Below are positions 1 to 64,000 of a stretch of DNA of 64,000 nt, one piece after another. The translations under genes and the position numbers were made by a program. The stretch covers positions 248,001 through 312,000 of the forward strand of contig NZ_CALSFS010000002.1 of the NCBI RefSeq assembly GCF_943736985.1, given 5' to 3'. The stretch is from Clostridium sp. Marseille-Q2269. Lineage in GTDB: Bacteria > Bacillota > Clostridia > Clostridiales > Clostridiaceae. Under the pieces are notes generated by a model that was not told the DNA's origin, did no database searches, and was given only the letters and a program-made list of their open reading frames with translations. The stretch's first letter is position 1. The number at the start of each line of letters is the position of its first letter.

Positions 1-169
1 CAAAAGTTTTAAATTTTACATCTTTAACTATATTATCTTCAACTTTTAAATATATTTTCATTATATCGCCACACTTAGCGTTTCCTACTTCACCTACTCC
101 ATTAGCATCCTCTATCTCTCCAACATTTCTAGGGTTTCTAAAATGATCCATTACTTTTTCTGTATACAT
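1..169 (-). CDS. nifU: NifU/IscU-type iron-sulfur scaffold, N-terminal part
   Basis: Only the first 56 codons lie in the window; the gene runs off the left edge. The protein begins MYTEKVMDHFRNPRNVG and continues to GNAKCGDI, which is the hallmark start of U-type scaffolds. The Cys in GNAKCGD is the first cluster ligand of the family. These proteins assemble a Fe-S cluster on three cysteines using sulfur from the neighbouring cysteine desulfurase. The ATG lies just downstream of the nifS stop codon and follows an AGGAGGC ribosome binding site inside the end of nifS. It is therefore the third gene of an iscR-nifS-nifU operon. Identification is firm from the N-terminus, although most of the protein cannot be seen. 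Confidence 0.93.
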   Translation of the reverse strand, partial: MYTEKVMDHFRNPRNVGEIEDANGVGEVGNAKCGDIMKIYLKVEDNIVKDVKFKTF

Positions 170-170
170 A

Positions 171-1364
171 TTATTTTGCCTCCTTGTTTTTCATATAATC
201 TTCCCAAAGTGGTGACATCTCTCTTCTTTGTTTTATTATCTTAGGAAGTACTTCTAATACATAATCTATATGTTCTTCTGTATTCTTAGCTCCTAAACTT
301 AATCTTAAGGAACCATGAGCTACTTCATGTGGAAGTCCTATTGATAAAAGCACATGAGATGGATCTAAAGATGCTGAAGCACAGGCACTTCCTGTAGATG
401 CAAATATTCCATTCATATCTAAATCTAATAACAATGTTTCCCCTTCAATTCCTATAAAACTAAAGTTAACATTATTAGGCAGTCTTTTACTCATATCTCT
501 AGGCCCATTTAGTTTTACTTCAGGTATTCTTGTTTCTATTTCTTTTATTAACTTATTTCTTAAATTACATAATTTCTTATTTTCCTCTATCATATTCTCC
601 ACAGCCAATTCTATAGCTTTACCAAGACCTACTATTCCAGCTATATTTTCTGTGCTAGCTCTTTTCCCTCTTTCTTGTCCTCCGCCATGAATTAAATTTT
701 GTATCTTAACTCCATTTCTTATATACAATGCGCCTATACCTTTAGGCCCATAAAATTTATGAGCAGACATAGATAATAGATCTATATTCATGTCCTTTAC
801 ATCTATATCTATATGCCCCATAGCCTGAACTGCATCTGTATGAAAATAAATATTTTTTTCTCTACATAATTTACCTATTTCTTTTATTGGTTCTATAGTT
901 CCTATCTCATTGTTAGCAAACATTACAGAAACTAAAATAGTTTCATCTGTTATAGCAGTTTTTACATCTTCTACACTTACAAAACCTTCTTCATCAACTG
1001 GTAAATAAGTTACTTTAAAGCCTTCTTTCTCTAAAAATTGTGCTGTATGTAATATAGCATGATGCTCTATTTTCGTAGTTATTATATGTTTCCCTTTATT
1101 TTTATTAGCATAAGCTATTCCTTTTAAGACCCAATTATCTGCTTCTGAACCACCACTTGTAAAGAATATTTCATTTTTTTCTGCATTTAATGCTTTTGCT
1201 ACTCTTTCTCTAGCTATATTCACAGCTTTTTTTGTTTTATCTGAGAAAGAATACAAAGAAGATGGATTTCCAAAGTTTTCAGTGAAAAATGGAAGCATCT
1301 CTTCTAGTACCTCTGGTTTTGTATAAGTAGTAGCTGAATAATCCATATAAACTTGTTTATTCAT
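171..1364 (-). CDS. nifS: Cysteine desulfurase NifS/IscS
   Basis: This PLP-dependent enzyme converts cysteine to alanine and passes persulfide sulfur to the NifU scaffold. The start is YMDYSATT, the PLP lysine is in the SAHKFYGPKG motif (about residue 203) and the mobile-loop catalytic cysteine is in STGSACAS (about residue 328). The length, about 397 residues, is normal for the family. An upstream in-frame GTG at 1373 exists, but the AAAGGAG site sits 8 bases before the ATG at 1364, so the ATG was chosen. The start overlaps the end of iscR by 8 bases (ATGAATAA), which implies translational coupling. Expression is likely controlled by the upstream IscR-type regulator. Confidence 0.96.
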   Translation of the reverse strand: MNKQVYMDYSATTYTKPEVLEEMLPFFTENFGNPSSLYSFSDKTKKAVNIARERVAKALNAEKNEIFFTSGGSEADNWVLKGIAYANKNKGKHIITTKIEHHAILHTAQFLEKEGFKVTYLPVDEEGFVSVEDVKTAITDETILVSVMFANNEIGTIEPIKEIGKLCREKNIYFHTDAVQAMGHIDIDVKDMNIDLLSMSAHKFYGPKGIGALYIRNGVKIQNLIHGGGQERGKRASTENIAGIVGLGKAIELAVENMIEENKKLCNLRNKLIKEIETRIPEVKLNGPRDMSKRLPNNVNFSFIGIEGETLLLDLDMNGIFASTGSACASASLDPSHVLLSIGLPHEVAHGSLRLSLGAKNTEEHIDYVLEVLPKIIKQRREMSPLWEDYMKNKEAK

Positions 1365-1803
1365 TATGTTCACTCCTTTTAATTGGTGAATTTATTTTTT
1401 TATAGTCTTCTACCATATCTTGTAAGGTAGTTGATTCCATTATATTATCTAAACTTTCCTTTATCTTTACCCACAAAAGTCTAGTTGCACAACACTCTGC
1501 GTTACCGCAACTATCTTCGCCTTCTAAGCAACTAGATATTTCTATAGGGCCTTCTAAAACCTGCATAATATCTGCTACAGTTATATCCTTAGGATGCCTA
1601 TTTAGTATATATCCCCCTTGAGCGCCTCTTATACTTTTTATAAGTTTAGCTTTTCTAAGCGGAGAAAATAACTGTTCCAAATAATACTCAGATATATGCT
1701 GCCTTTCGGAAATATTTTTTATAGAAATTGGTTGCCCACCGTAGTTAATTGCCAAATCTACCATAGCCTTTACTCCATATCTACCCTTAGTTGACAACTT
1801 CAT
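1357..1803 (-). CDS. iscR: Rrf2-family regulator IscR
   Basis: This is a winged-helix Rrf2-family transcription factor of 148 residues. The N-terminus MKLSTKGRYGVKAMVDLA and the GGYILNR wing are typical. Cysteines at 92, 99, 104 and 105 fit the Fe-S binding cysteine region of IscR proteins, so it probably senses cluster supply and represses its own operon. It is the first gene before nifS and nifU, and its last codons overlap the nifS start. A near-consensus promoter lies about 50 bases upstream. A CymR-like cysteine-metabolism role is less likely given the cysteine cluster, but a sequence-only call cannot fully separate the two. Confidence 0.93.
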   Translation of the reverse strand: MKLSTKGRYGVKAMVDLAINYGGQPISIKNISERQHISEYYLEQLFSPLRKAKLIKSIRGAQGGYILNRHPKDITVADIMQVLEGPIEISSCLEGEDSCGNAECCATRLLWVKIKESLDNIMESTTLQDMVEDYKKINSPIKRSEHNE

Positions 1804-1850
1804 TTAATCACATCCTTTTAATGTTGACCACTTTACTATGATTTATTTTT

Positions 1851-1879
1851 ATAATAGCAAACCTGAGTAAAACTGTCAA
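1851..1879 (-). promoter_or_regulatory. Sigma-A type promoter of iscR-nifS-nifU
   Basis: On the minus strand there is TTGACA (1879-1874), a 17-base spacer and TATTAT (1856-1851), followed by the iscR leader. The match is close to the vegetative consensus. The leader just downstream contains GGTCAAC and could hold an Rrf2 operator, but no clear dyad was identified. Confidence 0.8.
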
Positions 1880-1914
1880 CAATAATTAATCAATTTTTTA
1901 GGAAATTTTTTATA

Positions 1915-1945
1915 AAAAAGTATAGTCTTATTTTGTATAAGACTA
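1915..1945 (-). terminator. Rho-independent terminator after rarA
   Basis: A 9-bp stem, TAGTCTTAT paired with ATAAGACTA (1923-1931 with 1937-1945), is followed on the minus strand by a T-rich run. It lies about 20 bases after the rarA stop codon. Confidence 0.75.
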
Positions 1946-1967
1946 CATTAAAATATTAGTTTTTTAT

Positions 1968-3212
1968 TCACTTTTTTAGATTTTCCCAATATTTTTTTAG
2001 ATTTTCTTCATATTTATTATGTTGAGTTTTATAATATACCTTATCTTTTAGGGCTTTAGGAAGATATTCTTGATTAACATAATGATCATTAAAATCGTGA
2101 GGATATTTGTATCCTCCTACACCTAAATTTTTAGCACCATAATAATGAGAATCCTTAAGATGGTCCGGTACATCTCCAAAATTAGTGTTTTCTAAGTCTC
2201 TTATAGCATTTTTTATGGCTAAGTAAGAGCTATTTGATTTTGGTAATGTGGCTAAATATATAGTAATCTCAGATAAAATAATTTGTGCCTCTGGAAGTCC
2301 TACTTTTAAAGCTAGTTCTATACCTGAATCTACAACAGTCAATGCATTAGGATGAGCCAATCCAATATCTTCTGCCACTATTACTGATAACCTTCTTATG
2401 ACAGATGTAATATCTCCACCTTTTATAAGTCTTGCTAAATAATGAACTGATGCATCAGGATCACTTCCTCTTATACTTTTTTGAAATGCACTTAAAATAT
2501 TATAATATTCATCTCCTGTAGCGTCTGCTCTAATATTGGACTGTTTTAAAGATTCTATATACTCTAAAGTAATTTTTATATCAGGTCCACATTGTGAATT
2601 TACAGCTAGCTCTAAAATATTATAAGCCTTTCTATAATCACCTTGACATATTTCCCCTATATACTCTAAAGCTTCCTTACTATACTGTATATTTATATCT
2701 CTATCTATTAGTTTATTTATAGCCTTTTCTAACCCTAGTATAATATCATCTTTACTTAAAGGTTCAAATTTAAATATATTACACCTACTTAAAATTGCTT
2801 TATGTATAACAAAATAAGGATTTTCCGTAGTACTGGCTATTAATATTACCCTTCCATCCTCTATGAATTCTAATAATGCCTGTTGTTGTTTTTTAGTAAA
2901 ATGTTGTAGCTCATCTATATATAAAACAACACCATTATAATTTAGTAAACTATTCAAACTAGCAGTTATTTCTTGAATATCCTTGATGGATGCTGTGGTT
3001 GCATTCAATTTATAGAATTTTTTATCTACATAATTTGCCACAATATTAGCTAAAGTAGTTTTCCCAGTACCTGGAGGTCCATAAAATATAGAGTTGTATA
3101 TAGCTTTATTTTTCAGCAAATTATATAGGGGTTTGTTCTCTTTTAATATATGTTTTTGCCCCACAAAATCTTCTAATTTGTTGGGTCTCATTAAATCTGC
3201 TAAAGGTCTCAT
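1968..3212 (-). CDS. rarA: Replication-associated recombination AAA ATPase RarA (MgsA)
   Basis: This 414-residue clamp-loader-like AAA+ ATPase acts at stalled forks and single-stranded DNA. The start MRPLADLMRP, the Walker A motif GPPGTGKT (45-52), the Walker B-like LYIDELQ (98-103) and the sensor region STTENP (127-132) are all present. The C-terminal tetramerisation part ends with GVGGYKYPHDF, which is diagnostic of RarA/MgsA rather than RuvB or DnaX. It is a single gene between terminators. A strong hairpin lies unusually close upstream of the start, as noted separately. Confidence 0.95.
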   Translation of the reverse strand: MRPLADLMRPNKLEDFVGQKHILKENKPLYNLLKNKAIYNSIFYGPPGTGKTTLANIVANYVDKKFYKLNATTASIKDIQEITASLNSLLNYNGVVLYIDELQHFTKKQQQALLEFIEDGRVILIASTTENPYFVIHKAILSRCNIFKFEPLSKDDIILGLEKAINKLIDRDINIQYSKEALEYIGEICQGDYRKAYNILELAVNSQCGPDIKITLEYIESLKQSNIRADATGDEYYNILSAFQKSIRGSDPDASVHYLARLIKGGDITSVIRRLSVIVAEDIGLAHPNALTVVDSGIELALKVGLPEAQIILSEITIYLATLPKSNSSYLAIKNAIRDLENTNFGDVPDHLKDSHYYGAKNLGVGGYKYPHDFNDHYVNQEYLPKALKDKVYYKTQHNKYEENLKKYWENLKK

Positions 3213-3229
3213 ACTCTCACCTCATTCAA

Positions 3230-3264
3230 AAAGACTTTAACTTTTATTGTAAGTTAAAGTCTTT
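3230..3264. terminator. 14-bp perfect hairpin just upstream of rarA
   Basis: Arms 3230-3243 and 3251-3264 pair perfectly with a 7-base loop. On the minus strand, five Ts follow and then the rarA ribosome binding site. It could terminate the upstream PHP gene, act as a leader attenuator of rarA or stabilise the mRNA. The arms end only 17 bases from the rarA start codon, which leaves no room for a promoter between them. Confidence 0.65.
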
Positions 3265-3406
3265 ATTTTATCAAGTTATTTGCTTAAATTCTAGAAAATC
3301 CTATACAAATTTTAGTTTTTATGATAATTTATAAAATCTCCTTAAATTTAATACTGTAAATAAGGACTACGCTTAAAACACTATATACACAAAGTTATGA
3401 TAAACA

Positions 3407-4174
3407 CTACTTATCATATTCAGGTTTTCTATTTTTATAATACACAACCTTTAAATTACAATAGTCTGCCATTTCTTTTGCAAGGCTTAATCTACTTCCC
3501 ATATCTTTAGCAGTATGGGAATCTGATCCTAACGTAACTGTTTTCCCACCTAGTTCATAAAATCTCTTATATATTTTAACTAGATTTTCTACAACCTTTT
3601 TATCACTTAATCTTCTAGTATTTATTTCAATAGACTTTTCTTTTTCTGCTAAAATCTTTAAAACTTCATTTATATTTTCTTTAAAAATATTATAACTTAT
3701 TTCTGGTTCTTTATATCTAGCATATCTTGAAATATAATCTATATGTCCTAAGCTATCTATAAAATCATACTTTTGTAAATTATATTTCATGTTATCAAAA
3801 TAAATATGAAAGGCTTCATCTTTACTTTTATCTTTATAAAATTCTTCAAAATATAGATCCATTTTATTTATTAAGTGAATAGACCCTATTACATAATCAA
3901 AATTTCCGCTGCACACCACGTCTTTTCCTTCTACTATAAGGTCTTCTTCCATGCCTAATTCTATACCTAAAAGCAATTTGTCATTTCTATATTTATTATA
4001 CTTTTCAAAATAAGAAGGTACATCAAAGCAAAACTTATTTTCATTTTTTAATCCTAAATCCATATGCTCTGTTATTATTATTCCCAAATTGTTATTTTTA
4101 GAAGTCTCTATAACTTCATCTATAGTCATTTCAGAATCTGTTGAAACTTCAGTATGTAAATGCGTATCAAACAT
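3407..4174 (-). CDS. PHP-domain phosphoesterase, histidinol-phosphatase (HisK)-like
   Basis: This 255-residue protein opens with FDTHLHTEVSTDS, the first metal-binding motif of the PHP superfamily. It continues with an ITEHMD motif and later GHIDYISRY and TLGSDSHT, which supply the remaining metal ligands. The arrangement and length match the HisK/YtvP group of monofunctional histidinol-phosphatases. No other histidine biosynthesis gene is adjacent, so the substrate is uncertain and the protein may be a general PHP phosphatase. It is a stand-alone gene on the minus strand with a GAGGTGG ribosome binding site. Confidence 0.8.
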   Translation of the reverse strand: MFDTHLHTEVSTDSEMTIDEVIETSKNNNLGIIITEHMDLGLKNENKFCFDVPSYFEKYNKYRNDKLLLGIELGMEEDLIVEGKDVVCSGNFDYVIGSIHLINKMDLYFEEFYKDKSKDEAFHIYFDNMKYNLQKYDFIDSLGHIDYISRYARYKEPEISYNIFKENINEVLKILAEKEKSIEINTRRLSDKKVVENLVKIYKRFYELGGKTVTLGSDSHTAKDMGSRLSLAKEMADYCNLKVVYYKNRKPEYDK

Positions 4175-4297
4175 TTGCCCACCTCTTTATAATATTAAAT
4201 TAAATTTAAAAGTGAATAATTAAAATTTATATCTATATTATACATTATAACTTAAGTTTTTGTTATAATAGTACATATTTTAATATAACAATTATAT

Positions 4298-5206
4298 TCA
4301 AGTTATAAAATATACTATACAAGGTATTGTTATAATGGACAATATAGTTGTCATAAATACACATTTAGCTGCTAAAACTGCATCTCCATCATACTCTTCT
4401 GCAAGAACAGTAGCCAATACTGCTGTGGGCATAGCTTCTAATATTACACATATCTCTAATACAAGCTTATCTGCCTTTAATATAATCATTAAAATATAAA
4501 CTAAAAATGGTATTATTATAAGTCTAACAAAAGAACCGTAGTAAGCTTCTGTTCCTGTAAAAATTTCCTTTATATTTATATCTGCTACCATAGCTCCAAC
4601 TATTATCATAGACAAAGGAGTTGTCATAGCTCCTACATATTGTAATGATTTATTTATTGGCATAGGCACAGGAATTGAAAACAAAAGTATAAACATACCT
4701 AAAACTGTAGCTATTATACCAGGATGTTTAAGTATAGATTTTAAATTTTTAACATCCTTCTCACCTGTATATATCATAATTCCTGCTGACAACATAAATA
4801 TATTAAAAGGTATACCAAAAATAGAAGCATAAAACACTCCAATTTTACCATACAAAGCTTCTATTACAGGATAACCCATAAAACCACTATTAGAAAATAT
4901 AGTAGAAAATTTAAGAACTTTCTTAGCCCTTTGATTATATTTAACAAAAAATATTCCACTTATTAATATTAGTACTATATGTATAATTAGCGAATAAACA
5001 AAAAACATCTTAGCTTTTTTTATCATGTCGCCAGTAAAATTATAGTTAAAAGAAGAAATTATGAGACAAGGCAAAGTAACTTTAGATAAAAGCTCAGAAA
5101 GTTTTTTATTTGTTTCTTCAGTTAAAATTTCTTTTTTCCCACAAACAATTCCTATAGCCATTATTATAAAAAGAATTAATACTTGATTGATAATATTACT
5201 ATTCAA
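4298..5206 (-). CDS. AEC-family transporter (auxin efflux carrier/malate permease type)
   Basis: This is an integral membrane protein of about 302 residues with roughly ten hydrophobic segments in two halves. It shows the AEC signature pattern (SNSGFMGYPV near the middle and PTAVLATVLAEEY near the end). Family members export or import organic anions such as malate, but the substrate here is unknown. An open frame continues upstream to 5248, but a GGAGGG site 7 bases before the TTG at 5206 makes that TTG the likely start (MNSNIINQ). No pathway partner is adjacent. Confidence 0.85.
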   Translation of the reverse strand: MNSNIINQVLILFIIMAIGIVCGKKEILTEETNKKLSELLSKVTLPCLIISSFNYNFTGDMIKKAKMFFVYSLIIHIVLILISGIFFVKYNQRAKKVLKFSTIFSNSGFMGYPVIEALYGKIGVFYASIFGIPFNIFMLSAGIMIYTGEKDVKNLKSILKHPGIIATVLGMFILLFSIPVPMPINKSLQYVGAMTTPLSMIIVGAMVADINIKEIFTGTEAYYGSFVRLIIIPFLVYILMIILKADKLVLEICVILEAMPTAVLATVLAEEYDGDAVLAAKCVFMTTILSIITIPCIVYFIT

Positions 5207-5248
5207 AAAAACCCTCCATATTTTAAATTGTTGTTTAAATATTTGCAA

Positions 5249-5290
5249 AAATAAAAATCCCCCTGTTTATTATACTAAAAAGGAGGATTC
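5249..5290 (-). terminator. Rho-independent terminator after the degV-type gene
   Basis: The minus-strand stem AATCCTCC pairs with GGGGGATT, including one G-T wobble (5282-5289 with 5256-5263). It is followed by TTTTTATTTTT and sits about 12 bases after the DegV-family stop codon. Confidence 0.8.
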
Positions 5291-5301
5291 TTTTATATGA
5301 T

Positions 5302-6168
5302 TTATATATTATTCTCTATAAAGCATAACGCCAACATACCGTCTCCACAGTGTGCTCCCATTCCTATACCTAATTCATTAACTATAAAATTCTTTACACC
5401 AAACTCTTCTTTTAGTGCTTCTACTAATTTTTCTGCTTCTTCCAAGCAATGTCCATGAACTATACCAACTGTTACCTGATCGTAATTGATACATTTCTCC
5501 TTAAATCTATCTAAAATATATCTTATAGCCTTTTTCTTTCCTCTTATATTAGTTACATTCTTTAGAGTACCATCTTTTTCTATGTGTATAATAGGCTTTA
5601 TGTTTAATAAGGTTCCTATAGTTGCTGAAGTTGCTGATACTCTTCCCCCTCTTTTTAAGTGAGTTAAGTTTTCAACCATAAACCAATGATTAACTTTATC
5701 TTTATTCTCATTTATCCATTTTACTATTTCATCTTTAGATTTACCTTCTTTGGCCATTCTAACAGCATTATATACTAATAACCCTTCTCCTATAGATGAA
5801 CATTTGGTGTCTATTATAGTTATGTCAGCATTTTGATTTTCTGATAATATTTCCTTTCTAGCCACTTTAGCACTATTCACAGTACCGCTTAATCCAGATG
5901 ACATAGCTATATATATTATAGGTCTTTCATATTTTAATAATTCTTTAAATTTTTCTTCAAATCTATATTCATTAATCTGACTGGTAGAAGGCATCTCACT
6001 GTTTTTAATACCTTTATAAAATTCCTCATAAGATAATGTCTTTCCAAAATCATCTTCCCAATCTTTCCCTTTAAAATTGCACATAAGCCCTAAAAAAGGT
6101 ATATTATTTTCATCTATAAAATCTCTTGGCAAATCACAACTAGCATCTGTAAAAATTATTGGAACCAT
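5302..6168 (-). CDS. DegV-family fatty-acid-binding protein
   Basis: This 288-residue protein has the DegV hallmarks: FTDASCDLP at the start, PSTSQ near residue 60, SSGLSGT near 90 and LKRGGR near 168. Proteins of this family bind a fatty acid and, as FakB, present it to the FakA kinase for phosphorylation. FakA is not in this window. Clostridia usually have several paralogues with different acyl preference, so the exact ligand is unknown. It is monocistronic, with a GGAGTGAG ribosome binding site and a terminator after it. Confidence 0.92.
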   Translation of the reverse strand: MVPIIFTDASCDLPRDFIDENNIPFLGLMCNFKGKDWEDDFGKTLSYEEFYKGIKNSEMPSTSQINEYRFEEKFKELLKYERPIIYIAMSSGLSGTVNSAKVARKEILSENQNADITIIDTKCSSIGEGLLVYNAVRMAKEGKSKDEIVKWINENKDKVNHWFMVENLTHLKRGGRVSATSATIGTLLNIKPIIHIEKDGTLKNVTNIRGKKKAIRYILDRFKEKCINYDQVTVGIVHGHCLEEAEKLVEALKEEFGVKNFIVNELGIGMGAHCGDGMLALCFIENNI

Positions 6169-6406
6169 AGTCTCACTCCTTATTTGTATTACTCTGTATC
6201 ACTAGTATATTGAATTATTAACAATAAAAAAATAAATCCATCAATAATAATCATATTCTATAATTATATTCTATAAACTTCCTTTATATCCTTTATAATA
6301 AAGGACATGTTTAGATAATTTTAAGAACGCATAAAATAAAAACAACTATAAATATACCTAACATGAAGCGAAATTTCAAGTTAAAATTTAAAACTTATTT
6401 ATAATT

Positions 6407-6854
6407 TAAGGAAATTATGACGTAAAAAGTCACTACCTTAAATTTTAAAAAAGGATATGTGGCTTGAAAGGCAATTCACTTCAATAAGAGATTCTAATTT
6501 GTTTTTCCTTAAAATATATGATTCCAAATCATCACTCGCTGAACGCTCAAACAATGATTGGGAATATACATATATTTCGGTAAAACAAATAAGGATCGCT
6601 AATTTTATTCAAATGCCTTTTACACCACATATCTCATTTTTTTAATCTAAGGAAAGATAATATAACTATTTAAAGGTAATTTTCTATGGAATAGGAAGTA
6701 CAAAATGAGGATTTTACTCCTCTTTGTTACGTAAAATCTACAATTATTTTTATCATTAAAAGAAAGGGCTTTTAAAAAATTTTCGTTAGAAGATTCATGC
6801 GTAGCATGCGGGGTAAGTATATCATTCATAAAATTTACATATGTTAATTTTTAT
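6407..6854. repeat. Dispersed structured repeat, copy A (about 448 bp)
   Basis: This intergenic stretch is a diverged copy of the sequence at 31510-31949. Both start with TAAGGAAATTA and end near CATATGTTAATTTTTAT. Each has long inverted arms (here 6436-6473 with 6614-6652) that enclose a smaller hairpin (6521-6532 with 6554-6565). The hairpin loop reads ACTCG..AACGCTCAAACA in both copies. A second half of about 200 bp follows and contains CATGCGTAGCATG and TTACGTAA. There are no terminal inverted repeats or transposase. It may be a non-autonomous element or a family of structured RNAs. Confidence 0.8.
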
Positions 6855-7287
6855 ACTAAATATTTATACGTTAGCAATGAAAATTCGTATGATTAATTTC
6901 CTGAGTACACCAATTGTTTTATATTTTAAATTTAAAATATTTAAATTTAAAATATTTATATGAAACTGAAAAATTATATAACAGCCTTTAAAAGGATTAA
7001 AACAATGAATACTTTTAAGAAAATAGATATTTAGAAAAATAATTAGAATACTTTATTTATAGAATAAGATTTAAGAGTAAAGTAAACAGGACGTGGCATT
7101 AGGCCATTAGCTTAAATCTTAGGATATAAATATTAATATTCTTTATTTTTATAACCATCTATTGACTAAAAGTATTCCTTGTTTTAATTTTAATCCTTTA
7201 AAGTCTGTTACGTAACAATTTTGTTATTTTACGAAATAGTTTTGTTATTATCTATAAATATTATTTATAAGTTTGCTGGTAAATTTG
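6855..7287. other. Non-coding region upstream of yedF with tandem and inverted repeats
   Basis: No convincing gene is present. Two exact 15-bp tandem copies of TTAAATTTAAAATAT lie at 6926-6955, next to the 20-bp palindrome 6921-6940. An 11-bp inverted repeat spans 7065-7121 and is listed separately. A GTTACGTAAC palindrome sits near 7207 with two imperfect copies of ATTTTGTTATT after it. Confidence 0.6.
7065..7121 (+). promoter_or_regulatory. Unassigned structured element upstream of yedF
   Basis: TAAGATTTAAG (7065-7075) pairs perfectly with CTTAAATCTTA (7111-7121). The 35 enclosed bases include TGGC and GCCA segments able to form a small internal stem on the opposite strand. It does not match a riboswitch class that I can name. 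It lies 170 bases before the yedF promoter, so the link to that gene is only positional. Confidence 0.35.
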
Positions 7288-7296
7288 TGATATAAT
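7288..7296 (+). promoter_or_regulatory. Extended -10 promoter of yedF
   Basis: TGATATAAT is an extended -10 hexamer, 40 bases before the yedF start. The -35 region is weak. An AGGAGG ribosome binding site follows at 7322-7327, 8 bases before the ATG. Confidence 0.6.
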
Positions 7297-7335
7297 TAAA
7301 ATCATGAATAAGATTTATTTTAGGAGGCTAAAGAT

Positions 7336-7920
7336 ATGACTAAAATAATTGATTGTAAAGGACTAAAATGTCCACAACCAGTAATCAACACAAAAAAATT
7401 CTTTGATTCTATAGAAGAGGGCCAAGCTACTACCATAGTAGATAACGAAGTAGCTAAAAATAATATTTTAAAACTTTCCGAAAAGAATGGGTTTAAAAGT
7501 GAAGTAGAAGAAAAAGATTCTCTATATTACATAACTATGACAAAAGAGCACTGTATTGATTGTGAATCAATTTTATCAAATACTGATAAATTAGTTATGG
7601 TTATTTCTAAGAACGTTCTTGGTAGTGGAGATGACAAATTAGGAAGTGCTCTAATGAAAAGCTATTTATATGCTTTAAGTGAAAGTGATAAGCATCCTTC
7701 TCATTTATTATTTTTAAATGGTGGAGTCAAGCTTACAGTGGAAGGTTCTGAATGTCTTGAAAGTATAGAATCTTTGAAAAACAAAGGAGTCACTATACTA
7801 AGCTGTGGAACTTGTCTTGATTTTTATGGAATAAAAGATAAGCTTAAAATTGGAGAAATAACAAATATGTATACTATAGTAGAAGAAATGACTTCTGCAA
7901 ATAACACCATATTCATCTAA
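7336..7920 (+). CDS. yedF: YedF-like selenium metabolism protein (TusA + DsrE-like domains)
   Basis: The 194-residue protein has an N-terminal TusA/SirA fold with the invariant persulfide cysteine in LKCPQP (Cys11). A C-terminal DsrE-like domain ends near SCGTCLDFYGI (about residues 155-165). This fusion is the YedF type commonly found with selenophosphate synthase (SelD) and thought to carry reduced selenium or sulfur. Neither selD nor selA is in the window, but a UGA-containing selenoprotein gene lies 39 kb away. It is monocistronic, with its own promoter and a strong terminator shared with the convergent transporter gene. Confidence 0.9.
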   Translation: MTKIIDCKGLKCPQPVINTKKFFDSIEEGQATTIVDNEVAKNNILKLSEKNGFKSEVEEKDSLYYITMTKEHCIDCESILSNTDKLVMVISKNVLGSGDDKLGSALMKSYLYALSESDKHPSHLLFLNGGVKLTVEGSECLESIESLKNKGVTILSCGTCLDFYGIKDKLKIGEITNMYTIVEEMTSANNTIFI

Positions 7921-7993
7921 ATAGGGTTGCTTATATAACTTATAATTATATAACCTCTATAAACTCACACTGTCATAATTATAAGTTTATAAT

Positions 7994-8021
7994 AAAAGCA
8001 GGAATATTTATTCCTGCTTTT
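7994..8021. terminator. Bidirectional terminator between yedF and the AGCS transporter
   Basis: The perfect stem AAAAGCAGGAAT / ATTCCTGCTTTT has a short loop, with A and T runs on both sides. It serves both convergent genes. Confidence 0.9.
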
Positions 8022-8043
8022 AACATTTAAATTTTATATAAAC

Positions 8044-9411
8044 TTATAAATTATGGGATTTTCTATTAGCCACTGATTGTCTTAACAAGAAATTTTCGTT
8101 ATAATCTTTAAGCTCATCCTTAACTAACTTAGCCAATCCTATTAATGCTATTAAATTTGGTATAACCATTAATCCATTAAATGTATCCGCTAATTCCCAT
8201 ACTACAGGTACATCTAAAATAGTACCTAACACTAAAGAAATTAAATATATAGGTGTATAGAACTTCATTCCTTTTTTACCAAACAAGAATTTAACATTTA
8301 AAGCCCCAAAGAAAAACCACCCAATCATAGTTGAAAAAGCAAAGAAGAATAAACTAATAGCTACAAAAGAATTCCCGAAACCTCCAAATCCATTTACGAA
8401 AGCTTTTTGTGTTAATTCTATACCTGTAGTTTTGCCATCTAAAGATCCACTTGTAAGTATAACAAAGGCTGTACAATTTAATATTACAAATATATCTATA
8501 AAAACTCCAAACATAGCAACTAATCCTTGTTGTACTGGATGTTTTACATTTGCCACTGCGTGTGCATGAGGTGTAGACCCCATACCTGCTTCATTAGAAA
8601 ATAAACCTCTAGATACTCCATATCTCATGGCTTCTCTTACAGATGCCCCTATAAGTCCACCTGTGGCAGCTCTTGGATTGAACGCTCCTACAAATATCAT
8701 CTTAAAAGCTGGAATTATATTATAATAATTTTTGAATATAATTATTAAACTTCCTAATATAAATAAGGCTCCCATTATAGGTATAAGCTTTTCTGTTACA
8801 GAAGCTATACGTTGTATTCCTCCTATAACTATCATAGCTGTAAGTACTACTAATACACATCCTGTAATTATAGTTGGAACATTATATGCTTTATTTATTG
8901 CTATAGATATAGAATTTGACTGAACCATATCCCCTGTCAAACAGGCAGATACCATCATAGCAAATGCGAAAAATCTAGCTAGTTTTTTACTGCCTAGTCC
9001 ATCCCTTATATAATAAGCAGGTCCTCCTAAAACCTCTCCATCTTCAGAATGAGTCTTATATTTTTGAGCCAAAACCGCTTCTGCAAATATAGTGCCCATG
9101 CCAAAAAAAGAACTAATCCACATCCAAAATATAGCTCCTGGTCCACCAGATGCTATAGCAGTAGCAGCTCCTGCTAAAATACCTGTCCCCACTTGTGCTG
9201 CTACTGCAGTAGCTAATGCTTGGAATGAACTAATTCCATCATCATTATCACTTTTAGTAAATACTTGTTTAAACATTGCTTTAAACTTCTTTACTTGTAC
9301 AAAACCCAACTTAAATGTGAAAAATATCCCTGCACCACATAAAAAAAACATCAATATATATGACCATAGTACATTGTTGATATTTTTAAAAATATTTAAT
9401 AAAAACTCCAT
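8044..9411 (-). CDS. Sodium:alanine symporter family (AGCS) transporter
   Basis: This 455-residue membrane protein has about ten hydrophobic segments. The family segments GTGILAGAATAIASGGPGAIFWMW (near residues 75-100) and GMGSTPHAHA (near 275-285) are present. Members import alanine or glycine with sodium, which fits a clostridium that lives on amino acids and probably runs sodium gradients. The exact substrate cannot be read from the sequence. The start ATG follows a GGGGAG ribosome binding site, and a terminator follows the gene. Confidence 0.93.
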   Translation of the reverse strand: MEFLLNIFKNINNVLWSYILMFFLCGAGIFFTFKLGFVQVKKFKAMFKQVFTKSDNDDGISSFQALATAVAAQVGTGILAGAATAIASGGPGAIFWMWISSFFGMGTIFAEAVLAQKYKTHSEDGEVLGGPAYYIRDGLGSKKLARFFAFAMMVSACLTGDMVQSNSISIAINKAYNVPTIITGCVLVVLTAMIVIGGIQRIASVTEKLIPIMGALFILGSLIIIFKNYYNIIPAFKMIFVGAFNPRAATGGLIGASVREAMRYGVSRGLFSNEAGMGSTPHAHAVANVKHPVQQGLVAMFGVFIDIFVILNCTAFVILTSGSLDGKTTGIELTQKAFVNGFGGFGNSFVAISLFFFAFSTMIGWFFFGALNVKFLFGKKGMKFYTPIYLISLVLGTILDVPVVWELADTFNGLMVIPNLIALIGLAKLVKDELKDYNENFLLRQSVANRKSHNL

Positions 9412-10094
9412 AAACTTCTCCCCTTTTTATGTATGACTTAAAATGAATTTTGATTAACCCCCTTGTTGTAAATGTTATCATTTTTCAAATATTAAGTAAA
9501 ATTGCTATTTATATGATTATTCTTTATTTTAAATAATTACCTTTGAATATTTTGAATTTACTGCATAATAATATTAAAACCTTAAAAGAATTGCATTTAT
9601 ATTAATATTTTACAGATATAATTGTTAAAAAATATACATTTCTGAATTTTTTAAAATAAATTATTTCATATTTATTAACAATCTATTTTCTTACTGTACA
9701 GTTATAAAACAGATTGTTTTTATAACTGTTTTTATTTATATTATAATGATACTGCTATATAATAAATAAATTTTAATTATTTATTAAAAATTCTATATTA
9801 TATTGTCTTAATTATTATATTTATATAGTATATATTAGTAAAATATGAATGTATTTATAATTTTTTTATAAATTTTTTTATTAATTCTAAAAAGATAAAA
9901 AATTTTTTATCAATATGTTTTATAAAAATATAACAAACTATTTAGAAAATTTAAAACAAATTATTCTCTTAATTCTATATTTTTTACCTTATTATATTTA
10001 GCTAATAATTTAACAACTAAATCTAATATTATGTAACAAATTTTAGAAGTGATATATATATTAATATTGTAGAAATTTTTAGTGAGGTTTTATT
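9412..10094. other. 680-bp AT-rich intergenic region
   Basis: No coding potential was seen on either strand. It lies between two divergent genes, the AGCS transporter (minus) and the DUF4397 gene (plus), so it should hold both promoters. No consensus promoter stands out in the extreme AT content. The notable structure is the pair of competing hairpins at 9677-9729. Confidence 0.6.
9677..9729 (+). promoter_or_regulatory. Two mutually exclusive hairpins (attenuator-like)
   Basis: Hairpin 1 pairs 9677-9689 with 9706-9718 (12 of 13 matches). Hairpin 2 pairs 9698-9709 with 9718-9729 (12 perfect) and is followed by TTTTTATTT. The two share bases, so only one can form. This is the layout of an antiterminator/terminator pair on the plus strand. 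The next plus gene starts 365 bases later, so the target is unclear. Confidence 0.4.
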
Positions 10095-10748
10095 ATGTTT
10101 GATTTGCCTTGTTTCCATGAAAACAAAGTAAAATTTAGAAAAAGTGATGAAAAATCATATATTAGAATTCTTCATGCATCTCCAGATGCCCCTGCAGTAG
10201 ATATATATATGGATGAGAATTTAATATCGGAAGGCTTATCTTATAAAAGTTTCACCAAGTACATGCCTTTAAGTTCTATGGTTCATAACATAAAAGTATT
10301 TCCTACTGGTGAAAGTGAAATGCCTATTATAGATGGAAATTTTTTTATTCCACCAAATTCTATATATACAATAGCAGCCACTGGACTTCTTAAAGATATA
10401 GCTTTATTTCCTATACTTGATAAAAAATTAGATAATAAGAACCCAAATAAATCCTATGTCCGTTTTATACATCTTTCTCCCAATGCTCCAAATGTAGATT
10501 TTTATATGAATAATGAAGAAATATTTACTAATATAGGTTACAAAAATATAACTTCTTACTATGAATTAGATCCAGATAATTACACAATTAATTTAAAACT
10601 TACTAATACAGAAGATGTAGTATTAACATCTCCTAATGCTAATTTAAAACCTAATAAATATTATACTGTTTATGCTGTAGGTTTAGCAGATGGATCACCT
10701 TCTCTACAAGTTTTAATTCCTCTTGATGGCAATTCATACATCAATTAA
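10095..10748 (+). CDS. DUF4397 domain-containing protein with two repeats
   Basis: The 217-residue protein contains two copies of the same unit. The first begins YIRILHASPDAPAVDIYMD (about residue 20) and the second YVRFIHLSPNAPNVDFYMN (about residue 120). Each is followed by a short beta-rich stretch ending in YTIAA or YTVYA. This is the DUF4397 beta-sandwich family, often surface or envelope linked, with unknown function. There is no clear signal peptide, and the N-terminus is MFDLPCFHENK. It has a GTGAGG ribosome binding site and a strong terminator. Confidence 0.85.
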   Translation: MFDLPCFHENKVKFRKSDEKSYIRILHASPDAPAVDIYMDENLISEGLSYKSFTKYMPLSSMVHNIKVFPTGESEMPIIDGNFFIPPNSIYTIAATGLLKDIALFPILDKKLDNKNPNKSYVRFIHLSPNAPNVDFYMNNEEIFTNIGYKNITSYYELDPDNYTINLKLTNTEDVVLTSPNANLKPNKYYTVYAVGLADGSPSLQVLIPLDGNSYIN

Positions 10749-10776
10749 TACTTAATTTAAATATTTTATAAAAAAT

Positions 10777-10823
10777 AAACATCCTATTTAGTTTAAACGT
10801 TTTATTAACTAAATAGGATGTTT
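10777..10823 (+). terminator. Terminator after the DUF4397 gene
   Basis: A 17-bp perfect stem (10777-10793 with 10807-10823) is followed by TTTTAA. It is symmetric enough to also stop the convergent minus-strand gene that ends at 10866. Confidence 0.9.
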
Positions 10824-10865
10824 TAATTGCTTTATAATGTTTTTCATAATTCTTTTTCCATATAC

Positions 10866-11342
10866 TTATCTAAGTACTACTTCTCCTGTGTTGTTATTTA
10901 TTTCTATATTTATATCAAATATATCTTTAATATAGCTTTGTGGTAACATTAATTCATTGTTTATAATCTTTATATTATCATCTATTTTTCTCTTTAACTT
11001 TTTTGAGCTATTTTCTATAAAGATTATTTCTTTATTAGCTTTAATACTTTTATCCATCACATTTATTATCATATTTCGTTTTTCGTCATAATATAATTTC
11101 ATTCCTAACGAGTTAGCCACATATTTTAAAGGTAAGAACACGTTATCATTTTCATCCTTAAAAGGACTAACTGTCATTAAAAATTCTTTCTTAGATCTCT
11201 GACTTTTTTTGTATTTATTTTTATTGATTTTAAAAACCGCCTTACCATATTTGTGATGGTATATAAATCTTGCAGTGGTTAAAAGAAAAGCAATTAAACT
11301 AAAAGATAAAAAGATTATGAATGTGTAGAAAATAATTTTCAC
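10866..11342 (-). CDS. Membrane-anchored stalk-domain protein (copper amine oxidase N-terminal-like)
   Basis: The 158-residue protein has one N-terminal hydrophobic helix (about residues 3-25). An extracytoplasmic part with FLPLKYVANSLGMKLYYDE (about 69-87) and LMLPQSYIKDIF (about 131-142) follows. This is the repeated pattern of the copper amine oxidase-like or stalk domain found on many clostridial surface proteins. No catalytic domain is attached, so it is probably a small envelope or adhesion-type protein. Its function is otherwise unknown. The start follows a GAGGTGA ribosome binding site. Confidence 0.75.
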   Translation of the reverse strand: MKIIFYTFIIFLSFSLIAFLLTTARFIYHHKYGKAVFKINKNKYKKSQRSKKEFLMTVSPFKDENDNVFLPLKYVANSLGMKLYYDEKRNMIINVMDKSIKANKEIIFIENSSKKLKRKIDDNIKIINNELMLPQSYIKDIFDINIEINNNTGEVVLR

Positions 11343-11524
11343 TATATCACCTCTTTATTATTATAAAAAGTAAACTTCTACTACACATTATATAGTATTA
11401 AACTCAACTTCTATCTAATTTAATTATAATATTCTAGTTACTGTTTTGTCAATTTAAAATGTTTTAAATTTGTATTATTTTCAGAAAATTATTTTGGAAA
11501 TTTCACCTTATAAAAGGAAATGAG

Positions 11525-11567
11525 AAAAGTCCATCTTAAAATAATTCTTTTTTTAAGATGGACTTTT
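11525..11567 (-). terminator. Terminator after purL
   Basis: A 17-bp perfect stem (11525-11541 with 11551-11567) lies 70 bases past the purL stop codon. The longer T run is on the plus strand, but no plus-strand gene precedes it closely, so it is assigned to purL. Confidence 0.75.
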
Positions 11568-11634
11568 TTTTAATACAATTTGAATTTTTCCGTATTTTTC
11601 ATGCGTAACCTTTGTAAAATTATATACTTTGTAT

Positions 11635-14600
11635 TTACTTAAAATATTCTATTCCAGACTTAAATATTTTTTGATCTTTATTACCTGGTACGTTTTTTAA
11701 TGTTCCATATCCAATTCTTTCTGAATGTCCCATTTTGCCCAATATTCTACCATCTGGACTGCAAATACCCTCTACGGAAAATACAGAACCATTTGGATTA
11801 TATTTTATATCACAAGCAGTATTTCCATCAGCATCTACATATTGAGTAACTACTTGACCTTTATCTATTAAATCTCTCATTATATGATCTTTAGCATAAA
11901 ATTTACCTTCTCCATGTGATATAGGTATTGCATGTATATCTCCTACTTCTACATTATTAAACCAAGGTGATAAATTAGAAATGACTTTAGTATATGCGAT
12001 TTTTGATTGATGTCTGCCTATATCATTATAAGTGAGAGTAGGACATTCTTCATCTATATCACGTATTTCTCCAAATGGTACCAACCCTAATTTAATTAAA
12101 GCCTGGAACCCATTGCATACACCTAACATTAATCCATCTCTAACTCTTAATAATTCCATAACTGCATCCTTAACTTTTTCATTTCTAAATATAGTTGCTA
12201 TAAACTTACCAGATCCCTCTGGTTCATCCCCAGCACTAAATCCACCTGGTAGCATAATTATATTTGAGCTCCTTATTTTATAACTTAAACTATTTATAGA
12301 TTCTTTTATATTATGTGAATTCATATTATTGAATACAAATAGCTCTACTTCTCCACCAACTTTTTCAAAAGCTCTTTTAGAATCATATTCGCAATTAGTG
12401 CCTGGGAATACCGGTATTAAAACCTTTGGTTTAGGAACCTGTATTCCTAATGATTTTTTATTTTCTCTTTTATATAGTGGTATATTTAAGTCTTTTTTAC
12501 ATTCTTTTTCTACTTTTGATATAAATACATTCTCTAGTGTACTTTCAAATCCCTTATAACACTGCTCTAATAATATTTCCTCATTTAAAATTTCTATACA
12601 AGCTTTTTCAGTGGTATATCCAATTATTTTATAATTTATTCCTTCTAATATGTTTAAATCAAAATTTTTATTAACCTCTAGTATTATAGAACCATAGTCC
12701 GGAGAAAATAACTCTTCCTTTTCTAAATTTTTTAAATTTGCCCCAAGGTTATTTCCAAAGCACATTTTACTTATAGCTTCTGAAATTCCTCCAAATTTAA
12801 TAGTTGAAGAAGCTAAAACATTACCTGTTGATATTGCTTTATATACACATTCATAATTTTTTCTAAGCACATGAAAATCTGGCATATCCTCTTTGTTTCT
12901 TTTAGCCTTTATATATATGATACTGCTTCCTACTTCTTTGAATTCTGAGGATATTATTCTATCAACATTTGTAATACCTACAGCAAAAGATACTAATGTA
13001 GGTGGTACATTCATATCTTTAAAAGTTCCGGACATACTATCTTTGCCTCCTATGGCTGCAATAGAAAATTCTCTTTGAACTTTTAATGCTCCTAAAAGAG
13101 CAGCTAATGGTTTTCCCCATCTTTCTGCTTTATTTTCTAGTTTTTCAAAATACTCTTGAAAAGTAAGTCTTATATCCTTATAATCTATCCCCATAGCTAC
13201 AGCTTTAGCTACAGATTCTATAACAGCATATATAGCTCCATGAAATGGACTCCATGTAGATATTTTAGGATTAAATCCATAAGTCATAACTGTTGCTGTA
13301 GTAGTATTACCTTCTAATACTGGAAGCTTAGCTGCCATACCTTCCTGTGGACTTCTTTGATATTTCCCTCCTAAAGGCATTACAACAGTGCCAGCTCCAA
13401 CTGTACTATCAAACATTTCAACTAATCCTCTTTGACTACACACATTTAGGTCTTTTAGGTTTTTAATCCATTTATTTTTTATTGTTTCTTTACAATTTAT
13501 AGTTGCTTTTTTAAAATAGCTTGCTTTCTCTGGAGTAGTTATAAGAGCCTTAGTCTTTTGGACTACACCATTACTATTTAAGAACTCTCTATCTAAGTCT
13601 ACTATTATACTATCTTGCCATAACATCTTAAGTCTTTTCTCTTCTTTAACCTCTGCTACTACAGTAGCTTCTAAATTTTCTTCTTTTGCCAATCTAATAA
13701 ACTTTTCTTTGTTCTCCTTTGAAATTACAACTGCCATACGTTCTTGAGATTCTGATATAGCTAATTCTGTTCCATCTAAGCCATCATATTTTTTAGGAAT
13801 TTTATTTAAATCTATGTAAAGGCCATCTGTAAGTTCTCCAATGGCCACAGATACACCACCAGCTCCAAAATCATTACATCTTTTTATCATAACGCTTACT
13901 TCCTTATTTCTAAAAAGCCTCTGAATTTTTCTTTCTGTTGGAGCATTTCCTTTTTGCACTTCAGAACCACAGTTTTCTATAGAAGATTCTGTATGTTTTT
14001 TAGAAGAACCTGTAGCTCCACCTATACCATCTCTTCCTGTTCTTCCTCCTAATAATATAACTATATCTGAAGGTTTAGGTTCTTTTCTTATTACATTTTC
14101 CATAGGAGCTGCACCTATAACTGCACCGATCTCCATTCTTTTAGCCATATATCCCTCATCATAAATTTCTGTAACTTGTCCTGTAGCTAAACCTATCTGA
14201 TTTCCATAAGAACTATATCCATGAGCTGCCTCAGTAGTTATTTTCTTTTGAGGAAGTTTTCCCTCTATAGTTTCTTCTATATTTTTTGTTGGGTCTGCAC
14301 TACCAGTAACTCTCATAGCTTGGTAAACATAAGATCTTCCTGAAAGTGGATCTCGTATGGCGCCCCCCACACAAGTAGCTGCACCACCAAAAGGTTCTAT
14401 TTCTGTAGGATGATTATGAGTTTCGTTTTTAAACATAACAAGCCATTTTTCTGTTTTACCATCTATTTCAGCATCCACTACTATACTACACGCATTAATT
14501 TCTGGAGATACATCTAAATCCTTCATAAGACCTTGCCTTTTTAGCTCTTTTGAGGCTATTGTAGCTATATCCATAAGACAAATAGCTTTTTCTTTTGCAT

Positions 14601-15402
14601 ATATGCAGTTTTTTATATTTTTATAATCCTCATACGCTACTTTTATAGGATTAGAATACATTCCCTGTTGTATTTTTACTTCCTCTATTTCTGTCATAAA
14701 AGTAGTATGTCTGCAGTGATCTGACCAATAAGTGTCTATAACTTTAATCTCTGTCATAGTAGGGTTTCGCTTTTCTATATTTTTAAAGTATTCTCTACAA
14801 AATTTTAGATCTTCAAAAGTCATGGCCAAACTTCTATCTTCTAGAAACTGTTTTAACTCTTCTTCACTTAAATCTATAAATTTATCTAAAACTTTTACAG
14901 GTTTTACTTCTGGCTTAACATCTTCTAAAGAATTAGGTTTTTCAATATGTGCTTCTCTAGAATCTACTTTATTTATAGAATACTGCTTAATTCTTTCTAG
15001 TTCTTCATTTGTTATATTCCCCTTTATAACATAAATTTTACTATACTTAACAATAACTCCTGATTTTTGAGTAAGTATTTCTATACATTGCGCCGCAGAA
15101 TCTGCTCTTTGATCATATTGACCTGGTAAATATTCTACAGAAAAAATTTTGTCCTCCATATCATAAGGAAAGCTTTCTTCATACAAGTTATCCACATTTC
15201 TTTCTGAAAATATAGTGTACTTGGCTAAATTGTATTCTTCATCATTTATGCCACTTACATCATATCTATTTAAGATTCTCAAATCCTTTATATTCTCTAT
15301 ATTTAGTCCCATTTTAAAATCATTTAATATCTTTTTACTTTCAACTCTAAATTCCGGTTTTTTCTCTACGAACAATGTCTTTATTTTATTCCCCACTCTC
15401 AT
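11635..15402 (-). CDS. purL: Phosphoribosylformylglycinamidine synthase, single-chain large form
   Basis: This enzyme makes FGAM from FGAR, glutamine and ATP, the fourth step of purine synthesis. At 1255 residues it is the large single-chain type, with PurS-like, synthetase and glutaminase parts fused. The synthetase shows TYWSDHCRHTTF and NETHNHPTEIEPFGGAATCVGG. The C-terminal class I glutaminase shows PVFPGTNCEYDS, LPGGFSAGDEPEGSG and the nucleophile cysteine in LGVCNGFQ (about Cys1096). No other pur gene is adjacent, so it is transcribed alone. A possible PurR-type dyad lies in its leader. Confidence 0.97.
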   Translation of the reverse strand: MRVGNKIKTLFVEKKPEFRVESKKILNDFKMGLNIENIKDLRILNRYDVSGINDEEYNLAKYTIFSERNVDNLYEESFPYDMEDKIFSVEYLPGQYDQRADSAAQCIEILTQKSGVIVKYSKIYVIKGNITNEELERIKQYSINKVDSREAHIEKPNSLEDVKPEVKPVKVLDKFIDLSEEELKQFLEDRSLAMTFEDLKFCREYFKNIEKRNPTMTEIKVIDTYWSDHCRHTTFMTEIEEVKIQQGMYSNPIKVAYEDYKNIKNCIYAKEKAICLMDIATIASKELKRQGLMKDLDVSPEINACSIVVDAEIDGKTEKWLVMFKNETHNHPTEIEPFGGAATCVGGAIRDPLSGRSYVYQAMRVTGSADPTKNIEETIEGKLPQKKITTEAAHGYSSYGNQIGLATGQVTEIYDEGYMAKRMEIGAVIGAAPMENVIRKEPKPSDIVILLGGRTGRDGIGGATGSSKKHTESSIENCGSEVQKGNAPTERKIQRLFRNKEVSVMIKRCNDFGAGGVSVAIGELTDGLYIDLNKIPKKYDGLDGTELAISESQERMAVVISKENKEKFIRLAKEENLEATVVAEVKEEKRLKMLWQDSIIVDLDREFLNSNGVVQKTKALITTPEKASYFKKATINCKETIKNKWIKNLKDLNVCSQRGLVEMFDSTVGAGTVVMPLGGKYQRSPQEGMAAKLPVLEGNTTTATVMTYGFNPKISTWSPFHGAIYAVIESVAKAVAMGIDYKDIRLTFQEYFEKLENKAERWGKPLAALLGALKVQREFSIAAIGGKDSMSGTFKDMNVPPTLVSFAVGITNVDRIISSEFKEVGSSIIYIKAKRNKEDMPDFHVLRKNYECVYKAISTGNVLASSTIKFGGISEAISKMCFGNNLGANLKNLEKEELFSPDYGSIILEVNKNFDLNILEGINYKIIGYTTEKACIEILNEEILLEQCYKGFESTLENVFISKVEKECKKDLNIPLYKRENKKSLGIQVPKPKVLIPVFPGTNCEYDSKRAFEKVGGEVELFVFNNMNSHNIKESINSLSYKIRSSNIIMLPGGFSAGDEPEGSGKFIATIFRNEKVKDAVMELLRVRDGLMLGVCNGFQALIKLGLVPFGEIRDIDEECPTLTYNDIGRHQSKIAYTKVISNLSPWFNNVEVGDIHAIPISHGEGKFYAKDHIMRDLIDKGQVVTQYVDADGNTACDIKYNPNGSVFSVEGICSPDGRILGKMGHSERIGYGTLKNVPGNKDQKIFKSGIEYFK

Positions 15403-15410
15403 CCCTCTTT

Positions 15411-15464
15411 CCGAATATTTTTAATTATTTATTTTTTATAATTCGTATTATTCCAATTATATCA
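15411..15464 (-). promoter_or_regulatory. purL promoter with possible PurR-box dyad
   Basis: The extended -10 TGATATAAT reads 15464-15456 on the minus strand. Two inverted core motifs, CCGAAT (15411-15416) and ATTCGT (15441-15446), lie downstream, 24 bases apart. That is close to the spacing of paired CGAA-core PurR boxes in Firmicutes. The promoter is moderately supported. The operator is a guess from half-site resemblance. Confidence 0.4.
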
Positions 15465-15658
15465 TAGGTTTTATTAAAATAATAGGTGATTTTCTTTAAA
15501 AAAACTTTGTTTTTATGAACTATATTATAAAACAAATTCAATATAATTGTTTTTATATTGAGGTGGAAATATATTATTTAATAAATATTATGTTTTTTAT
15601 AACCCACTTTTTTATTCTAATCATATCTATATAGCCAGTAGTTTTTAATATAAAAAAT

Positions 15659-15688
15659 AAAAGGAAGAATGGTTTCATTCTTCCTTTT
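15659..15688 (-). terminator. Terminator after arcB
   Basis: The 13-bp perfect stem AAAAGGAAGAATG / CATTCTTCCTTTT has a 4-base loop, followed on the minus strand by ATTTTTTA. It lies 17 bases after the arcB stop codon. Confidence 0.92.
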
Positions 15689-15705
15689 ATCTTATATATT
15701 AATTA

Positions 15706-16707
15706 TTATTGATTTCCTAATGTTGCAACCATAACAGCTTTTATAGTATGCATTCTGTTTTCAGCTTCATCAAACACGATTGAATATTTGCTTTCAAATA
15801 ATTCGTGAGAAACTTCCATTTCTGATAAACCATATTTCTCTTTTATTTCTCTACCTACTGCTGTTTCTTCATCATGGAATGCTGGTAAGCAGTGCATAAA
15901 TTTAGCTTCTGGATTTCCAGTCATTTTTATCATATTCATATCAACTTTGTATGGAGTTAATAATTTTATTTTACTTTCCCATACTGAATCTGGTTCTCCC
16001 ATTGATACCCAAACATCTGTATATAGAACATCACAACCTTTAACACCTTCTTCAATGTTATCAGTTATTGTTATTTTAGCTCCTGTTTCAGCTGCTACTT
16101 CTTTACATTTAGCAACTAATGTAGCATCTGTTGGTATTTCTTTTGGAGAAACTATTCTAAAGTCCATTCCCATTTTAACCGCACCTATCATAAGAGCATT
16201 TGCCATATTGTTAGCACCATCTCCAACATATGCAAATTTGATTTCCTTTAATGGTTTATCAAAATGTTCTTTTATTGTTAAAAAGTCAGCTAATATTTGA
16301 GTTGGATGATCTTCATCTGTTAATCCGTTCCAAACTGGTACTCCAGCATATTTAGCTAAAGTTTCAACGATTTCTTGACCAAATCCTCTATATTCTATAC
16401 CATCGTACATTCTTCCTAAAACTCTTGCAGTATCTGCCGCTGATTCCTTTTTACCAATATGGCTACCTGTTGGTCCTAAATAAGTTACATGAGCACCTTG
16501 ATCTTTTGCTGCAACTTCAAATGCGCATCTTGTTCTAGTTGAAGCTTTTTCAAATATTAAAGCAACATTTTTGCCTTTCATTCTTTGTACTTCAGTACCT
16601 GTATATTTAGCTCTTTTTAAATCCCTAGCTAAATCTAAAAAGTAATTTATTTCCTTTGGTGTAAAATCCATTAATGTTAAAAAGTTTCTGTTCTTTAAAT
16701 TAAACAT
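15706..16707 (-). CDS. arcB: Ornithine carbamoyltransferase
   Basis: This 333-residue enzyme interconverts ornithine plus carbamoyl phosphate with citrulline. The carbamoyl phosphate motif STRTR (56-60), the HPTQ motif in [12 protein letters not shown] and the ornithine loop MHCLPAFHD are all intact. The carbamate kinase gene lies just upstream with no terminator between, so the pair forms the energy-yielding half of the arginine deiminase route. It most likely runs in the catabolic direction, hence arcB rather than argF. No arcA or arcD gene is in the window. Confidence 0.94.
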
Positions 16708-16855
16708 ATGTTGTTCCTCCTAATAGTATAATTTTTGTATTGAAATCTTTTATATTATAGATCACATTATATTATGCAACCTTTTTAATTATCATTTTAC
16801 TATTTTTATCCCTTAACCTCAACAAATATATATAAAAAAGTAATATTGACTATTA

Positions 16856-17800
16856 TTATTTTACTATTCTTGTGCCTAAAGTTCCATTAATAGCTTCTTT
16901 TGCTTTTGCAAGTGATGCTATTAATGCAATTTTATTTTCACTAAATTCTACGAATTTTTTACAAGCCTCAACTTTTGGAAGCATACTTCCTGGTGCAAAC
17001 TGTCCTTCTTTTATATATTTATCTACTTCTTCTAAAGTCATTTTATCTAAAGATTTTTGATTTGGTTTATTATAATTTATAGCAACTTGGTCCACAGCTG
17101 TAAGAACCAATAACATATCAGCATTAATTATTTCTGCTAGTTTTTCAGCTGCAAAATCTTTATCTATAACTGCTGGAACACCTTTTATAATACCATTATC
17201 ATTTATAACTGGAATTCCACCACCTCCACAAGAAATTACTACATTTCCTGCTTCAACTAGTTGTTTTATCATAGTTTTTTCTATAACATCTACAGGTTTT
17301 GGTGAAGCAACAACTCTTCTATATCCTCTTCCTGAATCTTCCTTCATTACATAACCTTTTTCAGCTTCTAATTTTTTAGCCTCTTCTTCACTATAAAAAG
17401 ATCCTATTGGTTTTGTAGGATTCTGAAAACCTTCATCATCAGCATTTACTAACACTTGAGTAACTACTGTGCCTACAGGCTTATTAATATTTCTCTTATT
17501 TAATTCTTCTTCTATTGCATTTTGAAGATGATATCCTATATAACCTTGTGAAAAAGCTCCACAAACATCAAATGGGAATAATACATTTGAACTATTTGCT
17601 TTATATCCAGCTTCTACAGAAGCTAATATTTGACCTACTTGAGGACCGTTTCCATGAACTATTGATATCGTATGTCCTTCTTGAATTAAATCTACTATAG
17701 ATTTTGCTGTATCTTTACAAGTTTTTAACTGGCTTTCTGGAGTCTTATCTTTTGGATCTGATTGTAATGCATTTCCTCCTAAAGCTAATACTATTTTCAT
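16856..17800 (-). CDS. arcC: Carbamate kinase
   Basis: This 314-residue amino acid kinase fold enzyme makes ATP from carbamoyl phosphate and ADP. MKIVLALGGNALQ is the classic start, and HGNGPQVGQI, VISCGGGGIPV and GSMLPKVEA follow in order. The open frame continues 36 codons upstream, but CGGAGGTG lies just before the ATG at 17800, and the family starts there. It forms an operon with arcB downstream. A promoter-like pair covered by an inverted repeat lies about 95 bases upstream, which suggests regulation, perhaps by arginine or ornithine. Confidence 0.95.
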   Translation of the reverse strand: MKIVLALGGNALQSDPKDKTPESQLKTCKDTAKSIVDLIQEGHTISIVHGNGPQVGQILASVEAGYKANSSNVLFPFDVCGAFSQGYIGYHLQNAIEEELNKRNINKPVGTVVTQVLVNADDEGFQNPTKPIGSFYSEEEAKKLEAEKGYVMKEDSGRGYRRVVASPKPVDVIEKTMIKQLVEAGNVVISCGGGGIPVINDNGIIKGVPAVIDKDFAAEKLAEIINADMLLVLTAVDQVAINYNKPNQKSLDKMTLEEVDKYIKEGQFAPGSMLPKVEACKKFVEFSENKIALIASLAKAKEAINGTLGTRIVK

Positions 17801-17893
17801 AAAAGCACCTCCGAAAAATAATATATTTAATAATCTAAATTTAATTACATCCAATTGGTTTATGTAAATTTTCATATATTTTAAAATATAATA

Positions 17894-17923
17894 AAAATAT
17901 AATTGCAAATCATTTTTTGCAAT
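17894..17923 (-). promoter_or_regulatory. arcC-arcB promoter covered by an inverted repeat
   Basis: On the minus strand there is TTGCAA (17922-17917), a 17-base spacer and TATTTT (17899-17894). ATTGCAAA (17902-17909) and TTTGCAAT (17916-17923) form a perfect 8-bp dyad with a 6-base spacer across the -35 and spacer. This is a good place for a repressor. The regulator is unknown. Confidence 0.5.
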
Positions 17924-18305
17924 ATATTAATGTTTTTGATATTGAGAATACGTTTCCATGACCTATGAATTTTAACATTTGTAAGAGTAGTTAAGATTAT
18001 AGAAAACACTTTTATAATAAAAACATCTCTATTTATGAGAAAATTTAATATTGTGACTATTCTTTAAATTCTCCTTATTCTAATCATACCTATTTTACAA
18101 GAACAATTCAAATCTTTTTAAAATATAAAACTTTTATATTTCATTTCATGAACAATATTTCCCATATATCTAATTTTTTATTAAATTTTCTGATTACAGA
18201 TTCATTGTACATATTATTTTTATTTTTGTCTACACATGATTTTACTTTAAAATTGCTATATTTTCTGAATTTATATGGTTTTTCTACAATATATCGTAAT
18301 AATAT
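17924..18305. other. Intergenic region between glyA and arcC
   Basis: About 380 bases with no convincing gene on either strand. Short plus-strand open frames here lack a ribosome binding site and have no recognisable content. Apart from the arcC promoter on its right side and the glyA terminator on its left, nothing was identified. Confidence 0.5.
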
Positions 18306-18333
18306 GGGCTTATACTCCTATTTTGGAATATAA
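18306..18333 (-). terminator. Terminator-like hairpin after glyA
   Basis: GGGCTTATATTCC pairs with GGAGTATAAGCCC on the minus strand with one U-G wobble. It lies about 45 bases beyond the glyA stop codon. The T run is weak on this strand and better on the plus strand. Confidence 0.65.
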
Positions 18334-18376
18334 GCCCTTATTTTTGAATTTGTTTTTTATAATTATTTATATTTTT

Positions 18377-19618
18377 TTATTTTATTTCATACAAAGGATA
18401 TTTTGCACATAATTCCTTCACTTGCGCTTTTATTTCAGACAAATTCTCTTCTTTATGCTCTATAGCATAATTTATAAAATATGCTATCTTTTTCATTTCA
18501 TCTTCCTTGAATCCTCTTGTGGTTACGGCTGGAGTTCCTATTCTAATTCCACTAGTTATAAAAGGACTTAAAGTCTCAAAAGGTATTGTATTTTTATTCA
18601 CTGTAATGCCTACTGAATCTAAAAGTTTTTCTGCATCTTTTCCAGTTATATTTTTATTAGTCAAGTCTATTAATAATAAATGATTATCTGTTCCTCCAGA
18701 TATTAACCCAAATCCATATTTATCTAATTCTTCTCCTAAGATTTTAGCATTCTTAACAACTTGATCTATATATTGTTTGTAATCATCTTTTAATGCCTCT
18801 CCAAAACAAACAGCCTTAGCTGCTATAATATGCATTAATGGTCCACCTTGAATTCCTGGAAATATAGTTTTATCTATTGCCTTTGCATATTTTTCTTTAC
18901 ATAAAATGGCCCCGCCTCTAGGTCCTCTTAAAGTTTTATGAGTAGTTGTTGTAACAAAATCTGCATAAGGTACTGGAGATGGATGTATACCCGTAGCTAC
19001 AAGTCCTGCTATATGAGCCATATCAACCATCATATAAGCACCTATTTCATCACAAATACTCTTTATCTTTTCAAAATCTATAATTCTAGGATATGCACTA
19101 GCTCCAGATACTATCATTTTAGGCTTATTTTCTAAAGCTATCTTTCTTAATAAATCATAATCTATAGTTTCTGTTTTCTTATCTACACCATATGATATAA
19201 AATTATATAATTTACCTGAGAAATTAACTGGACTTCCATGGGTTAAGTGTCCACCATGAGATAGATCCATTCCTAGTATGGTATCTCCAGGATCAAGTAC
19301 AGACATATAAACTGCCATATTAGCTTGTGAACCAGAATGAGGTTGCACATTAGCATGTTCTGCACCAAATAATTCTTTTAATCTCTCTCTTGCTAAATCT
19401 TCTACTTCATCTACAAATTGACATCCACCGTAGTATCTTTTATGTGGGTAGCCCTCTGCATATTTATTCGTTAATAAAGATCCCATAGCTTCCATTACAG
19501 ACAAACTTGTAAAATTTTCTGAAGCTATCAATTCAATATTATACTCCTGCCTTTCTTCCTCCTTTTTCATCATGTCCAACAATATTGAATCTGTCTTTGA
19601 TAAATTTGTAAAATTCAC
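18377..19618 (-). CDS. glyA: Serine hydroxymethyltransferase
   Basis: This 413-residue PLP enzyme interconverts serine and glycine and loads one-carbon units onto tetrahydrofolate. ASENFTS (32-38), [14 protein letters not shown] (53-66), VDMAHIAG (198-205) and the PLP lysine in [14 protein letters not shown] (Lys228) are present. It is transcribed alone from a well-formed promoter. It is divergent from a ThrE-type threonine/serine exporter gene pair, and the shared amino acid suggests a functional neighbourhood. Confidence 0.98.
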
Positions 19619-19656
19619 ATTACCACACTCCTAAAATAAACATATCTTAACTATAG

Positions 19657-19685
19657 ATTATAGTTGTAAAATTGAAAATAATCAA
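19657..19685 (-). promoter_or_regulatory. glyA promoter
   Basis: Minus strand: TTGATT (19685-19680), a 17-base spacer, TATAAT (19662-19657). It starts 39 bases upstream of the glyA ATG. Confidence 0.75.
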
Positions 19686-19721
19686 TAAACTCCAACTTTT
19701 TTATTTATATAAAAATCCCAT

Positions 19722-19749
19722 TTTACAATAATAATTTTGGTGTTATAAT
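19722..19749 (+). promoter_or_regulatory. Promoter of the ThrE-type exporter pair
   Basis: TTTACA (19722-19727) is followed after 16 bases by the extended -10 TGTTATAAT (19741-19749). The start codon is 42 bases downstream. Confidence 0.7.
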
Positions 19750-19790
19750 ACTTTTGGTAATACAAAAATTTTGCATAAAACGGTGATAAT

Positions 19791-20561
19791 ATGGATATGA
19801 ACAAAATAATAAAAATAGCTGCAGAAGCTGGGAAAATAATATTGGAAAGTGGTGGTGAAACTTATAGAGTTGAAGAAACTATGGGGAGAATCTGTTCTGC
19901 CTACAATATAAATGATTCTGATAACTATGTTACTCCTACTGTAATAATGATATCTGCCACGGACGAAACTGGAAAGACTACTGCTCTTAGCAAAAGAATT
20001 ATAACCAGAACTATAGATTTGGATAAGATAGATAAAGTAAATAGTTTATCTAGGAATATAAAAGAAAATAATTTAACCTTAGAAGAAGTTGAAAAAGAAT
20101 TAGAAATCATAAAAAGTGGTGTCCACTATAGTAATAAAATAGAGATACTTTGCTCTTGTTTTATTTCATCTTTCTTTACATTATTATTTGGAGGAAACTA
20201 CTTAGATTTTCTTATTGCATTTATGATAGGTGCTATATTAAAACCTGTGCTTTCTTTTTTAAGTTATCTTAATGTTAATGTATTTTTTACTAATCTTGTG
20301 AGCGGTTTTACAGTATCTCTTCTAGCTTTATTAAGTACACTAATAGTACCTGGTTTAAATGTAGATAAAATAATAATAGGATCTGTCATGATCTTAGTTC
20401 CAGGCATTGCTATAGTAAATGCGCTAAGAGATACTATTGCTGGAGATTTAATTTCTGGACTAATAAGAGGATCAGAAGCATTTTTAATTGCTGTAGCTAT
20501 AGCAGTAGGCTCTGGTGTAATACTTAAGTTGTGGATATATTTAGGAGGAGTTACTTTATGA
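19791..20561 (+). CDS. ThrE-type threonine/serine exporter, N-terminal component (DUF1212)
   Basis: The 256-residue protein has a cytoplasmic N-terminal region with LESGGETYRVEETM (about 22-35), a family hallmark. Five or six hydrophobic segments follow from about residue 117, with PGIAIVNALRDTIAGDLISG near 205-224. In many Firmicutes the ThrE exporter is split into two genes, and this is the larger component. It ends in an ATGA overlap with the smaller component, so the two are made together. Threonine or serine export is inferred from the family. Being next to glyA fits a serine role. Confidence 0.9.
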   Translation: MDMNKIIKIAAEAGKIILESGGETYRVEETMGRICSAYNINDSDNYVTPTVIMISATDETGKTTALSKRIITRTIDLDKIDKVNSLSRNIKENNLTLEEVEKELEIIKSGVHYSNKIEILCSCFISSFFTLLFGGNYLDFLIAFMIGAILKPVLSFLSYLNVNVFFTNLVSGFTVSLLALLSTLIVPGLNVDKIIIGSVMILVPGIAIVNALRDTIAGDLISGLIRGSEAFLIAVAIAVGSGVILKLWIYLGGVTL

Positions 20562-21052
20562 TTATAATTTCAAATTTTATTTTTGCCTTTTTAGCCTCTT
20601 TAGGTTTTGCAGGTATATTTAATATAAAAGGTAAAAAACTTATATCTGCATCTTTAGGTGGGAGTATTGCTTGGATATTCTATCTTATATGTATAAAAAA
20701 TAACTGCTCTACAGTATTTAGCTTTTTTATAGGATCTGTATCAGGAAGCATATATTCAGAAATAATGGCAAGAATACAAAAAACTCCTGTAACATTAATG
20801 GTAATATGTGCTATGATTCCTTTAGTTCCTGGGGGAGGTATGTATTACACAATGCAAAAAGTAATTGAAAGAGATGTAACTGGAGCTTTGAATACTGGAT
20901 TTACTACCATATCTATAGCAGGGGCCATAGCCTTAGGAATGGTTATGGTATCTTCTATTACAAGACTTATATATAAATTTAAGGAAAAGAATGCAGTAAG
21001 GAAACTAAAAAATGGCAAAAACAAAGAGATGGAAAATACAAATGAAAATTAA
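20558..21052 (+). CDS. ThrE-type threonine/serine exporter, C-terminal component (DUF3815)
   Basis: This 164-residue membrane protein has about five hydrophobic segments and the motif MIPLVPGGGMYYTM (about residues 85-98), which mirrors the PGIA motif of the larger partner. An in-frame start at 20531 exists, but TTAGGAGGAG precedes the ATG at 20558, which overlaps the stop of the first gene as ATGA. The protein ends in a short Lys-rich tail. It forms a heteromeric exporter with the gene before it. A strong terminator follows. Confidence 0.9.
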   Translation: MIIISNFIFAFLASLGFAGIFNIKGKKLISASLGGSIAWIFYLICIKNNCSTVFSFFIGSVSGSIYSEIMARIQKTPVTLMVICAMIPLVPGGGMYYTMQKVIERDVTGALNTGFTTISIAGAIALGMVMVSSITRLIYKFKEKNAVRKLKNGKNKEMENTNEN

Positions 21053-21142
21053 AAAATTTTCTTTAATAATTGGACCAGCATATCTAAAATATTCATATTA
21101 ATACTCTTACTAATATTTTAAATATTAGAAGGTATTTAAAAT

Positions 21143-21187
21143 ATAGAAGGTACTTTTAAATAAATATTTGTTAAAAGTACCTTCTAT
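21143..21187. terminator. Bidirectional terminator after the exporter pair
   Basis: A 17-bp perfect stem (21143-21159 with 21171-21187) is followed by TTTTAAATTT. It lies between the plus-strand exporter genes and the convergent repressor gene. Confidence 0.85.
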
Positions 21188-21227
21188 TTTAAATTTAATT
21201 TTTAAAAGTTCACAAATCATAATCTAC

Positions 21228-21497
21228 TTATTTCATAAACATAGTAAGAGTAGAGACTAAATCTTCTATAGCTTCATCTTTTTCTTTATTTTCACCTAAA
21301 AAACATTTTTTTGCATAGTTTTCTAGAACCAACCCGCCTACTTTATTCATAGCTGCTCTTATAGCTACTATCTGTATAAGAACATCTCTACAACAACATT
21401 CATTTTCTACCATTTTCTCTATACCCTTAACTTGACCTTCAATTCTTCTAAGTCTTGTTTGTATATCTTTTTTAACATCTTTCTTTTGATTTTCCAT
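21228..21497 (-). CDS. CsoR-family metal- or sulfur-sensing repressor, CstR-like
   Basis: This 89-residue all-helical DUF156 repressor has RLRRIEGQVKGIEKMV (15-30), as in all CsoR/FrmR/CstR proteins. Cysteines at 34-36 and 65 match the two sensing cysteines, but the position of the copper-ligand histidine (His61 in CsoR) is Tyr61. CstR, which senses persulfides, also lacks that histidine, so a persulfide or selenium-related signal is more likely than copper. A 17-bp ATACC-N7-GGTAT site overlaps its promoter, suggesting autoregulation. The same site precedes the selenoprotein gene at 46523. No copper pump is nearby. Confidence 0.88.
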   Translation of the reverse strand: MENQKKDVKKDIQTRLRRIEGQVKGIEKMVENECCCRDVLIQIVAIRAAMNKVGGLVLENYAKKCFLGENKEKDEAIEDLVSTLTMFMK

Positions 21498-21533
21498 AAC
21501 TAAAACTCCTCTTTTTATACTACCTATATAATT

Positions 21534-21550
21534 ATACCTACGCCCGGTAT
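21534..21550 (-). promoter_or_regulatory. Candidate CsoR/CstR operator
   Basis: On the plus strand the site reads ATACCTACGCCCGGTAT. The arms ATACC and GGTAT are 7 bases apart, and the sequence resembles the G-tract dyads bound by CsoR-family repressors. It sits at the start-site edge of the repressor promoter. A second 17-bp copy with the same arms is at 46491-46507. Confidence 0.6.
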
Positions 21551-21577
21551 TATACCATTTTTTTAGTATACATTCAA
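21549..21577 (-). promoter_or_regulatory. Promoter of the CsoR-family gene
   Basis: Minus strand: TTGAAT (21577-21572), a 17-base spacer, TATAAT (21554-21549). The operator overlaps the -10 and the region just downstream. Confidence 0.7.
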
Positions 21578-21680
21578 TTTTATTATGTCATCTAGTTAAA
21601 ATGTTATTGTATATTTATAAATCCTTGTATATTTATAAATATTTTAAGTATATTATGTAAAACCTACACCTAAATAAATA

Positions 21681-22508
21681 CTAGGATAAAATAAATTTTT
21701 CTATTACTTCTGCTATTCCATCATTATTATTATCCCTATAAGTTATATAATTAGCATATTTTTTTAATTCTTCTCTTGCATTTTTCATTAATACTCCAAT
21801 TCCTGCTTTTTTTATCATACTTATATCATTTTCATCATTGCCTACAGCTATACACTTTTCTATAGGAATATTGTAATAATTAGATAGTTTCTCTAACGCT
21901 ATTCCTTTACTAATTCCAAAATCACATATTTCTATATTACTTATATCTGATTTAGTTACACTTAGATTTAAATTATCTTCTATTTCTTTTTGAATCATAT
22001 TCAAATAATTCAAGTCATTATCAACAACTACTATTTTATTTATTTCACTACATATATTTTTAATGTATTCCTTGCTATCTTTAATTATCCTTATTTCCAT
22101 TCTATATTTTCTATCTATAGTCTTATTAAACTCATAGAATTTTTTTGTACTATAATCAAACTTTTCTGCACACATTATATTATCATGATAAAAATGATAA
22201 TATGTATCTTTATATTTTCTTAAGATATCTATAACATTTAAAAATGTATCCTTATGAATTCCTTCATTATATATAGGCTCTTTTTTGTCATTTAAAATTA
22301 ATGCACCATTAGCACAAATCATAGGTTCATTTTTAGATATAGCTTCTTCATAAAACTTCAATCCTGCAGGAACTCTTCCAGAAGATATAACTACCTTAAC
22401 CCCTGCTTCTTTTGCTTTTTTTATATAAAAAAGAGTTTTTTCTGTTATTTTCTTTTTATCATTTAATAAAGTTCCATCCATATCTAATGCTATTAATTTA
22501 TATTTCAA
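21681..22508 (-). CDS. Cof-type HAD-IIB phosphatase
   Basis: The 275-residue protein has the HAD nucleophile motif ALDMDGTLLND (7-17), the second motif VVISSGR (about 39-45) and the distal AVGNDENDISMI (about 221-232), with a C2B cap between. Relatives dephosphorylate sugar phosphates or cofactor phosphates such as FMN or pyridoxal phosphate. The specificity cannot be inferred. The start is TTG at 22508, preceded by GGAGGG at a normal distance, and no ATG serves better. It is monocistronic. Confidence 0.92.
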   Translation of the reverse strand: MKYKLIALDMDGTLLNDKKKITEKTLFYIKKAKEAGVKVVISSGRVPAGLKFYEEAISKNEPMICANGALILNDKKEPIYNEGIHKDTFLNVIDILRKYKDTYYHFYHDNIMCAEKFDYSTKKFYEFNKTIDRKYRMEIRIIKDSKEYIKNICSEINKIVVVDNDLNYLNMIQKEIEDNLNLSVTKSDISNIEICDFGISKGIALEKLSNYYNIPIEKCIAVGNDENDISMIKKAGIGVLMKNAREELKKYANYITYRDNNNDGIAEVIEKFILS

Positions 22509-22620
22509 GCTTAACCCTCCCTGATAAATGTATTTTTTATTATTATACCATTAATAATGGTAATAAAAAGTAAAAAGAATTCATAGTTTTAATTAGTAAT
22601 AAATTATGTAGGTGATTTAT

Positions 22621-23097
22621 TTGAAAAAAATTTTCAAGATATTATTTTTAATCTGTATTCCTTGTTTTCTTCTAACATCTTGCAATATAACTTTCCCTAT
22701 AGATTCAGTGAAAGGTAAAAAGCCAACCAACTTCTACTACACTAACCTTTTAGCTAAAAATATAACTCTAGAAAAAGAATATAAAGTTACCATATTAGAG
22801 ACTAATTTCTACAAAGGCATAGAAATCAATAGAAAAGATAAAGAACTTATAAAAAACTTTGTATCTCTTTTAAGGAAACAAAACTTTAAAACTTCAGTTA
22901 AAAATTTAGAATCAAAGCCAATATATAAAATATTTTTCACATTTAAAAAAGATAAATATATAATAAATGTATTTAATAAACAATATATTTCTATACATCC
23001 ATTTGATGGAGATTTCCCTACAGATTATATAGATATGACCAATATACCAGAAGCCTATAATTTATATAATTTATGCAATTTTTTATTCAATAAATAA
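22621..23097 (+). CDS. Small lipoprotein of unknown function
   Basis: About 158 residues. The N-terminus has two lysines, a hydrophobic helix and the lipobox LLTSC (about residue 21), so it should be lipid-anchored on the outer face of the membrane. The mature part is lysine-rich with alternating hydrophobic residues and no family that I recognise. An in-frame GTG at 22612 exists, but AGGTGA sits 4 bases before the TTG at 22621, and that start gives a cleaner signal peptide. It has its own terminator. No neighbour suggests a role. Confidence 0.75.
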   Translation: MKKIFKILFLICIPCFLLTSCNITFPIDSVKGKKPTNFYYTNLLAKNITLEKEYKVTILETNFYKGIEINRKDKELIKNFVSLLRKQNFKTSVKNLESKPIYKIFFTFKKDKYIINVFNKQYISIHPFDGDFPTDYIDMTNIPEAYNLYNLCNFLFNK

Positions 23098-23106
23098 TAT
23101 AGCCCT

Positions 23107-23172
23107 AAAGTCATATATTAATAAAAAGGCACTAACTTCGATTAATAACCTTTTTATAATATATGGCTTTTT
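23107..23172 (+). terminator. Terminator after the lipoprotein gene
   Basis: A long imperfect stem (23107-23129 with 23149-23170) ends in GGCTTTTT. It lies directly after the lipoprotein stop codon. Confidence 0.75.
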
Positions 23173-23356
23173 ATATGAATACAATTTATATTTATACTAT
23201 TAAATTCACTTCATATTTAAAATAACTATTAATCTAAATGAAATAAACTAATAAAATATAAATTCATTATATCCCTATAAAAAACTTTAAATAAATTATA
23301 TAATCTTTATAATAGACATATTATAAAAATATTTTATTCAGGAGGATAAAATTTAT

Positions 23357-26300
23357 ATGACTAATTTAAACTTTAAATATTTGTATAATAAAATATCTAA
23401 AAATTTTAAAAATAATAATTGGTTAAAAAAACAAGGAATAAATAAAGACCATTTAAATGTACATATTGATTCTTTAGAATTTAATAAAAAGTTATCTAAG
23501 ATGATATTAAATGAAGATTTTTCTGCTAAAACCACTTTCCAATTATGCGAAAGTTTATTATATAGCATTTATCCTATAAAAAACAAAGAAAAATATTTGA
23601 AACAAATATATATTTATTCTATAAACAAAGCTTTTCCTTACACTTCAAAAGAAAAAAATGATTCTGATTTGGATATCAGTTGTGAAATATTTTTAAAAAT
23701 CTTTAGTATAATAAATGATTTTGAGAAAAATCTTAATACTTCTAAATGGAAAAGCAAGTACCCTTTATTCTTTCTAAATGATGAGGAAATTGAAAACTTA
23801 GAAATGACTAAGGAGTATAAAAAGTTTATATCTGATTTTAAAAAAGATTATATTTATGAAATGATGAAACTAAGTGAAGAAGTAATGGGATTCAACACCT
23901 TAGATCATGTATGTGCAGTTCATTATTTGTGTGTTCACATAGGTCGTCAATTAAAAGAGGCAGGTATACCTATAGATTTAGGAAGGGTGTCTGGCGCTGC
24001 AGCTGGACATGATATTGGTAAATATGGATGTACCGGTGAAGATTTAAAAAGAGTTCCTCATCTTCATTACTATTATACTGATCAATGGTTCAAAAATCGT
24101 AACATACAATATATTGGTAACGTGGCTATGAATCACTCTACTTGGGATTTAGAAGTTGAAAATTTATCTTTAGAATCTTTAATATTAATATATTCAGATT
24201 TTAGAGTAAAAAATATTAAAACAAATTCAGGCTATAAAATGCATATTTATTCTTTAGAAGATTCTTTTTATGTAATACTTAATAAACTAGAAAACCTAGA
24301 TGAAAAGAAAGAAAAAAGGTATAGAGGTGTTTACTATAAGTTAAAAGATTTTGAAGATTATCTTTTAAAATTAAACATAAACATAGATCCTAATAACAAT
24401 ATATATAAACAGTACTCCCATTTAAACAATACTGAATATTCTCTAATGCAGGGTGATGAAATAACAAATAATCTTAAAAATATATCCATATATCATAGCA
24501 TTTATTTGATGCATCAACTTAGAGATGAAATTTCTCTAGAAACTATATTAGATTCTGCTCGTTCTGAAAAGGACTGGAAGGATCTTAGAGAATATATTAG
24601 AGTTCTTCAGGAATACTCTACCTATCTTACTCAAAAGCAAAAAAAGCAAACAATTAAATTTTTATTTGAAAATTTAATTCATCCTGAAGATGACATTAGA
24701 AAACATTGTGCAGAATTAATGGGTAAGCTTATTGCAATTTTCGATGAGAATTATATGAAAGAAATACCTTCTAATGTAAAGCTTTTACCAACAGAAATAA
24801 CTTCATGTGATATTTTAACAGAATATTTAAAAGCCATGTTATCACCTCCTAGTAGCATGATTTATGTGAATAAATTTAATCTAGGATATAACGTTCCCAC
24901 AATGATTGAATCCTTATTTAATTATTGTAAAGAAAGTTCCTTAGATAACTACAGAACAATTATCCTTAGTCATTTTGATAATAAAAAATATAAAAATGTT
25001 GATATTCAACTTTTTTTATTAGACACTGCAAAATATATACCTATGGATTTATCTAGTGAATATGCTTATAAACTTTGGAATTTCATATTTTATATATTAA
25101 AAAAAAGAAATCAAACCTTGAGATTAGGAGCTCTTAAAATTTTAAATACATTAACAAAACAAAAATTATCTGAAAACATAATAAATAAAATAAAGGATTA
25201 TTTATTTTTATCTAACATAAATAAAAATAATATCACAGAAAATATGCTTAAACTGAAACTAGCCAAAAGTCTAAACTTAGAAAGCCTATATTGTAGTCTA
25301 GAAAAACATGTTAATATAAATAAAAAATTAGCTACTGAAATATTTTTAAGTAATTTAAAATCTAACACTAGTTGGATAAAAAAACATATACAAATAGATT
25401 TGCTTTTAAAATATGCAAAAGAAAATCCATCTTCTTTTGGTATGCATACAATTATACATTTTTCTAATCTATTAAAAGTAAGTGATATAGAGAGTGTTAG
25501 AAGTAAAGCAGGTAATGCTATCTTAGAGATTATGCCATATCTAAGTTTAGCAGAAAGAAATGAAATTGCTATTGAATTACTAAGAGGTTTAGAGATAGAA
25601 GGTAATAGATTTACAGAATATATTCCAACCTATGAAGGCCAAGTTATTCTATGGCTTCAACCTATAGAATTAGATGAAATAATACAAGATTTGACCATTA
25701 AATTTAAAAAAGCTGATACCACTTTAAAATGTTTAATTTTAAAAACTATAGGTATTACTATATCAAATTATTCAATATACAAAACTAGATTTAAAGAAGA
25801 TATAAGTTTTTTTAAGAGTAGATTAATAAATATGCTTGGCATTTTATTAAACGGTTTAGGAGATTACAATATACAAGTTAAGCAATCTGCTTTTATATCC
25901 TTAGGTAAACATCTTTTTGGGAGAGAAAAACCATTTGAAGAAAAAGCAAACCTTTTTAAATTAACAGCAAAAAAAATACTTACTCTCATTGCAGAAGATA
26001 GAAATAAAAATTTAATGATGCTAACAAATTCTGTGGGTTTACACTATATATATAGATTTATATCAGATTACAATTTCTTTATTGGAGATTTAAATATGCC
26101 TTGTGCAAAAAAAATTGCTTTTTTCCCTGGCACTTTTGATCCTTTTTCTGCAAGTCATAAAGAAATAGCTAAAGCTTTAAGAGATATGGATTTTGAAGTT
26201 TTTTTAGCAGTTGATGAATTTTCTTGGTCTAAAAGAACACTGCCTAGCCTTTTAAGACGAGACATATTAAATTTATCCATTGCAGACCAACTTAATATAT

Positions 26301-28222
26301 ATATTTATCCCTCTACTATACCTATAAATATATCTAATAATATGGATTTAATGAAACTTAAAAATTTGTTCCCAAAATCCGAGGTATATATAGCTGTAGG
26401 TAGTGACGTAATATTAAATGCTTCTAGTTACAAAAAAGAAAATATAAACATTAAAAACTCTATATTTAATTTTTCTCATATAATATTTCAACGGGGAAAA
26501 AGCAATAATAAACTAAGCGAAATAATTTCCTATATAAAAAGAGATGTACTAATTTTTTCTTTGTCCTCTAAGTACTCAGAAATAAGTTCTACACAAATTA
26601 GGAACTATATAGATGAAAATAAAAATATATCTAGCTTAGTAGATCCAATTGCAGAAAAATATATATACGAAAAAGGATTCTATCAAAGAGAGTCTCAAGA
26701 TAAATCTATAATACAACCTATATCTTTAAAGACAGTAATTCTGAATTCAATAGACGATTATTTGATAAATAAAATATATTCTATGTTAAAATATAAAATT
26801 AAAAATATAAAAGAAATATTAAATAATCTAAAACACAAATCCTCTGCTAGAGCAATATTAATAAAAGATGAAAAAGATGAATTAATAGGATTTTCTCTAT
26901 TTCATTGGATAAGATCTAATGTATTATATGAAGAAATGGCTGATGATTATATTGCAGAATATATAAGAAATAATAGTACTGGCCGAATAATATCTTTAGA
27001 TGGATTTTATATCAAAAATACAGAAAAAAGCAAACATATAGAACAAATATTAGTAACAGAAACTTTAGCCTTTTGTGTGTCTAAGGATTATGAATATGCT
27101 GTATTTCATCCAAAGCATGGAGAATTTCAAACCTCATATATAGTTGATATTTTAAAACTGCAGGGTTTTATAAAAGTGCAAAATCTTACTAATTCTTTAT
27201 GTATATATACTGTAAATATGAGCAACCCTTGTATATTAAATTTAGATATGGAAAATTTTATAAAAGAACCTTATAGAAATAATAAGAGAATCAAAAATGT
27301 AATAATAGAAAGCAGAAAAAGCTTGCAAAAGTCATTAACAAACCTATATAAAGGAGAATTAGTCTTATCCTTTGATAATAACTTTTTACACCAAGCTATG
27401 ATTAATAAAATTTGTACAGAAAATAATGTATCTAACTATATAGAAATACCTAAAAAACTTGGAAAGGCTATGTGTGTTCCCTATGGTGATATATTAGATA
27501 GGCATATAATCCCTAACACTGTAACTAAATCTCTTCATACAGAAAAAATATTTAATTCTGATATGAAAGCATTCAGAATTGGTCAATTTCCTAACTATCT
27601 TCCATTACAAACTCAGGTAAGAATGTTAACTTCTTTTAATAGGCCTGTAATTTTAGTAGATAACCTACTTCATAAAGGATACAGAATAAAAGCTCTAGAT
27701 CCAATCTTTAAGAAAGAAAAACTAGAAATAAAAAAAATAATAGTGGGTATCATGTCTGGACGAGGTAAAGATTTAATGGATAAACAAAAAAGAGCTGTGG
27801 ATAGTGTTTATTTTATACCAAGATTAAAACTTTGGTTTAATGAAGTATCTATGTATCCTTTTATGGGTGGCGATTTATTATGGAGAGAAAAGTACCCCAA
27901 AAGAAACTTACTTTCATCTATAAATTTAATACTTCCCTATACTTATCCCAAATTTATAGTTGGTTGTAGTAAAAAATCAATATTCAACTTATCTAAAGCT
28001 TGTATAGAGAATTCTATAAATATACTACACACTATAGAAGAAGAATATCGTAATATAACAGATAAAAATTTAAACTTATATTTGTTGGGTCATGTATTTA
28101 ATGTATCAAGATGTCCAGATCAAGGCGACAATATTTATTATAATTTAAATTTACCTCCCTCTCATTATCTAAAAAATGATTTAGAAAAACTATTAAGATT
28201 AGAAAATATTATAGAAGATTAA
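23357..28222 (+). CDS. 1621-residue multidomain protein: HD hydrolase, helical repeats, NMNAT-like, GNAT-like and PRTase-like segments
   Basis: An HD phosphohydrolase region carries His184, the pair His218-Asp219 in GHDIGK and His260 in NHSTWD. About residues 380-900 are helix-rich and HEAT-like. A nucleotidyltransferase of the NMNAT/cytidylyltransferase fold begins FFPGTFDPFSASH (to 934) and ends ISSTQIR (1076-1082). Its usual HxGH reads SASH, so one catalytic histidine is missing. A GNAT-like stretch lies near 1150-1290, and VILVDNLLHKGYR (1431-1443) resembles a PRPP-binding loop. HD plus NMNAT echoes the common NadD-YqeK gene pair. The function is unknown, and nucleotide or dinucleotide chemistry is an inference. 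It is the first gene of a four-gene cluster with an AGGAGG ribosome binding site. Confidence 0.8.
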   Translation: MTNLNFKYLYNKISKNFKNNNWLKKQGINKDHLNVHIDSLEFNKKLSKMILNEDFSAKTTFQLCESLLYSIYPIKNKEKYLKQIYIYSINKAFPYTSKEKNDSDLDISCEIFLKIFSIINDFEKNLNTSKWKSKYPLFFLNDEEIENLEMTKEYKKFISDFKKDYIYEMMKLSEEVMGFNTLDHVCAVHYLCVHIGRQLKEAGIPIDLGRVSGAAAGHDIGKYGCTGEDLKRVPHLHYYYTDQWFKNRNIQYIGNVAMNHSTWDLEVENLSLESLILIYSDFRVKNIKTNSGYKMHIYSLEDSFYVILNKLENLDEKKEKRYRGVYYKLKDFEDYLLKLNINIDPNNNIYKQYSHLNNTEYSLMQGDEITNNLKNISIYHSIYLMHQLRDEISLETILDSARSEKDWKDLREYIRVLQEYSTYLTQKQKKQTIKFLFENLIHPEDDIRKHCAELMGKLIAIFDENYMKEIPSNVKLLPTEITSCDILTEYLKAMLSPPSSMIYVNKFNLGYNVPTMIESLFNYCKESSLDNYRTIILSHFDNKKYKNVDIQLFLLDTAKYIPMDLSSEYAYKLWNFIFYILKKRNQTLRLGALKILNTLTKQKLSENIINKIKDYLFLSNINKNNITENMLKLKLAKSLNLESLYCSLEKHVNINKKLATEIFLSNLKSNTSWIKKHIQIDLLLKYAKENPSSFGMHTIIHFSNLLKVSDIESVRSKAGNAILEIMPYLSLAERNEIAIELLRGLEIEGNRFTEYIPTYEGQVILWLQPIELDEIIQDLTIKFKKADTTLKCLILKTIGITISNYSIYKTRFKEDISFFKSRLINMLGILLNGLGDYNIQVKQSAFISLGKHLFGREKPFEEKANLFKLTAKKILTLIAEDRNKNLMMLTNSVGLHYIYRFISDYNFFIGDLNMPCAKKIAFFPGTFDPFSASHKEIAKALRDMDFEVFLAVDEFSWSKRTLPSLLRRDILNLSIADQLNIYIYPSTIPINISNNMDLMKLKNLFPKSEVYIAVGSDVILNASSYKKENINIKNSIFNFSHIIFQRGKSNNKLSEIISYIKRDVLIFSLSSKYSEISSTQIRNYIDENKNISSLVDPIAEKYIYEKGFYQRESQDKSIIQPISLKTVILNSIDDYLINKIYSMLKYKIKNIKEILNNLKHKSSARAILIKDEKDELIGFSLFHWIRSNVLYEEMADDYIAEYIRNNSTGRIISLDGFYIKNTEKSKHIEQILVTETLAFCVSKDYEYAVFHPKHGEFQTSYIVDILKLQGFIKVQNLTNSLCIYTVNMSNPCILNLDMENFIKEPYRNNKRIKNVIIESRKSLQKSLTNLYKGELVLSFDNNFLHQAMINKICTENNVSNYIEIPKKLGKAMCVPYGDILDRHIIPNTVTKSLHTEKIFNSDMKAFRIGQFPNYLPLQTQVRMLTSFNRPVILVDNLLHKGYRIKALDPIFKKEKLEIKKIIVGIMSGRGKDLMDKQKRAVDSVYFIPRLKLWFNEVSMYPFMGGDLLWREKYPKRNLLSSINLILPYTYPKFIVGCSKKSIFNLSKACIENSINILHTIEEEYRNITDKNLNLYLLGHVFNVSRCPDQGDNIYYNLNLPPSHYLKNDLEKLLRLENIIED

Positions 28223-28237
28223 AAAGGATGTGTGTTT

Positions 28238-29461
28238 ATGGATAAACTAAAATTATTTTATTATATTTATAAAAATAATATTATAATTTCTAAAGAAAAA
28301 GAAAATTTAAAAGAAATAACAGAAGAAGAAGCTTCTTCTTATAACGGATTAATGTACTTTTTAATAGATATTAATAAAAATAATAGCAGAAGAACATTTT
28401 TAATAACTAATAGTTCTATGCTTTTTATAAAAAATGAAAATTTAAATATTTTAATTAAAAGGGATTCACTTATTGAAATTCCACAGTTTATAAAAAAATC
28501 TATAGAGGAGAAAAAATTAATTGGTATTAATAAAAATTGCGAAAATTTGGAAAATGCTATAAATTTTAATCCTTGTTCAAATAAAAAATGGAAAATAAAT
28601 ATAGTAGGATTGGGTGATGTAGGTGGAACTTTAATTACTGGATTAAGACTTTTAGGTGAAAATTGTATAGATGAAATAGGCATTTATGATAAAGATATAA
28701 ATAAAATAAACCGATTTGAATATGAATGTAATCAAATTCAAAGCCCAGAGTTAAATTCAAACTTACCTAGAATAAAACAGCTAAATGAAGATGAACTCTT
28801 TGATTGTAATATGTTTGTTTTCTGCGTTTCTATTGGTGTACCTAAAATAGGAAATGAAACTAAAGATGTAAGATTAGTTCAATTTGAAGGAAATAGCAAA
28901 ATAATATCTTACTATGCAAAGCTTGCAAAAGAAAAAAATTTCAAAGGTATCTTTGCTGTAGTATCTGATCCAGTAGATCTTTTATGCAAATCAGTTCTAA
29001 AAGAAGGGTTAGCTCCAGAGCAAATCAGAGGCTATGGCCTTGGAGTTATGAACGCTAGAGCTGCTTATTATGCTAGTAAAGATTCTAGATTAAAAAGTTA
29101 TCCACTAGAAGGCAGAGCCTTTGGTCCTCATGGTGAAGGACTTATAATAGCAAATAGTATGACCAATTATGATGAAAATCTATCTAATATATTAACTAAA
29201 AAAACTAGAGAAGCAAATTTAGAAATTCGTTCCTTAGGTTTTAAACCATATATAGCTCCTGCACTATCCTCAGGAAGTCTTTCTTTAATAGCTACAATAC
29301 AATCTAAATGGCATTACAGTGCAACTTTTTTAGATGGTGCATTTATGGGTATTAAAAATAGATTCATAAATAACACTACAGAATTAGAGACTTACAAAAA
29401 TATACCTTCTAGCTTATTAAAAAAAATAGAAGAAACTCATAGTTATTTAAAAAATTTTTGA
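28238..29461 (+). CDS. Malate/lactate dehydrogenase-like NAD(P)-dependent protein
   Basis: About 407 residues. A Rossmann motif, IVGLGDVGGTLITGLRLLG, begins near residue 123, after an N-terminal extension that I cannot assign. The later segments FAVVSDPVDLLCKSVL and GYGLGVMNARAAYYA parallel the NAD-binding and catalytic parts of lactate/malate dehydrogenases. The usual substrate arginine and catalytic histidine loop are not obvious (FGPHGEGLI may supply a histidine), so the substrate is uncertain. The gene lies 15 bases after the large multidomain gene, so the two are almost certainly cotranscribed. The ATG at 28238 fits AAGGA better than the upstream GTG. Confidence 0.75.
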   Translation: MDKLKLFYYIYKNNIIISKEKENLKEITEEEASSYNGLMYFLIDINKNNSRRTFLITNSSMLFIKNENLNILIKRDSLIEIPQFIKKSIEEKKLIGINKNCENLENAINFNPCSNKKWKINIVGLGDVGGTLITGLRLLGENCIDEIGIYDKDINKINRFEYECNQIQSPELNSNLPRIKQLNEDELFDCNMFVFCVSIGVPKIGNETKDVRLVQFEGNSKIISYYAKLAKEKNFKGIFAVVSDPVDLLCKSVLKEGLAPEQIRGYGLGVMNARAAYYASKDSRLKSYPLEGRAFGPHGEGLIIANSMTNYDENLSNILTKKTREANLEIRSLGFKPYIAPALSSGSLSLIATIQSKWHYSATFLDGAFMGIKNRFINNTTELETYKNIPSSLLKKIEETHSYLKNF

Positions 29462-29508
29462 TATATTTAAAAATTAAAATACAAATTACGTTTTAAGGGA
29501 GTGTTCTT

Positions 29509-30564
29509 ATGGAAGAGTTGTTTCTTATAATACCAAATTCTAATCCATCTAAAGAACTAGATAATATGATTAATAAGTTTTGTGAAAACTTTTCTAAAAT
29601 AAATAAGCTAACAAATAGCGAAAATATTTTACATTTAAAATGTAAAAAAATATTATTTGCTATAGAAATAGGTTTTTCGGGTATAGATTTAGATATGTGG
29701 TCTTTTATAGACAGTATAAAAGACAAAGGCAAAGATTTTTTTTATAATTCCACTGCTGCCATATTAGTTCATAGTTCTACGGAACTCTTTACCAAAGACG
29801 TATGCCAAAATTTGATATTTATAAGTAACTCTCTAGGATGTGGTTTTATAGGACATCCAATAGTTGAAGCCACCGATTCTCTAAAAAATTTTTTAACCTG
29901 GCAAAAAAATTTAAATACACCTTTAAAAAATATTTGTTTAGATTTATGTTATAAACTTGGAAATAGACTTGCAAATTATAGTCATAAGAGCATTAAATCT
30001 CCTAAAATAACAGCCCTTTATTCTTCTCCACATACTTTTTCTAATACTTTGAGTCTATGGCATATGGTATCTTGTGAACTTAAAGGATATGATATAAATG
30101 AAATTCAGATAGAAAATGGTAAAGTACTAGAATGTAAGGGTTGCTCCTATAAAACCTGCTTACATTACGGTAAACAAAATAGTTGCTTTTACGGAGGAAT
30201 TATGGTGGAAGATATACTACCTTCAATAGAAAAATCTGATATTGTTGTATGGTTATGTCCAAATTATAATGATGCTATTTCATCTAATATATCTGCCACA
30301 ATAAACAGACTTACAGTACTTTATAGGAAAACAAGTTTTTATGAAAAATATCTTCTTGGTGTAATCGTATCTGGAAACTCTGGCAGTGATTCTGTAGCAA
30401 AGCAATTAATAGGGGCTTTGAATATAAATAAAGGTTTTCTATTACCGCCCTATGGCTTATTAATGGAAACTGCTAATGATCCTAACGCAATATTTAAAAT
30501 ACCTAACATAAAAGAAAAAGCAGAAGAATTTGCACTGAATATAAAAAGGATTAATGGTGAATAA
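29509..30564 (+). CDS. Iron-sulfur flavoprotein-like / NADPH-dependent FMN reductase family protein
   Basis: 351 residues. The second half resembles FMN reductases. LYSSPHTFSNTLSL (about 170-183) sits where the phosphate loop lies, and CKGCSYKTCLHYGKQNSC (about 206-223) is a compact cysteine cluster like that of iron-sulfur flavoproteins. GNSGSDSVAKQLIGAL follows. The first 160 residues are not recognisable but look like an alpha/beta domain with GCGFIGHPIVEAT. It is third in the plus-strand cluster, 47 bases after the dehydrogenase-like gene. An electron-transfer step is a reasonable inference and nothing more specific is supported. Confidence 0.7.
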   Translation: MEELFLIIPNSNPSKELDNMINKFCENFSKINKLTNSENILHLKCKKILFAIEIGFSGIDLDMWSFIDSIKDKGKDFFYNSTAAILVHSSTELFTKDVCQNLIFISNSLGCGFIGHPIVEATDSLKNFLTWQKNLNTPLKNICLDLCYKLGNRLANYSHKSIKSPKITALYSSPHTFSNTLSLWHMVSCELKGYDINEIQIENGKVLECKGCSYKTCLHYGKQNSCFYGGIMVEDILPSIEKSDIVVWLCPNYNDAISSNISATINRLTVLYRKTSFYEKYLLGVIVSGNSGSDSVAKQLIGALNINKGFLLPPYGLLMETANDPNAIFKIPNIKEKAEEFALNIKRINGE

Positions 30565-30669
30565 ACTTAAATTTCTAAACGTATTTACTTGTGTTAATTG
30601 TATATTTTATTTATAATTTATTTACCATAGTATATAATAACTTATTAATTTCTAAAGGAGGTAATTTCT

Positions 30670-31509
30670 ATTTATATAAAAGGCGATTTTCATGTTCATA
30701 CTAATGCTTCCGATGGAAAATATTCATCAAAAGAATTAGTTTATTTAGCTAAAAATGAAGGATTAGATATAATATCTATAACGGATCATGATACTACAAA
30801 TGGAATAGAAGAGGCATTGTTTTATGGAAAAAAATTAAATATAAAAGTTATTCCTGGCATAGAATTATCTACTACATATAATAATTGTAGTATTCACGTT
30901 TTAGGATATTTTAAAGGAAATAATTGTAAAAATGAATTAATAGAAATTTTTCAAAAGGATAAAAAAAATTATAGAGAAAAAAGAGCTCATGAAATAGTAA
31001 AGAAATTAAGAGATAACTTTGATATAAAAATAAGCTTTGATGAAATAATGGAGTCTACAAAAGGAGTTATTTCTAGACCTCATATTGCAAAAGCTATTGT
31101 AAACGCAGGCTACACATTTAGTTGGGATTATATATTTTCAAATTTTATCGGTGAAGGCTGCAAAGCTTATGTGCCTAATAAAATCATTCCCACTGAAAAA
31201 GGCATATCTCTATTGAAAGAATCTGGTGCTATATCAGTTTTAGCTCATCCTGTATTAATAAAAAAGATTGATGCAGAAGAATTATTCAAATTAAACTTTA
31301 CAGGAATAGAGGCTATATATTATATGAACAAACCAGAAGATACTACTAGATTTAAAAATCTGTCAAAAAAATATAACAAGATTATAACTGGTGGTTCAGA
31401 TTTTCATGGATTAACAAAAACTGATGGAAGCCACCCTAATAAAATAGGAGCAACCACATTAGATCCATATAATATACAAAAACTTCTAGAAGCAATAGAC
31501 GAAATATAA
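30670..31509 (+). CDS. PHP-domain phosphoesterase with a probable AUU start codon
   Basis: 279 residues. The PHP motifs are GDFHVHTNASDGKYS (5-19), SITDHDTTNGIEEA, PGIELSTTYN, LAHPVL and GGSDFHG, as in the TrpH/YciV group that hydrolyses nucleoside bisphosphates or short RNA ends. No ATG, GTG or TTG lies in frame between the stop at 30646 and a TTG at 30817. Starting at that TTG would remove the first metal-binding motifs. An AGGAGG (30656-30661) sits exactly 8 bases before ATT at 30670, which gives MYIKGDFHVH. It is the last gene of the cluster, and the stop codon abuts repeat copy B. Confidence 0.82.
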   Translation: MYIKGDFHVHTNASDGKYSSKELVYLAKNEGLDIISITDHDTTNGIEEALFYGKKLNIKVIPGIELSTTYNNCSIHVLGYFKGNNCKNELIEIFQKDKKNYREKRAHEIVKKLRDNFDIKISFDEIMESTKGVISRPHIAKAIVNAGYTFSWDYIFSNFIGEGCKAYVPNKIIPTEKGISLLKESGAISVLAHPVLIKKIDAEELFKLNFTGIEAIYYMNKPEDTTRFKNLSKKYNKIITGGSDFHGLTKTDGSHPNKIGATTLDPYNIQKLLEAIDEI

Positions 31510-31949
31510 GGAAATTACGACATAAAGTAAGATTACAACCATTAGGTTAAAAAAGGGATATGTGGCTTAAAAGGCAGGTCAATTCGCTAAGAAGTTCTAA
31601 TTTAATTTTTTAAGATATATGGTCCAAAATACAAACTCGTTAACGCTCAAACATATATTTTGGACACATATCCTTTAAAAAAATAAATAAGAAATTCTAA
31701 AGCTTTTTCCAATGCCTTTTGCACCACATATCCCAATTTTTTAACCTAAAGGAAGATATTAAACTATAACGTAATTTTCTATGTAAGAGGAAGTACTAAA
31801 AGATGATTTTACTCCTCTTTGTTACGTAAAATCTGCAATTATTTTTTTCATTAAAAGAAAGGGCTTTAAAAAATTTTTCTTTAGAAAATTCATGCGTAGC
31901 ATGCGGAGTAAGTATATCATTCATAAAATTTGCATATGTTAATTTTTAT
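31510..31949. repeat. Dispersed structured repeat, copy B (about 440 bp)
   Basis: This is a diverged copy of 6407-6854 in the same orientation. The long inverted arms are 31542-31576 with 31713-31749. The inner hairpin pairs 31622-31631 with 31656-31665 around the conserved loop ACTCG..AACGCTCAAACA. The right half again holds CATGCGTAGCATG and TTACGTAA. It starts right at the stop codon of the PHP gene and ends 35 bases before the end of the convergent aminopeptidase gene. No gene lies inside. Confidence 0.8.
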
Positions 31950-31983
31950 TCTTTAAAAGGTGTTAAGTGGTAATTTTCTTATT

Positions 31984-33387
31984 TTATGCTTCTAGTAAAA
32001 ATGCCCAATAGCCTCTCATAGTTTCGTATATATCTGCTTTGCTAGCTATTTCCCAAGGTGCATGCATGTTATGAAGCGCAACTCCACAATCTATAACTTC
32101 CATACCATATTGAGCTAATATATAAGCTATAGTGCCTCCACCACCTTGATCTACCTTCCCTAATTCTGATGTTTGCCATGATACATTATGTTTTTCCATT
32201 ATAGTTCTTATTTCAGCTATATATTCTGGATTTGCATCATTAGATCCACTTTTTCCTCTAGCTCCAGTATATTTATTAAATACTATACCTTTTCCAAAGT
32301 AAGCTGAGTTTTTCTTTTCCATAACTGATGGATAATTAGGATCAAACGCTGCTGATACATCAGAAGATAGCATTTTTGAATTTGTAAGACATCTTCTTAA
32401 TTTTAAATCACTATAATTATCTGATGTTAAATTTATCATTTCTGCTACTACATTTTCAAAGAATTTAGATTGCATACCTGTTGCCCCTACGCTACCTATT
32501 TCTTCTTTATCTACAAGTAATGTTACACAAGTTTTATCTACTTTATCCATCTTCATCATAGCTTCAAAAGAAGTATAAGAACAAATTCTATCGTCTTGGC
32601 CATAAGCCATTATCATACTTCTATCAAATCCATAATCTCTAGCTTTTCCTGCTGGTACTACTTCTAATTCTGCTGAAACAAAGTCTTCTTCTTCTATTTT
32701 ATATTTTTCATTTAATAGCCTTAATATGTTTATTCTTACTCTATCTTTTGCTTCTTTATCTTCTGCAGGGATGCTCCCTATTAATACATTTAGGTTTTCA
32801 CCTTCTACTACTTTAGAAGCCTTTTTATCCATTTGTTCTGCTGACAAATGAATTAACAAATCAGATACGCCGAATACTGGATCTGATTCATCTTCTCCTA
32901 TTACTACATTAACTTTAGTTCCATCTTTTCTAACTATTACTCCATGAATAGCTAATGGTAGAGTAACCCATTGATATTTTTTTATTCCTCCATAATAATG
33001 TGTTTTAAATAAAGCTAAATCTGTATCTTCATATAAAGGATTTTGTTTTAAATCTAATCTTGGAGAATCTACATGTGCTCCTAATATTCTAAGTCCGTTT
33101 TCCATAGATTCTTCCCCTACGAGAAATAAAGCTAATGTCTTATCCATATTATTTGCATAAACTTTATTACCAGGTTTTAATTTTTCATTATTATTTATAA
33201 TTTCCTCTAAATTTTTATATCCATTTTCTTCTGCTAACTCTATAAATTCTTTTACACATTCTCTCTCAGTTTTACATTTAGACATAAAGTCTTTGTACTT
33301 TTCTGATAAATCAAAAACATTTTTTAACTCATCTTTAGAATACTTATCCCAAGCTAATTCATATTTTTTAGTTAAATCTTTTTCCAT
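31984..33387 (-). CDS. apeA: M18-family aminopeptidase
   Basis: This is a zinc metallopeptidase of about 467 residues. LRILGAHVDSPRLDLK carries the first zinc ligand of the M18 family. AYGQDDRICSYTSFEAM, DKEEIGSVGATGMQ (catalytic glutamate pair) and VALHNMHAPWE near the C-terminus follow. It removes N-terminal residues from peptides, typically acidic or neutral ones. An in-frame GTG at 33426 also exists. I chose the ATG at 33387 because it follows GAGGAG and gives the usual start MEKDLTKKYELAW. The start choice is the least certain part. Confidence 0.9.
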   Translation of the reverse strand: MEKDLTKKYELAWDKYSKDELKNVFDLSEKYKDFMSKCKTERECVKEFIELAEENGYKNLEEIINNNEKLKPGNKVYANNMDKTLALFLVGEESMENGLRILGAHVDSPRLDLKQNPLYEDTDLALFKTHYYGGIKKYQWVTLPLAIHGVIVRKDGTKVNVVIGEDESDPVFGVSDLLIHLSAEQMDKKASKVVEGENLNVLIGSIPAEDKEAKDRVRINILRLLNEKYKIEEEDFVSAELEVVPAGKARDYGFDRSMIMAYGQDDRICSYTSFEAMMKMDKVDKTCVTLLVDKEEIGSVGATGMQSKFFENVVAEMINLTSDNYSDLKLRRCLTNSKMLSSDVSAAFDPNYPSVMEKKNSAYFGKGIVFNKYTGARGKSGSNDANPEYIAEIRTIMEKHNVSWQTSELGKVDQGGGGTIAYILAQYGMEVIDCGVALHNMHAPWEIASKADIYETMRGYWAFLLEA

Positions 33388-33494
33388 AGCACTCCTCAAG
33401 CAATTAATATCACTTGAGTTTTTCACCTCACCTTCTATAAGATTCTACTATATTAATTTTAACATAAATAAATGGATAATAGTTTATTTTTCTT

Positions 33495-34430
33495 TTAAAG
33501 CCACTTTTTTCTTTTAAAAAAGTATACTAAAAATAGCGATATAATGATAGTAAATCCTAAAACATAAAAACACCCATAAGGATTTTTCATAGGAGGTATA
33601 TTATCAAAATTCATTCCATAAAGACCAGTAATTAAACTAGCTGGTAAAAAAATAGTAGCAATTAAAGTAAATACTTTCATTAGCTCATTAGTTTTATTTG
33701 ATATTTCGGATTCAAATGCTTCTCTTACTAATGAAAGATCTTGCACTAGTGTTTCCAATGCTACCATTAATTTTTCTATTTTGTTATTTAGAGTAATACA
33801 ATACTTGATGCATTCTTTTTCTATTACTCCATTGTCATTACTTGTAAGACTATCCCCTATATATCTTAATGGTGTTATATATTTTCTGATTCTATAAACT
33901 TGTCTTCTTAAATATATTATTTCATCTATATGTTCATGCTTTGGTTCCTTTAATATGTCTATTTCTATCTTATCTGCCTTGGTTTCTAAAGTAGCTATAA
34001 CTTCATAATTTTTAATTATTATTCTATCTATAATATAATATAATAAAATAAATGGCTTAGGATTTTCCTTTAAAAGAAAACAATTTTTGCTTTCATTAAT
34101 ATCATCTAATATTTCTTCTATTAAAGTTAATCTTTCTTTATACACTGTTATTATGCAATCTTTACTTAAAAAAATATTAATTTCATTAGCTTCTACTGCC
34201 TTATTATACTTAAGCAAATTTAAAATAATAAATGTATAATCTTTATAAAAATTTATTTGAGCTCCCTGAGTGTAATTTTTGCATTCTTCTATATTTTCTT
34301 CTTTTAAAGTAAATTTATCTTTTAACATATCTAGCTCCTGTGAATGAACAACTATCCAATAATAACTTTTTCCTATTTTAAAGTCCTCTTTAACTTGATC
34401 AAAATTATTTAACAAATCAAAAATAATCAT
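33495..34430 (-). CDS. corA: CorA-family magnesium/divalent cation channel
   Basis: 311 residues, mostly a cytoplasmic alpha/beta and long-helix domain. Two C-terminal transmembrane helices flank the YGMNFDNIPP motif (about 272-281), which is the CorA selectivity signature. The protein ends with basic residues (FFKRKKWL), as expected. Members form pentameric Mg2+ channels, and some transport Co2+, Ni2+ or Zn2+. It is transcribed alone, upstream of the aminopeptidase on the same strand. No M-box riboswitch was seen in its leader. Confidence 0.9.
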   Translation of the reverse strand: MIIFDLLNNFDQVKEDFKIGKSYYWIVVHSQELDMLKDKFTLKEENIEECKNYTQGAQINFYKDYTFIILNLLKYNKAVEANEINIFLSKDCIITVYKERLTLIEEILDDINESKNCFLLKENPKPFILLYYIIDRIIIKNYEVIATLETKADKIEIDILKEPKHEHIDEIIYLRRQVYRIRKYITPLRYIGDSLTSNDNGVIEKECIKYCITLNNKIEKLMVALETLVQDLSLVREAFESEISNKTNELMKVFTLIATIFLPASLITGLYGMNFDNIPPMKNPYGCFYVLGFTIIISLFLVYFFKRKKWL

Positions 34431-34545
34431 ATAAAAATCACCTAACTAATATTTTTATATGATTATTATTTGGACTTAATGTATTTATTATTCTTTTATT
34501 AACTTTTTATTTGTTAATAATTAATTGTTGTTTTATAATTAACAA

Positions 34546-34584
34546 AAACTAGCTAATATTTTCTATACCACTATTAGCTAGTTT
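34546..34584 (-). terminator. Terminator after the fthC-type gene
   Basis: A 13-bp stem (34546-34558 with 34572-34584), AAACTAGCTAATA with TATTAGCTAGTTT, is followed on the minus strand by TTTTTGTT. It closes the hprK operon. Confidence 0.88.
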
Positions 34585-34666
34585 AGTCATAAAGCTATAT
34601 ATGTTTATATAAATTTGTGAATTCTATACAGTAATATTATTTATTAGATAAAATAACATTTATACA

Positions 34667-35224
34667 TTAAATAGAATCAACTATAACTTCATCTACTAAT
34701 ATATCATGTATGTCTTTAGGTACATGGTCTACCATCTGAAAATCATATGCTAAAGCTATTTTTCTAACTTTATTTTTTAAGTGAGGAATAAATCTATCAT
34801 AAAATCCTCCACCATAGCCTAATCTTCCTCCTTTATTATCAAAAGCTAGTCCTGGTAAAATAGCTAAATCTATTTCCTTTGGATCTACTATATTTTTAAA
34901 ATTTTCAGGTTCTAATATTTTATAGCGCCCACACTCCATAAGTTCTGAAAAATCCTTAATTTCTATAGCTTCCATACCTTCATTTAAGGATATAACCTTA
35001 GGAACGCATATTCTTTTGCCCTGACATAATGCTTCTTTTATAATATCATGAGTATTAACTTCATCTTTCAAACTTACATATATAAATATAAAATTAGATT
35101 TTTCATATAAAAGTTTACTATGAAGTTTTTCTTTTATTATTATATCTTTCTTTATCTTTTCTTCTGTGGTTAAACACTTTCTTATATTAAGGATTTCTTC
35201 TCTCAAATTAGATTTATTATTCAT
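34667..35224 (-). CDS. 5-formyltetrahydrofolate cyclo-ligase
   Basis: 185 residues. It converts 5-formyl-THF to 5,10-methenyl-THF with ATP. LREEILNIRKCLTTEEK at the start, FIYVSLKDEVNTHDII in the middle and LPGLAFDNKGGRLGYGGGFYDRFI (about 128-151) are the family ATP and folate segments. The ATG overlaps the end of hprK by 8 bases (ATGAATAA), so it is translationally coupled to HPr kinase. A strong terminator follows, making it the last gene of the DUF896-hprK-fthC run. Confidence 0.94.
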   Translation of the reverse strand: MNNKSNLREEILNIRKCLTTEEKIKKDIIIKEKLHSKLLYEKSNFIFIYVSLKDEVNTHDIIKEALCQGKRICVPKVISLNEGMEAIEIKDFSELMECGRYKILEPENFKNIVDPKEIDLAILPGLAFDNKGGRLGYGGGFYDRFIPHLKNKVRKIALAYDFQMVDHVPKDIHDILVDEVIVDSI

Positions 35225-36140
35225 CTTTTTTTAAGTTACTAGCCTCCTTACTTATTCTTTCATTTATTATATCCACAGGACAATTTTTTGTAACCAAAGT
35301 ATATCTATAGTTTGCTGCAGCTGCTTCTATTATAACAGCCAAATTCCTTCCTGGTCTTATAGGTATAGTCAGTTTTCTAACTGGTATATTTAATATATCT
35401 ATAAATTCCTTATCTACACCCAATCTATCATAAGTTTTTTCTGGTCTCCATTGTTCTAAATTAATCATAAGATCAATTTTTCTTTCCTTTAATATAGAAC
35501 TCAATCCATAAAGAGCTGCTACATCTATTATTCCCATACCTCTAACTTCCATCATACCCGCAGTAATAGAAGGAGAGGTACCCTTTAATATTCCATTTAC
35601 TTCTTTAATATCAACGGCATCATCTGCTACTAATCTATGGCCTCTTTTTATAAGTTCTAAGGCTGTTTCAGTTTTTCCTATTCCACTTTCTCCCGTAATA
35701 AGTATTCCAATACCATATACGTCCAAAAGTACTCCATGCATCCTAGTTTCAGGGGCTAGTTTTTCATCCAAGTATGACATTAAAGAGCTTATAAATCTAG
35801 TAGATATTTCACCCGTTCTTAAAACCCATTGCCCTTTTTCTTTGGCACTATTTATAAATTCTTCATGAGCTACTAAATCCCTTGTTATTATTATACATGG
35901 TGTTTTAAACTCAAAAAATTTATTTAGTCTTTTTATCCTAAGTTCTTTTTTCATTACATCTAAAAAGCTCCATTCAGTCTTTCCAACAACCTGTACTCTT
36001 TTATTAGCAAAATAATTGTAAAAACCTGAAAATTGAAGCCCAGGCCTATTGATATCACTAACATCTATAATGTTGTTTTCTAAGCCTTCTACTAATACTT
36101 CTAATTTCATATCCTGTATTAAGTCCTTTACCCTAACCAA
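35217..36140 (-). CDS. hprK: HPr kinase/phosphorylase
   Basis: About 307 residues. It phosphorylates HPr on serine 46 in response to fructose-1,6-bisphosphate and drives carbon catabolite control in Firmicutes. The P-loop GESGIGKT (about 150-157), the preceding MHGVLLDVYG histidine, HRLVADD and the signature EVRGMGIIDV are present. The open frame reaches 36161, but AGGAGG with a 10-base spacer supports the TTG at 36140, giving MVRVKDLIQD as in relatives. The gene end overlaps the 5-formyl-THF cyclo-ligase start. Confidence 0.95.
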   Translation of the reverse strand: MVRVKDLIQDMKLEVLVEGLENNIIDVSDINRPGLQFSGFYNYFANKRVQVVGKTEWSFLDVMKKELRIKRLNKFFEFKTPCIIITRDLVAHEEFINSAKEKGQWVLRTGEISTRFISSLMSYLDEKLAPETRMHGVLLDVYGIGILITGESGIGKTETALELIKRGHRLVADDAVDIKEVNGILKGTSPSITAGMMEVRGMGIIDVAALYGLSSILKERKIDLMINLEQWRPEKTYDRLGVDKEFIDILNIPVRKLTIPIRPGRNLAVIIEAAAANYRYTLVTKNCPVDIINERISKEASNLKKDE

Positions 36141-36170
36141 ATGTTTTACACCTCCTAACAATAAGACTTA

Positions 36171-36359
36171 TTAGTTTTTTGTACTAGGCATTGGTATTTT
36201 TTCCACCCCATCTAATTGCACTTTTACATTTCCTTTTATTACATCTATATATTTTCTTCTTAATTCTTGTTGTTCTATTTTTTCTTCTTCTGTAAGTCCC
36301 GTATCTTTACTTTTTTTATATAAAAAATTAATTCTTTCTATAAGTTTTTTCATGTCCAT
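36171..36359 (-). CDS. DUF896 (YnzC/UPF0291) small protein
   Basis: 62 residues. KKLIERINFLYKKSKDTGLTEEE and the following basic YIDVIKGNVKVQLDGV are the complete DUF896 domain, a two-helix bundle found across Firmicutes. B. subtilis YnzC and its relatives are linked to SOS or cell division genes but have no settled function. GAGGAG sits 9 bases before the first ATG. It lies 30 bases upstream of hprK on the same strand and may be cotranscribed. Confidence 0.88.
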   Translation of the reverse strand: MDMKKLIERINFLYKKSKDTGLTEEEKIEQQELRRKYIDVIKGNVKVQLDGVEKIPMPSTKN

Positions 36360-36490
36360 ATATTACAACTCCTCAATGTTAATTTACATTTTATTTTACA
36401 TCATATTTTATAAAAATAAAATACATCTAAATATATTATTTATTAAATTAATGTTAAATAGCCATATAATATATAAAATAAGCATAGAAT

Positions 36491-36524
36491 AAGAGACATA
36501 CTTCTATTTAAAGATATGTCTCTT
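36491..36524 (-). terminator. Terminator-like hairpin after the TVP38 operon
   Basis: AAGAGACATA pairs with TATGTCTCTT (36491-36500 with 36515-36524). It lies 12 bases past the last TVP38 gene. The T run is weak. Confidence 0.65.
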
Positions 36525-36535
36525 TATAAATTTTA

Positions 36536-37270
36536 TTATTCTTTTATAATATTTAATTGCTCATCATTACTATTATTTTTATCTTCTTTCTTTTTTTTAT
36601 CCATTAAATATTTTTTTATAGCTATAGCAATCACTATTAGAGCTATCACTCCACAAAATATCCATAGTGCCATTTTAGCCATACTGCCTATATTTTGTCC
36701 TAATAGGGAATAAACTATAGTGGCTGGTAATTGCCCAACTCCTGTAGCCCAAAAAAATGACCAAAACGACATTTCTGTAAGACCTGCTGCATAGCTTATA
36801 GCATCAAAAGACACAAATGGTAGTAATCTGGCTATTAATATAGCATATTTACCATACTTGTCAAAGAATTTATCTGTCATATATAGTGCTTTTTTACCAA
36901 CTATCTTTTGGGCTACAGGCCTTCCATAAAATTTGCTTATATAAAAACATAAAACCGCTCCCATCATAGCCCCTGTCCAAGATATTAAAGCTCCAAATGC
37001 CCAACCAAATAACCATGCATTAGCAAATGTTATTATAAAGGCTGGAAGTGGTGCTGCAATAGATTGAAACATCATAAGAAGAATAGATATTAGCGGAGCC
37101 CATATACCAAAAGATTTTATATAATCTTTTACCTCTTCTATATTTAATCTTGTAAGCATGGAAGCTACTTTATTTACTCCATTTTTAAATTCTGGAACAA
37201 AAAAATATAGAATTATTACTCCTAAAACAAGTCCTAGTTTAATTGATAAATTTCTCTTCTTCTGCTCCAT
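36536..37270 (-). CDS. TVP38/TMEM64-family membrane protein (second paralogue)
   Basis: 244 residues. One N-terminal helix is followed by the SNARE-assoc/VTT core. FANAWLFGWAFGALISWTGAMMGAVLCFYISKFYGRP (about 81-117) and RLLPFVSFDAISYAAGLTEMSF are the family's re-entrant and FxxGR-type features. The TVP38/DedA superfamily is tied to lipid scrambling and membrane homeostasis. It ends with a charged C-tail. Its ATG follows AAGGAGG and lies inside the end of the first TVP38 gene (32-base overlap). It is the last gene of a six-gene operon that starts at 41542. Confidence 0.88.
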   Translation of the reverse strand: MEQKKRNLSIKLGLVLGVIILYFFVPEFKNGVNKVASMLTRLNIEEVKDYIKSFGIWAPLISILLMMFQSIAAPLPAFIITFANAWLFGWAFGALISWTGAMMGAVLCFYISKFYGRPVAQKIVGKKALYMTDKFFDKYGKYAILIARLLPFVSFDAISYAAGLTEMSFWSFFWATGVGQLPATIVYSLLGQNIGSMAKMALWIFCGVIALIVIAIAIKKYLMDKKKKEDKNNSNDEQLNIIKE

Positions 37271-37955
37271 AACTATCCTCCTTCTTAATTATATCTTTCT
37301 GTAATTTATTAAAGGATAGTTTCTTTTTCATAATAAAAGAAACTAAACATAGTAAAACTAATAATACTATAGACATTACAAACTGTTTAGATTTCACATT
37401 TAAAGCTTTATCTCCAAGATTTATAAAAACCAATATGCCTGGAATTATCCCTACAGTTGTTGCTAAAATAAAATCTTTAAATTTTATTTTGGAAAGTCCT
37501 GATCCATAACTTATAACATCAAAAGGAACTAAAGGTATAAGTCTTAATATAAATACAACTAAAAATCCATTTTTTTCCACTCCATCCTCAAACCATTTCC
37601 CTTTTCCTCTAACCAACTTGTCAACCATAGTTCTTCCTAAAACTCTAGCTATATAAAAAGATAGTGATGCTCCACAAACAGCGCCTATCACTGTATATAT
37701 GCTTCCTTGGACCATACCAAAAGCCATACCTCCAGCTATGGCTAAAATAGAATCTGGAAATAATGTAAGTGGAACTAAAGTAAATAATATTATGTATACT
37801 ATAGGTGATATAACTCCATAACTGTTTATGTACTCTTTTATCGAAACTGCACTTACCTCTTTAGCTAATATGGTGTTTCTTAAAAAATATACTAAAAATC
37901 CTAATAGACCTATAAATATTATAAAAACTATAACACTATTTTTAGCTTTTTTCAC
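37239..37955 (-). CDS. TVP38/TMEM64-family membrane protein (first paralogue)
   Basis: 238 residues, with about five membrane segments. PDSILAIAGGMAFGMVQGSIYTVIGAVCGASLSFYIARVLGR (about 68-109) and RLIPLVPFDVISYGSGLSKIKF match its downstream neighbour closely in layout, so the two are tandem duplicates or a heteromeric pair. The last 10 codons overlap the next gene start. It lies 90 bases after the Fe-S protein gene. A role in moving or modifying lipids made by the upstream glycosyltransferases is an inference from operon context. Confidence 0.88.
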   Translation of the reverse strand: MKKAKNSVIVFIIFIGLLGFLVYFLRNTILAKEVSAVSIKEYINSYGVISPIVYIILFTLVPLTLFPDSILAIAGGMAFGMVQGSIYTVIGAVCGASLSFYIARVLGRTMVDKLVRGKGKWFEDGVEKNGFLVVFILRLIPLVPFDVISYGSGLSKIKFKDFILATTVGIIPGILVFINLGDKALNVKSKQFVMSIVLLVLLCLVSFIMKKKLSFNKLQKDIIKKEDSYGAEEEKFIN

Positions 37956-38045
37956 ACAAACGCCTCCACTAATTTTTTATTTCAAATTATAAAATTTATA
38001 ATTTGAATATAATCTGTACAAAACAGAATAATATAAATTAAAATT

Positions 38046-39191
38046 TTACTTTATTATTATTTTTGTTTTTAATCTATTGCTCCAAGATTTTAAAGGAGAA
38101 TTTATCTTTACACATTTATCTTTATTAACTATTTTTTCTCCAAAAATTAAATCTAATATATGAATAGACTTAGCTCCCCCTTTAATCATTGACTCTCTAC
38201 ACCCTGCACAATAAGTAACGATATAATCTTGTCCAATATTTTTTGCAGCTTTCTTCATCATAGCTTTGGAAAGTTTAGAATTTACAGCGTGAATCATTCC
38301 TCCAGTACCGCAGCAATTGGTCATTTTATTTATATTGTTACTTTCTAAAACTTTATAATCTAATTGTCCCATTATCCATCTTATACTTTCCTGTATTTCT
38401 TTTTCGTATCTTGTAGCACAAGAATCATGAATAGAAAACTTAGTCTCACTATTCTTACCTTTATTTATAGACCCTTGAGGAATTCCTATTTCCTTTAATA
38501 CTGTCCATAAAGATTTAACTTTAATTTTTGTTCCATAATTTTTCATTATCATATAACAATTTTGGCAGGCAGTAATTACTTCTATAGCACCAGTATTATT
38601 TATACGATTTTCTACTCTACTAAATAATTTTGTGAATTTTTCTTGTTGTCCTAAAGTTTCTGTAGGTTTTCCACAGCATTCTAAAAGCATAGATGTGCCT
38701 GGCAACTCTTTTTTCAAATAATTATATGTCTTTAATACTAATTCTGGACTATATGAAGAAAGTGTACAACCAGGGAAAAATACTCTTTCTACTTTATTAG
38801 TTTCTTTATTTTTATCTTCCACATATTTTGTAAATATTTTTGAAAACCCTAATTTTTGATGCATGTTTATAGCATTATGACCTTTCAGTGAAGTCTTCCC
38901 ATTATTTTGCTCTAATACTTCTACTCTAAGGTCCATAAATGCTTTTCCCATATTTAATTTTTTAGGACAAACTTCTCTACACTTTCCACAAATACTGCAA
39001 GAATAAGGAAGTATAGCCTCAAATGTATTTTTTTTGATTATACTACTAAAAATTTTCCTAGGATTACCTCCAAATTCTTTTAGCATATAACAATTTTTAA
39101 CACACAAATTACACTCTATACAATCTTTTTTTATACACTCTATATATACCTTTGTTTCTTCGTTTTTTATTTTAAAATATTTTTTATCCAT
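38046..39191 (-). CDS. 4Fe-4S / CCG-domain heterodisulfide-reductase-like protein
   Basis: About 381 residues. Two ferredoxin motifs lie near the N-terminus (CIECNLCVKNC and CSICGKCREVCP). Two CCG cysteine-rich domains follow, FFPGCTLSSY...LECCGKP and HDSCATRYEK...NCCGTGG, plus a final TYCAGCRE. This is the GlpC/LutA/HdrD-type architecture that passes electrons through clusters. An upstream GTG is possible, but AGGTGG precedes the ATG at 39191, which overlaps the stop of the kinase-like gene by one base. No flavin-oxidase partner (GlpA, LutB or GlcD) is adjacent, so the electron donor is unknown. Confidence 0.85.
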   Translation of the reverse strand: MDKKYFKIKNEETKVYIECIKKDCIECNLCVKNCYMLKEFGGNPRKIFSSIIKKNTFEAILPYSCSICGKCREVCPKKLNMGKAFMDLRVEVLEQNNGKTSLKGHNAINMHQKLGFSKIFTKYVEDKNKETNKVERVFFPGCTLSSYSPELVLKTYNYLKKELPGTSMLLECCGKPTETLGQQEKFTKLFSRVENRINNTGAIEVITACQNCYMIMKNYGTKIKVKSLWTVLKEIGIPQGSINKGKNSETKFSIHDSCATRYEKEIQESIRWIMGQLDYKVLESNNINKMTNCCGTGGMIHAVNSKLSKAMMKKAAKNIGQDYIVTYCAGCRESMIKGGAKSIHILDLIFGEKIVNKDKCVKINSPLKSWSNRLKTKIIIK

Positions 39192-40189
39192 TAAAACCAC
39201 CTATTTAAGAGATTATTCATAAAATCTAATTCTAAATATTCTTTTATTTTTTCATAGGTATCCATATTTTTTATATCTCTATTTGGATTTTGATATTCTA
39301 TATAAGCATAAGCACACCAACTTAAAGCTCTCAAATATAAGTACGGTGTATATATATCTACTCTTTCTCTTATATTTTTTCCATTAAAAATTCTTTCATA
39401 ATTATTAAAAAACTCATCTACTTCATAATCCTTCAATATATAGTTAGTTTTCCAAAGAGTAGTAGTTGGTGCTAAAAACTGAGTTAAATCTTGACAAGGA
39501 TCACTTATAACTGGTTTTTCCCAATCTATTAAATAAAAGTTATTAGATCCTATTATAAAGTTATGAGAATTAACTTCCGTATTATTTATTACCTGTATAG
39601 GATCATCTATAAAATACTTTTCCTTATGGGCATTTTCTGTAGCCCAATTTATAAATTTATAAAAGAATTTCTTTACATCCCCTTTTATAATTGGACTGCT
39701 CCAAAAATCTTTTAAAAGATTTTTAGCCTCTTTTATTCTGTCAGAAAGTATATTTTTTTCTACTATGAATGACAAAAAATCTGCCTTATTAAGCTTTACA
39801 GAGTGTATTTCCCCAAATATTCTAGCAGCTTTATTTAAGTCCCTTTCATAATTTAATGGTTCTCCTTTTAAGAACTCCATTATTAATACTCCATATTTTA
39901 TGTATTTTTTACTACCATCTACATAATAGACCCTTGGAGTAACTTTACTTACTTCTAATCTCTTTAAGGCTGAATATTCATATTCTATCTGTTTTTCTAA
40001 CCCTAATTGACTTCCTGTATTTACTCTAAAAACATATTTATTTATTTTATCTTCTAATATAAAGTTTATATTATATTCACCTTGCGCTAAAAATATTATA
40101 TTAAAATCTTTATTTAAATCTAATATTTTAAATAAATCCTTACTAAAAATATAATTTCTTATTTCCTTAATCAACATATCTCTCAACAT
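39191..40189 (-). CDS. Aminoglycoside/choline kinase-fold phosphotransferase-like protein
   Basis: About 332 residues. The N-lobe FNIIFLAQGEYNINFIL, the EYSALKRL helix and LIMEFLKGEPL belong to the APH/choline kinase fold. The catalytic loop, normally HGD.x.N, reads NNTEVNSHNF, and the DFG-like motif reads YLIDWEKP. The catalytic aspartate therefore appears replaced while the metal aspartate is kept. It may be a divergent kinase or a binding protein. The ATG at 40189 lies 8 bases after GGAG. The gene overlaps the TIGR04282 gene by 23 bases and touches the Fe-S gene, so the three are coupled. Confidence 0.75.
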   Translation of the reverse strand: MLRDMLIKEIRNYIFSKDLFKILDLNKDFNIIFLAQGEYNINFILEDKINKYVFRVNTGSQLGLEKQIEYEYSALKRLEVSKVTPRVYYVDGSKKYIKYGVLIMEFLKGEPLNYERDLNKAARIFGEIHSVKLNKADFLSFIVEKNILSDRIKEAKNLLKDFWSSPIIKGDVKKFFYKFINWATENAHKEKYFIDDPIQVINNTEVNSHNFIIGSNNFYLIDWEKPVISDPCQDLTQFLAPTTTLWKTNYILKDYEVDEFFNNYERIFNGKNIRERVDIYTPYLYLRALSWCAYAYIEYQNPNRDIKNMDTYEKIKEYLELDFMNNLLNRWF

Positions 40190-40868
40190 ATTCATCTCTC
40201 CACCAATTTTCTAAATATTTCTTAGTATGTTTAGGTACAACATCATATTTATATAATTTATGATTTAGTCTATGTATTAAATTTTTAAGATCCTCTTTAG
40301 TGTCTATATCCTCATATTTTTCTGCAAAACCTACAGTTAAGTTTTCCTTATTAAGTATATGTATAGTGCTATAAAACACAGATTTTTCTCCCCATTTTAT
40401 ATCTCCTTTAAAAACTATTTTATTTAATTTCTTCATGCCCACAAGATAATATCCTCCATCTAGTGTAGGACCAAAACATAGGTCTTTATTTTCTAAAATA
40501 TCAAAAGCCCTTAATATATCTTTGCTTTGAATTTCCGGTATATCAGATCCTATTAAAATAACCTTTTCATAACTCTTATTTAGAATGTAGTTTACAGCGT
40601 TCTCCATTCTTTCTCCTATATCTTTACCTTTTTGTGGAAAATTATTGATAAAATTAGGCATTAAAGACTGTATTATACTAAAATCTCCTTCATCACTATA
40701 AGTTACATATATATCCATGCTTTCTTTTAGATCTTTGCACATATTAAATATATCTTGTAAAAAGCATTTATGTATATCTGCACACTGCTCTCCTGTCAAT
40801 ATTTTCATAAGTCTAGTTTTAGTCTTATAAGGTACAGGTATTCTAGTCATTATTATAAGTGCCTTCAT
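40167..40868 (-). CDS. TIGR04282-family (DUF2064) glycosyltransferase
   Basis: 233 residues. It opens MKALIIMTRIPVPYKTKTRL, the nucleotide-binding start of the DUF2064 GT-A-like family. KGKDIGERMENAV, LIGSDIPEI (the DxD position) and CFGPTLDGGYYLVGM follow. The family was named for arsenosugar biosynthesis clusters, but no arsenic gene is present here. It directly follows the TIGR04283 gene with a one-base TAATG overlap and overlaps the kinase-like gene. The pair is probably used to build a different glycoside or glycolipid. Confidence 0.88.
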   Translation of the reverse strand: MKALIIMTRIPVPYKTKTRLMKILTGEQCADIHKCFLQDIFNMCKDLKESMDIYVTYSDEGDFSIIQSLMPNFINNFPQKGKDIGERMENAVNYILNKSYEKVILIGSDIPEIQSKDILRAFDILENKDLCFGPTLDGGYYLVGMKKLNKIVFKGDIKWGEKSVFYSTIHILNKENLTVGFAEKYEDIDTKEDLKNLIHRLNHKLYKYDVVPKHTKKYLENWWRDEYVERYVD

Positions 40869-41542
40869 TACCTTTCCTCCCGATATATTTTATTTAATCT
40901 TTCTGTAGATACTCCCATAAAATATAAAATTCTTAATTTATGCATTAATAGGTGAGTTTTTAATTGTCCTCTCTTTTTAAATCTTCTTGCAGAAGTTCCA
41001 ATATGTAAAGATATCAACTTAAGTTTACCCAATTTTCTTAATGCTAAAGAAAATTCTAAGTCTTCCATTATGTCCAATGAAGGGTATCCTCCCATACTTA
41101 TAAATACATCTTTTCTAATAAATATTCCTTGATCACCATAATATATATTAAATTTTGCTGCTCTTATATTAGATGTTTTAGCTATATATTTCATAAATAG
41201 ACTATTTAAATCATAAAAATATATAGAAAATCCTCCTCCTATATACCCATTATGTATAACTTTTTCTATAGCATGTATACTGTTAGAATTAAGTATAGAA
41301 TCTGAATGTACAAACCAGAGAATTTCCCCTCTTGCTTCTTTAGCTCCACAATTCATCTGATTAGACCTTCCTTTTTTACTCTTTATAACTCTACCATATT
41401 TGCATGCTATATCTATGGTGCCATCTTCACTTCCACCATCTATAATTAGAATTTCTTTTTCACCATTTAAATCTTTTAAGCTCTCTAATAAATATTTTAT
41501 AGTTTTCTCTTCATTTAAAACCGGAATTATTATAGAAATCAT
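40868..41542 (-). CDS. TIGR04283-family GT2 glycosyltransferase
   Basis: 224 residues. This is a GT-A fold with SIIIPVLNEEKTI (3-15), LIIDGGSEDGT (32-42) and WFVHSDS (the DxD-like site). The distal GGYPSLDIMEDLEFSLALRKLGK also matches TIGR04283. It is the first gene of the operon that continues with TIGR04282, a kinase-like protein, a Fe-S protein and two TVP38 proteins. In other bacteria TIGR04283 and TIGR04282 occur together in arsenosugar or related clusters. Here the acceptor and donor are unknown. Confidence 0.9.
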   Translation of the reverse strand: MISIIIPVLNEEKTIKYLLESLKDLNGEKEILIIDGGSEDGTIDIACKYGRVIKSKKGRSNQMNCGAKEARGEILWFVHSDSILNSNSIHAIEKVIHNGYIGGGFSIYFYDLNSLFMKYIAKTSNIRAAKFNIYYGDQGIFIRKDVFISMGGYPSLDIMEDLEFSLALRKLGKLKLISLHIGTSARRFKKRGQLKTHLLMHKLRILYFMGVSTERLNKIYREER

Positions 41543-41761
41543 ATTATATCATCAATCCTCATATATTAATTTAATTATAATCTTTTTTTATACTTATTTG
41601 TTGTTATATAATTTTTTTTTATAAGGTATAATACATATATTTATATCTTTTATTTAATTGTATATATAATTGAACGCTATAATAATTATAACATCCATAT
41701 ATAATTAAAATATTATATATTTATTCTTAAACTAAAAACTTTATAACTTTCTATAATATAG

Positions 41762-41806
41762 AAAGGGTATGTATTAAAACTTATTATGTTTCAATACATA
41801 CCCTTT
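41762..41806 (-). terminator. Terminator after glpX
   Basis: A 19-bp stem (41762-41780 with 41788-41806) has one G-U wobble on the minus strand. It lies 29 bases past the glpX stop codon. Confidence 0.85.
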
Positions 41807-41835
41807 TATATATAAAGAATTATTAAAGAACTAAA

Positions 41836-42810
41836 TTATTCAACTACTATAGCACTTTTGCCTAAATTATGACAAGCTTTAACAAATCTAATAGTACCTG
41901 TCTTAGATCTCATAACTATAGAATTTGTAGTGGCTTTTTCGCTTCTATTATAAACAACACCTTTTAATAAATCACAATCTGTTATGGCTGTGGCTGCAAA
42001 ATAAACATCCTCGCTTTTTACTAAATCATCTATATAAAGTATAGCTTTATGATCTTTTATTCCCATAATCGTACATCTTTCTATTTCTTCTTGAGAGGTT
42101 GGACAAAGTTGTGCTTGCATTTCACCACCCATACATTTTATGGCGGCAGCTGCTATAACACCTTCTGGTGCTCCACCAGTTCCCATCATTATATCTACTC
42201 CTGTATCTTCAAACCCACAAGCTAATACAGCTGCTACATCACCTTCTCCAAAAAGCTTAACTCTAGCACCTACTTCTCTTGCATCTTTTACTATATAATC
42301 ATGCCTATCTCTTTCTTGAACTATAACTGTAAGTTCTGTTACATCTTTGTTTAAAGCTCTAGCTACATTCAATATATTCTCTTTAGGGGATTTATTTATA
42401 TCTATAGCTCCCTTAGCCCCTGATCCTACAGCTATCTTTTTCATATACATATCTGGAGCATGAAATAAGCTTCCTTTAGGTCCCATAGCTACTACAGCTA
42501 TAGCATTTTCTAATCCCTTTGCTATAAGTTTAGTTCCATCCACTGGATCTACAGCTATGTCCATTTCCACCATGTCTTCTGCACCAATTCCAACTTTTTC
42601 ACCTATGTATAGCATAGGAGCTTCATCTAATTCTCCTTCTCCTATAACAACTTTACCTCTTATAGGCATTATTTGAAAAGCTTTATGCATACCATCAACT
42701 GCTGCTTGATCTGCTGCATTTTTATCTCCTCTACCCATAAATTTTGATGCACTTAATGCTGCTGCTTCTGTTACTCTTGCAAGTCCCATAGCAATGTCTG
42801 TATTTAGCAT
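41836..42810 (-). CDS. glpX: Fructose-1,6-bisphosphatase class II
   Basis: 324 residues. GEGELDEAPMLYIGE (about 57-71) and DIAVDPVDGTKL (about 84-95) are the metal and phosphate motifs of GlpX. GTGGAPEGVIAAAAIKCMGGEMQ is the class II signature. It hydrolyses fructose-1,6-bisphosphate in gluconeogenesis, fitting a protein-degrading clostridium. It is monocistronic, with GGGGGAA as a ribosome binding site, and lies next to the region of DnaA-box-like sequences. Confidence 0.96.
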   Translation of the reverse strand: MLNTDIAMGLARVTEAAALSASKFMGRGDKNAADQAAVDGMHKAFQIMPIRGKVVIGEGELDEAPMLYIGEKVGIGAEDMVEMDIAVDPVDGTKLIAKGLENAIAVVAMGPKGSLFHAPDMYMKKIAVGSGAKGAIDINKSPKENILNVARALNKDVTELTVIVQERDRHDYIVKDAREVGARVKLFGEGDVAAVLACGFEDTGVDIMMGTGGAPEGVIAAAAIKCMGGEMQAQLCPTSQEEIERCTIMGIKDHKAILYIDDLVKSEDVYFAATAITDCDLLKGVVYNRSEKATTNSIVMRSKTGTIRFVKACHNLGKSAIVVE

Positions 42811-43042
42811 ATATTTTCCCCCTCAAATTATCATTTATTATATATAAATAATATTATATATATTTATTTTACTCTTATATCACTAAAATTGTCTTAATTA
42901 GCATATCATATTAAAACATATGTAACCATTAATCTTTTTTATTATATCACATTTAATAAATATGACAAGTAGCTTAAATAAAATAGGCCATTTTGTTGAA
43001 ATAAAAAAACATTTCGACATCTTATTTTTATTTTGTAGTTTT
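42811..43042. other. Non-coding region upstream of glpX
   Basis: AT-rich, with no supported gene. A minus-strand open frame at 42898-43137 looks spurious because it is a translation of the DnaA-box-like repeats. It presumably contains the glpX promoter, but no consensus stands out. Confidence 0.5.
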
Positions 43043-43149
43043 TTATTCACAGTTATATCCCTTAAGCGCCAACAACTATCATATTTTTCCACATTTTCTA
43101 CACAATTATTCCACAATTTATCAACATAGTAATACACATTTTATCAACA
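43043..43149. promoter_or_regulatory. Cluster of DnaA-box-like 9-mers
   Basis: Six same-orientation sites lie in 107 bases: TTATTCACA (43043), TTTTCCACA (43085), TTTTCTACA (43094), TATTCCACA (43107) and TTATCAACA twice (43118 and 43141). The first fits TTATNCACA exactly, and the others differ by one or two bases from TTATCCACA. No dnaA, dnaN or rpmH is nearby, so this is not the canonical origin. It may be a DnaA titration or DnaA-regulated site between glpX and a Spo0E-type gene. Confidence 0.45.
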
Positions 43150-43290
43150 GAAATTATAGTTATTTATGTTGCAGAATGTATAACCTTGACTTACGAAATA
43201 TATGATAAATTTGGAATAATCTGTTAGAATAAGGATATAAAATAACGAAGTGATTATAATTAAACTTACATAACAAATGGAGTTGATGCT

Positions 43291-43464
43291 ATGAATAATT
43301 TACAATTAAAAACTTTAAATCTAAGAATTTATTATTTAAAGCAATATTTATATACTTTAATAGATAAACATGACTTATGTAATGATGAAGTGATAGAATG
43401 TAGTAAAGAACTGGACAAGCTTATTGTAGAATATGAGAACAAAAAGTATAAAAATTTATATTAA
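43291..43464 (+). CDS. Spo0E-family aspartyl-phosphate phosphatase
   Basis: 57 residues, encoded from the ATG at 43291 with GGAG 8 bases upstream. The C-terminal half reads SKELDKLIVEYE, the SxxLDxLIxxY signature of Spo0E-like phosphatases. These small two-helix proteins remove phosphate from Spo0A and delay sporulation. The N-terminal helix carries LRIYYLKQYLYTLI. It is shorter than B. subtilis Spo0E but typical of clostridial members. A hairpin terminator follows immediately. It is downstream of the DnaA-box-like cluster, which is suggestive but unproven regulation. Confidence 0.85.
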   Translation: MNNLQLKTLNLRIYYLKQYLYTLIDKHDLCNDEVIECSKELDKLIVEYENKKYKNLY

Positions 43465-43471
43465 TAAAATA

Positions 43472-43500
43472 ACCACAGAAATATCTGTGGTCTTATTTTT
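43472..43500. terminator. Terminator between spo0E-like and the acidic protein gene
   Basis: The stem ACCACAGA / TCTGTGGT (43472-43479 with 43484-43491) is followed by TCTTATTTTT. It is shared by the two convergent genes. Confidence 0.85.
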
Positions 43501-43888
43501 AATAAACAAATCCTATAATTTCATCTATATCTACATTTTTACCTTTTTCATAAAAAACTACAATAAATTCGTTTACTCCATTATCTACAGTGTCATCATA
43601 ACATATATACTGAGCTTCTATGTCTAAGTCCTCTTTTAAATCTTCAAGTATATCTTCTATATTATCTCTTGATATATCATTTAAATAAGGCTTATATAAA
43701 TCTTCCTCTTCTTCATCTGAATCTTTTTTTGAATATTCTTCTTCAGCATATGCTCTAGCTGCTAATACTTCTTCATCATCAAATTCATAATAAATTTTAA
43801 CTGGGAAAACATCCTCATTATATTCTATTTCTTCAATATTATATATGTCGTTGTCGTTTAAATAATCTACTATTTCTTCTTTATTCAT
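43499..43888 (-). CDS. Acidic hypothetical protein
   Basis: 129 residues, very rich in Asp and Glu with a run of acidic residues near 56-62. The alternating segments VFPVKIYYEFDDEE and EFIVVFYEKGK look like beta strands. I do not recognise the family. There is no signal peptide or membrane segment, so it should be cytoplasmic. AGGAGG lies just before the ATG, and the frame is intact, so it is a real gene. It converges on the spo0E-like gene with a shared terminator. Confidence 0.75.
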   Translation of the reverse strand: MNKEEIVDYLNDNDIYNIEEIEYNEDVFPVKIYYEFDDEEVLAARAYAEEEYSKKDSDEEEEDLYKPYLNDISRDNIEDILEDLKEDLDIEAQYICYDDTVDNGVNEFIVVFYEKGKNVDIDEIIGFVY

Positions 43889-44289
43889 TTTAATCCTCCT
43901 ATTTATTTATAATTAAATTATTTAAATATTATTTTTATTAATTCAACGAATTTTTAAAAAAATCCTCCAATTAATTTAATATATGTATTCATCATTTATA
44001 AATATGTGTTAATTTTAAAAATAAATTAACAATTACTAAGTTTCCTTAAATATCATTTTACCCAATATATAAATTTTAAACCTAATTATTACTCAAAACA
44101 TTCTATATCTAAAGATAATTTTCTAAATTGAAGATATTTCATATTCCTATATAAAATATAGGAGCACTAAAACTAATTGTTTTTTAGTGCTCTTTATATT
44201 TAAAATAATCTATTTTATTATTTTCACTTATTTATACCCTAAATCACTCTATTTCACTGTAAATTAAAAAATCTATTAATAACCTTATC
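43889..44289. other. 400-bp intergenic region with one hairpin
   Basis: No gene was seen. It probably holds the promoter of the acidic protein gene at its left. The hairpin at 44162-44192 is the only clear structure. Confidence 0.5.
44162..44192. terminator. Terminator-like hairpin downstream of the flavodiiron gene
   Basis: GAGCACTAAAA pairs with TTTTAGTGCTC (44162-44172 with 44182-44192), with a T run on the plus strand and a weaker one on the minus strand. The nearest transcript end is the flavodiiron gene, about 100 bases away. Confidence 0.65.
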
Positions 44290-45459
44290 TTAAAGAAGTT
44301 TTATAAATTTATCTATAAATTCATCTGCTCTTTTAAAATCATCTTCACTTGGAACAAACTTAAATTTAAAAGGTTCTTCTACAACTTTTAATTTTAAACC
44401 TCTCAATCTATCTGTCATAAGAGATGGGCCTTCACCGCTCCATCCATAAGATCCAAAGGCACCTGCTGCTTTTCCTCTATTAGTTATAACACCTATATGA
44501 CTCATTACATCCCAAACTGGTTTTACTGCATCTTGATTTATAGTTGGAGATCCCAAGATTATTCCTGTAGAATTTTCTATTAATTCTAATGCCTTTTCCA
44601 TAGTAATAGAAGTTATCTCATTACCTTCTGCTTTAATTCCTTTTTCATTAAGTTTTTTAACTAAATACTCTCCCATATGTTCTGTATTTCCATAAGCTGA
44701 AATATATAAAACTTGAATATTTTGTTGTTTTGTATCTTCTGTAGCCCATTTTCTATAAAGATCTATATACTTAGAAATATCTTGTGTATGAACAGGACCG
44801 TGACTTGTAGCTACCATATCAAAATCTAAATCTTTTATTTTTTCTAATCCCATCAATACAAATTTTTTAAATGGTCCCATGATAACATCAAAATAATATC
44901 TCATTTCTTCTAGATAATCTCCAGAACAAGTGTCTGTTATACAACCTTCTGGGCAGTAATGACAACCTAGAAAATCACAAGTAAATAATACTTTTTCATT
45001 TTCAGCATAAGTAAACATAGTATCTGGCCAATGTAGATTTGGCGCAGTTATAAACTTTAATGTAGTTTTTCCTAAATTTAATTCTTTAGGTGCTGGTAAA
45101 CTATTAAATTCCTTATTTATGATATCTTTAATGTAGATTAACGCTGCTCGTGATCCTATAACTGTTGCATCTGGATACATTTCTACCAATTTACTTAGAG
45201 ATCCACTATGATCTAGTTCTGTATGTTGAACAATTATATAGTCAACCTTTTTATCTCCTATTATTCCTTTTATATTTTCCATGTATTCATCAAAATAACC
45301 ATCTTTAACACAATCTATAAGAGCTACTTTTTCATCATCTATAAGATATGCATTATATGTTGTTCCTCTTTTAGTTTCCATTATAATATCAAAAACTCTC
45401 AATTCTGGATTTTTAACTCCAACCCAATGAATATTGTTTTTCAATTGTACGCTTGACAT
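44290..45459 (-). CDS. A-type flavodiiron protein (FprA family)
   Basis: 389 residues. The N-terminal metallo-beta-lactamase-like domain has the diiron ligands HTELDH (79-84) and HWPDTMFTY and DFLGCHYC. The C-terminal flavodoxin domain begins [17 protein letters not shown] (about 250-266). Such proteins reduce oxygen or nitric oxide to water or nitrous oxide and protect anaerobes. The electron donor is normally rubredoxin, not found here. It has a GGAGG ribosome binding site, is monocistronic and has no attached rubredoxin domain. Confidence 0.95.
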
Positions 45460-45776
45460 ATTTTTACCTCCTGTATTTTAAGAAATATTTTCATAATGTA
45501 CTAACTTTACCTTTACATTTCTCTTTACATTTATTTTAACATATTAAAAGAAAATATTAAATACTAATAATTATCTATGTAGTTTAATAATGCTTTCTAT
45601 GGAGCACTCTAACTTTAATACTTAAAATATTTATAATTATTCAACAAAAAAGCTCTTATCCTCAAAATAATACTATATATAAATATACAATATTATTACA
45701 ATCTTAAAATAAAGGATAGTAGCTTTTTAAATATTTTTTAATATAATTTTAAATAAGAATTGTAGAATATCTTTTT
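45460..45776. other. 317-bp intergenic region
   Basis: AT-rich, with no gene, RNA or clear hairpin found. It should contain the promoter of the flavodiiron gene. The end of the ECF S-component gene lies at its right. Confidence 0.5.
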
Positions 45777-46283
45777 TTATTTTGATGACATATCAGAAAC
45801 TAATTTTATGTTTAAGGTCTTAGATAATGCTTTTACTAAAGCAAATGCTATTATACCATCTACAAAATGATGAAGCACAGATCCTACACCTACAATAACT
45901 AATATTTTATATAGTGTAAATCCAAATGGAACTACTGCTATAGCTTCTAAGGCTCCATGTATAGGGGCTGTTATAGCTATTACCTTTTTAAATGATATTC
46001 CTTTCTTTATAAGAATAGCTCCTATAAGTCCAACAAATGTATGCATAAAAGCTCTAGCTGCTATAACTAAAGGGGTTGATACTAAGAATCCTAAGGCTGA
46101 ACCAAATCCCACCATAACAGCTGAAGCTGGACCTAATAACATAGCTATAAATAAAGGCACATGAGATGCTAATGTAGCTGTAAAAGGTCCTATCTGAATT
46201 TTTAAAAATCCAAAAGCTAAAGGAATTACTATGGCTAAAGCAGTTAAAACTGCAGCATAAGTCATCTTTCTTATATTTTTCAT
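45777..46283 (-). CDS. ECF transporter S component
   Basis: 168 residues with about six hydrophobic segments. TYAAVLTALAIVIPL at the start, LASHVPLFIAMLLGP and the final GSVLHHFVDGIIAFAL fit small substrate-binding S components of energy-coupling-factor vitamin transporters. The A and T subunits are not adjacent, so it probably shares the common ECF module. The vitamin is not certain; niacin, queuosine precursor or similar is possible. The open frame reaches 46328, but AGGAGGAAGG precedes the ATG at 46283. A promoter with a palindrome directly downstream suggests a dedicated repressor. Confidence 0.8.
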   Translation of the reverse strand: MKNIRKMTYAAVLTALAIVIPLAFGFLKIQIGPFTATLASHVPLFIAMLLGPASAVMVGFGSALGFLVSTPLVIAARAFMHTFVGLIGAILIKKGISFKKVIAITAPIHGALEAIAVVPFGFTLYKILVIVGVGSVLHHFVDGIIAFALVKALSKTLNIKLVSDMSSK

Positions 46284-46306
46284 TTTCCTTCCTCCTGTAT
46301 AGTTAA

Positions 46307-46318
46307 GTGTATATACAC
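46307..46318 (-). promoter_or_regulatory. Palindrome in the ECF gene leader
   Basis: GTGTATATACAC is a perfect 12-bp palindrome just after the -10 element, in the transcript start area. A second GTATAC lies inside the -10 itself. This is a likely operator, but the regulator is unknown. Confidence 0.45.
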
Positions 46319-46319
46319 C

Positions 46320-46348
46320 AGTATACATTGAAAAATTGATTTTGTAAA
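46320..46348 (-). promoter_or_regulatory. Promoter of the ECF S component
   Basis: Minus strand: TTTACA (46348-46343), a 17-base spacer, TATACT (46325-46320). It lies 36 bases upstream of the start codon. Confidence 0.7.
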
Positions 46349-46455
46349 TATGAATTTTTTACTTTTATTTATACAAAATAATTATGAAATTATATAATTA
46401 ATGATGAACTTAGAATTCTTTATAAAAACAATATAAAGTTATTATTAATTATGTA

Positions 46456-46484
46456 TTGACAGTATATATGAAATAAATTAACAT
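46456..46484 (+). promoter_or_regulatory. Promoter of the selenoprotein gene
   Basis: A perfect TTGACA (46456-46461) is followed after 17 bases by TAACAT (46479-46484). The candidate operator lies directly downstream. The start codon is at 46523. Confidence 0.6.
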
Positions 46485-46490
46485 ATAAAT

Positions 46491-46507
46491 ATACCCCATA
46501 AGGGTAT
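46491..46507 (+). promoter_or_regulatory. Candidate CsoR/CstR operator at the selenoprotein promoter
   Basis: ATACCCCATAAGGGTAT has 6-bp perfect arms (ATACCC and GGGTAT). It has the same 17-bp length and outer arms as the site at the CsoR-family gene (21534-21550). It lies at about the transcription start, a typical place for repression. Confidence 0.6.
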
Positions 46508-46522
46508 GGAGGTGTTTCTAGT

Positions 46523-46825
46523 ATGATAAAAATAGATGATAAAGCATTACAGATAATAAAAGAAAAAAATTCAAACTTTATAATTAATGTAATAACCACA
46601 AGTTGTGGTGGATGAGGCTCCAATGGAAGAGAAATAAAAAATCTCAGTGTTGAGATTTCAAAAACATACCCATCCAAGGATCTTTTTAACAGTTTTGAAT
46701 ATGATGGAATAAAAATATTTATAAATAAATCTCTAAAATTAGGAGAAGAAGTATTAGTTTATCATAAACTTAAATTACCTTTAATAGGTGCAGTATATGG
46801 AGTTAAAGGCGTTATAATTCCTTAA
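46523..46825 (+). CDS. Selenoprotein with in-frame UGA (CC/Se-motif or HesB-like type)
   Basis: The frame from ATG 46523 to TAA 46823-46825 gives 100 residues if the TGA at 46613-46615 is read as selenocysteine (residue 31) in the context TTSCGGUGSN. Coding quality is equal on both sides of the TGA: EISKTYPSKDLF, then YDGIKIFINKSLKLGEE and a final AVYGVKGVIIP. A hairpin (46639-46646 with 46651-46658) has a GTGT loop starting 31 bases after the UGA, which fits bacterial SECIS geometry. The Cys-Gly-Gly-Sec motif suggests a redox or metal-binding role. GGAGG precedes the ATG. The precise family name is from memory. Confidence 0.85.
46613..46658 (+). promoter_or_regulatory. Bacterial SECIS element candidate
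   Basis: The element consists of the UGA codon at 46613-46615 and the downstream hairpin AAATCTCA-GTGT-TGAGATTT (46639-46658). The loop begins with G, and the UGA-to-loop distance is 31 bases, within the 16-37 base range usual for SelB-recognised hairpins. Confidence 0.7.
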
Positions 46826-46897
46826 TATATAATATTTTAATTTATCTTATGACTATAAACATATAAATACATTTTAAAGAATTCATGTTTATATTAA

Positions 46898-46935
46898 AAA
46901 AGCTATAAATTTGAAATATCAAATTTATAGCTTTT
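46898..46935. terminator. Terminator after the selenoprotein gene
   Basis: The 17-bp perfect stem AAAAGCTATAAATTTGA / TCAAATTTATAGCTTTT has a 4-base loop. It probably also terminates the convergent small gene at 47033. Confidence 0.88.
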
Positions 46936-47032
46936 AATATATTTTATATAACAATATTTATATAAACTTTTATAAAACTTTAATTAATAATTATTATAAA
47001 AATATATAGTTTACATATTAACCATATACATA

Positions 47033-47323
47033 TTATGTTAATGAATGAATAAAATCTTTTAATCTTTCTTTATCATTTAAAATAACTACGTGAAAATTAT
47101 TTTCTTTTAATTTCAAATTAAGATTATTAGATATACCCAATGTAATAATAGTATTTACATTGTTATTTTTTAAAAATTCCGCTATATCTTCTTCGGTTTT
47201 TTTTACAATCATATGTTGCTCTGTAAACTTATCTTCTTTTAATGTATAAAATGTAAACCTACTAGTATCTTCTTCTAGCTGACATATTTCATTTTCTTCT
47301 ATTGGAATAACTATATTTTTCAT
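47033..47323 (-). CDS. Small protein, possibly NifX/NifB-C-terminal-like fold
   Basis: 96 residues. The start MKNIVIPIEENEICQLEEDTSRFTFYTL and the later INTIITLGISNNLN pattern (in this protein NTIITLGISNN) recall the dinitrogenase iron-molybdenum cofactor biosynthesis family. Its usual histidine-containing FGRA motif is missing. It is cytoplasmic, with no membrane segments. The next gene upstream encodes a nucleoside hydrolase, and no nitrogenase gene is nearby. I treat it as a conserved hypothetical with a tentative fold. GTGTTTATATG shows only a weak ribosome binding site. Confidence 0.6.
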   Translation of the reverse strand: MKNIVIPIEENEICQLEEDTSRFTFYTLKEDKFTEQHMIVKKTEEDIAEFLKNNNVNTIITLGISNNLNLKLKENNFHVVILNDKERLKDFIHSLT

Positions 47324-47449
47324 ATAAACACCTACTATCTTAAAACGATTTTATTATAAAGCAAATCTTAATATAATGCTCTGTAATATTTAAATGAATA
47401 TGAACTATTCTTATAAATAAACTTTACTTTAATTTTAGAATCATCCCAT

Positions 47450-48319
47450 TTATAGTTTTGCCCAATTTTCAATAAGAATACTATTAAACTTATCTACATC
47501 TATTATATTATTGGGCATATTCACTTTAAAGCCTTCATTATCTTTATTTAAAGTTATCATTCCAGATTTTAATTTTTCCATATTAGGATTTATATATACA
47601 AAATTTTCATTAAAAAGTTCCTTATTAGTTATATACATAGCTGCTGCTGCATCCCAATTACAAAATCCTTTTATGTTAAAGGTTTTTTCCATAGAATTAA
47701 ACCAAGGCTCTATTTCATTATATGCAGACCTTAATATTTTATTAGAGCTATTTTTAAGTAAATTTAATTCTTTTTCCCTAAACAGTGCTTGAAGAGTAAC
47801 ATGTCCATCTAATATAGTTATATCAGCTCCTGAAGTCAATACACTATAAGAAGCTTCATAGTCACAAGATAAGTTTAATTCTTTAACCTGTACCCCTGAA
47901 ATCATCAGCGGTTTGGTTATGCCCCCCATTAATACAATACTTTTCACATTTTTATAAAAATTTTCATCGTATAAATATGCTCCATATAAGTTAGACATAG
48001 ATCCTGTAGCAAGTACAGTTATTTCTCCTTTATATCTACTAGCACTTATAGCTAAAAATTTAGCTGCCTCGCTAATTCGACCATTCTTTAGATCTCCACC
48101 TTTAAATATAGGTTTATATTCTTTATCTAAAAGATTCATAATTCTAAGATTATTTTCATGAACTTCTTCTACAGAGCCATTGCCATGAGTTGATGTTAAA
48201 CCAATTAACTCCACATTTTCATTGCCTATAAGATACATTAAAGTTAAACCATCATCTACATCTTTATGTTGAAGTCCCATGGTGTTATCACAATCATAAA
48301 TAATCTTATACCTATGCAT
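47450..48319 (-). CDS. Nucleoside hydrolase (IunH-like)
   Basis: About 289 residues. The N-terminal YDCDNTMG...DVDDGLTLMYLI is the calcium-binding aspartate cluster of ribonucleoside hydrolases, with DNTMG in place of the usual DTDPG. LIGLTSTHGNGSVEEVHENNLR and VLATGSMSNLYGAYL follow, with a late NWDAAAAMYI. It cleaves nucleosides to base and ribose, and the base preference is unknown. ATGs at 48325 and 48319 are both possible; the second has better spacing from GGAG. It ends 125 bases before the small NifX-like gene and begins right after def. Confidence 0.85.
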   Translation of the reverse strand: MHRYKIIYDCDNTMGLQHKDVDDGLTLMYLIGNENVELIGLTSTHGNGSVEEVHENNLRIMNLLDKEYKPIFKGGDLKNGRISEAAKFLAISASRYKGEITVLATGSMSNLYGAYLYDENFYKNVKSIVLMGGITKPLMISGVQVKELNLSCDYEASYSVLTSGADITILDGHVTLQALFREKELNLLKNSSNKILRSAYNEIEPWFNSMEKTFNIKGFCNWDAAAAMYITNKELFNENFVYINPNMEKLKSGMITLNKDNEGFKVNMPNNIIDVDKFNSILIENWAKL

Positions 48320-48337
48320 TAGCATTCTCTCCTTTTT

Positions 48338-48808
48338 TTATTCTATTTGTTCTACTTTGTATACCTTTTTCGCTTTGTCTATATAAACAATACCATCCAA
48401 ATGATCATACTCATGGCAAAAGGCATCCTTTAACAGTCCTGTTGATTCATAAGTAACTTCTTCACCTTTTTCATTTAATCCTGTTATAATAATTCTTCTT
48501 GGCCTAATAACAATTCCTTCATAACCAGGATAACTTAAACATCCTTCTTCACTTTCTTCTTTACCTACTCTTTTCAAAAAACTAGGGTTTATTAAAATTA
48601 TAGGTTCTTGTCCATTTCTTAAATCTATAATAAAAATTCTTTTTAAATATGCTATTTGAGGTGCTGCAAGTCCAATACCAGTACCATCATATAAAGTATC
48701 TTTTAAATCTTTTATAATATCTTTAATTTCATCATTAATAGAATCTACTTTTTTACTAACTTTTTTTAATGTTTTATTTCCAACTTGTAATATTTCTTTT
48801 ACTGCCAT
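48338..48808 (-). CDS. def: Peptide deformylase
   Basis: 156 residues. It removes the formyl group from new proteins. The three active-site motifs are complete: GTGIGLAAPQ (43-51), EEGCLSYPG (Cys90) and the metal-binding HEYDH (132-136). An open frame extends 40 codons further upstream without homologous content, so the ATG at 48808 (MAVKEILQVG) was chosen, though its ribosome binding site is weak (AAGAG). It lies just upstream of the nucleoside hydrolase on the same strand and may be cotranscribed with it. Confidence 0.96.
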   Translation of the reverse strand: MAVKEILQVGNKTLKKVSKKVDSINDEIKDIIKDLKDTLYDGTGIGLAAPQIAYLKRIFIIDLRNGQEPIILINPSFLKRVGKEESEEGCLSYPGYEGIVIRPRRIIITGLNEKGEEVTYESTGLLKDAFCHEYDHLDGIVYIDKAKKVYKVEQIE

Positions 48809-49064
48809 AATACTCTTAAAGCTAAATGCTTTAAAATCCCTCCTTCTTGTTATGCATAAACTTTTATTATGTATAATTAAATTATACATAATATTGGCAC
48901 AAAATGCGAGATTATTATTATAAATCATTATTTTAATAATAAATTTAGTTATATCTATATCTAAATTTATATACCTATTTTAAATATATGCATAAAGTCA
49001 CTATTTTATTAAAATCATTTATACATATATGATAATTTTAAAATTTAAAATATTTGCTTAAATA

Positions 49065-49089
49065 AAAAGCAGCGAAAATCGCTGCTTTT
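49065..49089 (-). terminator. Terminator of the V-ATPase operon
   Basis: The 11-bp perfect stem AAAAGCAGCGA / TCGCTGCTTTT has a 3-base loop, followed by TTATTT. It abuts the atpD stop codon. Confidence 0.93.
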
Positions 49090-49739
49090 CTATACCATAT
49101 TACTTTGCTTTTCTTCCATCATGCTCTTAATTTTCATAAGTCTTGTTACTGTACTTCTCTCATTTTCATCTAACTTCATTTGTATAAATCTTATAGTTTC
49201 TTCAAGTTGAGGTATAGTCATATATTCTAAAGCATTAACTCTTCTTCTAGTTTTCTCAATTTCGTCTGCCATTAGCTGACATGCTTTTTCTACCTTAGCT
49301 AATTCTAAAAGTTTAGGTAAAATACTATATAATTTTTCTATAGCACCATCTAATTCGGCAGAAGTATTTGAAAACCATATGGAAATATACTTCCTTTATC
49401 TCCCTCTAATTTTCTTTTGAAGTCAAATATAGGTACATTAACACTCATGATATTCTGTGTTTTTACATCTACAGAAATACTTTCCTTTGGATAAGCTACG
49501 GCTTCCTCTAAAAACTCAGGAGACATAACCGCACTAGCCATTAAAAAGTCTTTAAAAGATCCTTCTAACTCTTTTTCTACATCTTTTCTAAGTTCATTAT
49601 TTTTTTTTATCATATCTATAAATCTTCTCATAAGCTCATCTTGCTTATCTTTTAAGAGTTTATGTCCTCTGGTGGCTGTTGTTAACCTCTTTTTAAGTTT
49701 AGTGAGCTCCATTCTAGTAGGATTTACATTTAATTTCAT
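49090..49739 (-). pseudogene. atpD: V-type ATPase subunit D, frameshifted
   Basis: The central-stalk subunit D should be one frame of about 217 residues. Here the frame from ATG 49739 ([19 protein letters not shown]) runs to [11 protein letters not shown] and stops near 49350. The rest, [13 protein letters not shown] to [10 protein letters not shown], continues in another frame to 49090. The break lies at TATGGTTTTCAAAT: one T fewer than needed for GGT TTT TCA AAT. Loss of one base in a T run (49371-49374) explains it exactly. Sequencing error, a true mutation or ribosomal slippage on UUU are all possible. It is the last gene of the V-ATPase operon. Confidence 0.9.
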
Positions 49740-49767
49740 AAAGATCACTCATCCCTTTTAATGGTTA

Positions 49768-51153
49768 TTATTTGCTTTCTTCAGCTTTATTTAAATATTT
49801 TTCTAGATATTCATCTCTTATTCTCTTAAGCTCTGACTTAGGTAAGATAGTTAACAATTTCCATCCAAGATTTAATGTTTCTTCTATAGTTCTATTAGTT
49901 GTAAATCCTTGTGATACATATTCTCCTTCGAAAGCATCTGCAAATTTAGCATACAATTTGTCTGCATCGGATAACGCAGATTCCCCAAGTATTACGGATA
50001 ATTCTTTAGCTTGCTTACCCTGTGCATAAGCTGCAAATAATTGGTTCATTGTATCTGCATGATCCTCTCTAGTTTTGCCTTTACCTATACCCTTATCTTT
50101 AAGTCTTGATAATGAAGGTAATACATCTATTGGAGGCATTATACCTTTTTTGTATAATTCTCTACTTAGTATTATTTGTCCTTCTGTTATATATCCTGTT
50201 AAGTCTGGAATTGGATGTGTTTTATCATCTTCAGGCATTGTAAGTATAGGAATTTGTGTTATAGAACCTTCTCTGCCTAAGATTCTTCCAGCTCTTTCAT
50301 ATAAAGTTGAAAGATCTGTATATAAGTATCCCGGATATCCACGTCTACCTGGAACTTCTTTTCTAGCCGCAGATACTTCACGAAGAGCTTCACAGTAGTT
50401 TGTTATATCAGTCATTATAACAAGTACATGCATTCCTTTTTCAAAGGCTAAGTATTCAGCTGCAGTAAGAGCCATTCTAGGTGTTGCAATTCTTTCTATA
50501 GCTGGATCGTTAGCTAAGTTTATAAATAAAACTGCCCTATCTATAGCCCCTGTCTTTGTAAAGTCATCAATAAAATATTGAGCTTCTTCAAAAGTTGTTC
50601 CTATAGCTGCAAATACAACAGCGAATTTTGAATCTGAATTTAAAACCTTTGCCTGTCTTGCAATTTGAGCCGCAAGTTCCGCATGAGGTAGACCAGATCC
50701 TGAGAAAACAGGGAGCTTTTGTCCCCTAACTAAAGTATTAAGTCCATCTATAGCTGAAACCCCTGTTTGAATAAATTCATCTGGATAGTTTCTTGCCACT
50801 GGATTTATTGGTATACCACTTATGTCTCTTTTTTCATCAGGAATTATTTTAGGTCCTCCATCTTTAGGATTACCAAGTCCATCAAATACTCTTCCTAACA
50901 TATCTTCAGAAACACCTAGCTCTAGAGGTTTGCCTAAGAATTTAACTTTAGCTCCTTTAATGTTTATTCCAGCTGAACCTTCAAATAATTGAACCAAAGC
51001 TTTATCTTTATTTAGTTCTAGAACTCTTCCACGTCTTTGTTCTCCATTATGAAGCTCTATTTCAACAAGTTCATCAAAGCTAACGCCTTCTACTTGATCA
51101 ACCAGCATAAGTGGTCCAACTACTTCTTTTACTGTTCTGTATTCCTTAAGCAT
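49768..51153 (-). CDS. atpB: V-type ATPase subunit B
   Basis: 461 residues. This is the non-catalytic regulatory subunit of the V1 hexamer. [16 protein letters not shown] at the start, [20 protein letters not shown] (about 149-168, the degenerate P-loop of B subunits) and [20 protein letters not shown] are characteristic. The start overlaps the atpA end by 8 bases (ATGCTTAA), so the A and B subunits are made in balance. It lies in order between atpA and atpD. Confidence 0.98.
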
Positions 51154-52924
51154 TCATTATACCTCCTTTGCTGACTAACTTATCTATTTCTTCTGTCAAT
51201 TCACCAAATATTGAATCTATATTTTGTATACTTTCTTCTGAAACATATTTAGATCTTGCTATTTTGTCTCTAACTTCTAACTCTAACACTTCTTTTAAGT
51301 ATACACCTGATTCTAATGCTCTTTGAGCTTCATCATAGAAGAATAAAACTAATTTTAACATCTTATATTGTTTTCCTAGTGAAGCATATGTATCTACTTC
51401 ATGGAATGCATTTTGTTGCAGATAATCTTCTCTTAAGGATTTTGCAACTTCAAGTTTTAATCTATCCTTTTCAGATAAAGCATCTATACCTACAAGTCTA
51501 ACTATTTCCTCTAAGCTAGCTTCTTCTTGGAGAAGTGACATAGCCTTAATTCTAAGTTGTGTCCAATCAGATGCTACATTTTCATCCATCCAAGGGCTTA
51601 TTTTTTCTATATACAATGAATAGGAATTTAACCAATTTATAGCCGGGAAATGTCTTCTATATGCAAGTTGTGCATCTAATCCCCAGAATACTTTAACTAT
51701 TCTTAAAGTAGCCTGTGTAACTGGTTCTGATAAGTCTCCTCCTGGAGGGGATACAGCACCTATAACTGTTAGAGCACCTTCTCTTTGCTCAGATCCTAAA
51801 GATAACACATTACCTGCTCTTTCATAGAATTCTGCTGCTCTTGAGCCTAAGTATGCTGGATATCCTTCATCACCAGGCATTTCTTCAAGTCTTCCTGACA
51901 TCTCACGAAGAGCCTCAGCCCAACGAGATGTAGAATCTGCCATTAGTGCAATAGAATATCCCATATCCCTAAAATATTCTCCTATAGTTATTCCAGTATA
52001 TATAGAAGCTTCTCTGGCTGCAACGGGCATATTAGAAGTATTTGCTATAAGTACAGTTCTTTTCATTAATGGTTCACCAGTTTTAGGATCTTTTAGTTCT
52101 GGGAATTCATTAAGAACATCTGTCATTTCATTACCACGTTCTCCACAACCAATATAAACAACTATTTGTGCATCTGCCCATTTCGCTAATTGATGTTGTA
52201 CAACAGTTTTTCCACTTCCAAATGGTCCTGGAACACAAGCTGTACCACCCTTTGTAACTGGGAAGAATGTGTCTATAACCCTTTGACCTGTTATCATAGG
52301 TTGTGCTGGATTAAGTTTTCTACCATAGGGTCTGCCCTTTCTAACAGGCCATTTTTGCATCATCATTAAGTCAGAAAGTTTATCTCCATCCTTAACTTTT
52401 GCAACAGTATCAACTATAGTAAGATCCCCTTCTTCTATAGTTTCTATAGTTCCTTTTATACCATATGGAACCATGATCTTATGCTCTACTATAGAAGTTT
52501 CTTGAACAGTACCTATTACATCTCCTGGTTCTACGGTATCTCCTACTTTTTTAATTGGAGTAAAATACCATTTTTTATCTCTATCTAATGAATGAACTTC
52601 TACTCCCTTTGTTATGAAATCTCCAGCCTTTGCTTTTATAGCATTTAAAGGTCTTTGTATTCCATCAAACATAGCCTCGATTAATCCAGGTCCTAATTCA
52701 ACACTTAATGGTTCTCCAGTAGTTACTACTGGATCTCCTGGTGCTAAACCTGCAGTTTCCTCGTAAACCTGAATTGAAGCTCTATCTTCTCTCATTTCTA
52801 TTATTTCACCTATAAGACGTTTTTTACCAACTTTTACAACGTCATATATATTAGCCTCTTCCATTCCTTCAGCAACAACTAAAGGTCCAGATATCTTTAA
52901 AACACGTCCTGTCTTCAAGTTCAC
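51146..52924 (-). CDS. atpA: V-type ATPase catalytic subunit A
   Basis: 592 residues. The P-loop GPFGSGKT (233-240) and the long non-homologous insert before it mark the A subunit. [19 protein letters not shown] (the catalytic glutamate region) and [27 protein letters not shown] are intact. It hydrolyses or makes ATP in the V1 head. The gene lies 13 bases after atpF and overlaps atpB. The operon encodes the complete bacterial/archaeal-type V/A-ATPase set. Confidence 0.98.
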
Positions 52925-52937
52925 CTACCTACCTTCC

Positions 52938-53246
52938 TTATAAAATATTAACACCAACTGCTTTTTCCACGTTATCATTTATTCTCTCTATACCAATATT
53001 TAGAGACCCTTGATTACTAGGAATAAGTATAACGGCAGGAATTATTTCTCTATTATATCTCTCAATAGTTTCTTCTAAATCTTTTGCTATTTGTTCTGTA
53101 ACAAATATAATAGCATATTTTTCCGTGGCCATTTTATTGATAGTAATTCTTGCTTCATCTGGTTCAGTAACAGGATACACATCAATACCAAGAGCTTTAA
53201 AGGCCAATATAGAATCTTTGTCTCCAACTACACCTATTTTATACAT
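52938..53246 (-). CDS. atpF: V-type ATPase subunit F
   Basis: About 102 residues. [25 protein letters not shown] is the usual start of subunit F (NtpG), a small alpha/beta stalk protein. [13 protein letters not shown] and [12 protein letters not shown] follow. The ATG at 53246 overlaps the atpC stop by 8 bases (ATGTATAA), like other junctions in the operon. An upstream in-frame GTG at 53255 is less likely. Confidence 0.95.
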
Positions 53247-54240
53247 AGATATCACGCAGCCTTTCTCTTATTATTTCACTCTTCATGTTATTGAGCTTTC
53301 CAATCATTATAATTCTTATAACTTTTATTTCATTTTCTTTAGCATATAAGTAAGATATTATAGGCTCTGGGCCAAAACTTACATATTTTGCTCTCTTCAT
53401 ATATTCCATTATAAAATTATCACTTAATTTTTCAAAAATATTTATTGAACCAGTTTTTATATAAGAATCTATTCCAGCTCTAAGAACTTCCACGTAATCG
53501 GTATAAGAAAGTTTTGCTGGTATATTTTCAACTGAATCATTAAGTAAAGCCATTAGCTTATCTTTATCTATAAAACCTCCACTTATGATTACACTTGTAA
53601 AAAAGTTTTTATCTTTGTTTTGCTTTTTAACTCTTAATAGAGTTTTTATATTATTTAAGTCAATAAGAATTTTCAGATATTTATCTAGAAACGTATCTCC
53701 TATTTCCTTATTTAATGAAAGCATTTCATCAAACATATATTTATCAAGTATAATATCAATTTTCTGTGGATCTTTACTAGCGCCAAAGTCATCAAAAGCT
53801 TCTTCTATAGCTTTTCTCATTATTGGATTTAAGTCCCTATAATATTCATTATCTATAGCAGTCTTTAGCTTTTCTACAGGCACATTACCCACAGGAACTA
53901 TTATATCTGTAAAATCTTTGTTTAAAATCTTTCCTTTTATCATAACTTTAATATTATGATAATCATACTTTAAACTCATCATATTAATTAAAGATTTTAC
54001 AGGGGAAATTTCGTAGAGCAAATGATAAACTCTTTTAAGCTCATTACTCAAAAGTATTTCATAATCCTCAGGTTTTTTCACCTTTGACATAAATGTAGAA
54101 TATTCAGTTTCTTCAAGAATCTTCAAAGTTTCTAAAGGAGAGCTGCTATCTATCATTCTATCAAGTTTTGCCTTATCAAGGAGTCTAGTTTCTAATACTC
54201 TAATTCTAGGTATTACCTGAGTAAATACTAATGCGTCCAT
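53239..54240 (-). CDS. atpC: V-type ATPase subunit C
   Basis: 333 residues. The all-helical, funnel-shaped subunit C joins the rotor ring to the central stalk. The pattern [20 protein letters not shown] near the start and [23 protein letters not shown] near the end (about 296-318) are the family's conserved parts. It lies 12 bases after atpE and overlaps atpF. There is no sign of damage. Confidence 0.95.
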
Positions 54241-54252
54241 GAATTTCCCTCC

Positions 54253-54852
54253 TTAGTTAAATAACACTCTTGCAACTTCATACTCCAATTCATCTTTCAT
54301 AGAACTAATTAAAGCTTCAAAAGAATTATTTATTTCAATTCCATTTTTCTCTAGTATAAATCCCGCTCTAAAGTCTCTTGTTTTATTGCTTAAAGCAAGA
54401 CTTCCTAGTTTTCCTTTTTTAGCTAATTCACTATTTATTTCATTTACAAAAGCCTCAGTTATAAGCAACTTATCCTTTGAACTTATTATAAGTTTCTCAT
54501 CACCTTGTATAGGAAGAGTTAAAATTCTCTCTTTAATATAAGAAAGATATTCTTCTTTTGATAGTGAGCTTAACTTCTCTAAAGACTTATCAAGTACTTT
54601 TTCTATAACTTGTTGTTTTGATTCAAGTTTTTTATTTCTTACTTTAAGTTCTGCATTTGATAAAATTCTTTCTCTTCTTACTATACTTTCCTTTTGTGCT
54701 TTTTCAATAGTATTTTTTTCTATAACCTTAGCATCATCAATTTTTTTATCTAATATTTTTTTTCCTTCTTCTTTGGCTTCTTTGATAAGTTGTTCTTTTT
54801 TTATTTTGGCTTCTTTAAGAATTTTTTCAGTTAGATTATTTATGCTAGACAT
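54253..54852 (-). CDS. atpE: V-type ATPase subunit E
   Basis: About 199 residues. The N-terminal half is a long charged coiled coil (TEKILKEAKIKKEQLIKEAKEEG and on), and the C-terminal globular part has DFRAGFILEKNGIEINNSFEALI. This is the peripheral stalk subunit that pairs with the G/H coiled-coil protein. The ATG at 54852 follows GGAGTGAGG. An in-frame GTG nine bases upstream is less likely. It directly follows atpK. Confidence 0.93.
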   Translation of the reverse strand: MSSINNLTEKILKEAKIKKEQLIKEAKEEGKKILDKKIDDAKVIEKNTIEKAQKESIVRRERILSNAELKVRNKKLESKQQVIEKVLDKSLEKLSSLSKEEYLSYIKERILTLPIQGDEKLIISSKDKLLITEAFVNEINSELAKKGKLGSLALSNKTRDFRAGFILEKNGIEINNSFEALISSMKDELEYEVARVLFN

Positions 54853-54867
54853 TCGCCTCACTCCAAA

Positions 54868-55371
<504 letters not shown>

Positions 55372-55380
55372 TTATAAATC

Positions 55381-57339
55381 TTATTTAGTTATTTTTAAAT
55401 ATTGATCTGAAAGTTTATATGGAGTAAATTTCTTTCCCCCACCTTCATAAAACTTATTGAAAAATTCTAGATATTGAAGTCTTGCAGTATGAACATAGGA
55501 TCCAAGCGCATTAACAAGTAGATTAAATAAATGTAATGCTATAAATAAAATTGGTGATATTATATAGCTAAATGGACTTGGAATAAGATTTACTATAAGA
55601 TTTAATGCATTGGCTATAAATCCTGTAGCAAGACCTAAAGCTAAAAGCCTTGAGTAAGATACCACGTCACCAAGATAGCTTGTAGCGCCATATACTCCGT
55701 ATATTCCTCCACCAATTTTCCCTCCAATAGTTGGAGCTGATCTTCCTTGTGTAAGAAGTAATCCTATAACACCTATTATTAAAAGAACTTTTCCAACAGA
55801 TACAGCTACACCAACTAGCATCAGTATGGCACCAATAAGTAAAAAGTACCATGTAAATACATCATATATTGCATCCTTTAATTGTCCACTTCTTATAAGT
55901 ATATAAGCCTTAAGACCTAATCCTACAAATATATGAATTAATCCAAATACAACAGACATTATCAATATCTTAGTTATACCTTTTGCTGGGTCTATAAGAT
56001 ATGGTATATTTATTCCTAGATACTTAGAGAATAGATCTCCAAACCATCCACCATAGATGGTACCCCATATAACAGTTGAAATTCCAGCAAACAAGAACAG
56101 CTTAAAAGTATTTCTTTTTGCTGTATCTTTAACTTTCTTTAAAGCAATAGCAGATACTATAACTATAATTAATCCATATCCAGCATCAGATAACATCATG
56201 CCGAAAAACAAGAAATAGAATATTGATAAAATTGGTGTTGGATCTATTTCTTTATACAAAGGCAGGCTATACATTTCAACTACACTTTCAAAAGCTGATG
56301 CAAAACCATTATTTTTTAATTTAATAGGTACTTCTTCTGTATCATCTTCCTCATTAACATCTGTAAATGTTAAATAATACTCATCACCTACAGATTTTTT
56401 AATAATATTTTCTAGTTCTTCATTTGTATCAAAAGTATTCCATCCACATATAGCAATTGTTTTTTCAGATTTAAGGAAATTTTCAGACGCATCAAGCCTA
56501 ATAAGAAGATTGTTGAAATATTCATAAGCAATTTGTATTTCTTCAATCTTATTTTCATAGGTTTTTATTTCATTATTTATTTTTTCTACGTCCTTATTTA
56601 TTTCTGAAATTTTAATATTAAATTCTTCTATAATTGCCTTAGGACTATCTTTATAAACTAAAGTTAAAGAACTAAATCCATAATTTTTAAATATTTCTTT
56701 TGCCTTTTCTTCTTCCTGTTTTAAAATTAACGCAAAAACATATAAATCTTCATTATCTTCATTAATTATCTCCACATATTTATTTTCAATATTATCTTCC
56801 AGCTCTTTTTTAAAGCTTTCTTTATATTGCTTAGATATGGTTCCAATAAAATATGAAGTTTGTTTAAGCTCTTTTAACTCTTGGAATTTTGCATCGAATT
56901 TTTTCCATGGAAGAAGACTATTTATTTCTGCATCAAGTTTTGTTTTTTCATTACTTAAATAATTTAGCCTATCTTCTTTTGTTTTTAAATCATCATAAGT
57001 ACTCTCCCAATCAATTGTCTTAATCTTTTCATTTAGTTCATTATATGATAAAGATTTCTTATCTTGTAAGAGCGCTTTTAATCCTGATGCTTGAGTAGAA
57101 TATTCTTTTAGAAAATCTAAAACAAACTTTAGCTTCGATAAATTAGCTGCATATTCTGAATATTTTGAACCAACTGAGTCCTTATCAAGAAGCTTCAAAC
57201 TTTCATCTTCTTCAATCAAAGCATCATTTTGAAGATTTATGAATTGAACTCCTTCAAAGCCTTGAAGTTCTTCCAAAAGCTTTTCTTTGTGTGATTCAAA
57301 GGCTAATAATGTAAATTTATTCATTTTAACTATCGCCAT
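55381..57339 (-). CDS. atpI: V-type ATPase subunit I (a-subunit)
   Basis: 652 residues. The N-terminal half is cytoplasmic with long coiled coils (about 230-275). The C-terminal half has seven or eight membrane helices, starting with PILSIFYFLFFGMMLSDAGYGL (about 368-389). The half-channel arginine lies in the GDVVSYSRLLALGLATGFIANALN region (about 558-581). This is the membrane stator that conducts ions. It overlaps the coiled-coil gene before it by 14 bases and is followed by atpK. Confidence 0.96.
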   Translation of the reverse strand: MAIVKMNKFTLLAFESHKEKLLEELQGFEGVQFINLQNDALIEEDESLKLLDKDSVGSKYSEYAANLSKLKFVLDFLKEYSTQASGLKALLQDKKSLSYNELNEKIKTIDWESTYDDLKTKEDRLNYLSNEKTKLDAEINSLLPWKKFDAKFQELKELKQTSYFIGTISKQYKESFKKELEDNIENKYVEIINEDNEDLYVFALILKQEEEKAKEIFKNYGFSSLTLVYKDSPKAIIEEFNIKISEINKDVEKINNEIKTYENKIEEIQIAYEYFNNLLIRLDASENFLKSEKTIAICGWNTFDTNEELENIIKKSVGDEYYLTFTDVNEEDDTEEVPIKLKNNGFASAFESVVEMYSLPLYKEIDPTPILSIFYFLFFGMMLSDAGYGLIIVIVSAIALKKVKDTAKRNTFKLFLFAGISTVIWGTIYGGWFGDLFSKYLGINIPYLIDPAKGITKILIMSVVFGLIHIFVGLGLKAYILIRSGQLKDAIYDVFTWYFLLIGAILMLVGVAVSVGKVLLIIGVIGLLLTQGRSAPTIGGKIGGGIYGVYGATSYLGDVVSYSRLLALGLATGFIANALNLIVNLIPSPFSYIISPILFIALHLFNLLVNALGSYVHTARLQYLEFFNKFYEGGGKKFTPYKLSDQYLKITK

Positions 57340-57652
57340 TAAACTTCACTATCCTTTCAACCACAAGATTAACTGCCTTATCAAGCAATTCATTGGAAAC
57401 ATTTAAAATTTCATTTGCCTTATTATTACCATCTTTAATAATAAGTGATGCTTCCTCATTGGCCTTGTTTTCAACCTGATCCATAATTTTTTTTGCTTCT
57501 AAAGAAGACTTATCTATTATGTTTTTGTACTCCTTTATAGCATTTTCTTCAGCTTTTTTAACAATTTCTCTGCTCTCAAGCTTAGCATCGTTAATTATTT
57601 TATTAGCTGCCCCCTCTGTTTCTTTAATTTCTTTAATTGCATCCTTTGCCAA
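57326..57652 (-). CDS. V-type ATPase peripheral stalk coiled-coil subunit (G/H type)
   Basis: About 108 residues of almost pure charged alpha helix (KEIKETEGAANKIINDAKLESREIVKKAEENA), the form of archaeal/bacterial subunit H or G. It dimerises with subunit E in the peripheral stalk. The likely start is TTG at 57652 behind GGGGGTGAT, giving MAKDAIKEIKETEG. It is the first gene of the nine-gene operon and lies about 80 bases after a promoter-like pair. Confidence 0.85.
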   Translation of the reverse strand: MAKDAIKEIKETEGAANKIINDAKLESREIVKKAEENAIKEYKNIIDKSSLEAKKIMDQVENKANEEASLIIKDGNNKANEILNVSNELLDKAVNLVVERIVKFNGDS

Positions 57653-57728
57653 GATATCACCCCCTTGCAACTTCGAAAATTTGATACCATATTAAGTAGT
57701 ATTAAATACATCTTTAATTGTTTATATC

Positions 57729-57749
57729 TAATAAGTATAATACTTATTA
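57729..57749. promoter_or_regulatory. 21-bp perfect palindrome over the V-ATPase -10 element
   Basis: The arms TAATAAGTAT and ATACTTATTA flank a single central A. The palindrome contains the whole -10 hexamer of the V-ATPase promoter, so it is a strong operator candidate, or a cruciform-prone sequence. The binding protein is unknown. Confidence 0.5.
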
Positions 57750-57762
57750 ATACTATTAGCAA
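57734..57762 (-). promoter_or_regulatory. Promoter of the V-ATPase operon
   Basis: Minus strand: TTGCTA (57762-57757), a 17-base spacer, TATACT (57739-57734). It lies 82 bases upstream of the first gene. Confidence 0.65.
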
Positions 57763-57809
57763 TGTATACGAATACCAATTTTAAACTAAAATTCGTAAAT
57801 AAATACTAA

Positions 57810-59489
57810 TTATTTCTCATTTTCTAAAAAAATTATATTTTTTCTATCTTTTTCGTCAAATATAATGTAATTTCCCTTTTCTTCTTTTATATTTTCTATT
57901 ATAAACTTCTTTATATCTACAAAGAACTTCTCCACATGTATATTATCGGATACATTAACTTTATTTTTAAATATTTTTTCTTTTATATTCTTATTAACTT
58001 TTTTATCTACCTGCCTAATTAAAAATTCTGGTACCCATTGCTTTTTATTAAATTTTAGATAATCATATTTTATTATTTCTTTTAAAAACATACTATCTTT
58101 ATCTAAAATCTCTTTGTTAAACTCTATAAAGACCTTATAGTATTGTGGACCAGATATATTTCTATCAAAATACCCTTTATTATTACAAAACATAGCTAAA
58201 CTATAATAGAAGTCAAAAGGTTCTTTAAATTCATGAATAAAATACTTTAATATATTATTAAATTTACCTGAATTATAGTATTTATCTACTACTGCTTCTA
58301 TCTTTTTTAATATAAGTAACTTATCATAACTTATGTTTTTTGTACTTAATATCTCATAAGGAGGGTAGGGTGAATACACCATTCCCCACTTCTCTGCTTC
58401 TTCTCTCATTTGAGATCCCTTTAAAAGTTTTAAAAATCCTAATTGTATTTCCTCAGGTTCTATACTATAAACATCATTAAAAGAATTTTTAAAAGAGTTA
58501 TAGTCTTCTCCTGGTAGACCAGCAATAAGATCCAGATGTTGTTTTATATTCTTAAGTTTTTTCAGTTCTTCTACCTTTTCTCTAATGGTTTCAAAATTAA
58601 CATGTCTATTTATATTTTTTAAAATTTCATTATTGGTGGTTTGAACTCCTACTTCAAATTGTATCCTTCCATCTTCTGCTTTGCTTAAAATTTCTAATTC
58701 TTCTTCAGTAAGCAAATCTGCAGATATTTCAAAATGAAAAGTAGCATCTGTATTTAAATCCACAATATATTGCCATATCTCCTTTGCAAATTCATGGTTA
58801 CAGTTAAAAGTTCTATCTACAAACTTGATAAGTTTGACCTTCTTTTCTACTAAGAACTTTATTTCTTGTTTTACTCTATCTATTCTATGAAATCTTACTC
58901 CATGTAGTGTAGAAGATAAGCAATATTTACATTTAAAAGGACATCCTCTTGACCCTTCATAATAAACTATTTTATTTGTTAAGTCCTCTTCTTTGTTATA
59001 TGGAAATACCACAGAATTCATAGAAATATTGTCTCTTTCTCCAGTATAGACTATGCCATTTGAAGTTTTAATATATAGTCCTTTTACATTATACAAACTT
59101 TCATTTTTTATCTTACATTTAATAAATTCTCTAAAGGTTTCTTCACCTTCTCCCTGTATAACATATTCTCCTGGAACTTTCTTTAAAAAACTTTCACTGT
59201 TATAAGAAACCTCTGGTCCTCCAAAAAGTATTTCTGTGGAAGGCTTCACTAATTTAATTAAATTTGTTAGTTCCTCTACATATTCCAAATTCCATATATA
59301 ACAAGAAAAAGCTATTATATCAGCTTCTTCTGTTATTATTTTTTCTAATATATTTTCTTTTCTGTCATTTATGGTAAACTCTTTTAGCATACATTCATAA
59401 TTCAAATCTTCTGTATTAGCTCTTAAATATCTAAGAGCTAAATTACTATGAATATATTTAGAGTTAATGGCTACTAGTAGTACTTTCAT
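57810..59489 (-). CDS. B12-binding-domain radical SAM protein (DUF4080 type)
   Basis: About 559 residues. An N-terminal cobalamin-binding-like domain (KVLLVAINSKYIHSNLALRYL and GGPEVSYNSE) is followed by a radical SAM core with EGSRGCPFKCKYC (CxxxCxxC near residue 190). A C-terminal DUF4080-like region follows. The family is widespread in clostridia, and its substrates are unknown. The ATG at 59489 follows AGGA 8 bases upstream and lies inside the end of the methyltransferase-like gene (26-base overlap), so the two are coupled. A modification reaction on RNA or lipid is possible but not shown. Confidence 0.9.
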   Translation of the reverse strand: MKVLLVAINSKYIHSNLALRYLRANTEDLNYECMLKEFTINDRKENILEKIITEEADIIAFSCYIWNLEYVEELTNLIKLVKPSTEILFGGPEVSYNSESFLKKVPGEYVIQGEGEETFREFIKCKIKNESLYNVKGLYIKTSNGIVYTGERDNISMNSVVFPYNKEEDLTNKIVYYEGSRGCPFKCKYCLSSTLHGVRFHRIDRVKQEIKFLVEKKVKLIKFVDRTFNCNHEFAKEIWQYIVDLNTDATFHFEISADLLTEEELEILSKAEDGRIQFEVGVQTTNNEILKNINRHVNFETIREKVEELKKLKNIKQHLDLIAGLPGEDYNSFKNSFNDVYSIEPEEIQLGFLKLLKGSQMREEAEKWGMVYSPYPPYEILSTKNISYDKLLILKKIEAVVDKYYNSGKFNNILKYFIHEFKEPFDFYYSLAMFCNNKGYFDRNISGPQYYKVFIEFNKEILDKDSMFLKEIIKYDYLKFNKKQWVPEFLIRQVDKKVNKNIKEKIFKNKVNVSDNIHVEKFFVDIKKFIIENIKEEKGNYIIFDEKDRKNIIFLENEK

Positions 59490-60048
59490 TAGGTTCTTCC
59501 TTCCTCTTTTCATCATCTTTTGAATTAGTGCTTGTTTTTTTCTTTCCTTTTATATAATAAACTCCATCGGAGGACTTTAAGTCCTTTATTTCAAAGTAAG
59601 GCTCTAATACTTTTACAGTAGCATCTAAAGAGCTATCTTTTAACACATTCAAATCTTTTATAGATATATTTTTAACTTTTTCTCCTGGTAATAATATTTT
59701 TATCTCCCCATTAAAGGTTTCCCTTATTTTTTTATCAATATCCCATATATAAATATTTCCGTCTTCTTTTAAATACTTATATATCTCTCGTATAAGATTC
59801 ACTCTATTTTTTTTGAAAAATATATTACTAAAGGAAAACAATAAGATACAGTTATTATAATAACCTAACTTTATGTTTTCCTTTTCATCTGCTCCGTTTA
59901 TATATTGTAAATTTGAATCTTCATTATACTGTTTATATATATTGTATATTATTCCGTAGTTATCTGTACCTATGTCTAATAAATTCCCCCTAAAAATTTC
60001 ATTTTCCATATTAATAACAATTTCTTTTATGATACCCACCCTCTTCAA
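59464..60048 (-). CDS. Class I SAM-dependent methyltransferase-like protein
   Basis: About 194 residues. GNLLDIGTDNYGIIYNIYKQY (about 22-42) is a Rossmann-type SAM-binding start. INGADEKENIKLGYYNNCILLFSFSN and IYKYLKEDGNIYIWDID are the later strands of the fold, and the tail is basic and serine-rich. The open frame extends to 60144, but GGGG spaced 5 bases from the TTG at 60048 suggests the start MKRVGIIKEIV. It overlaps the radical SAM gene, which suggests joint action on one substrate. Confidence 0.7.
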   Translation of the reverse strand: MKRVGIIKEIVINMENEIFRGNLLDIGTDNYGIIYNIYKQYNEDSNLQYINGADEKENIKLGYYNNCILLFSFSNIFFKKNRVNLIREIYKYLKEDGNIYIWDIDKKIRETFNGEIKILLPGEKVKNISIKDLNVLKDSSLDATVKVLEPYFEIKDLKSSDGVYYIKGKKKTSTNSKDDEKRKEEPNESTTSSH

Positions 60049-60189
60049 TATATCCCCTAAACATACTTTACTGTTTTTTATAATTAAAATAGTTGTCTTA
60101 ATTATAAGTTGTAATAAAAGGGAACTTTTTTTATTTATGCACAATAATAATTACATATAAATAATTCTTAATTGTATATTATTCTACAA

Positions 60190-60221
60190 TAAAAAAAAAA
60201 ATCCTCCTATTAAAGGAGAAT
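60190..60221 (-). terminator. Terminator overlapping the end of the phospholipase-like gene
   Basis: On the minus strand ATTCTCCT pairs with AGGAGGAT around TTAAT, followed by a long T run (60190-60200). The left arm is part of the last codons, and the stop codon is in the loop. Confidence 0.85.
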
Positions 60222-60929
60222 CTTATTTTTTACCTTCATTTGTTCATAAAATAATACTAAAAATCCTGCTGTGGTCTTTTGAGCCTGGTGGATTATAGTA
60301 GTTGCTATTTTACTATATCTTTTTTCTGTATTCTTTATATTTATAGTTTTCAAATAAGTATCATTTGCCATTATGGCATTATTTATTATATAATCTTGTA
60401 ATTCATCATATTTAATTATACCTTCTTTTGCATCAAAAGAGTAATCTGTCATAAGCCTACTTATTATCCAAAGTTCAAATTTTCTATGACTTTTTAAAAG
60501 CTTATTATTTACATGCTGAGGAACTGTAGCATCTTGAATCAAATGACAAGATGCCCCTAAGTAAAATAAACTTTTCTCTATATTTCCTTTGTTGAAATTT
60601 TCTTCTGAGCTTTTATAATATTTTCTGCATTCTGATAATGCATCAGAAAATCCATATAATCCTCTACCTTTACTTACACTATAGAAGTGATTAGAACTTT
60701 TAAAATCTTGATCTGCCCAAAACACACCGTTGTTTACATGTCTTATATATTTTTTAAAAAATTCATACTCATTCTCATATCCTTCTATTGCAAGTAAATC
60801 AACAGCTTTAATATTTATATATTTATGAACGGTACAGTTAGTCTTAAGCATTTTCTTTTTCAAAGGATTCACTGCAAAAAATACTCCTTTTAAAGCACTT
60901 CCGTAAGTTTTCTCAAGTTTTTTTATCAT
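60210..60929 (-). CDS. Zinc-dependent phospholipase C-like protein without a signal peptide
   Basis: 239 residues. The zinc-ligand pattern of the alpha-toxin/PLC/S1-P1 fold is visible. CTVHKYINIKAVDLL holds an early histidine. GASCHLIQDATVPQHVNNKLLKSHRKFE (about 129-156) gives HxxxDxxxPxH and a later HxxxE. The usual secretion signal and mature N-terminal Trp are absent. The N-terminus is basic, KKLEKTYGSALKG. It may act inside the cell or be secreted by another route. It lies 22 bases after the propeller gene. Confidence 0.8.
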   Translation of the reverse strand: MIKKLEKTYGSALKGVFFAVNPLKKKMLKTNCTVHKYINIKAVDLLAIEGYENEYEFFKKYIRHVNNGVFWADQDFKSSNHFYSVSKGRGLYGFSDALSECRKYYKSSEENFNKGNIEKSLFYLGASCHLIQDATVPQHVNNKLLKSHRKFELWIISRLMTDYSFDAKEGIIKYDELQDYIINNAIMANDTYLKTINIKNTEKRYSKIATTIIHQAQKTTAGFLVLFYEQMKVKNKILL

Positions 60930-60951
60930 TAGGAACCTTCTTTCTTTTAAT

Positions 60952-62157
60952 TTAATTTCCTTTACTTATAATATATAAATATCCTTTATTGCTATCTAGT
61001 ATGATTAATTTTTTATCTATGATTTTTATACTTTCTGCATTTCCTTTTTCAAATTCTACTTCCTTTTTTATTATACCTAAATTGTCTAAAGAATATAAGG
61101 CTTTTTCATTGTTTTCATAAAATATTATAGAATCTTTTGAAAATATATTTCCAGTACTATCTACTGCCATACTTCCTAATGAGTTTAATGTTTTATGTTG
61201 ATATAATGGAGCTGGTGGATTGGCAGAAGGATGTTTATCTAGAACAAATCCTATAGGTCTATTATTTTTACCTTTAAATCTAGGGGAATTTATAGGATCT
61301 CCTCCTGAATAATCAGGCCAACCATACCAAGTTCCTTTATTTATCTCATAAATATAATCCCTATCGCCCTTTACAGGCCTATCTCCCCTAAACTCCATTC
61401 CTCCTACTGAAGCTAAAATTTTACCCTTACTATTAATATCTATACCCTTAAAATTTCTTATACCCCAAGCATAAGTTTTTATTTGATTTTTTTTAAGATT
61501 ATATACTATAATACTAGAATTTCCAGGAAAATGTTCTGCTACTCTTTGCCCTCTTATTGATTTAGTTCCATAAGCACTAAATGCACCCGTTCCTTCTTTC
61601 CCAAAATTTTTACCGCTTAATGTTAGAGGATAGCAAGATACATCTGAGAAAAAAGGAGAATTACTAAGCCATTTATTATCCTTGCCCACTACCCCTGAAT
61701 TAGTAGCTGCTCCAATAGTTAAATATAAATTATCATCTTTTATTAAAATAAGACTTTTATTATAGTCTCCCATATTGGGCAAATTATTTATTAAAATTGT
61801 TGTGGTTTTTTTATCTATGTCATATGAATAAAGCTCATTTTTAGAAGTAAAGTATAAATATTTATCCTTATAAACCATGCTATTTATACTTAAATTTTTA
61901 TTCTTTAATATATCATAACTCTTACCATTTGCATCTATGAATTGTATTTTATTTTTAAAAGCTATATAGTAATTCCCTTTATTATCTATACTAAAATCTT
62001 TAGCTTCCTTTAAACCTTTATATTTTAAAACACAGTGAATTTTATCATTATATATATTAATTTTTTTATTATCATCATCATAATAGTACTTAGTTATAAT
62101 AAAACTCAAAATCCCTATTAAACATACAATAGTAAGGGATTTAATAATTTTTTTCAT
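60952..62157 (-). CDS. Membrane-anchored beta-propeller, sorbosone/glucose dehydrogenase-like
   Basis: 401 residues. One N-terminal membrane helix (about 7-24) is followed by a propeller. Key segments are FPGNSSIIVYNLKKNQIKTYAWGIRNFKGI, GTWYGWPDYSGGDPINSPRF (about 276-295) and SLGSMAVDSTGNIF. GWPDYSGGD and the AWGIRN motif recur in soluble quinoprotein-type sugar dehydrogenases. PQQ use in a clostridium is doubtful, so the domain may only bind ligand. It lies between the P-type ATPase and the phospholipase-like gene, all within short gaps. Confidence 0.75.
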   Translation of the reverse strand: MKKIIKSLTIVCLIGILSFIITKYYYDDDNKKINIYNDKIHCVLKYKGLKEAKDFSIDNKGNYYIAFKNKIQFIDANGKSYDILKNKNLSINSMVYKDKYLYFTSKNELYSYDIDKKTTTILINNLPNMGDYNKSLILIKDDNLYLTIGAATNSGVVGKDNKWLSNSPFFSDVSCYPLTLSGKNFGKEGTGAFSAYGTKSIRGQRVAEHFPGNSSIIVYNLKKNQIKTYAWGIRNFKGIDINSKGKILASVGGMEFRGDRPVKGDRDYIYEINKGTWYGWPDYSGGDPINSPRFKGKNNRPIGFVLDKHPSANPPAPLYQHKTLNSLGSMAVDSTGNIFSKDSIIFYENNEKALYSLDNLGIIKKEVEFEKGNAESIKIIDKKLIILDSNKGYLYIISKGN

Positions 62158-62194
62158 ACTACCTCCAAAATCATTGATATCCCCTCTCTTATAA

Positions 62195-64000
62195 TTATCT
62201 TTTAATATATAAGTAAAGACTATTTATAAATGCAATGGTTCCAGAAAAGAAAACAACTATAAGCCACTGTGCTAAATTTAGAGCCACTGTATGAAATACT
62301 TTTTGCATAAAAGGTATATATAAAATACTCATAAGCATGGCTATGGATAATGTTACTGCCCCTACTAAATATATATTAGTAAAAAATTTAATTTCAAATA
62401 TAGAGTGTCTCTCAGATCTACATTCAAACACATGTATAAGTTGTGACATTATAAGTGTGCTTAAAGCTAAAGTTCTGCAAGTCTCTAAAGTAAATCCATA
62501 ATAAGATCCCACTATAAAAGAAAGTATAGTACAAATGCCAATTAAAGAACCCCTTATAATTATTTTTTCTTTTAATCCTCTTGCAAATATACTTTCCTTT
62601 TTAGGTCTAGGTTTCTCACTCATTATATCTGTATCTGCAGGATCCACACCTAATGCTATAGCAGGAAGTCCATCAGTAGCTAAATTTACAAATAGTATTT
62701 GTATAGGAAGTAATGGTGTTGGCAGATATAAAAGTGAAGCTATAAACATAGTTAAAACCTCTCCTAGGTTGCAAGAAAGCAAATATCTTATAAACTTTCT
62801 TATGTTATCATATATTACTCTTCCCTCTTCCACTGAAGCCACAATGGTTTTAAAGTTATCATCCAATAAAATCATTGAAGATGCTTCTTTAGTTACATCA
62901 GTGCCTGTTATACCCATAGATATGCCTATATCTGCTTCTTTAACTGCTGGAGCATCATTTACTCCATCACCAGTCATAGCTACAATTTTATTTTTATTTT
63001 TAAATTCCTTTACTATTCTTAATTTATGATTAGGATTAACCCTTGCAAATACTGTAATATGATCTAATTTTTCATTTAATTCTTTGTCACTTAATTTATC
63101 TATTTTCTCCCCCTCTAATACCTCTTTCTCACTTTTACAGATATTTAATTCTTTTCCTATGGCATAGGCTGTATTTTTATGATCTCCAGTTATCATTACA
63201 GGCTTTATTCCTGCCATCTTACATTTTAGCACTGCATCTTTAACTTCTCTTCTAGGAGGATCTATTATGCCTGCTACTCCTACAAATATTAAATCTTTTT
63301 CTAAAGATGTCCCTCTTGTAAGTCCTTCTCTTTTATAAGCCCCAGCTATACAACGCAATGCTTCATAGGACATTTTCTCTATAGCTTTCTCTACATCATA
63401 CCTATGTTTATCTGTTAACTCTTCTATTTCTCCATTAACTAAAATATATTTGCATTTTTTTATAACTCTTTCTGGAGCTCCCTTTAAGTAACAAGTCTCT
63501 CCACTTCCATCTCTCACTATAACAGACATCATCTTTCTATCAGAATCAAAGGGATTATCGTAAACCCTTTTACCTTTATCCGTAAATTTTTTAATTTCAT
63601 CTTTTCCTCTAAAAAAAGCCTTAACAAGGGCAGTTTCTGTAGGATCTCCTAGTACACTCTTATTTATATCCTTTTGTTTCATATCTAGATTAAAATCATT
63701 ACAATAAGTAAAAATTTTTTTAAGTATTAAATTCTCCGGAATACTCTTCTTATCTACATTATGAATCCTATTATCATAGTACATTTTTTTAACAGTCATA
63801 TTATTTTCTGTTAAAGTACCTGTTTTATCTGAGCATATAATAGAGGTGCATCCTAAAGTTTCTACAGCTGGCAGTTTTCTAACCAAAGCATTTCTTTTAA
63901 GCATTCTAGATACCCCTAAAGCTAATGCTACTGTTACTATAGCAGGAAGCCCTTCAGGAATTGCTGCTACTGCTAGACTTACTCCTAAAAGAAACATTTC
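62195..64000 (-). CDS. Calcium-type P-type ATPase, C-terminal 601 residues (partial)
   Basis: The gene continues past the right edge. Present are IPEGLPAIVTVALALGVSRML of the fourth membrane helix, the phosphorylated aspartate in CSDKTGTLTENNM, KGAPERVIKKC (nucleotide binding), MTGDGVNDAPAVKEADIGI (the hinge) and six C-terminal membrane helices. The IPEGLP motif and helix layout indicate the type IIA/B Ca2+-ATPase (PacL/PMCA type) rather than K+ or heavy-metal pumps. It likely exports calcium and is the first of a three-gene run. Confidence 0.92.
   Translation of the reverse strand, partial: EMFLLGVSLAVAAIPEGLPAIVTVALALGVSRMLKRNALVRKLPAVETLGCTSIICSDKTGTLTENNMTVKKMYYDNRIHNVDKKSIPENLILKKIFTYCNDFNLDMKQKDINKSVLGDPTETALVKAFFRGKDEIKKFTDKGKRVYDNPFDSDRKMMSVIVRDGSGETCYLKGAPERVIKKCKYILVNGEIEELTDKHRYDVEKAIEKMSYEALRCIAGAYKREGLTRGTSLEKDLIFVGVAGIIDPPRREVKDAVLKCKMAGIKPVMITGDHKNTAYAIGKELNICKSEKEVLEGEKIDKLSDKELNEKLDHITVFARVNPNHKLRIVKEFKNKNKIVAMTGDGVNDAPAVKEADIGISMGITGTDVTKEASSMILLDDNFKTIVASVEEGRVIYDNIRKFIRYLLSCNLGEVLTMFIASLLYLPTPLLPIQILFVNLATDGLPAIALGVDPADTDIMSEKPRPKKESIFARGLKEKIIIRGSLIGICTILSFIVGSYYGFTLETCRTLALSTLIMSQLIHVFECRSERHSIFEIKFFTNIYLVGAVTLSIAMLMSILYIPFMQKVFHTVALNLAQWLIVVFFSGTIAFINSLYLYIKR

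Follow-up and report, generated by a model that had tools for sequence, protein, structure and literature searches.

The stretch of DNA analysed here (64,000 nt, called the window below) contains a small open frame on the forward strand at 46523-46825, which runs from an ATG at 46523 to a TAA at 46823-46825 and gives 100 residues once its single in-frame TGA is taken as selenocysteine (Sec), with no further stop. This TGA is codon 31 (46613-46615, forward strand). The protein reads M...SCGGUGS...VIIP, with Sec31 in the context SCGGUGS and a C-G-G-U motif. The original prediction had described one TGA at codon 31, a C-terminal half without other stops and a Cys-Gly-Gly-Sec-Gly context, and both the coordinates and the translation agree with it. 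Upstream, 8 bases separate the end of a Shine-Dalgarno-like GGAGGTG from the ATG. Neither half of the frame appears in the list of window ORFs of at least 50 aa.

Several signals surround the frame. A weak promoter-like site, TTGACA-17-TAACAT, was found by a site scan at 46456-46484 on the forward strand, where such sites are no commoner in the window than in shuffles. On the 3' side of the gene, a terminator scan gave an intrinsic-terminator-like hairpin of 17 pairs at 46898-46935 (forward strand). Besides, a short G+C-rich inverted repeat at 46491-46511 lies over the Shine-Dalgarno region and is terminator-like on the opposite strand. The upstream neighbour is divergent (45777-46328, reverse strand) and encodes a hydrophobic protein that matched no family and, judged by eye, resembles a permease; beyond it lies a flavorubredoxin-like flavoprotein (44290-45459, reverse strand), which we take to be FprA-like. 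Downstream, and convergent with the frame, are small genes, a peptide deformylase gene and V-type ATPase genes. Farther away, at 38046-41542, two glycosyltransferases match TIGR04282 and TIGR04283 over cut-off, and near them is a protein resembling part of NF045663 ("diclust_near_Sec"; 275 bits, cut-off 530).

Within the gene, a hairpin of 8 pairs with the loop GTGT is located at 46639-46658 on the forward strand (AAATCTCA-GTGT-TGAGATTT), and its loop starts with G and begins 31 bases past the codon-31 TGA. The published rules for bacterial SECIS elements give a loop of 3-9 bases on a stem of at least 4 pairs, a G in the first two loop bases and a loop 16-37 bases past the UGA (PMC13188914). 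The window hairpin agrees with all of them, which bears out the earlier claim of a G-starting hairpin at a distance of 31 bases, in the SECIS range.

To judge how often such a context occurs by chance, we counted TGAs over the whole window. Open flanks (20 codons before and 25 after the TGA) together with a Cys within 4 residues were found for 11 TGAs, codon 31 included, so the Cys-TGA context alone proves nothing. Both strands together contain 1741 TGA triplets, of which 13 are followed, under the published SECIS rules, by a hairpin as good as that of codon 31 or better (-6.3 kcal/mol or lower), and of the 57 TGAs with open flanks, the codon-31 TGA is the only one with such a hairpin. The whole 68-base stretch from the TGA on folds no more stably than shuffles (z -0.41). 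Within the window, the combination of the codon-31 TGA and its hairpin is more than chance.

We then looked for relatives. A scan of GTDB contigs with the 100-residue protein gave 273 pattern-matching stretches, none of which was confirmed as a relative. The same kind of scan with the neighbouring flavoprotein returned six loci, of which four are named Clostridium, and led to C. magnum (G001). This genome has five paralogues, two of which stand in tandem about 3.5 kb from the flavoprotein gene (L001:5842-6523, reverse strand); in this tandem, one paralogue (6242-6523) has TGA and the other Cys-Cys. With the window protein as query (E 0.001), 47 of the 206 genomes searched in the family holding C. 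magnum have homologues, and these align over the full length across the TGA, with a best identity of 51%. No close copy of the window species was met, and its V-type ATPase B is at most 82% identical to any match listed. Two of the 47 genomes contain only fragments, one at a contig end (G088) and one broken (G141). The broken remnant (G141:C23:393966-394157, with one TGA and three TAA) lies about 10 kb from V-type ATPase genes, and no SelB over cut-off is present in that genome.

In total, 78 distinct homologous segments were collected, and 58 of them went into an alignment (A1), from which near-copies and some of the most distant segments were left out. A profile made from A1 has matches in 27 of 291 genomes drawn from the class. 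In the A1 column of codon 31 there are 23 TGA (Sec), 34 Cys and 1 Ser. The original prediction would have been contradicted by a random residue or a true stop at this codon in homologues, and it turned out that 57 of 58 rows have Sec or Cys there. The spacing of Cys and Sec varies by clade (CGGU, CGU, GGUC, CU and CEU). In a tree of the 60 rows scoring at least 80 bits (30 Sec and 30 Cys), the well-supported branches require Sec and Cys to have replaced each other at least 5 times; where the window row belongs in it is unsure, for its long end branch meets another long branch.

The hairpins were compared between TGA and Cys copies in 77 of the 78 segments, L098 being dropped for having neither Cys nor TGA at the codon. 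A hairpin under the SECIS rules lies 3' of the codon in 37 of 40 TGA copies, whereas only 8 of 37 Cys copies have one, and it is better than 95% of base shuffles in 29 of the 40 and 3 of the 37, respectively. Hairpin energies differ accordingly between the two kinds of copy (Mann-Whitney p 1.5e-10), although p values of this sort overstate the difference because the copies share ancestry. Under the rules used, three TGA copies (L027, L036 and L101) have no hairpin. Of the 60 closer rows, 23 of 30 TGA copies but 1 of 30 Cys copies have a six-base consensus loop between CUC and GAG, a pattern that was drawn post hoc, after the hairpins had been seen. The bases of stem pairs 4 to 6, counted from the loop, differ between copies, and they still pair in 68 of 69 cells. 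The three Cys copies with a good hairpin are L037, L044 and L068. L044 (G104, 1507-1788, reverse strand), which has the highest identity to the window protein of all rows (51%), is also the sole Cys copy with the consensus loop, which reads UGUAUU in it and UGGAUU in its kin; its hairpin is likely a relic of a recent change from Sec to Cys.

The selenium machinery was searched in the same 206 genomes. SelB is over cut-off in 88 of them and tRNA-Sec in 87, all within the 88. Every genome with a TGA in the motif (29 of 29) has SelB over cut-off (p 8e-13 over 206 genomes, a value that again takes no account of common descent), and 28 of these 29 have tRNA-Sec over cut-off, the exception being G191. 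Counted by copies, with the fragments of G088 and G141 omitted and the TGA of G129 scored as outside the motif, the SelB genomes hold 32 copies with a motif TGA and 18 without, and the other genomes hold 0 and 13. The original prediction had also taken a YedF gene in the window as support for selenium use. The gene is indeed there (7336-7920, forward strand; TIGR03527, 241 bits against a cut-off of 110), but it is a weaker marker than stated: YedF occurs in 134 of 206 genomes, only 83 of which have SelB, so it gives mild support for the use of Sec. The window also contains a NifS-type cysteine desulfurase (TIGR03402, over cut-off) at 171-1373 on the reverse strand.

Because its relatives carry the same recoded TGA or a Cys at this place, the frame at 46523-46825 very probably encodes a selenoprotein with Sec at codon 31. 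We propose a stand-alone gene for a small selenoprotein, in which the ribosome would read the codon-31 UGA as Sec with SelB, tRNA-Sec and the hairpin that lies 31 bases farther on, as the comparison of copies suggests. The least certain step concerns the product: Cys28-x-x-Sec31 most likely forms a selenol/thiol site that either carries out redox chemistry or holds a metal or an Fe-S cluster.

The place of the gene was compared across genomes. For 22 of the 47 genomes a V-type ATPase B match is listed, with G004, G086, G124 and G129 left out (weak, unlisted places). In 17 of the 22, the gene and V-type ATPase B are on one contig within 10 kb; in the remaining 5 they are on different contigs and thus uninformative. 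Each of the 18 gene/V-type ATPase pairs that share a contig shows the side and orientation seen in the window. Of the 17 linked genomes, 13 have TGA; in the remaining four, the copy is of the Cys type (G144), a TGA copy accompanies a Cys copy (G089), or there are fragments (G088 and G141). A gene that falls into one cluster with peptide deformylase is on the same side in 21 loci including the window, the window copy being the one examined with Pfam. Four paralogues of the CU clade (L085, L089, L090 and L092) precede a pyruvate:ferredoxin oxidoreductase gene by at least 114 bases, and four Cys paralogues with CDCG (L013, L070, L074 and L082) follow a 4Fe-4S (Fer4_5) protein gene at a distance of at least 42 bases. 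In both cases the paralogue and its neighbour share a strand, and Pfam confirmed one of the four loci of each kind. These neighbours are weak hints of redox or Fe-S work.

A redox or metal-related role is what we consider probable for the protein, although with less assurance than its selenoprotein nature. A real selenoprotein could also serve a regulatory or structural purpose. For this reading speaks the position of the gene, alone between the divergent family-less gene (45777-46328, reverse strand) and the terminator-like hairpin, and since the gene stands alone in the window its neighbourhood names no reaction. However, 57 of 58 rows have retained Cys or Sec at codon 31, and Sec serves mostly at catalytic or ligand sites, which makes a regulatory or structural role unlikely.

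A redox or metal-binding selenoprotein would be the wrong picture altogether if the gene were a pseudogene, a Cys-type copy in which the TGA has lately arisen by nonsense mutation. TGA is one base away from the Cys codons TGC and TGT, and a broken remnant does exist in one genome (G141); but the window frame is otherwise intact, it has the SECIS hairpin that is rare in Cys copies, and TGA stands at the same column in 22 other rows of 58, which leaves very little room for a pseudogene. It is just as improbable that the UGA is read as another residue, or that a near-cognate tRNA merely lets the ribosome read through a plain stop, rather than that it is decoded as Sec, for SelB over cut-off accompanies the motif TGA in 29 of 29 genomes. 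Just one genome without SelB over cut-off, G129, has a TGA in a near-complete copy (L080), and there the TGA is near the C-terminal end and the motif has Cys.

To place this selenoprotein among known families, we searched profile and structure databases. The window protein has no match in Pfam, with none to PF01521 (IscA/HesB proteins) at E 1 or better, and none to NCBIfam TIGR01911 (HesB-like selenoprotein) at E 1 or better; the best matches of the PDB sequence searches were at E 0.2 or worse, and Rfam gave nothing in the window at gathering score. The profile of the window group aligns over 85 columns with a profile of HesB-like proteins (14 rows, from 16 loci), and the Sec columns of the two coincide. 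The hhalign probability is 92 at 12% identity. In a rerun with controls the score was 38.4, whereas none of 100 column shuffles exceeded 18.8 and the reversed alignment scored 15.4. Among the 58 relatives, PF01521 is matched by 2 (best E 3e-4) and TIGR01911 by 1 (E 1e-4), all of them weakly. The HesB-like rows mostly have U-G-G-P, whereas the window protein lacks it. The window group is probably distant kin of HesB/IscA-like proteins, and on this profile comparison it may share their fold. We regard it as a long shot that the group is an IscA/HesB-related protein binding a metal or Fe-S cluster via a Sec that has shifted its position within the motif from lineage to lineage (CGGU, CGU, GGUC, CU, CEU). 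If true, a carrier protein would here use Sec, interchangeably with Cys, to ligate a cluster or metal, which would be a rare case.

Whatever the role, members of the group are common in the bacterial family that was searched, with 47 of 206 genomes containing them. Sec and Cys copies occur at one conserved place across genomes, and stand next to each other in C. magnum, which makes them a natural set for studying what selenium contributes.

The closest known system is NCBIfam NF041239 (CC/Se motif family (seleno)protein, Moor_selen_rel), which matches residues 1-71 of the window protein with E 6e-5. Its score of 23 bits stays under the curated cut-off, which is 40 bits, so the window protein is a below-cut-off relative rather than a member. 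In a table of a 2026 review, NF041239 is a CxxU selenoprotein predicted in Moorella thermoacetica (PMC13188914). A table row of PMC9312934 lists a hypothetical protein predicted in the same species, which is probably of the same family, and passages from the main text of PMC5029168 and PMC2398784 have no mention of Moorella. In the literature searched, one paper has NF041239 and selenoproteins named jointly. The NF041239 profile matches 39 of 206 genomes at E 0.01, 15 of them over cut-off, and it finds 56 of the 58 A1 rows with an E of at most 0.1. Matches over cut-off coincide with only 2 of 65 places found with the window protein (G155 and G191), and gene annotation may well truncate or miss many copies for this reason.

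In conclusion, the novelty is modest: the window gene is a divergent representative of an already listed, uncharacterised selenoprotein group. The C28-G-G-U31 of the window protein agrees with the listed motif CxxU (PMC13188914), while the window group as a whole differs from that single motif in its varied spacing of Cys and Sec.
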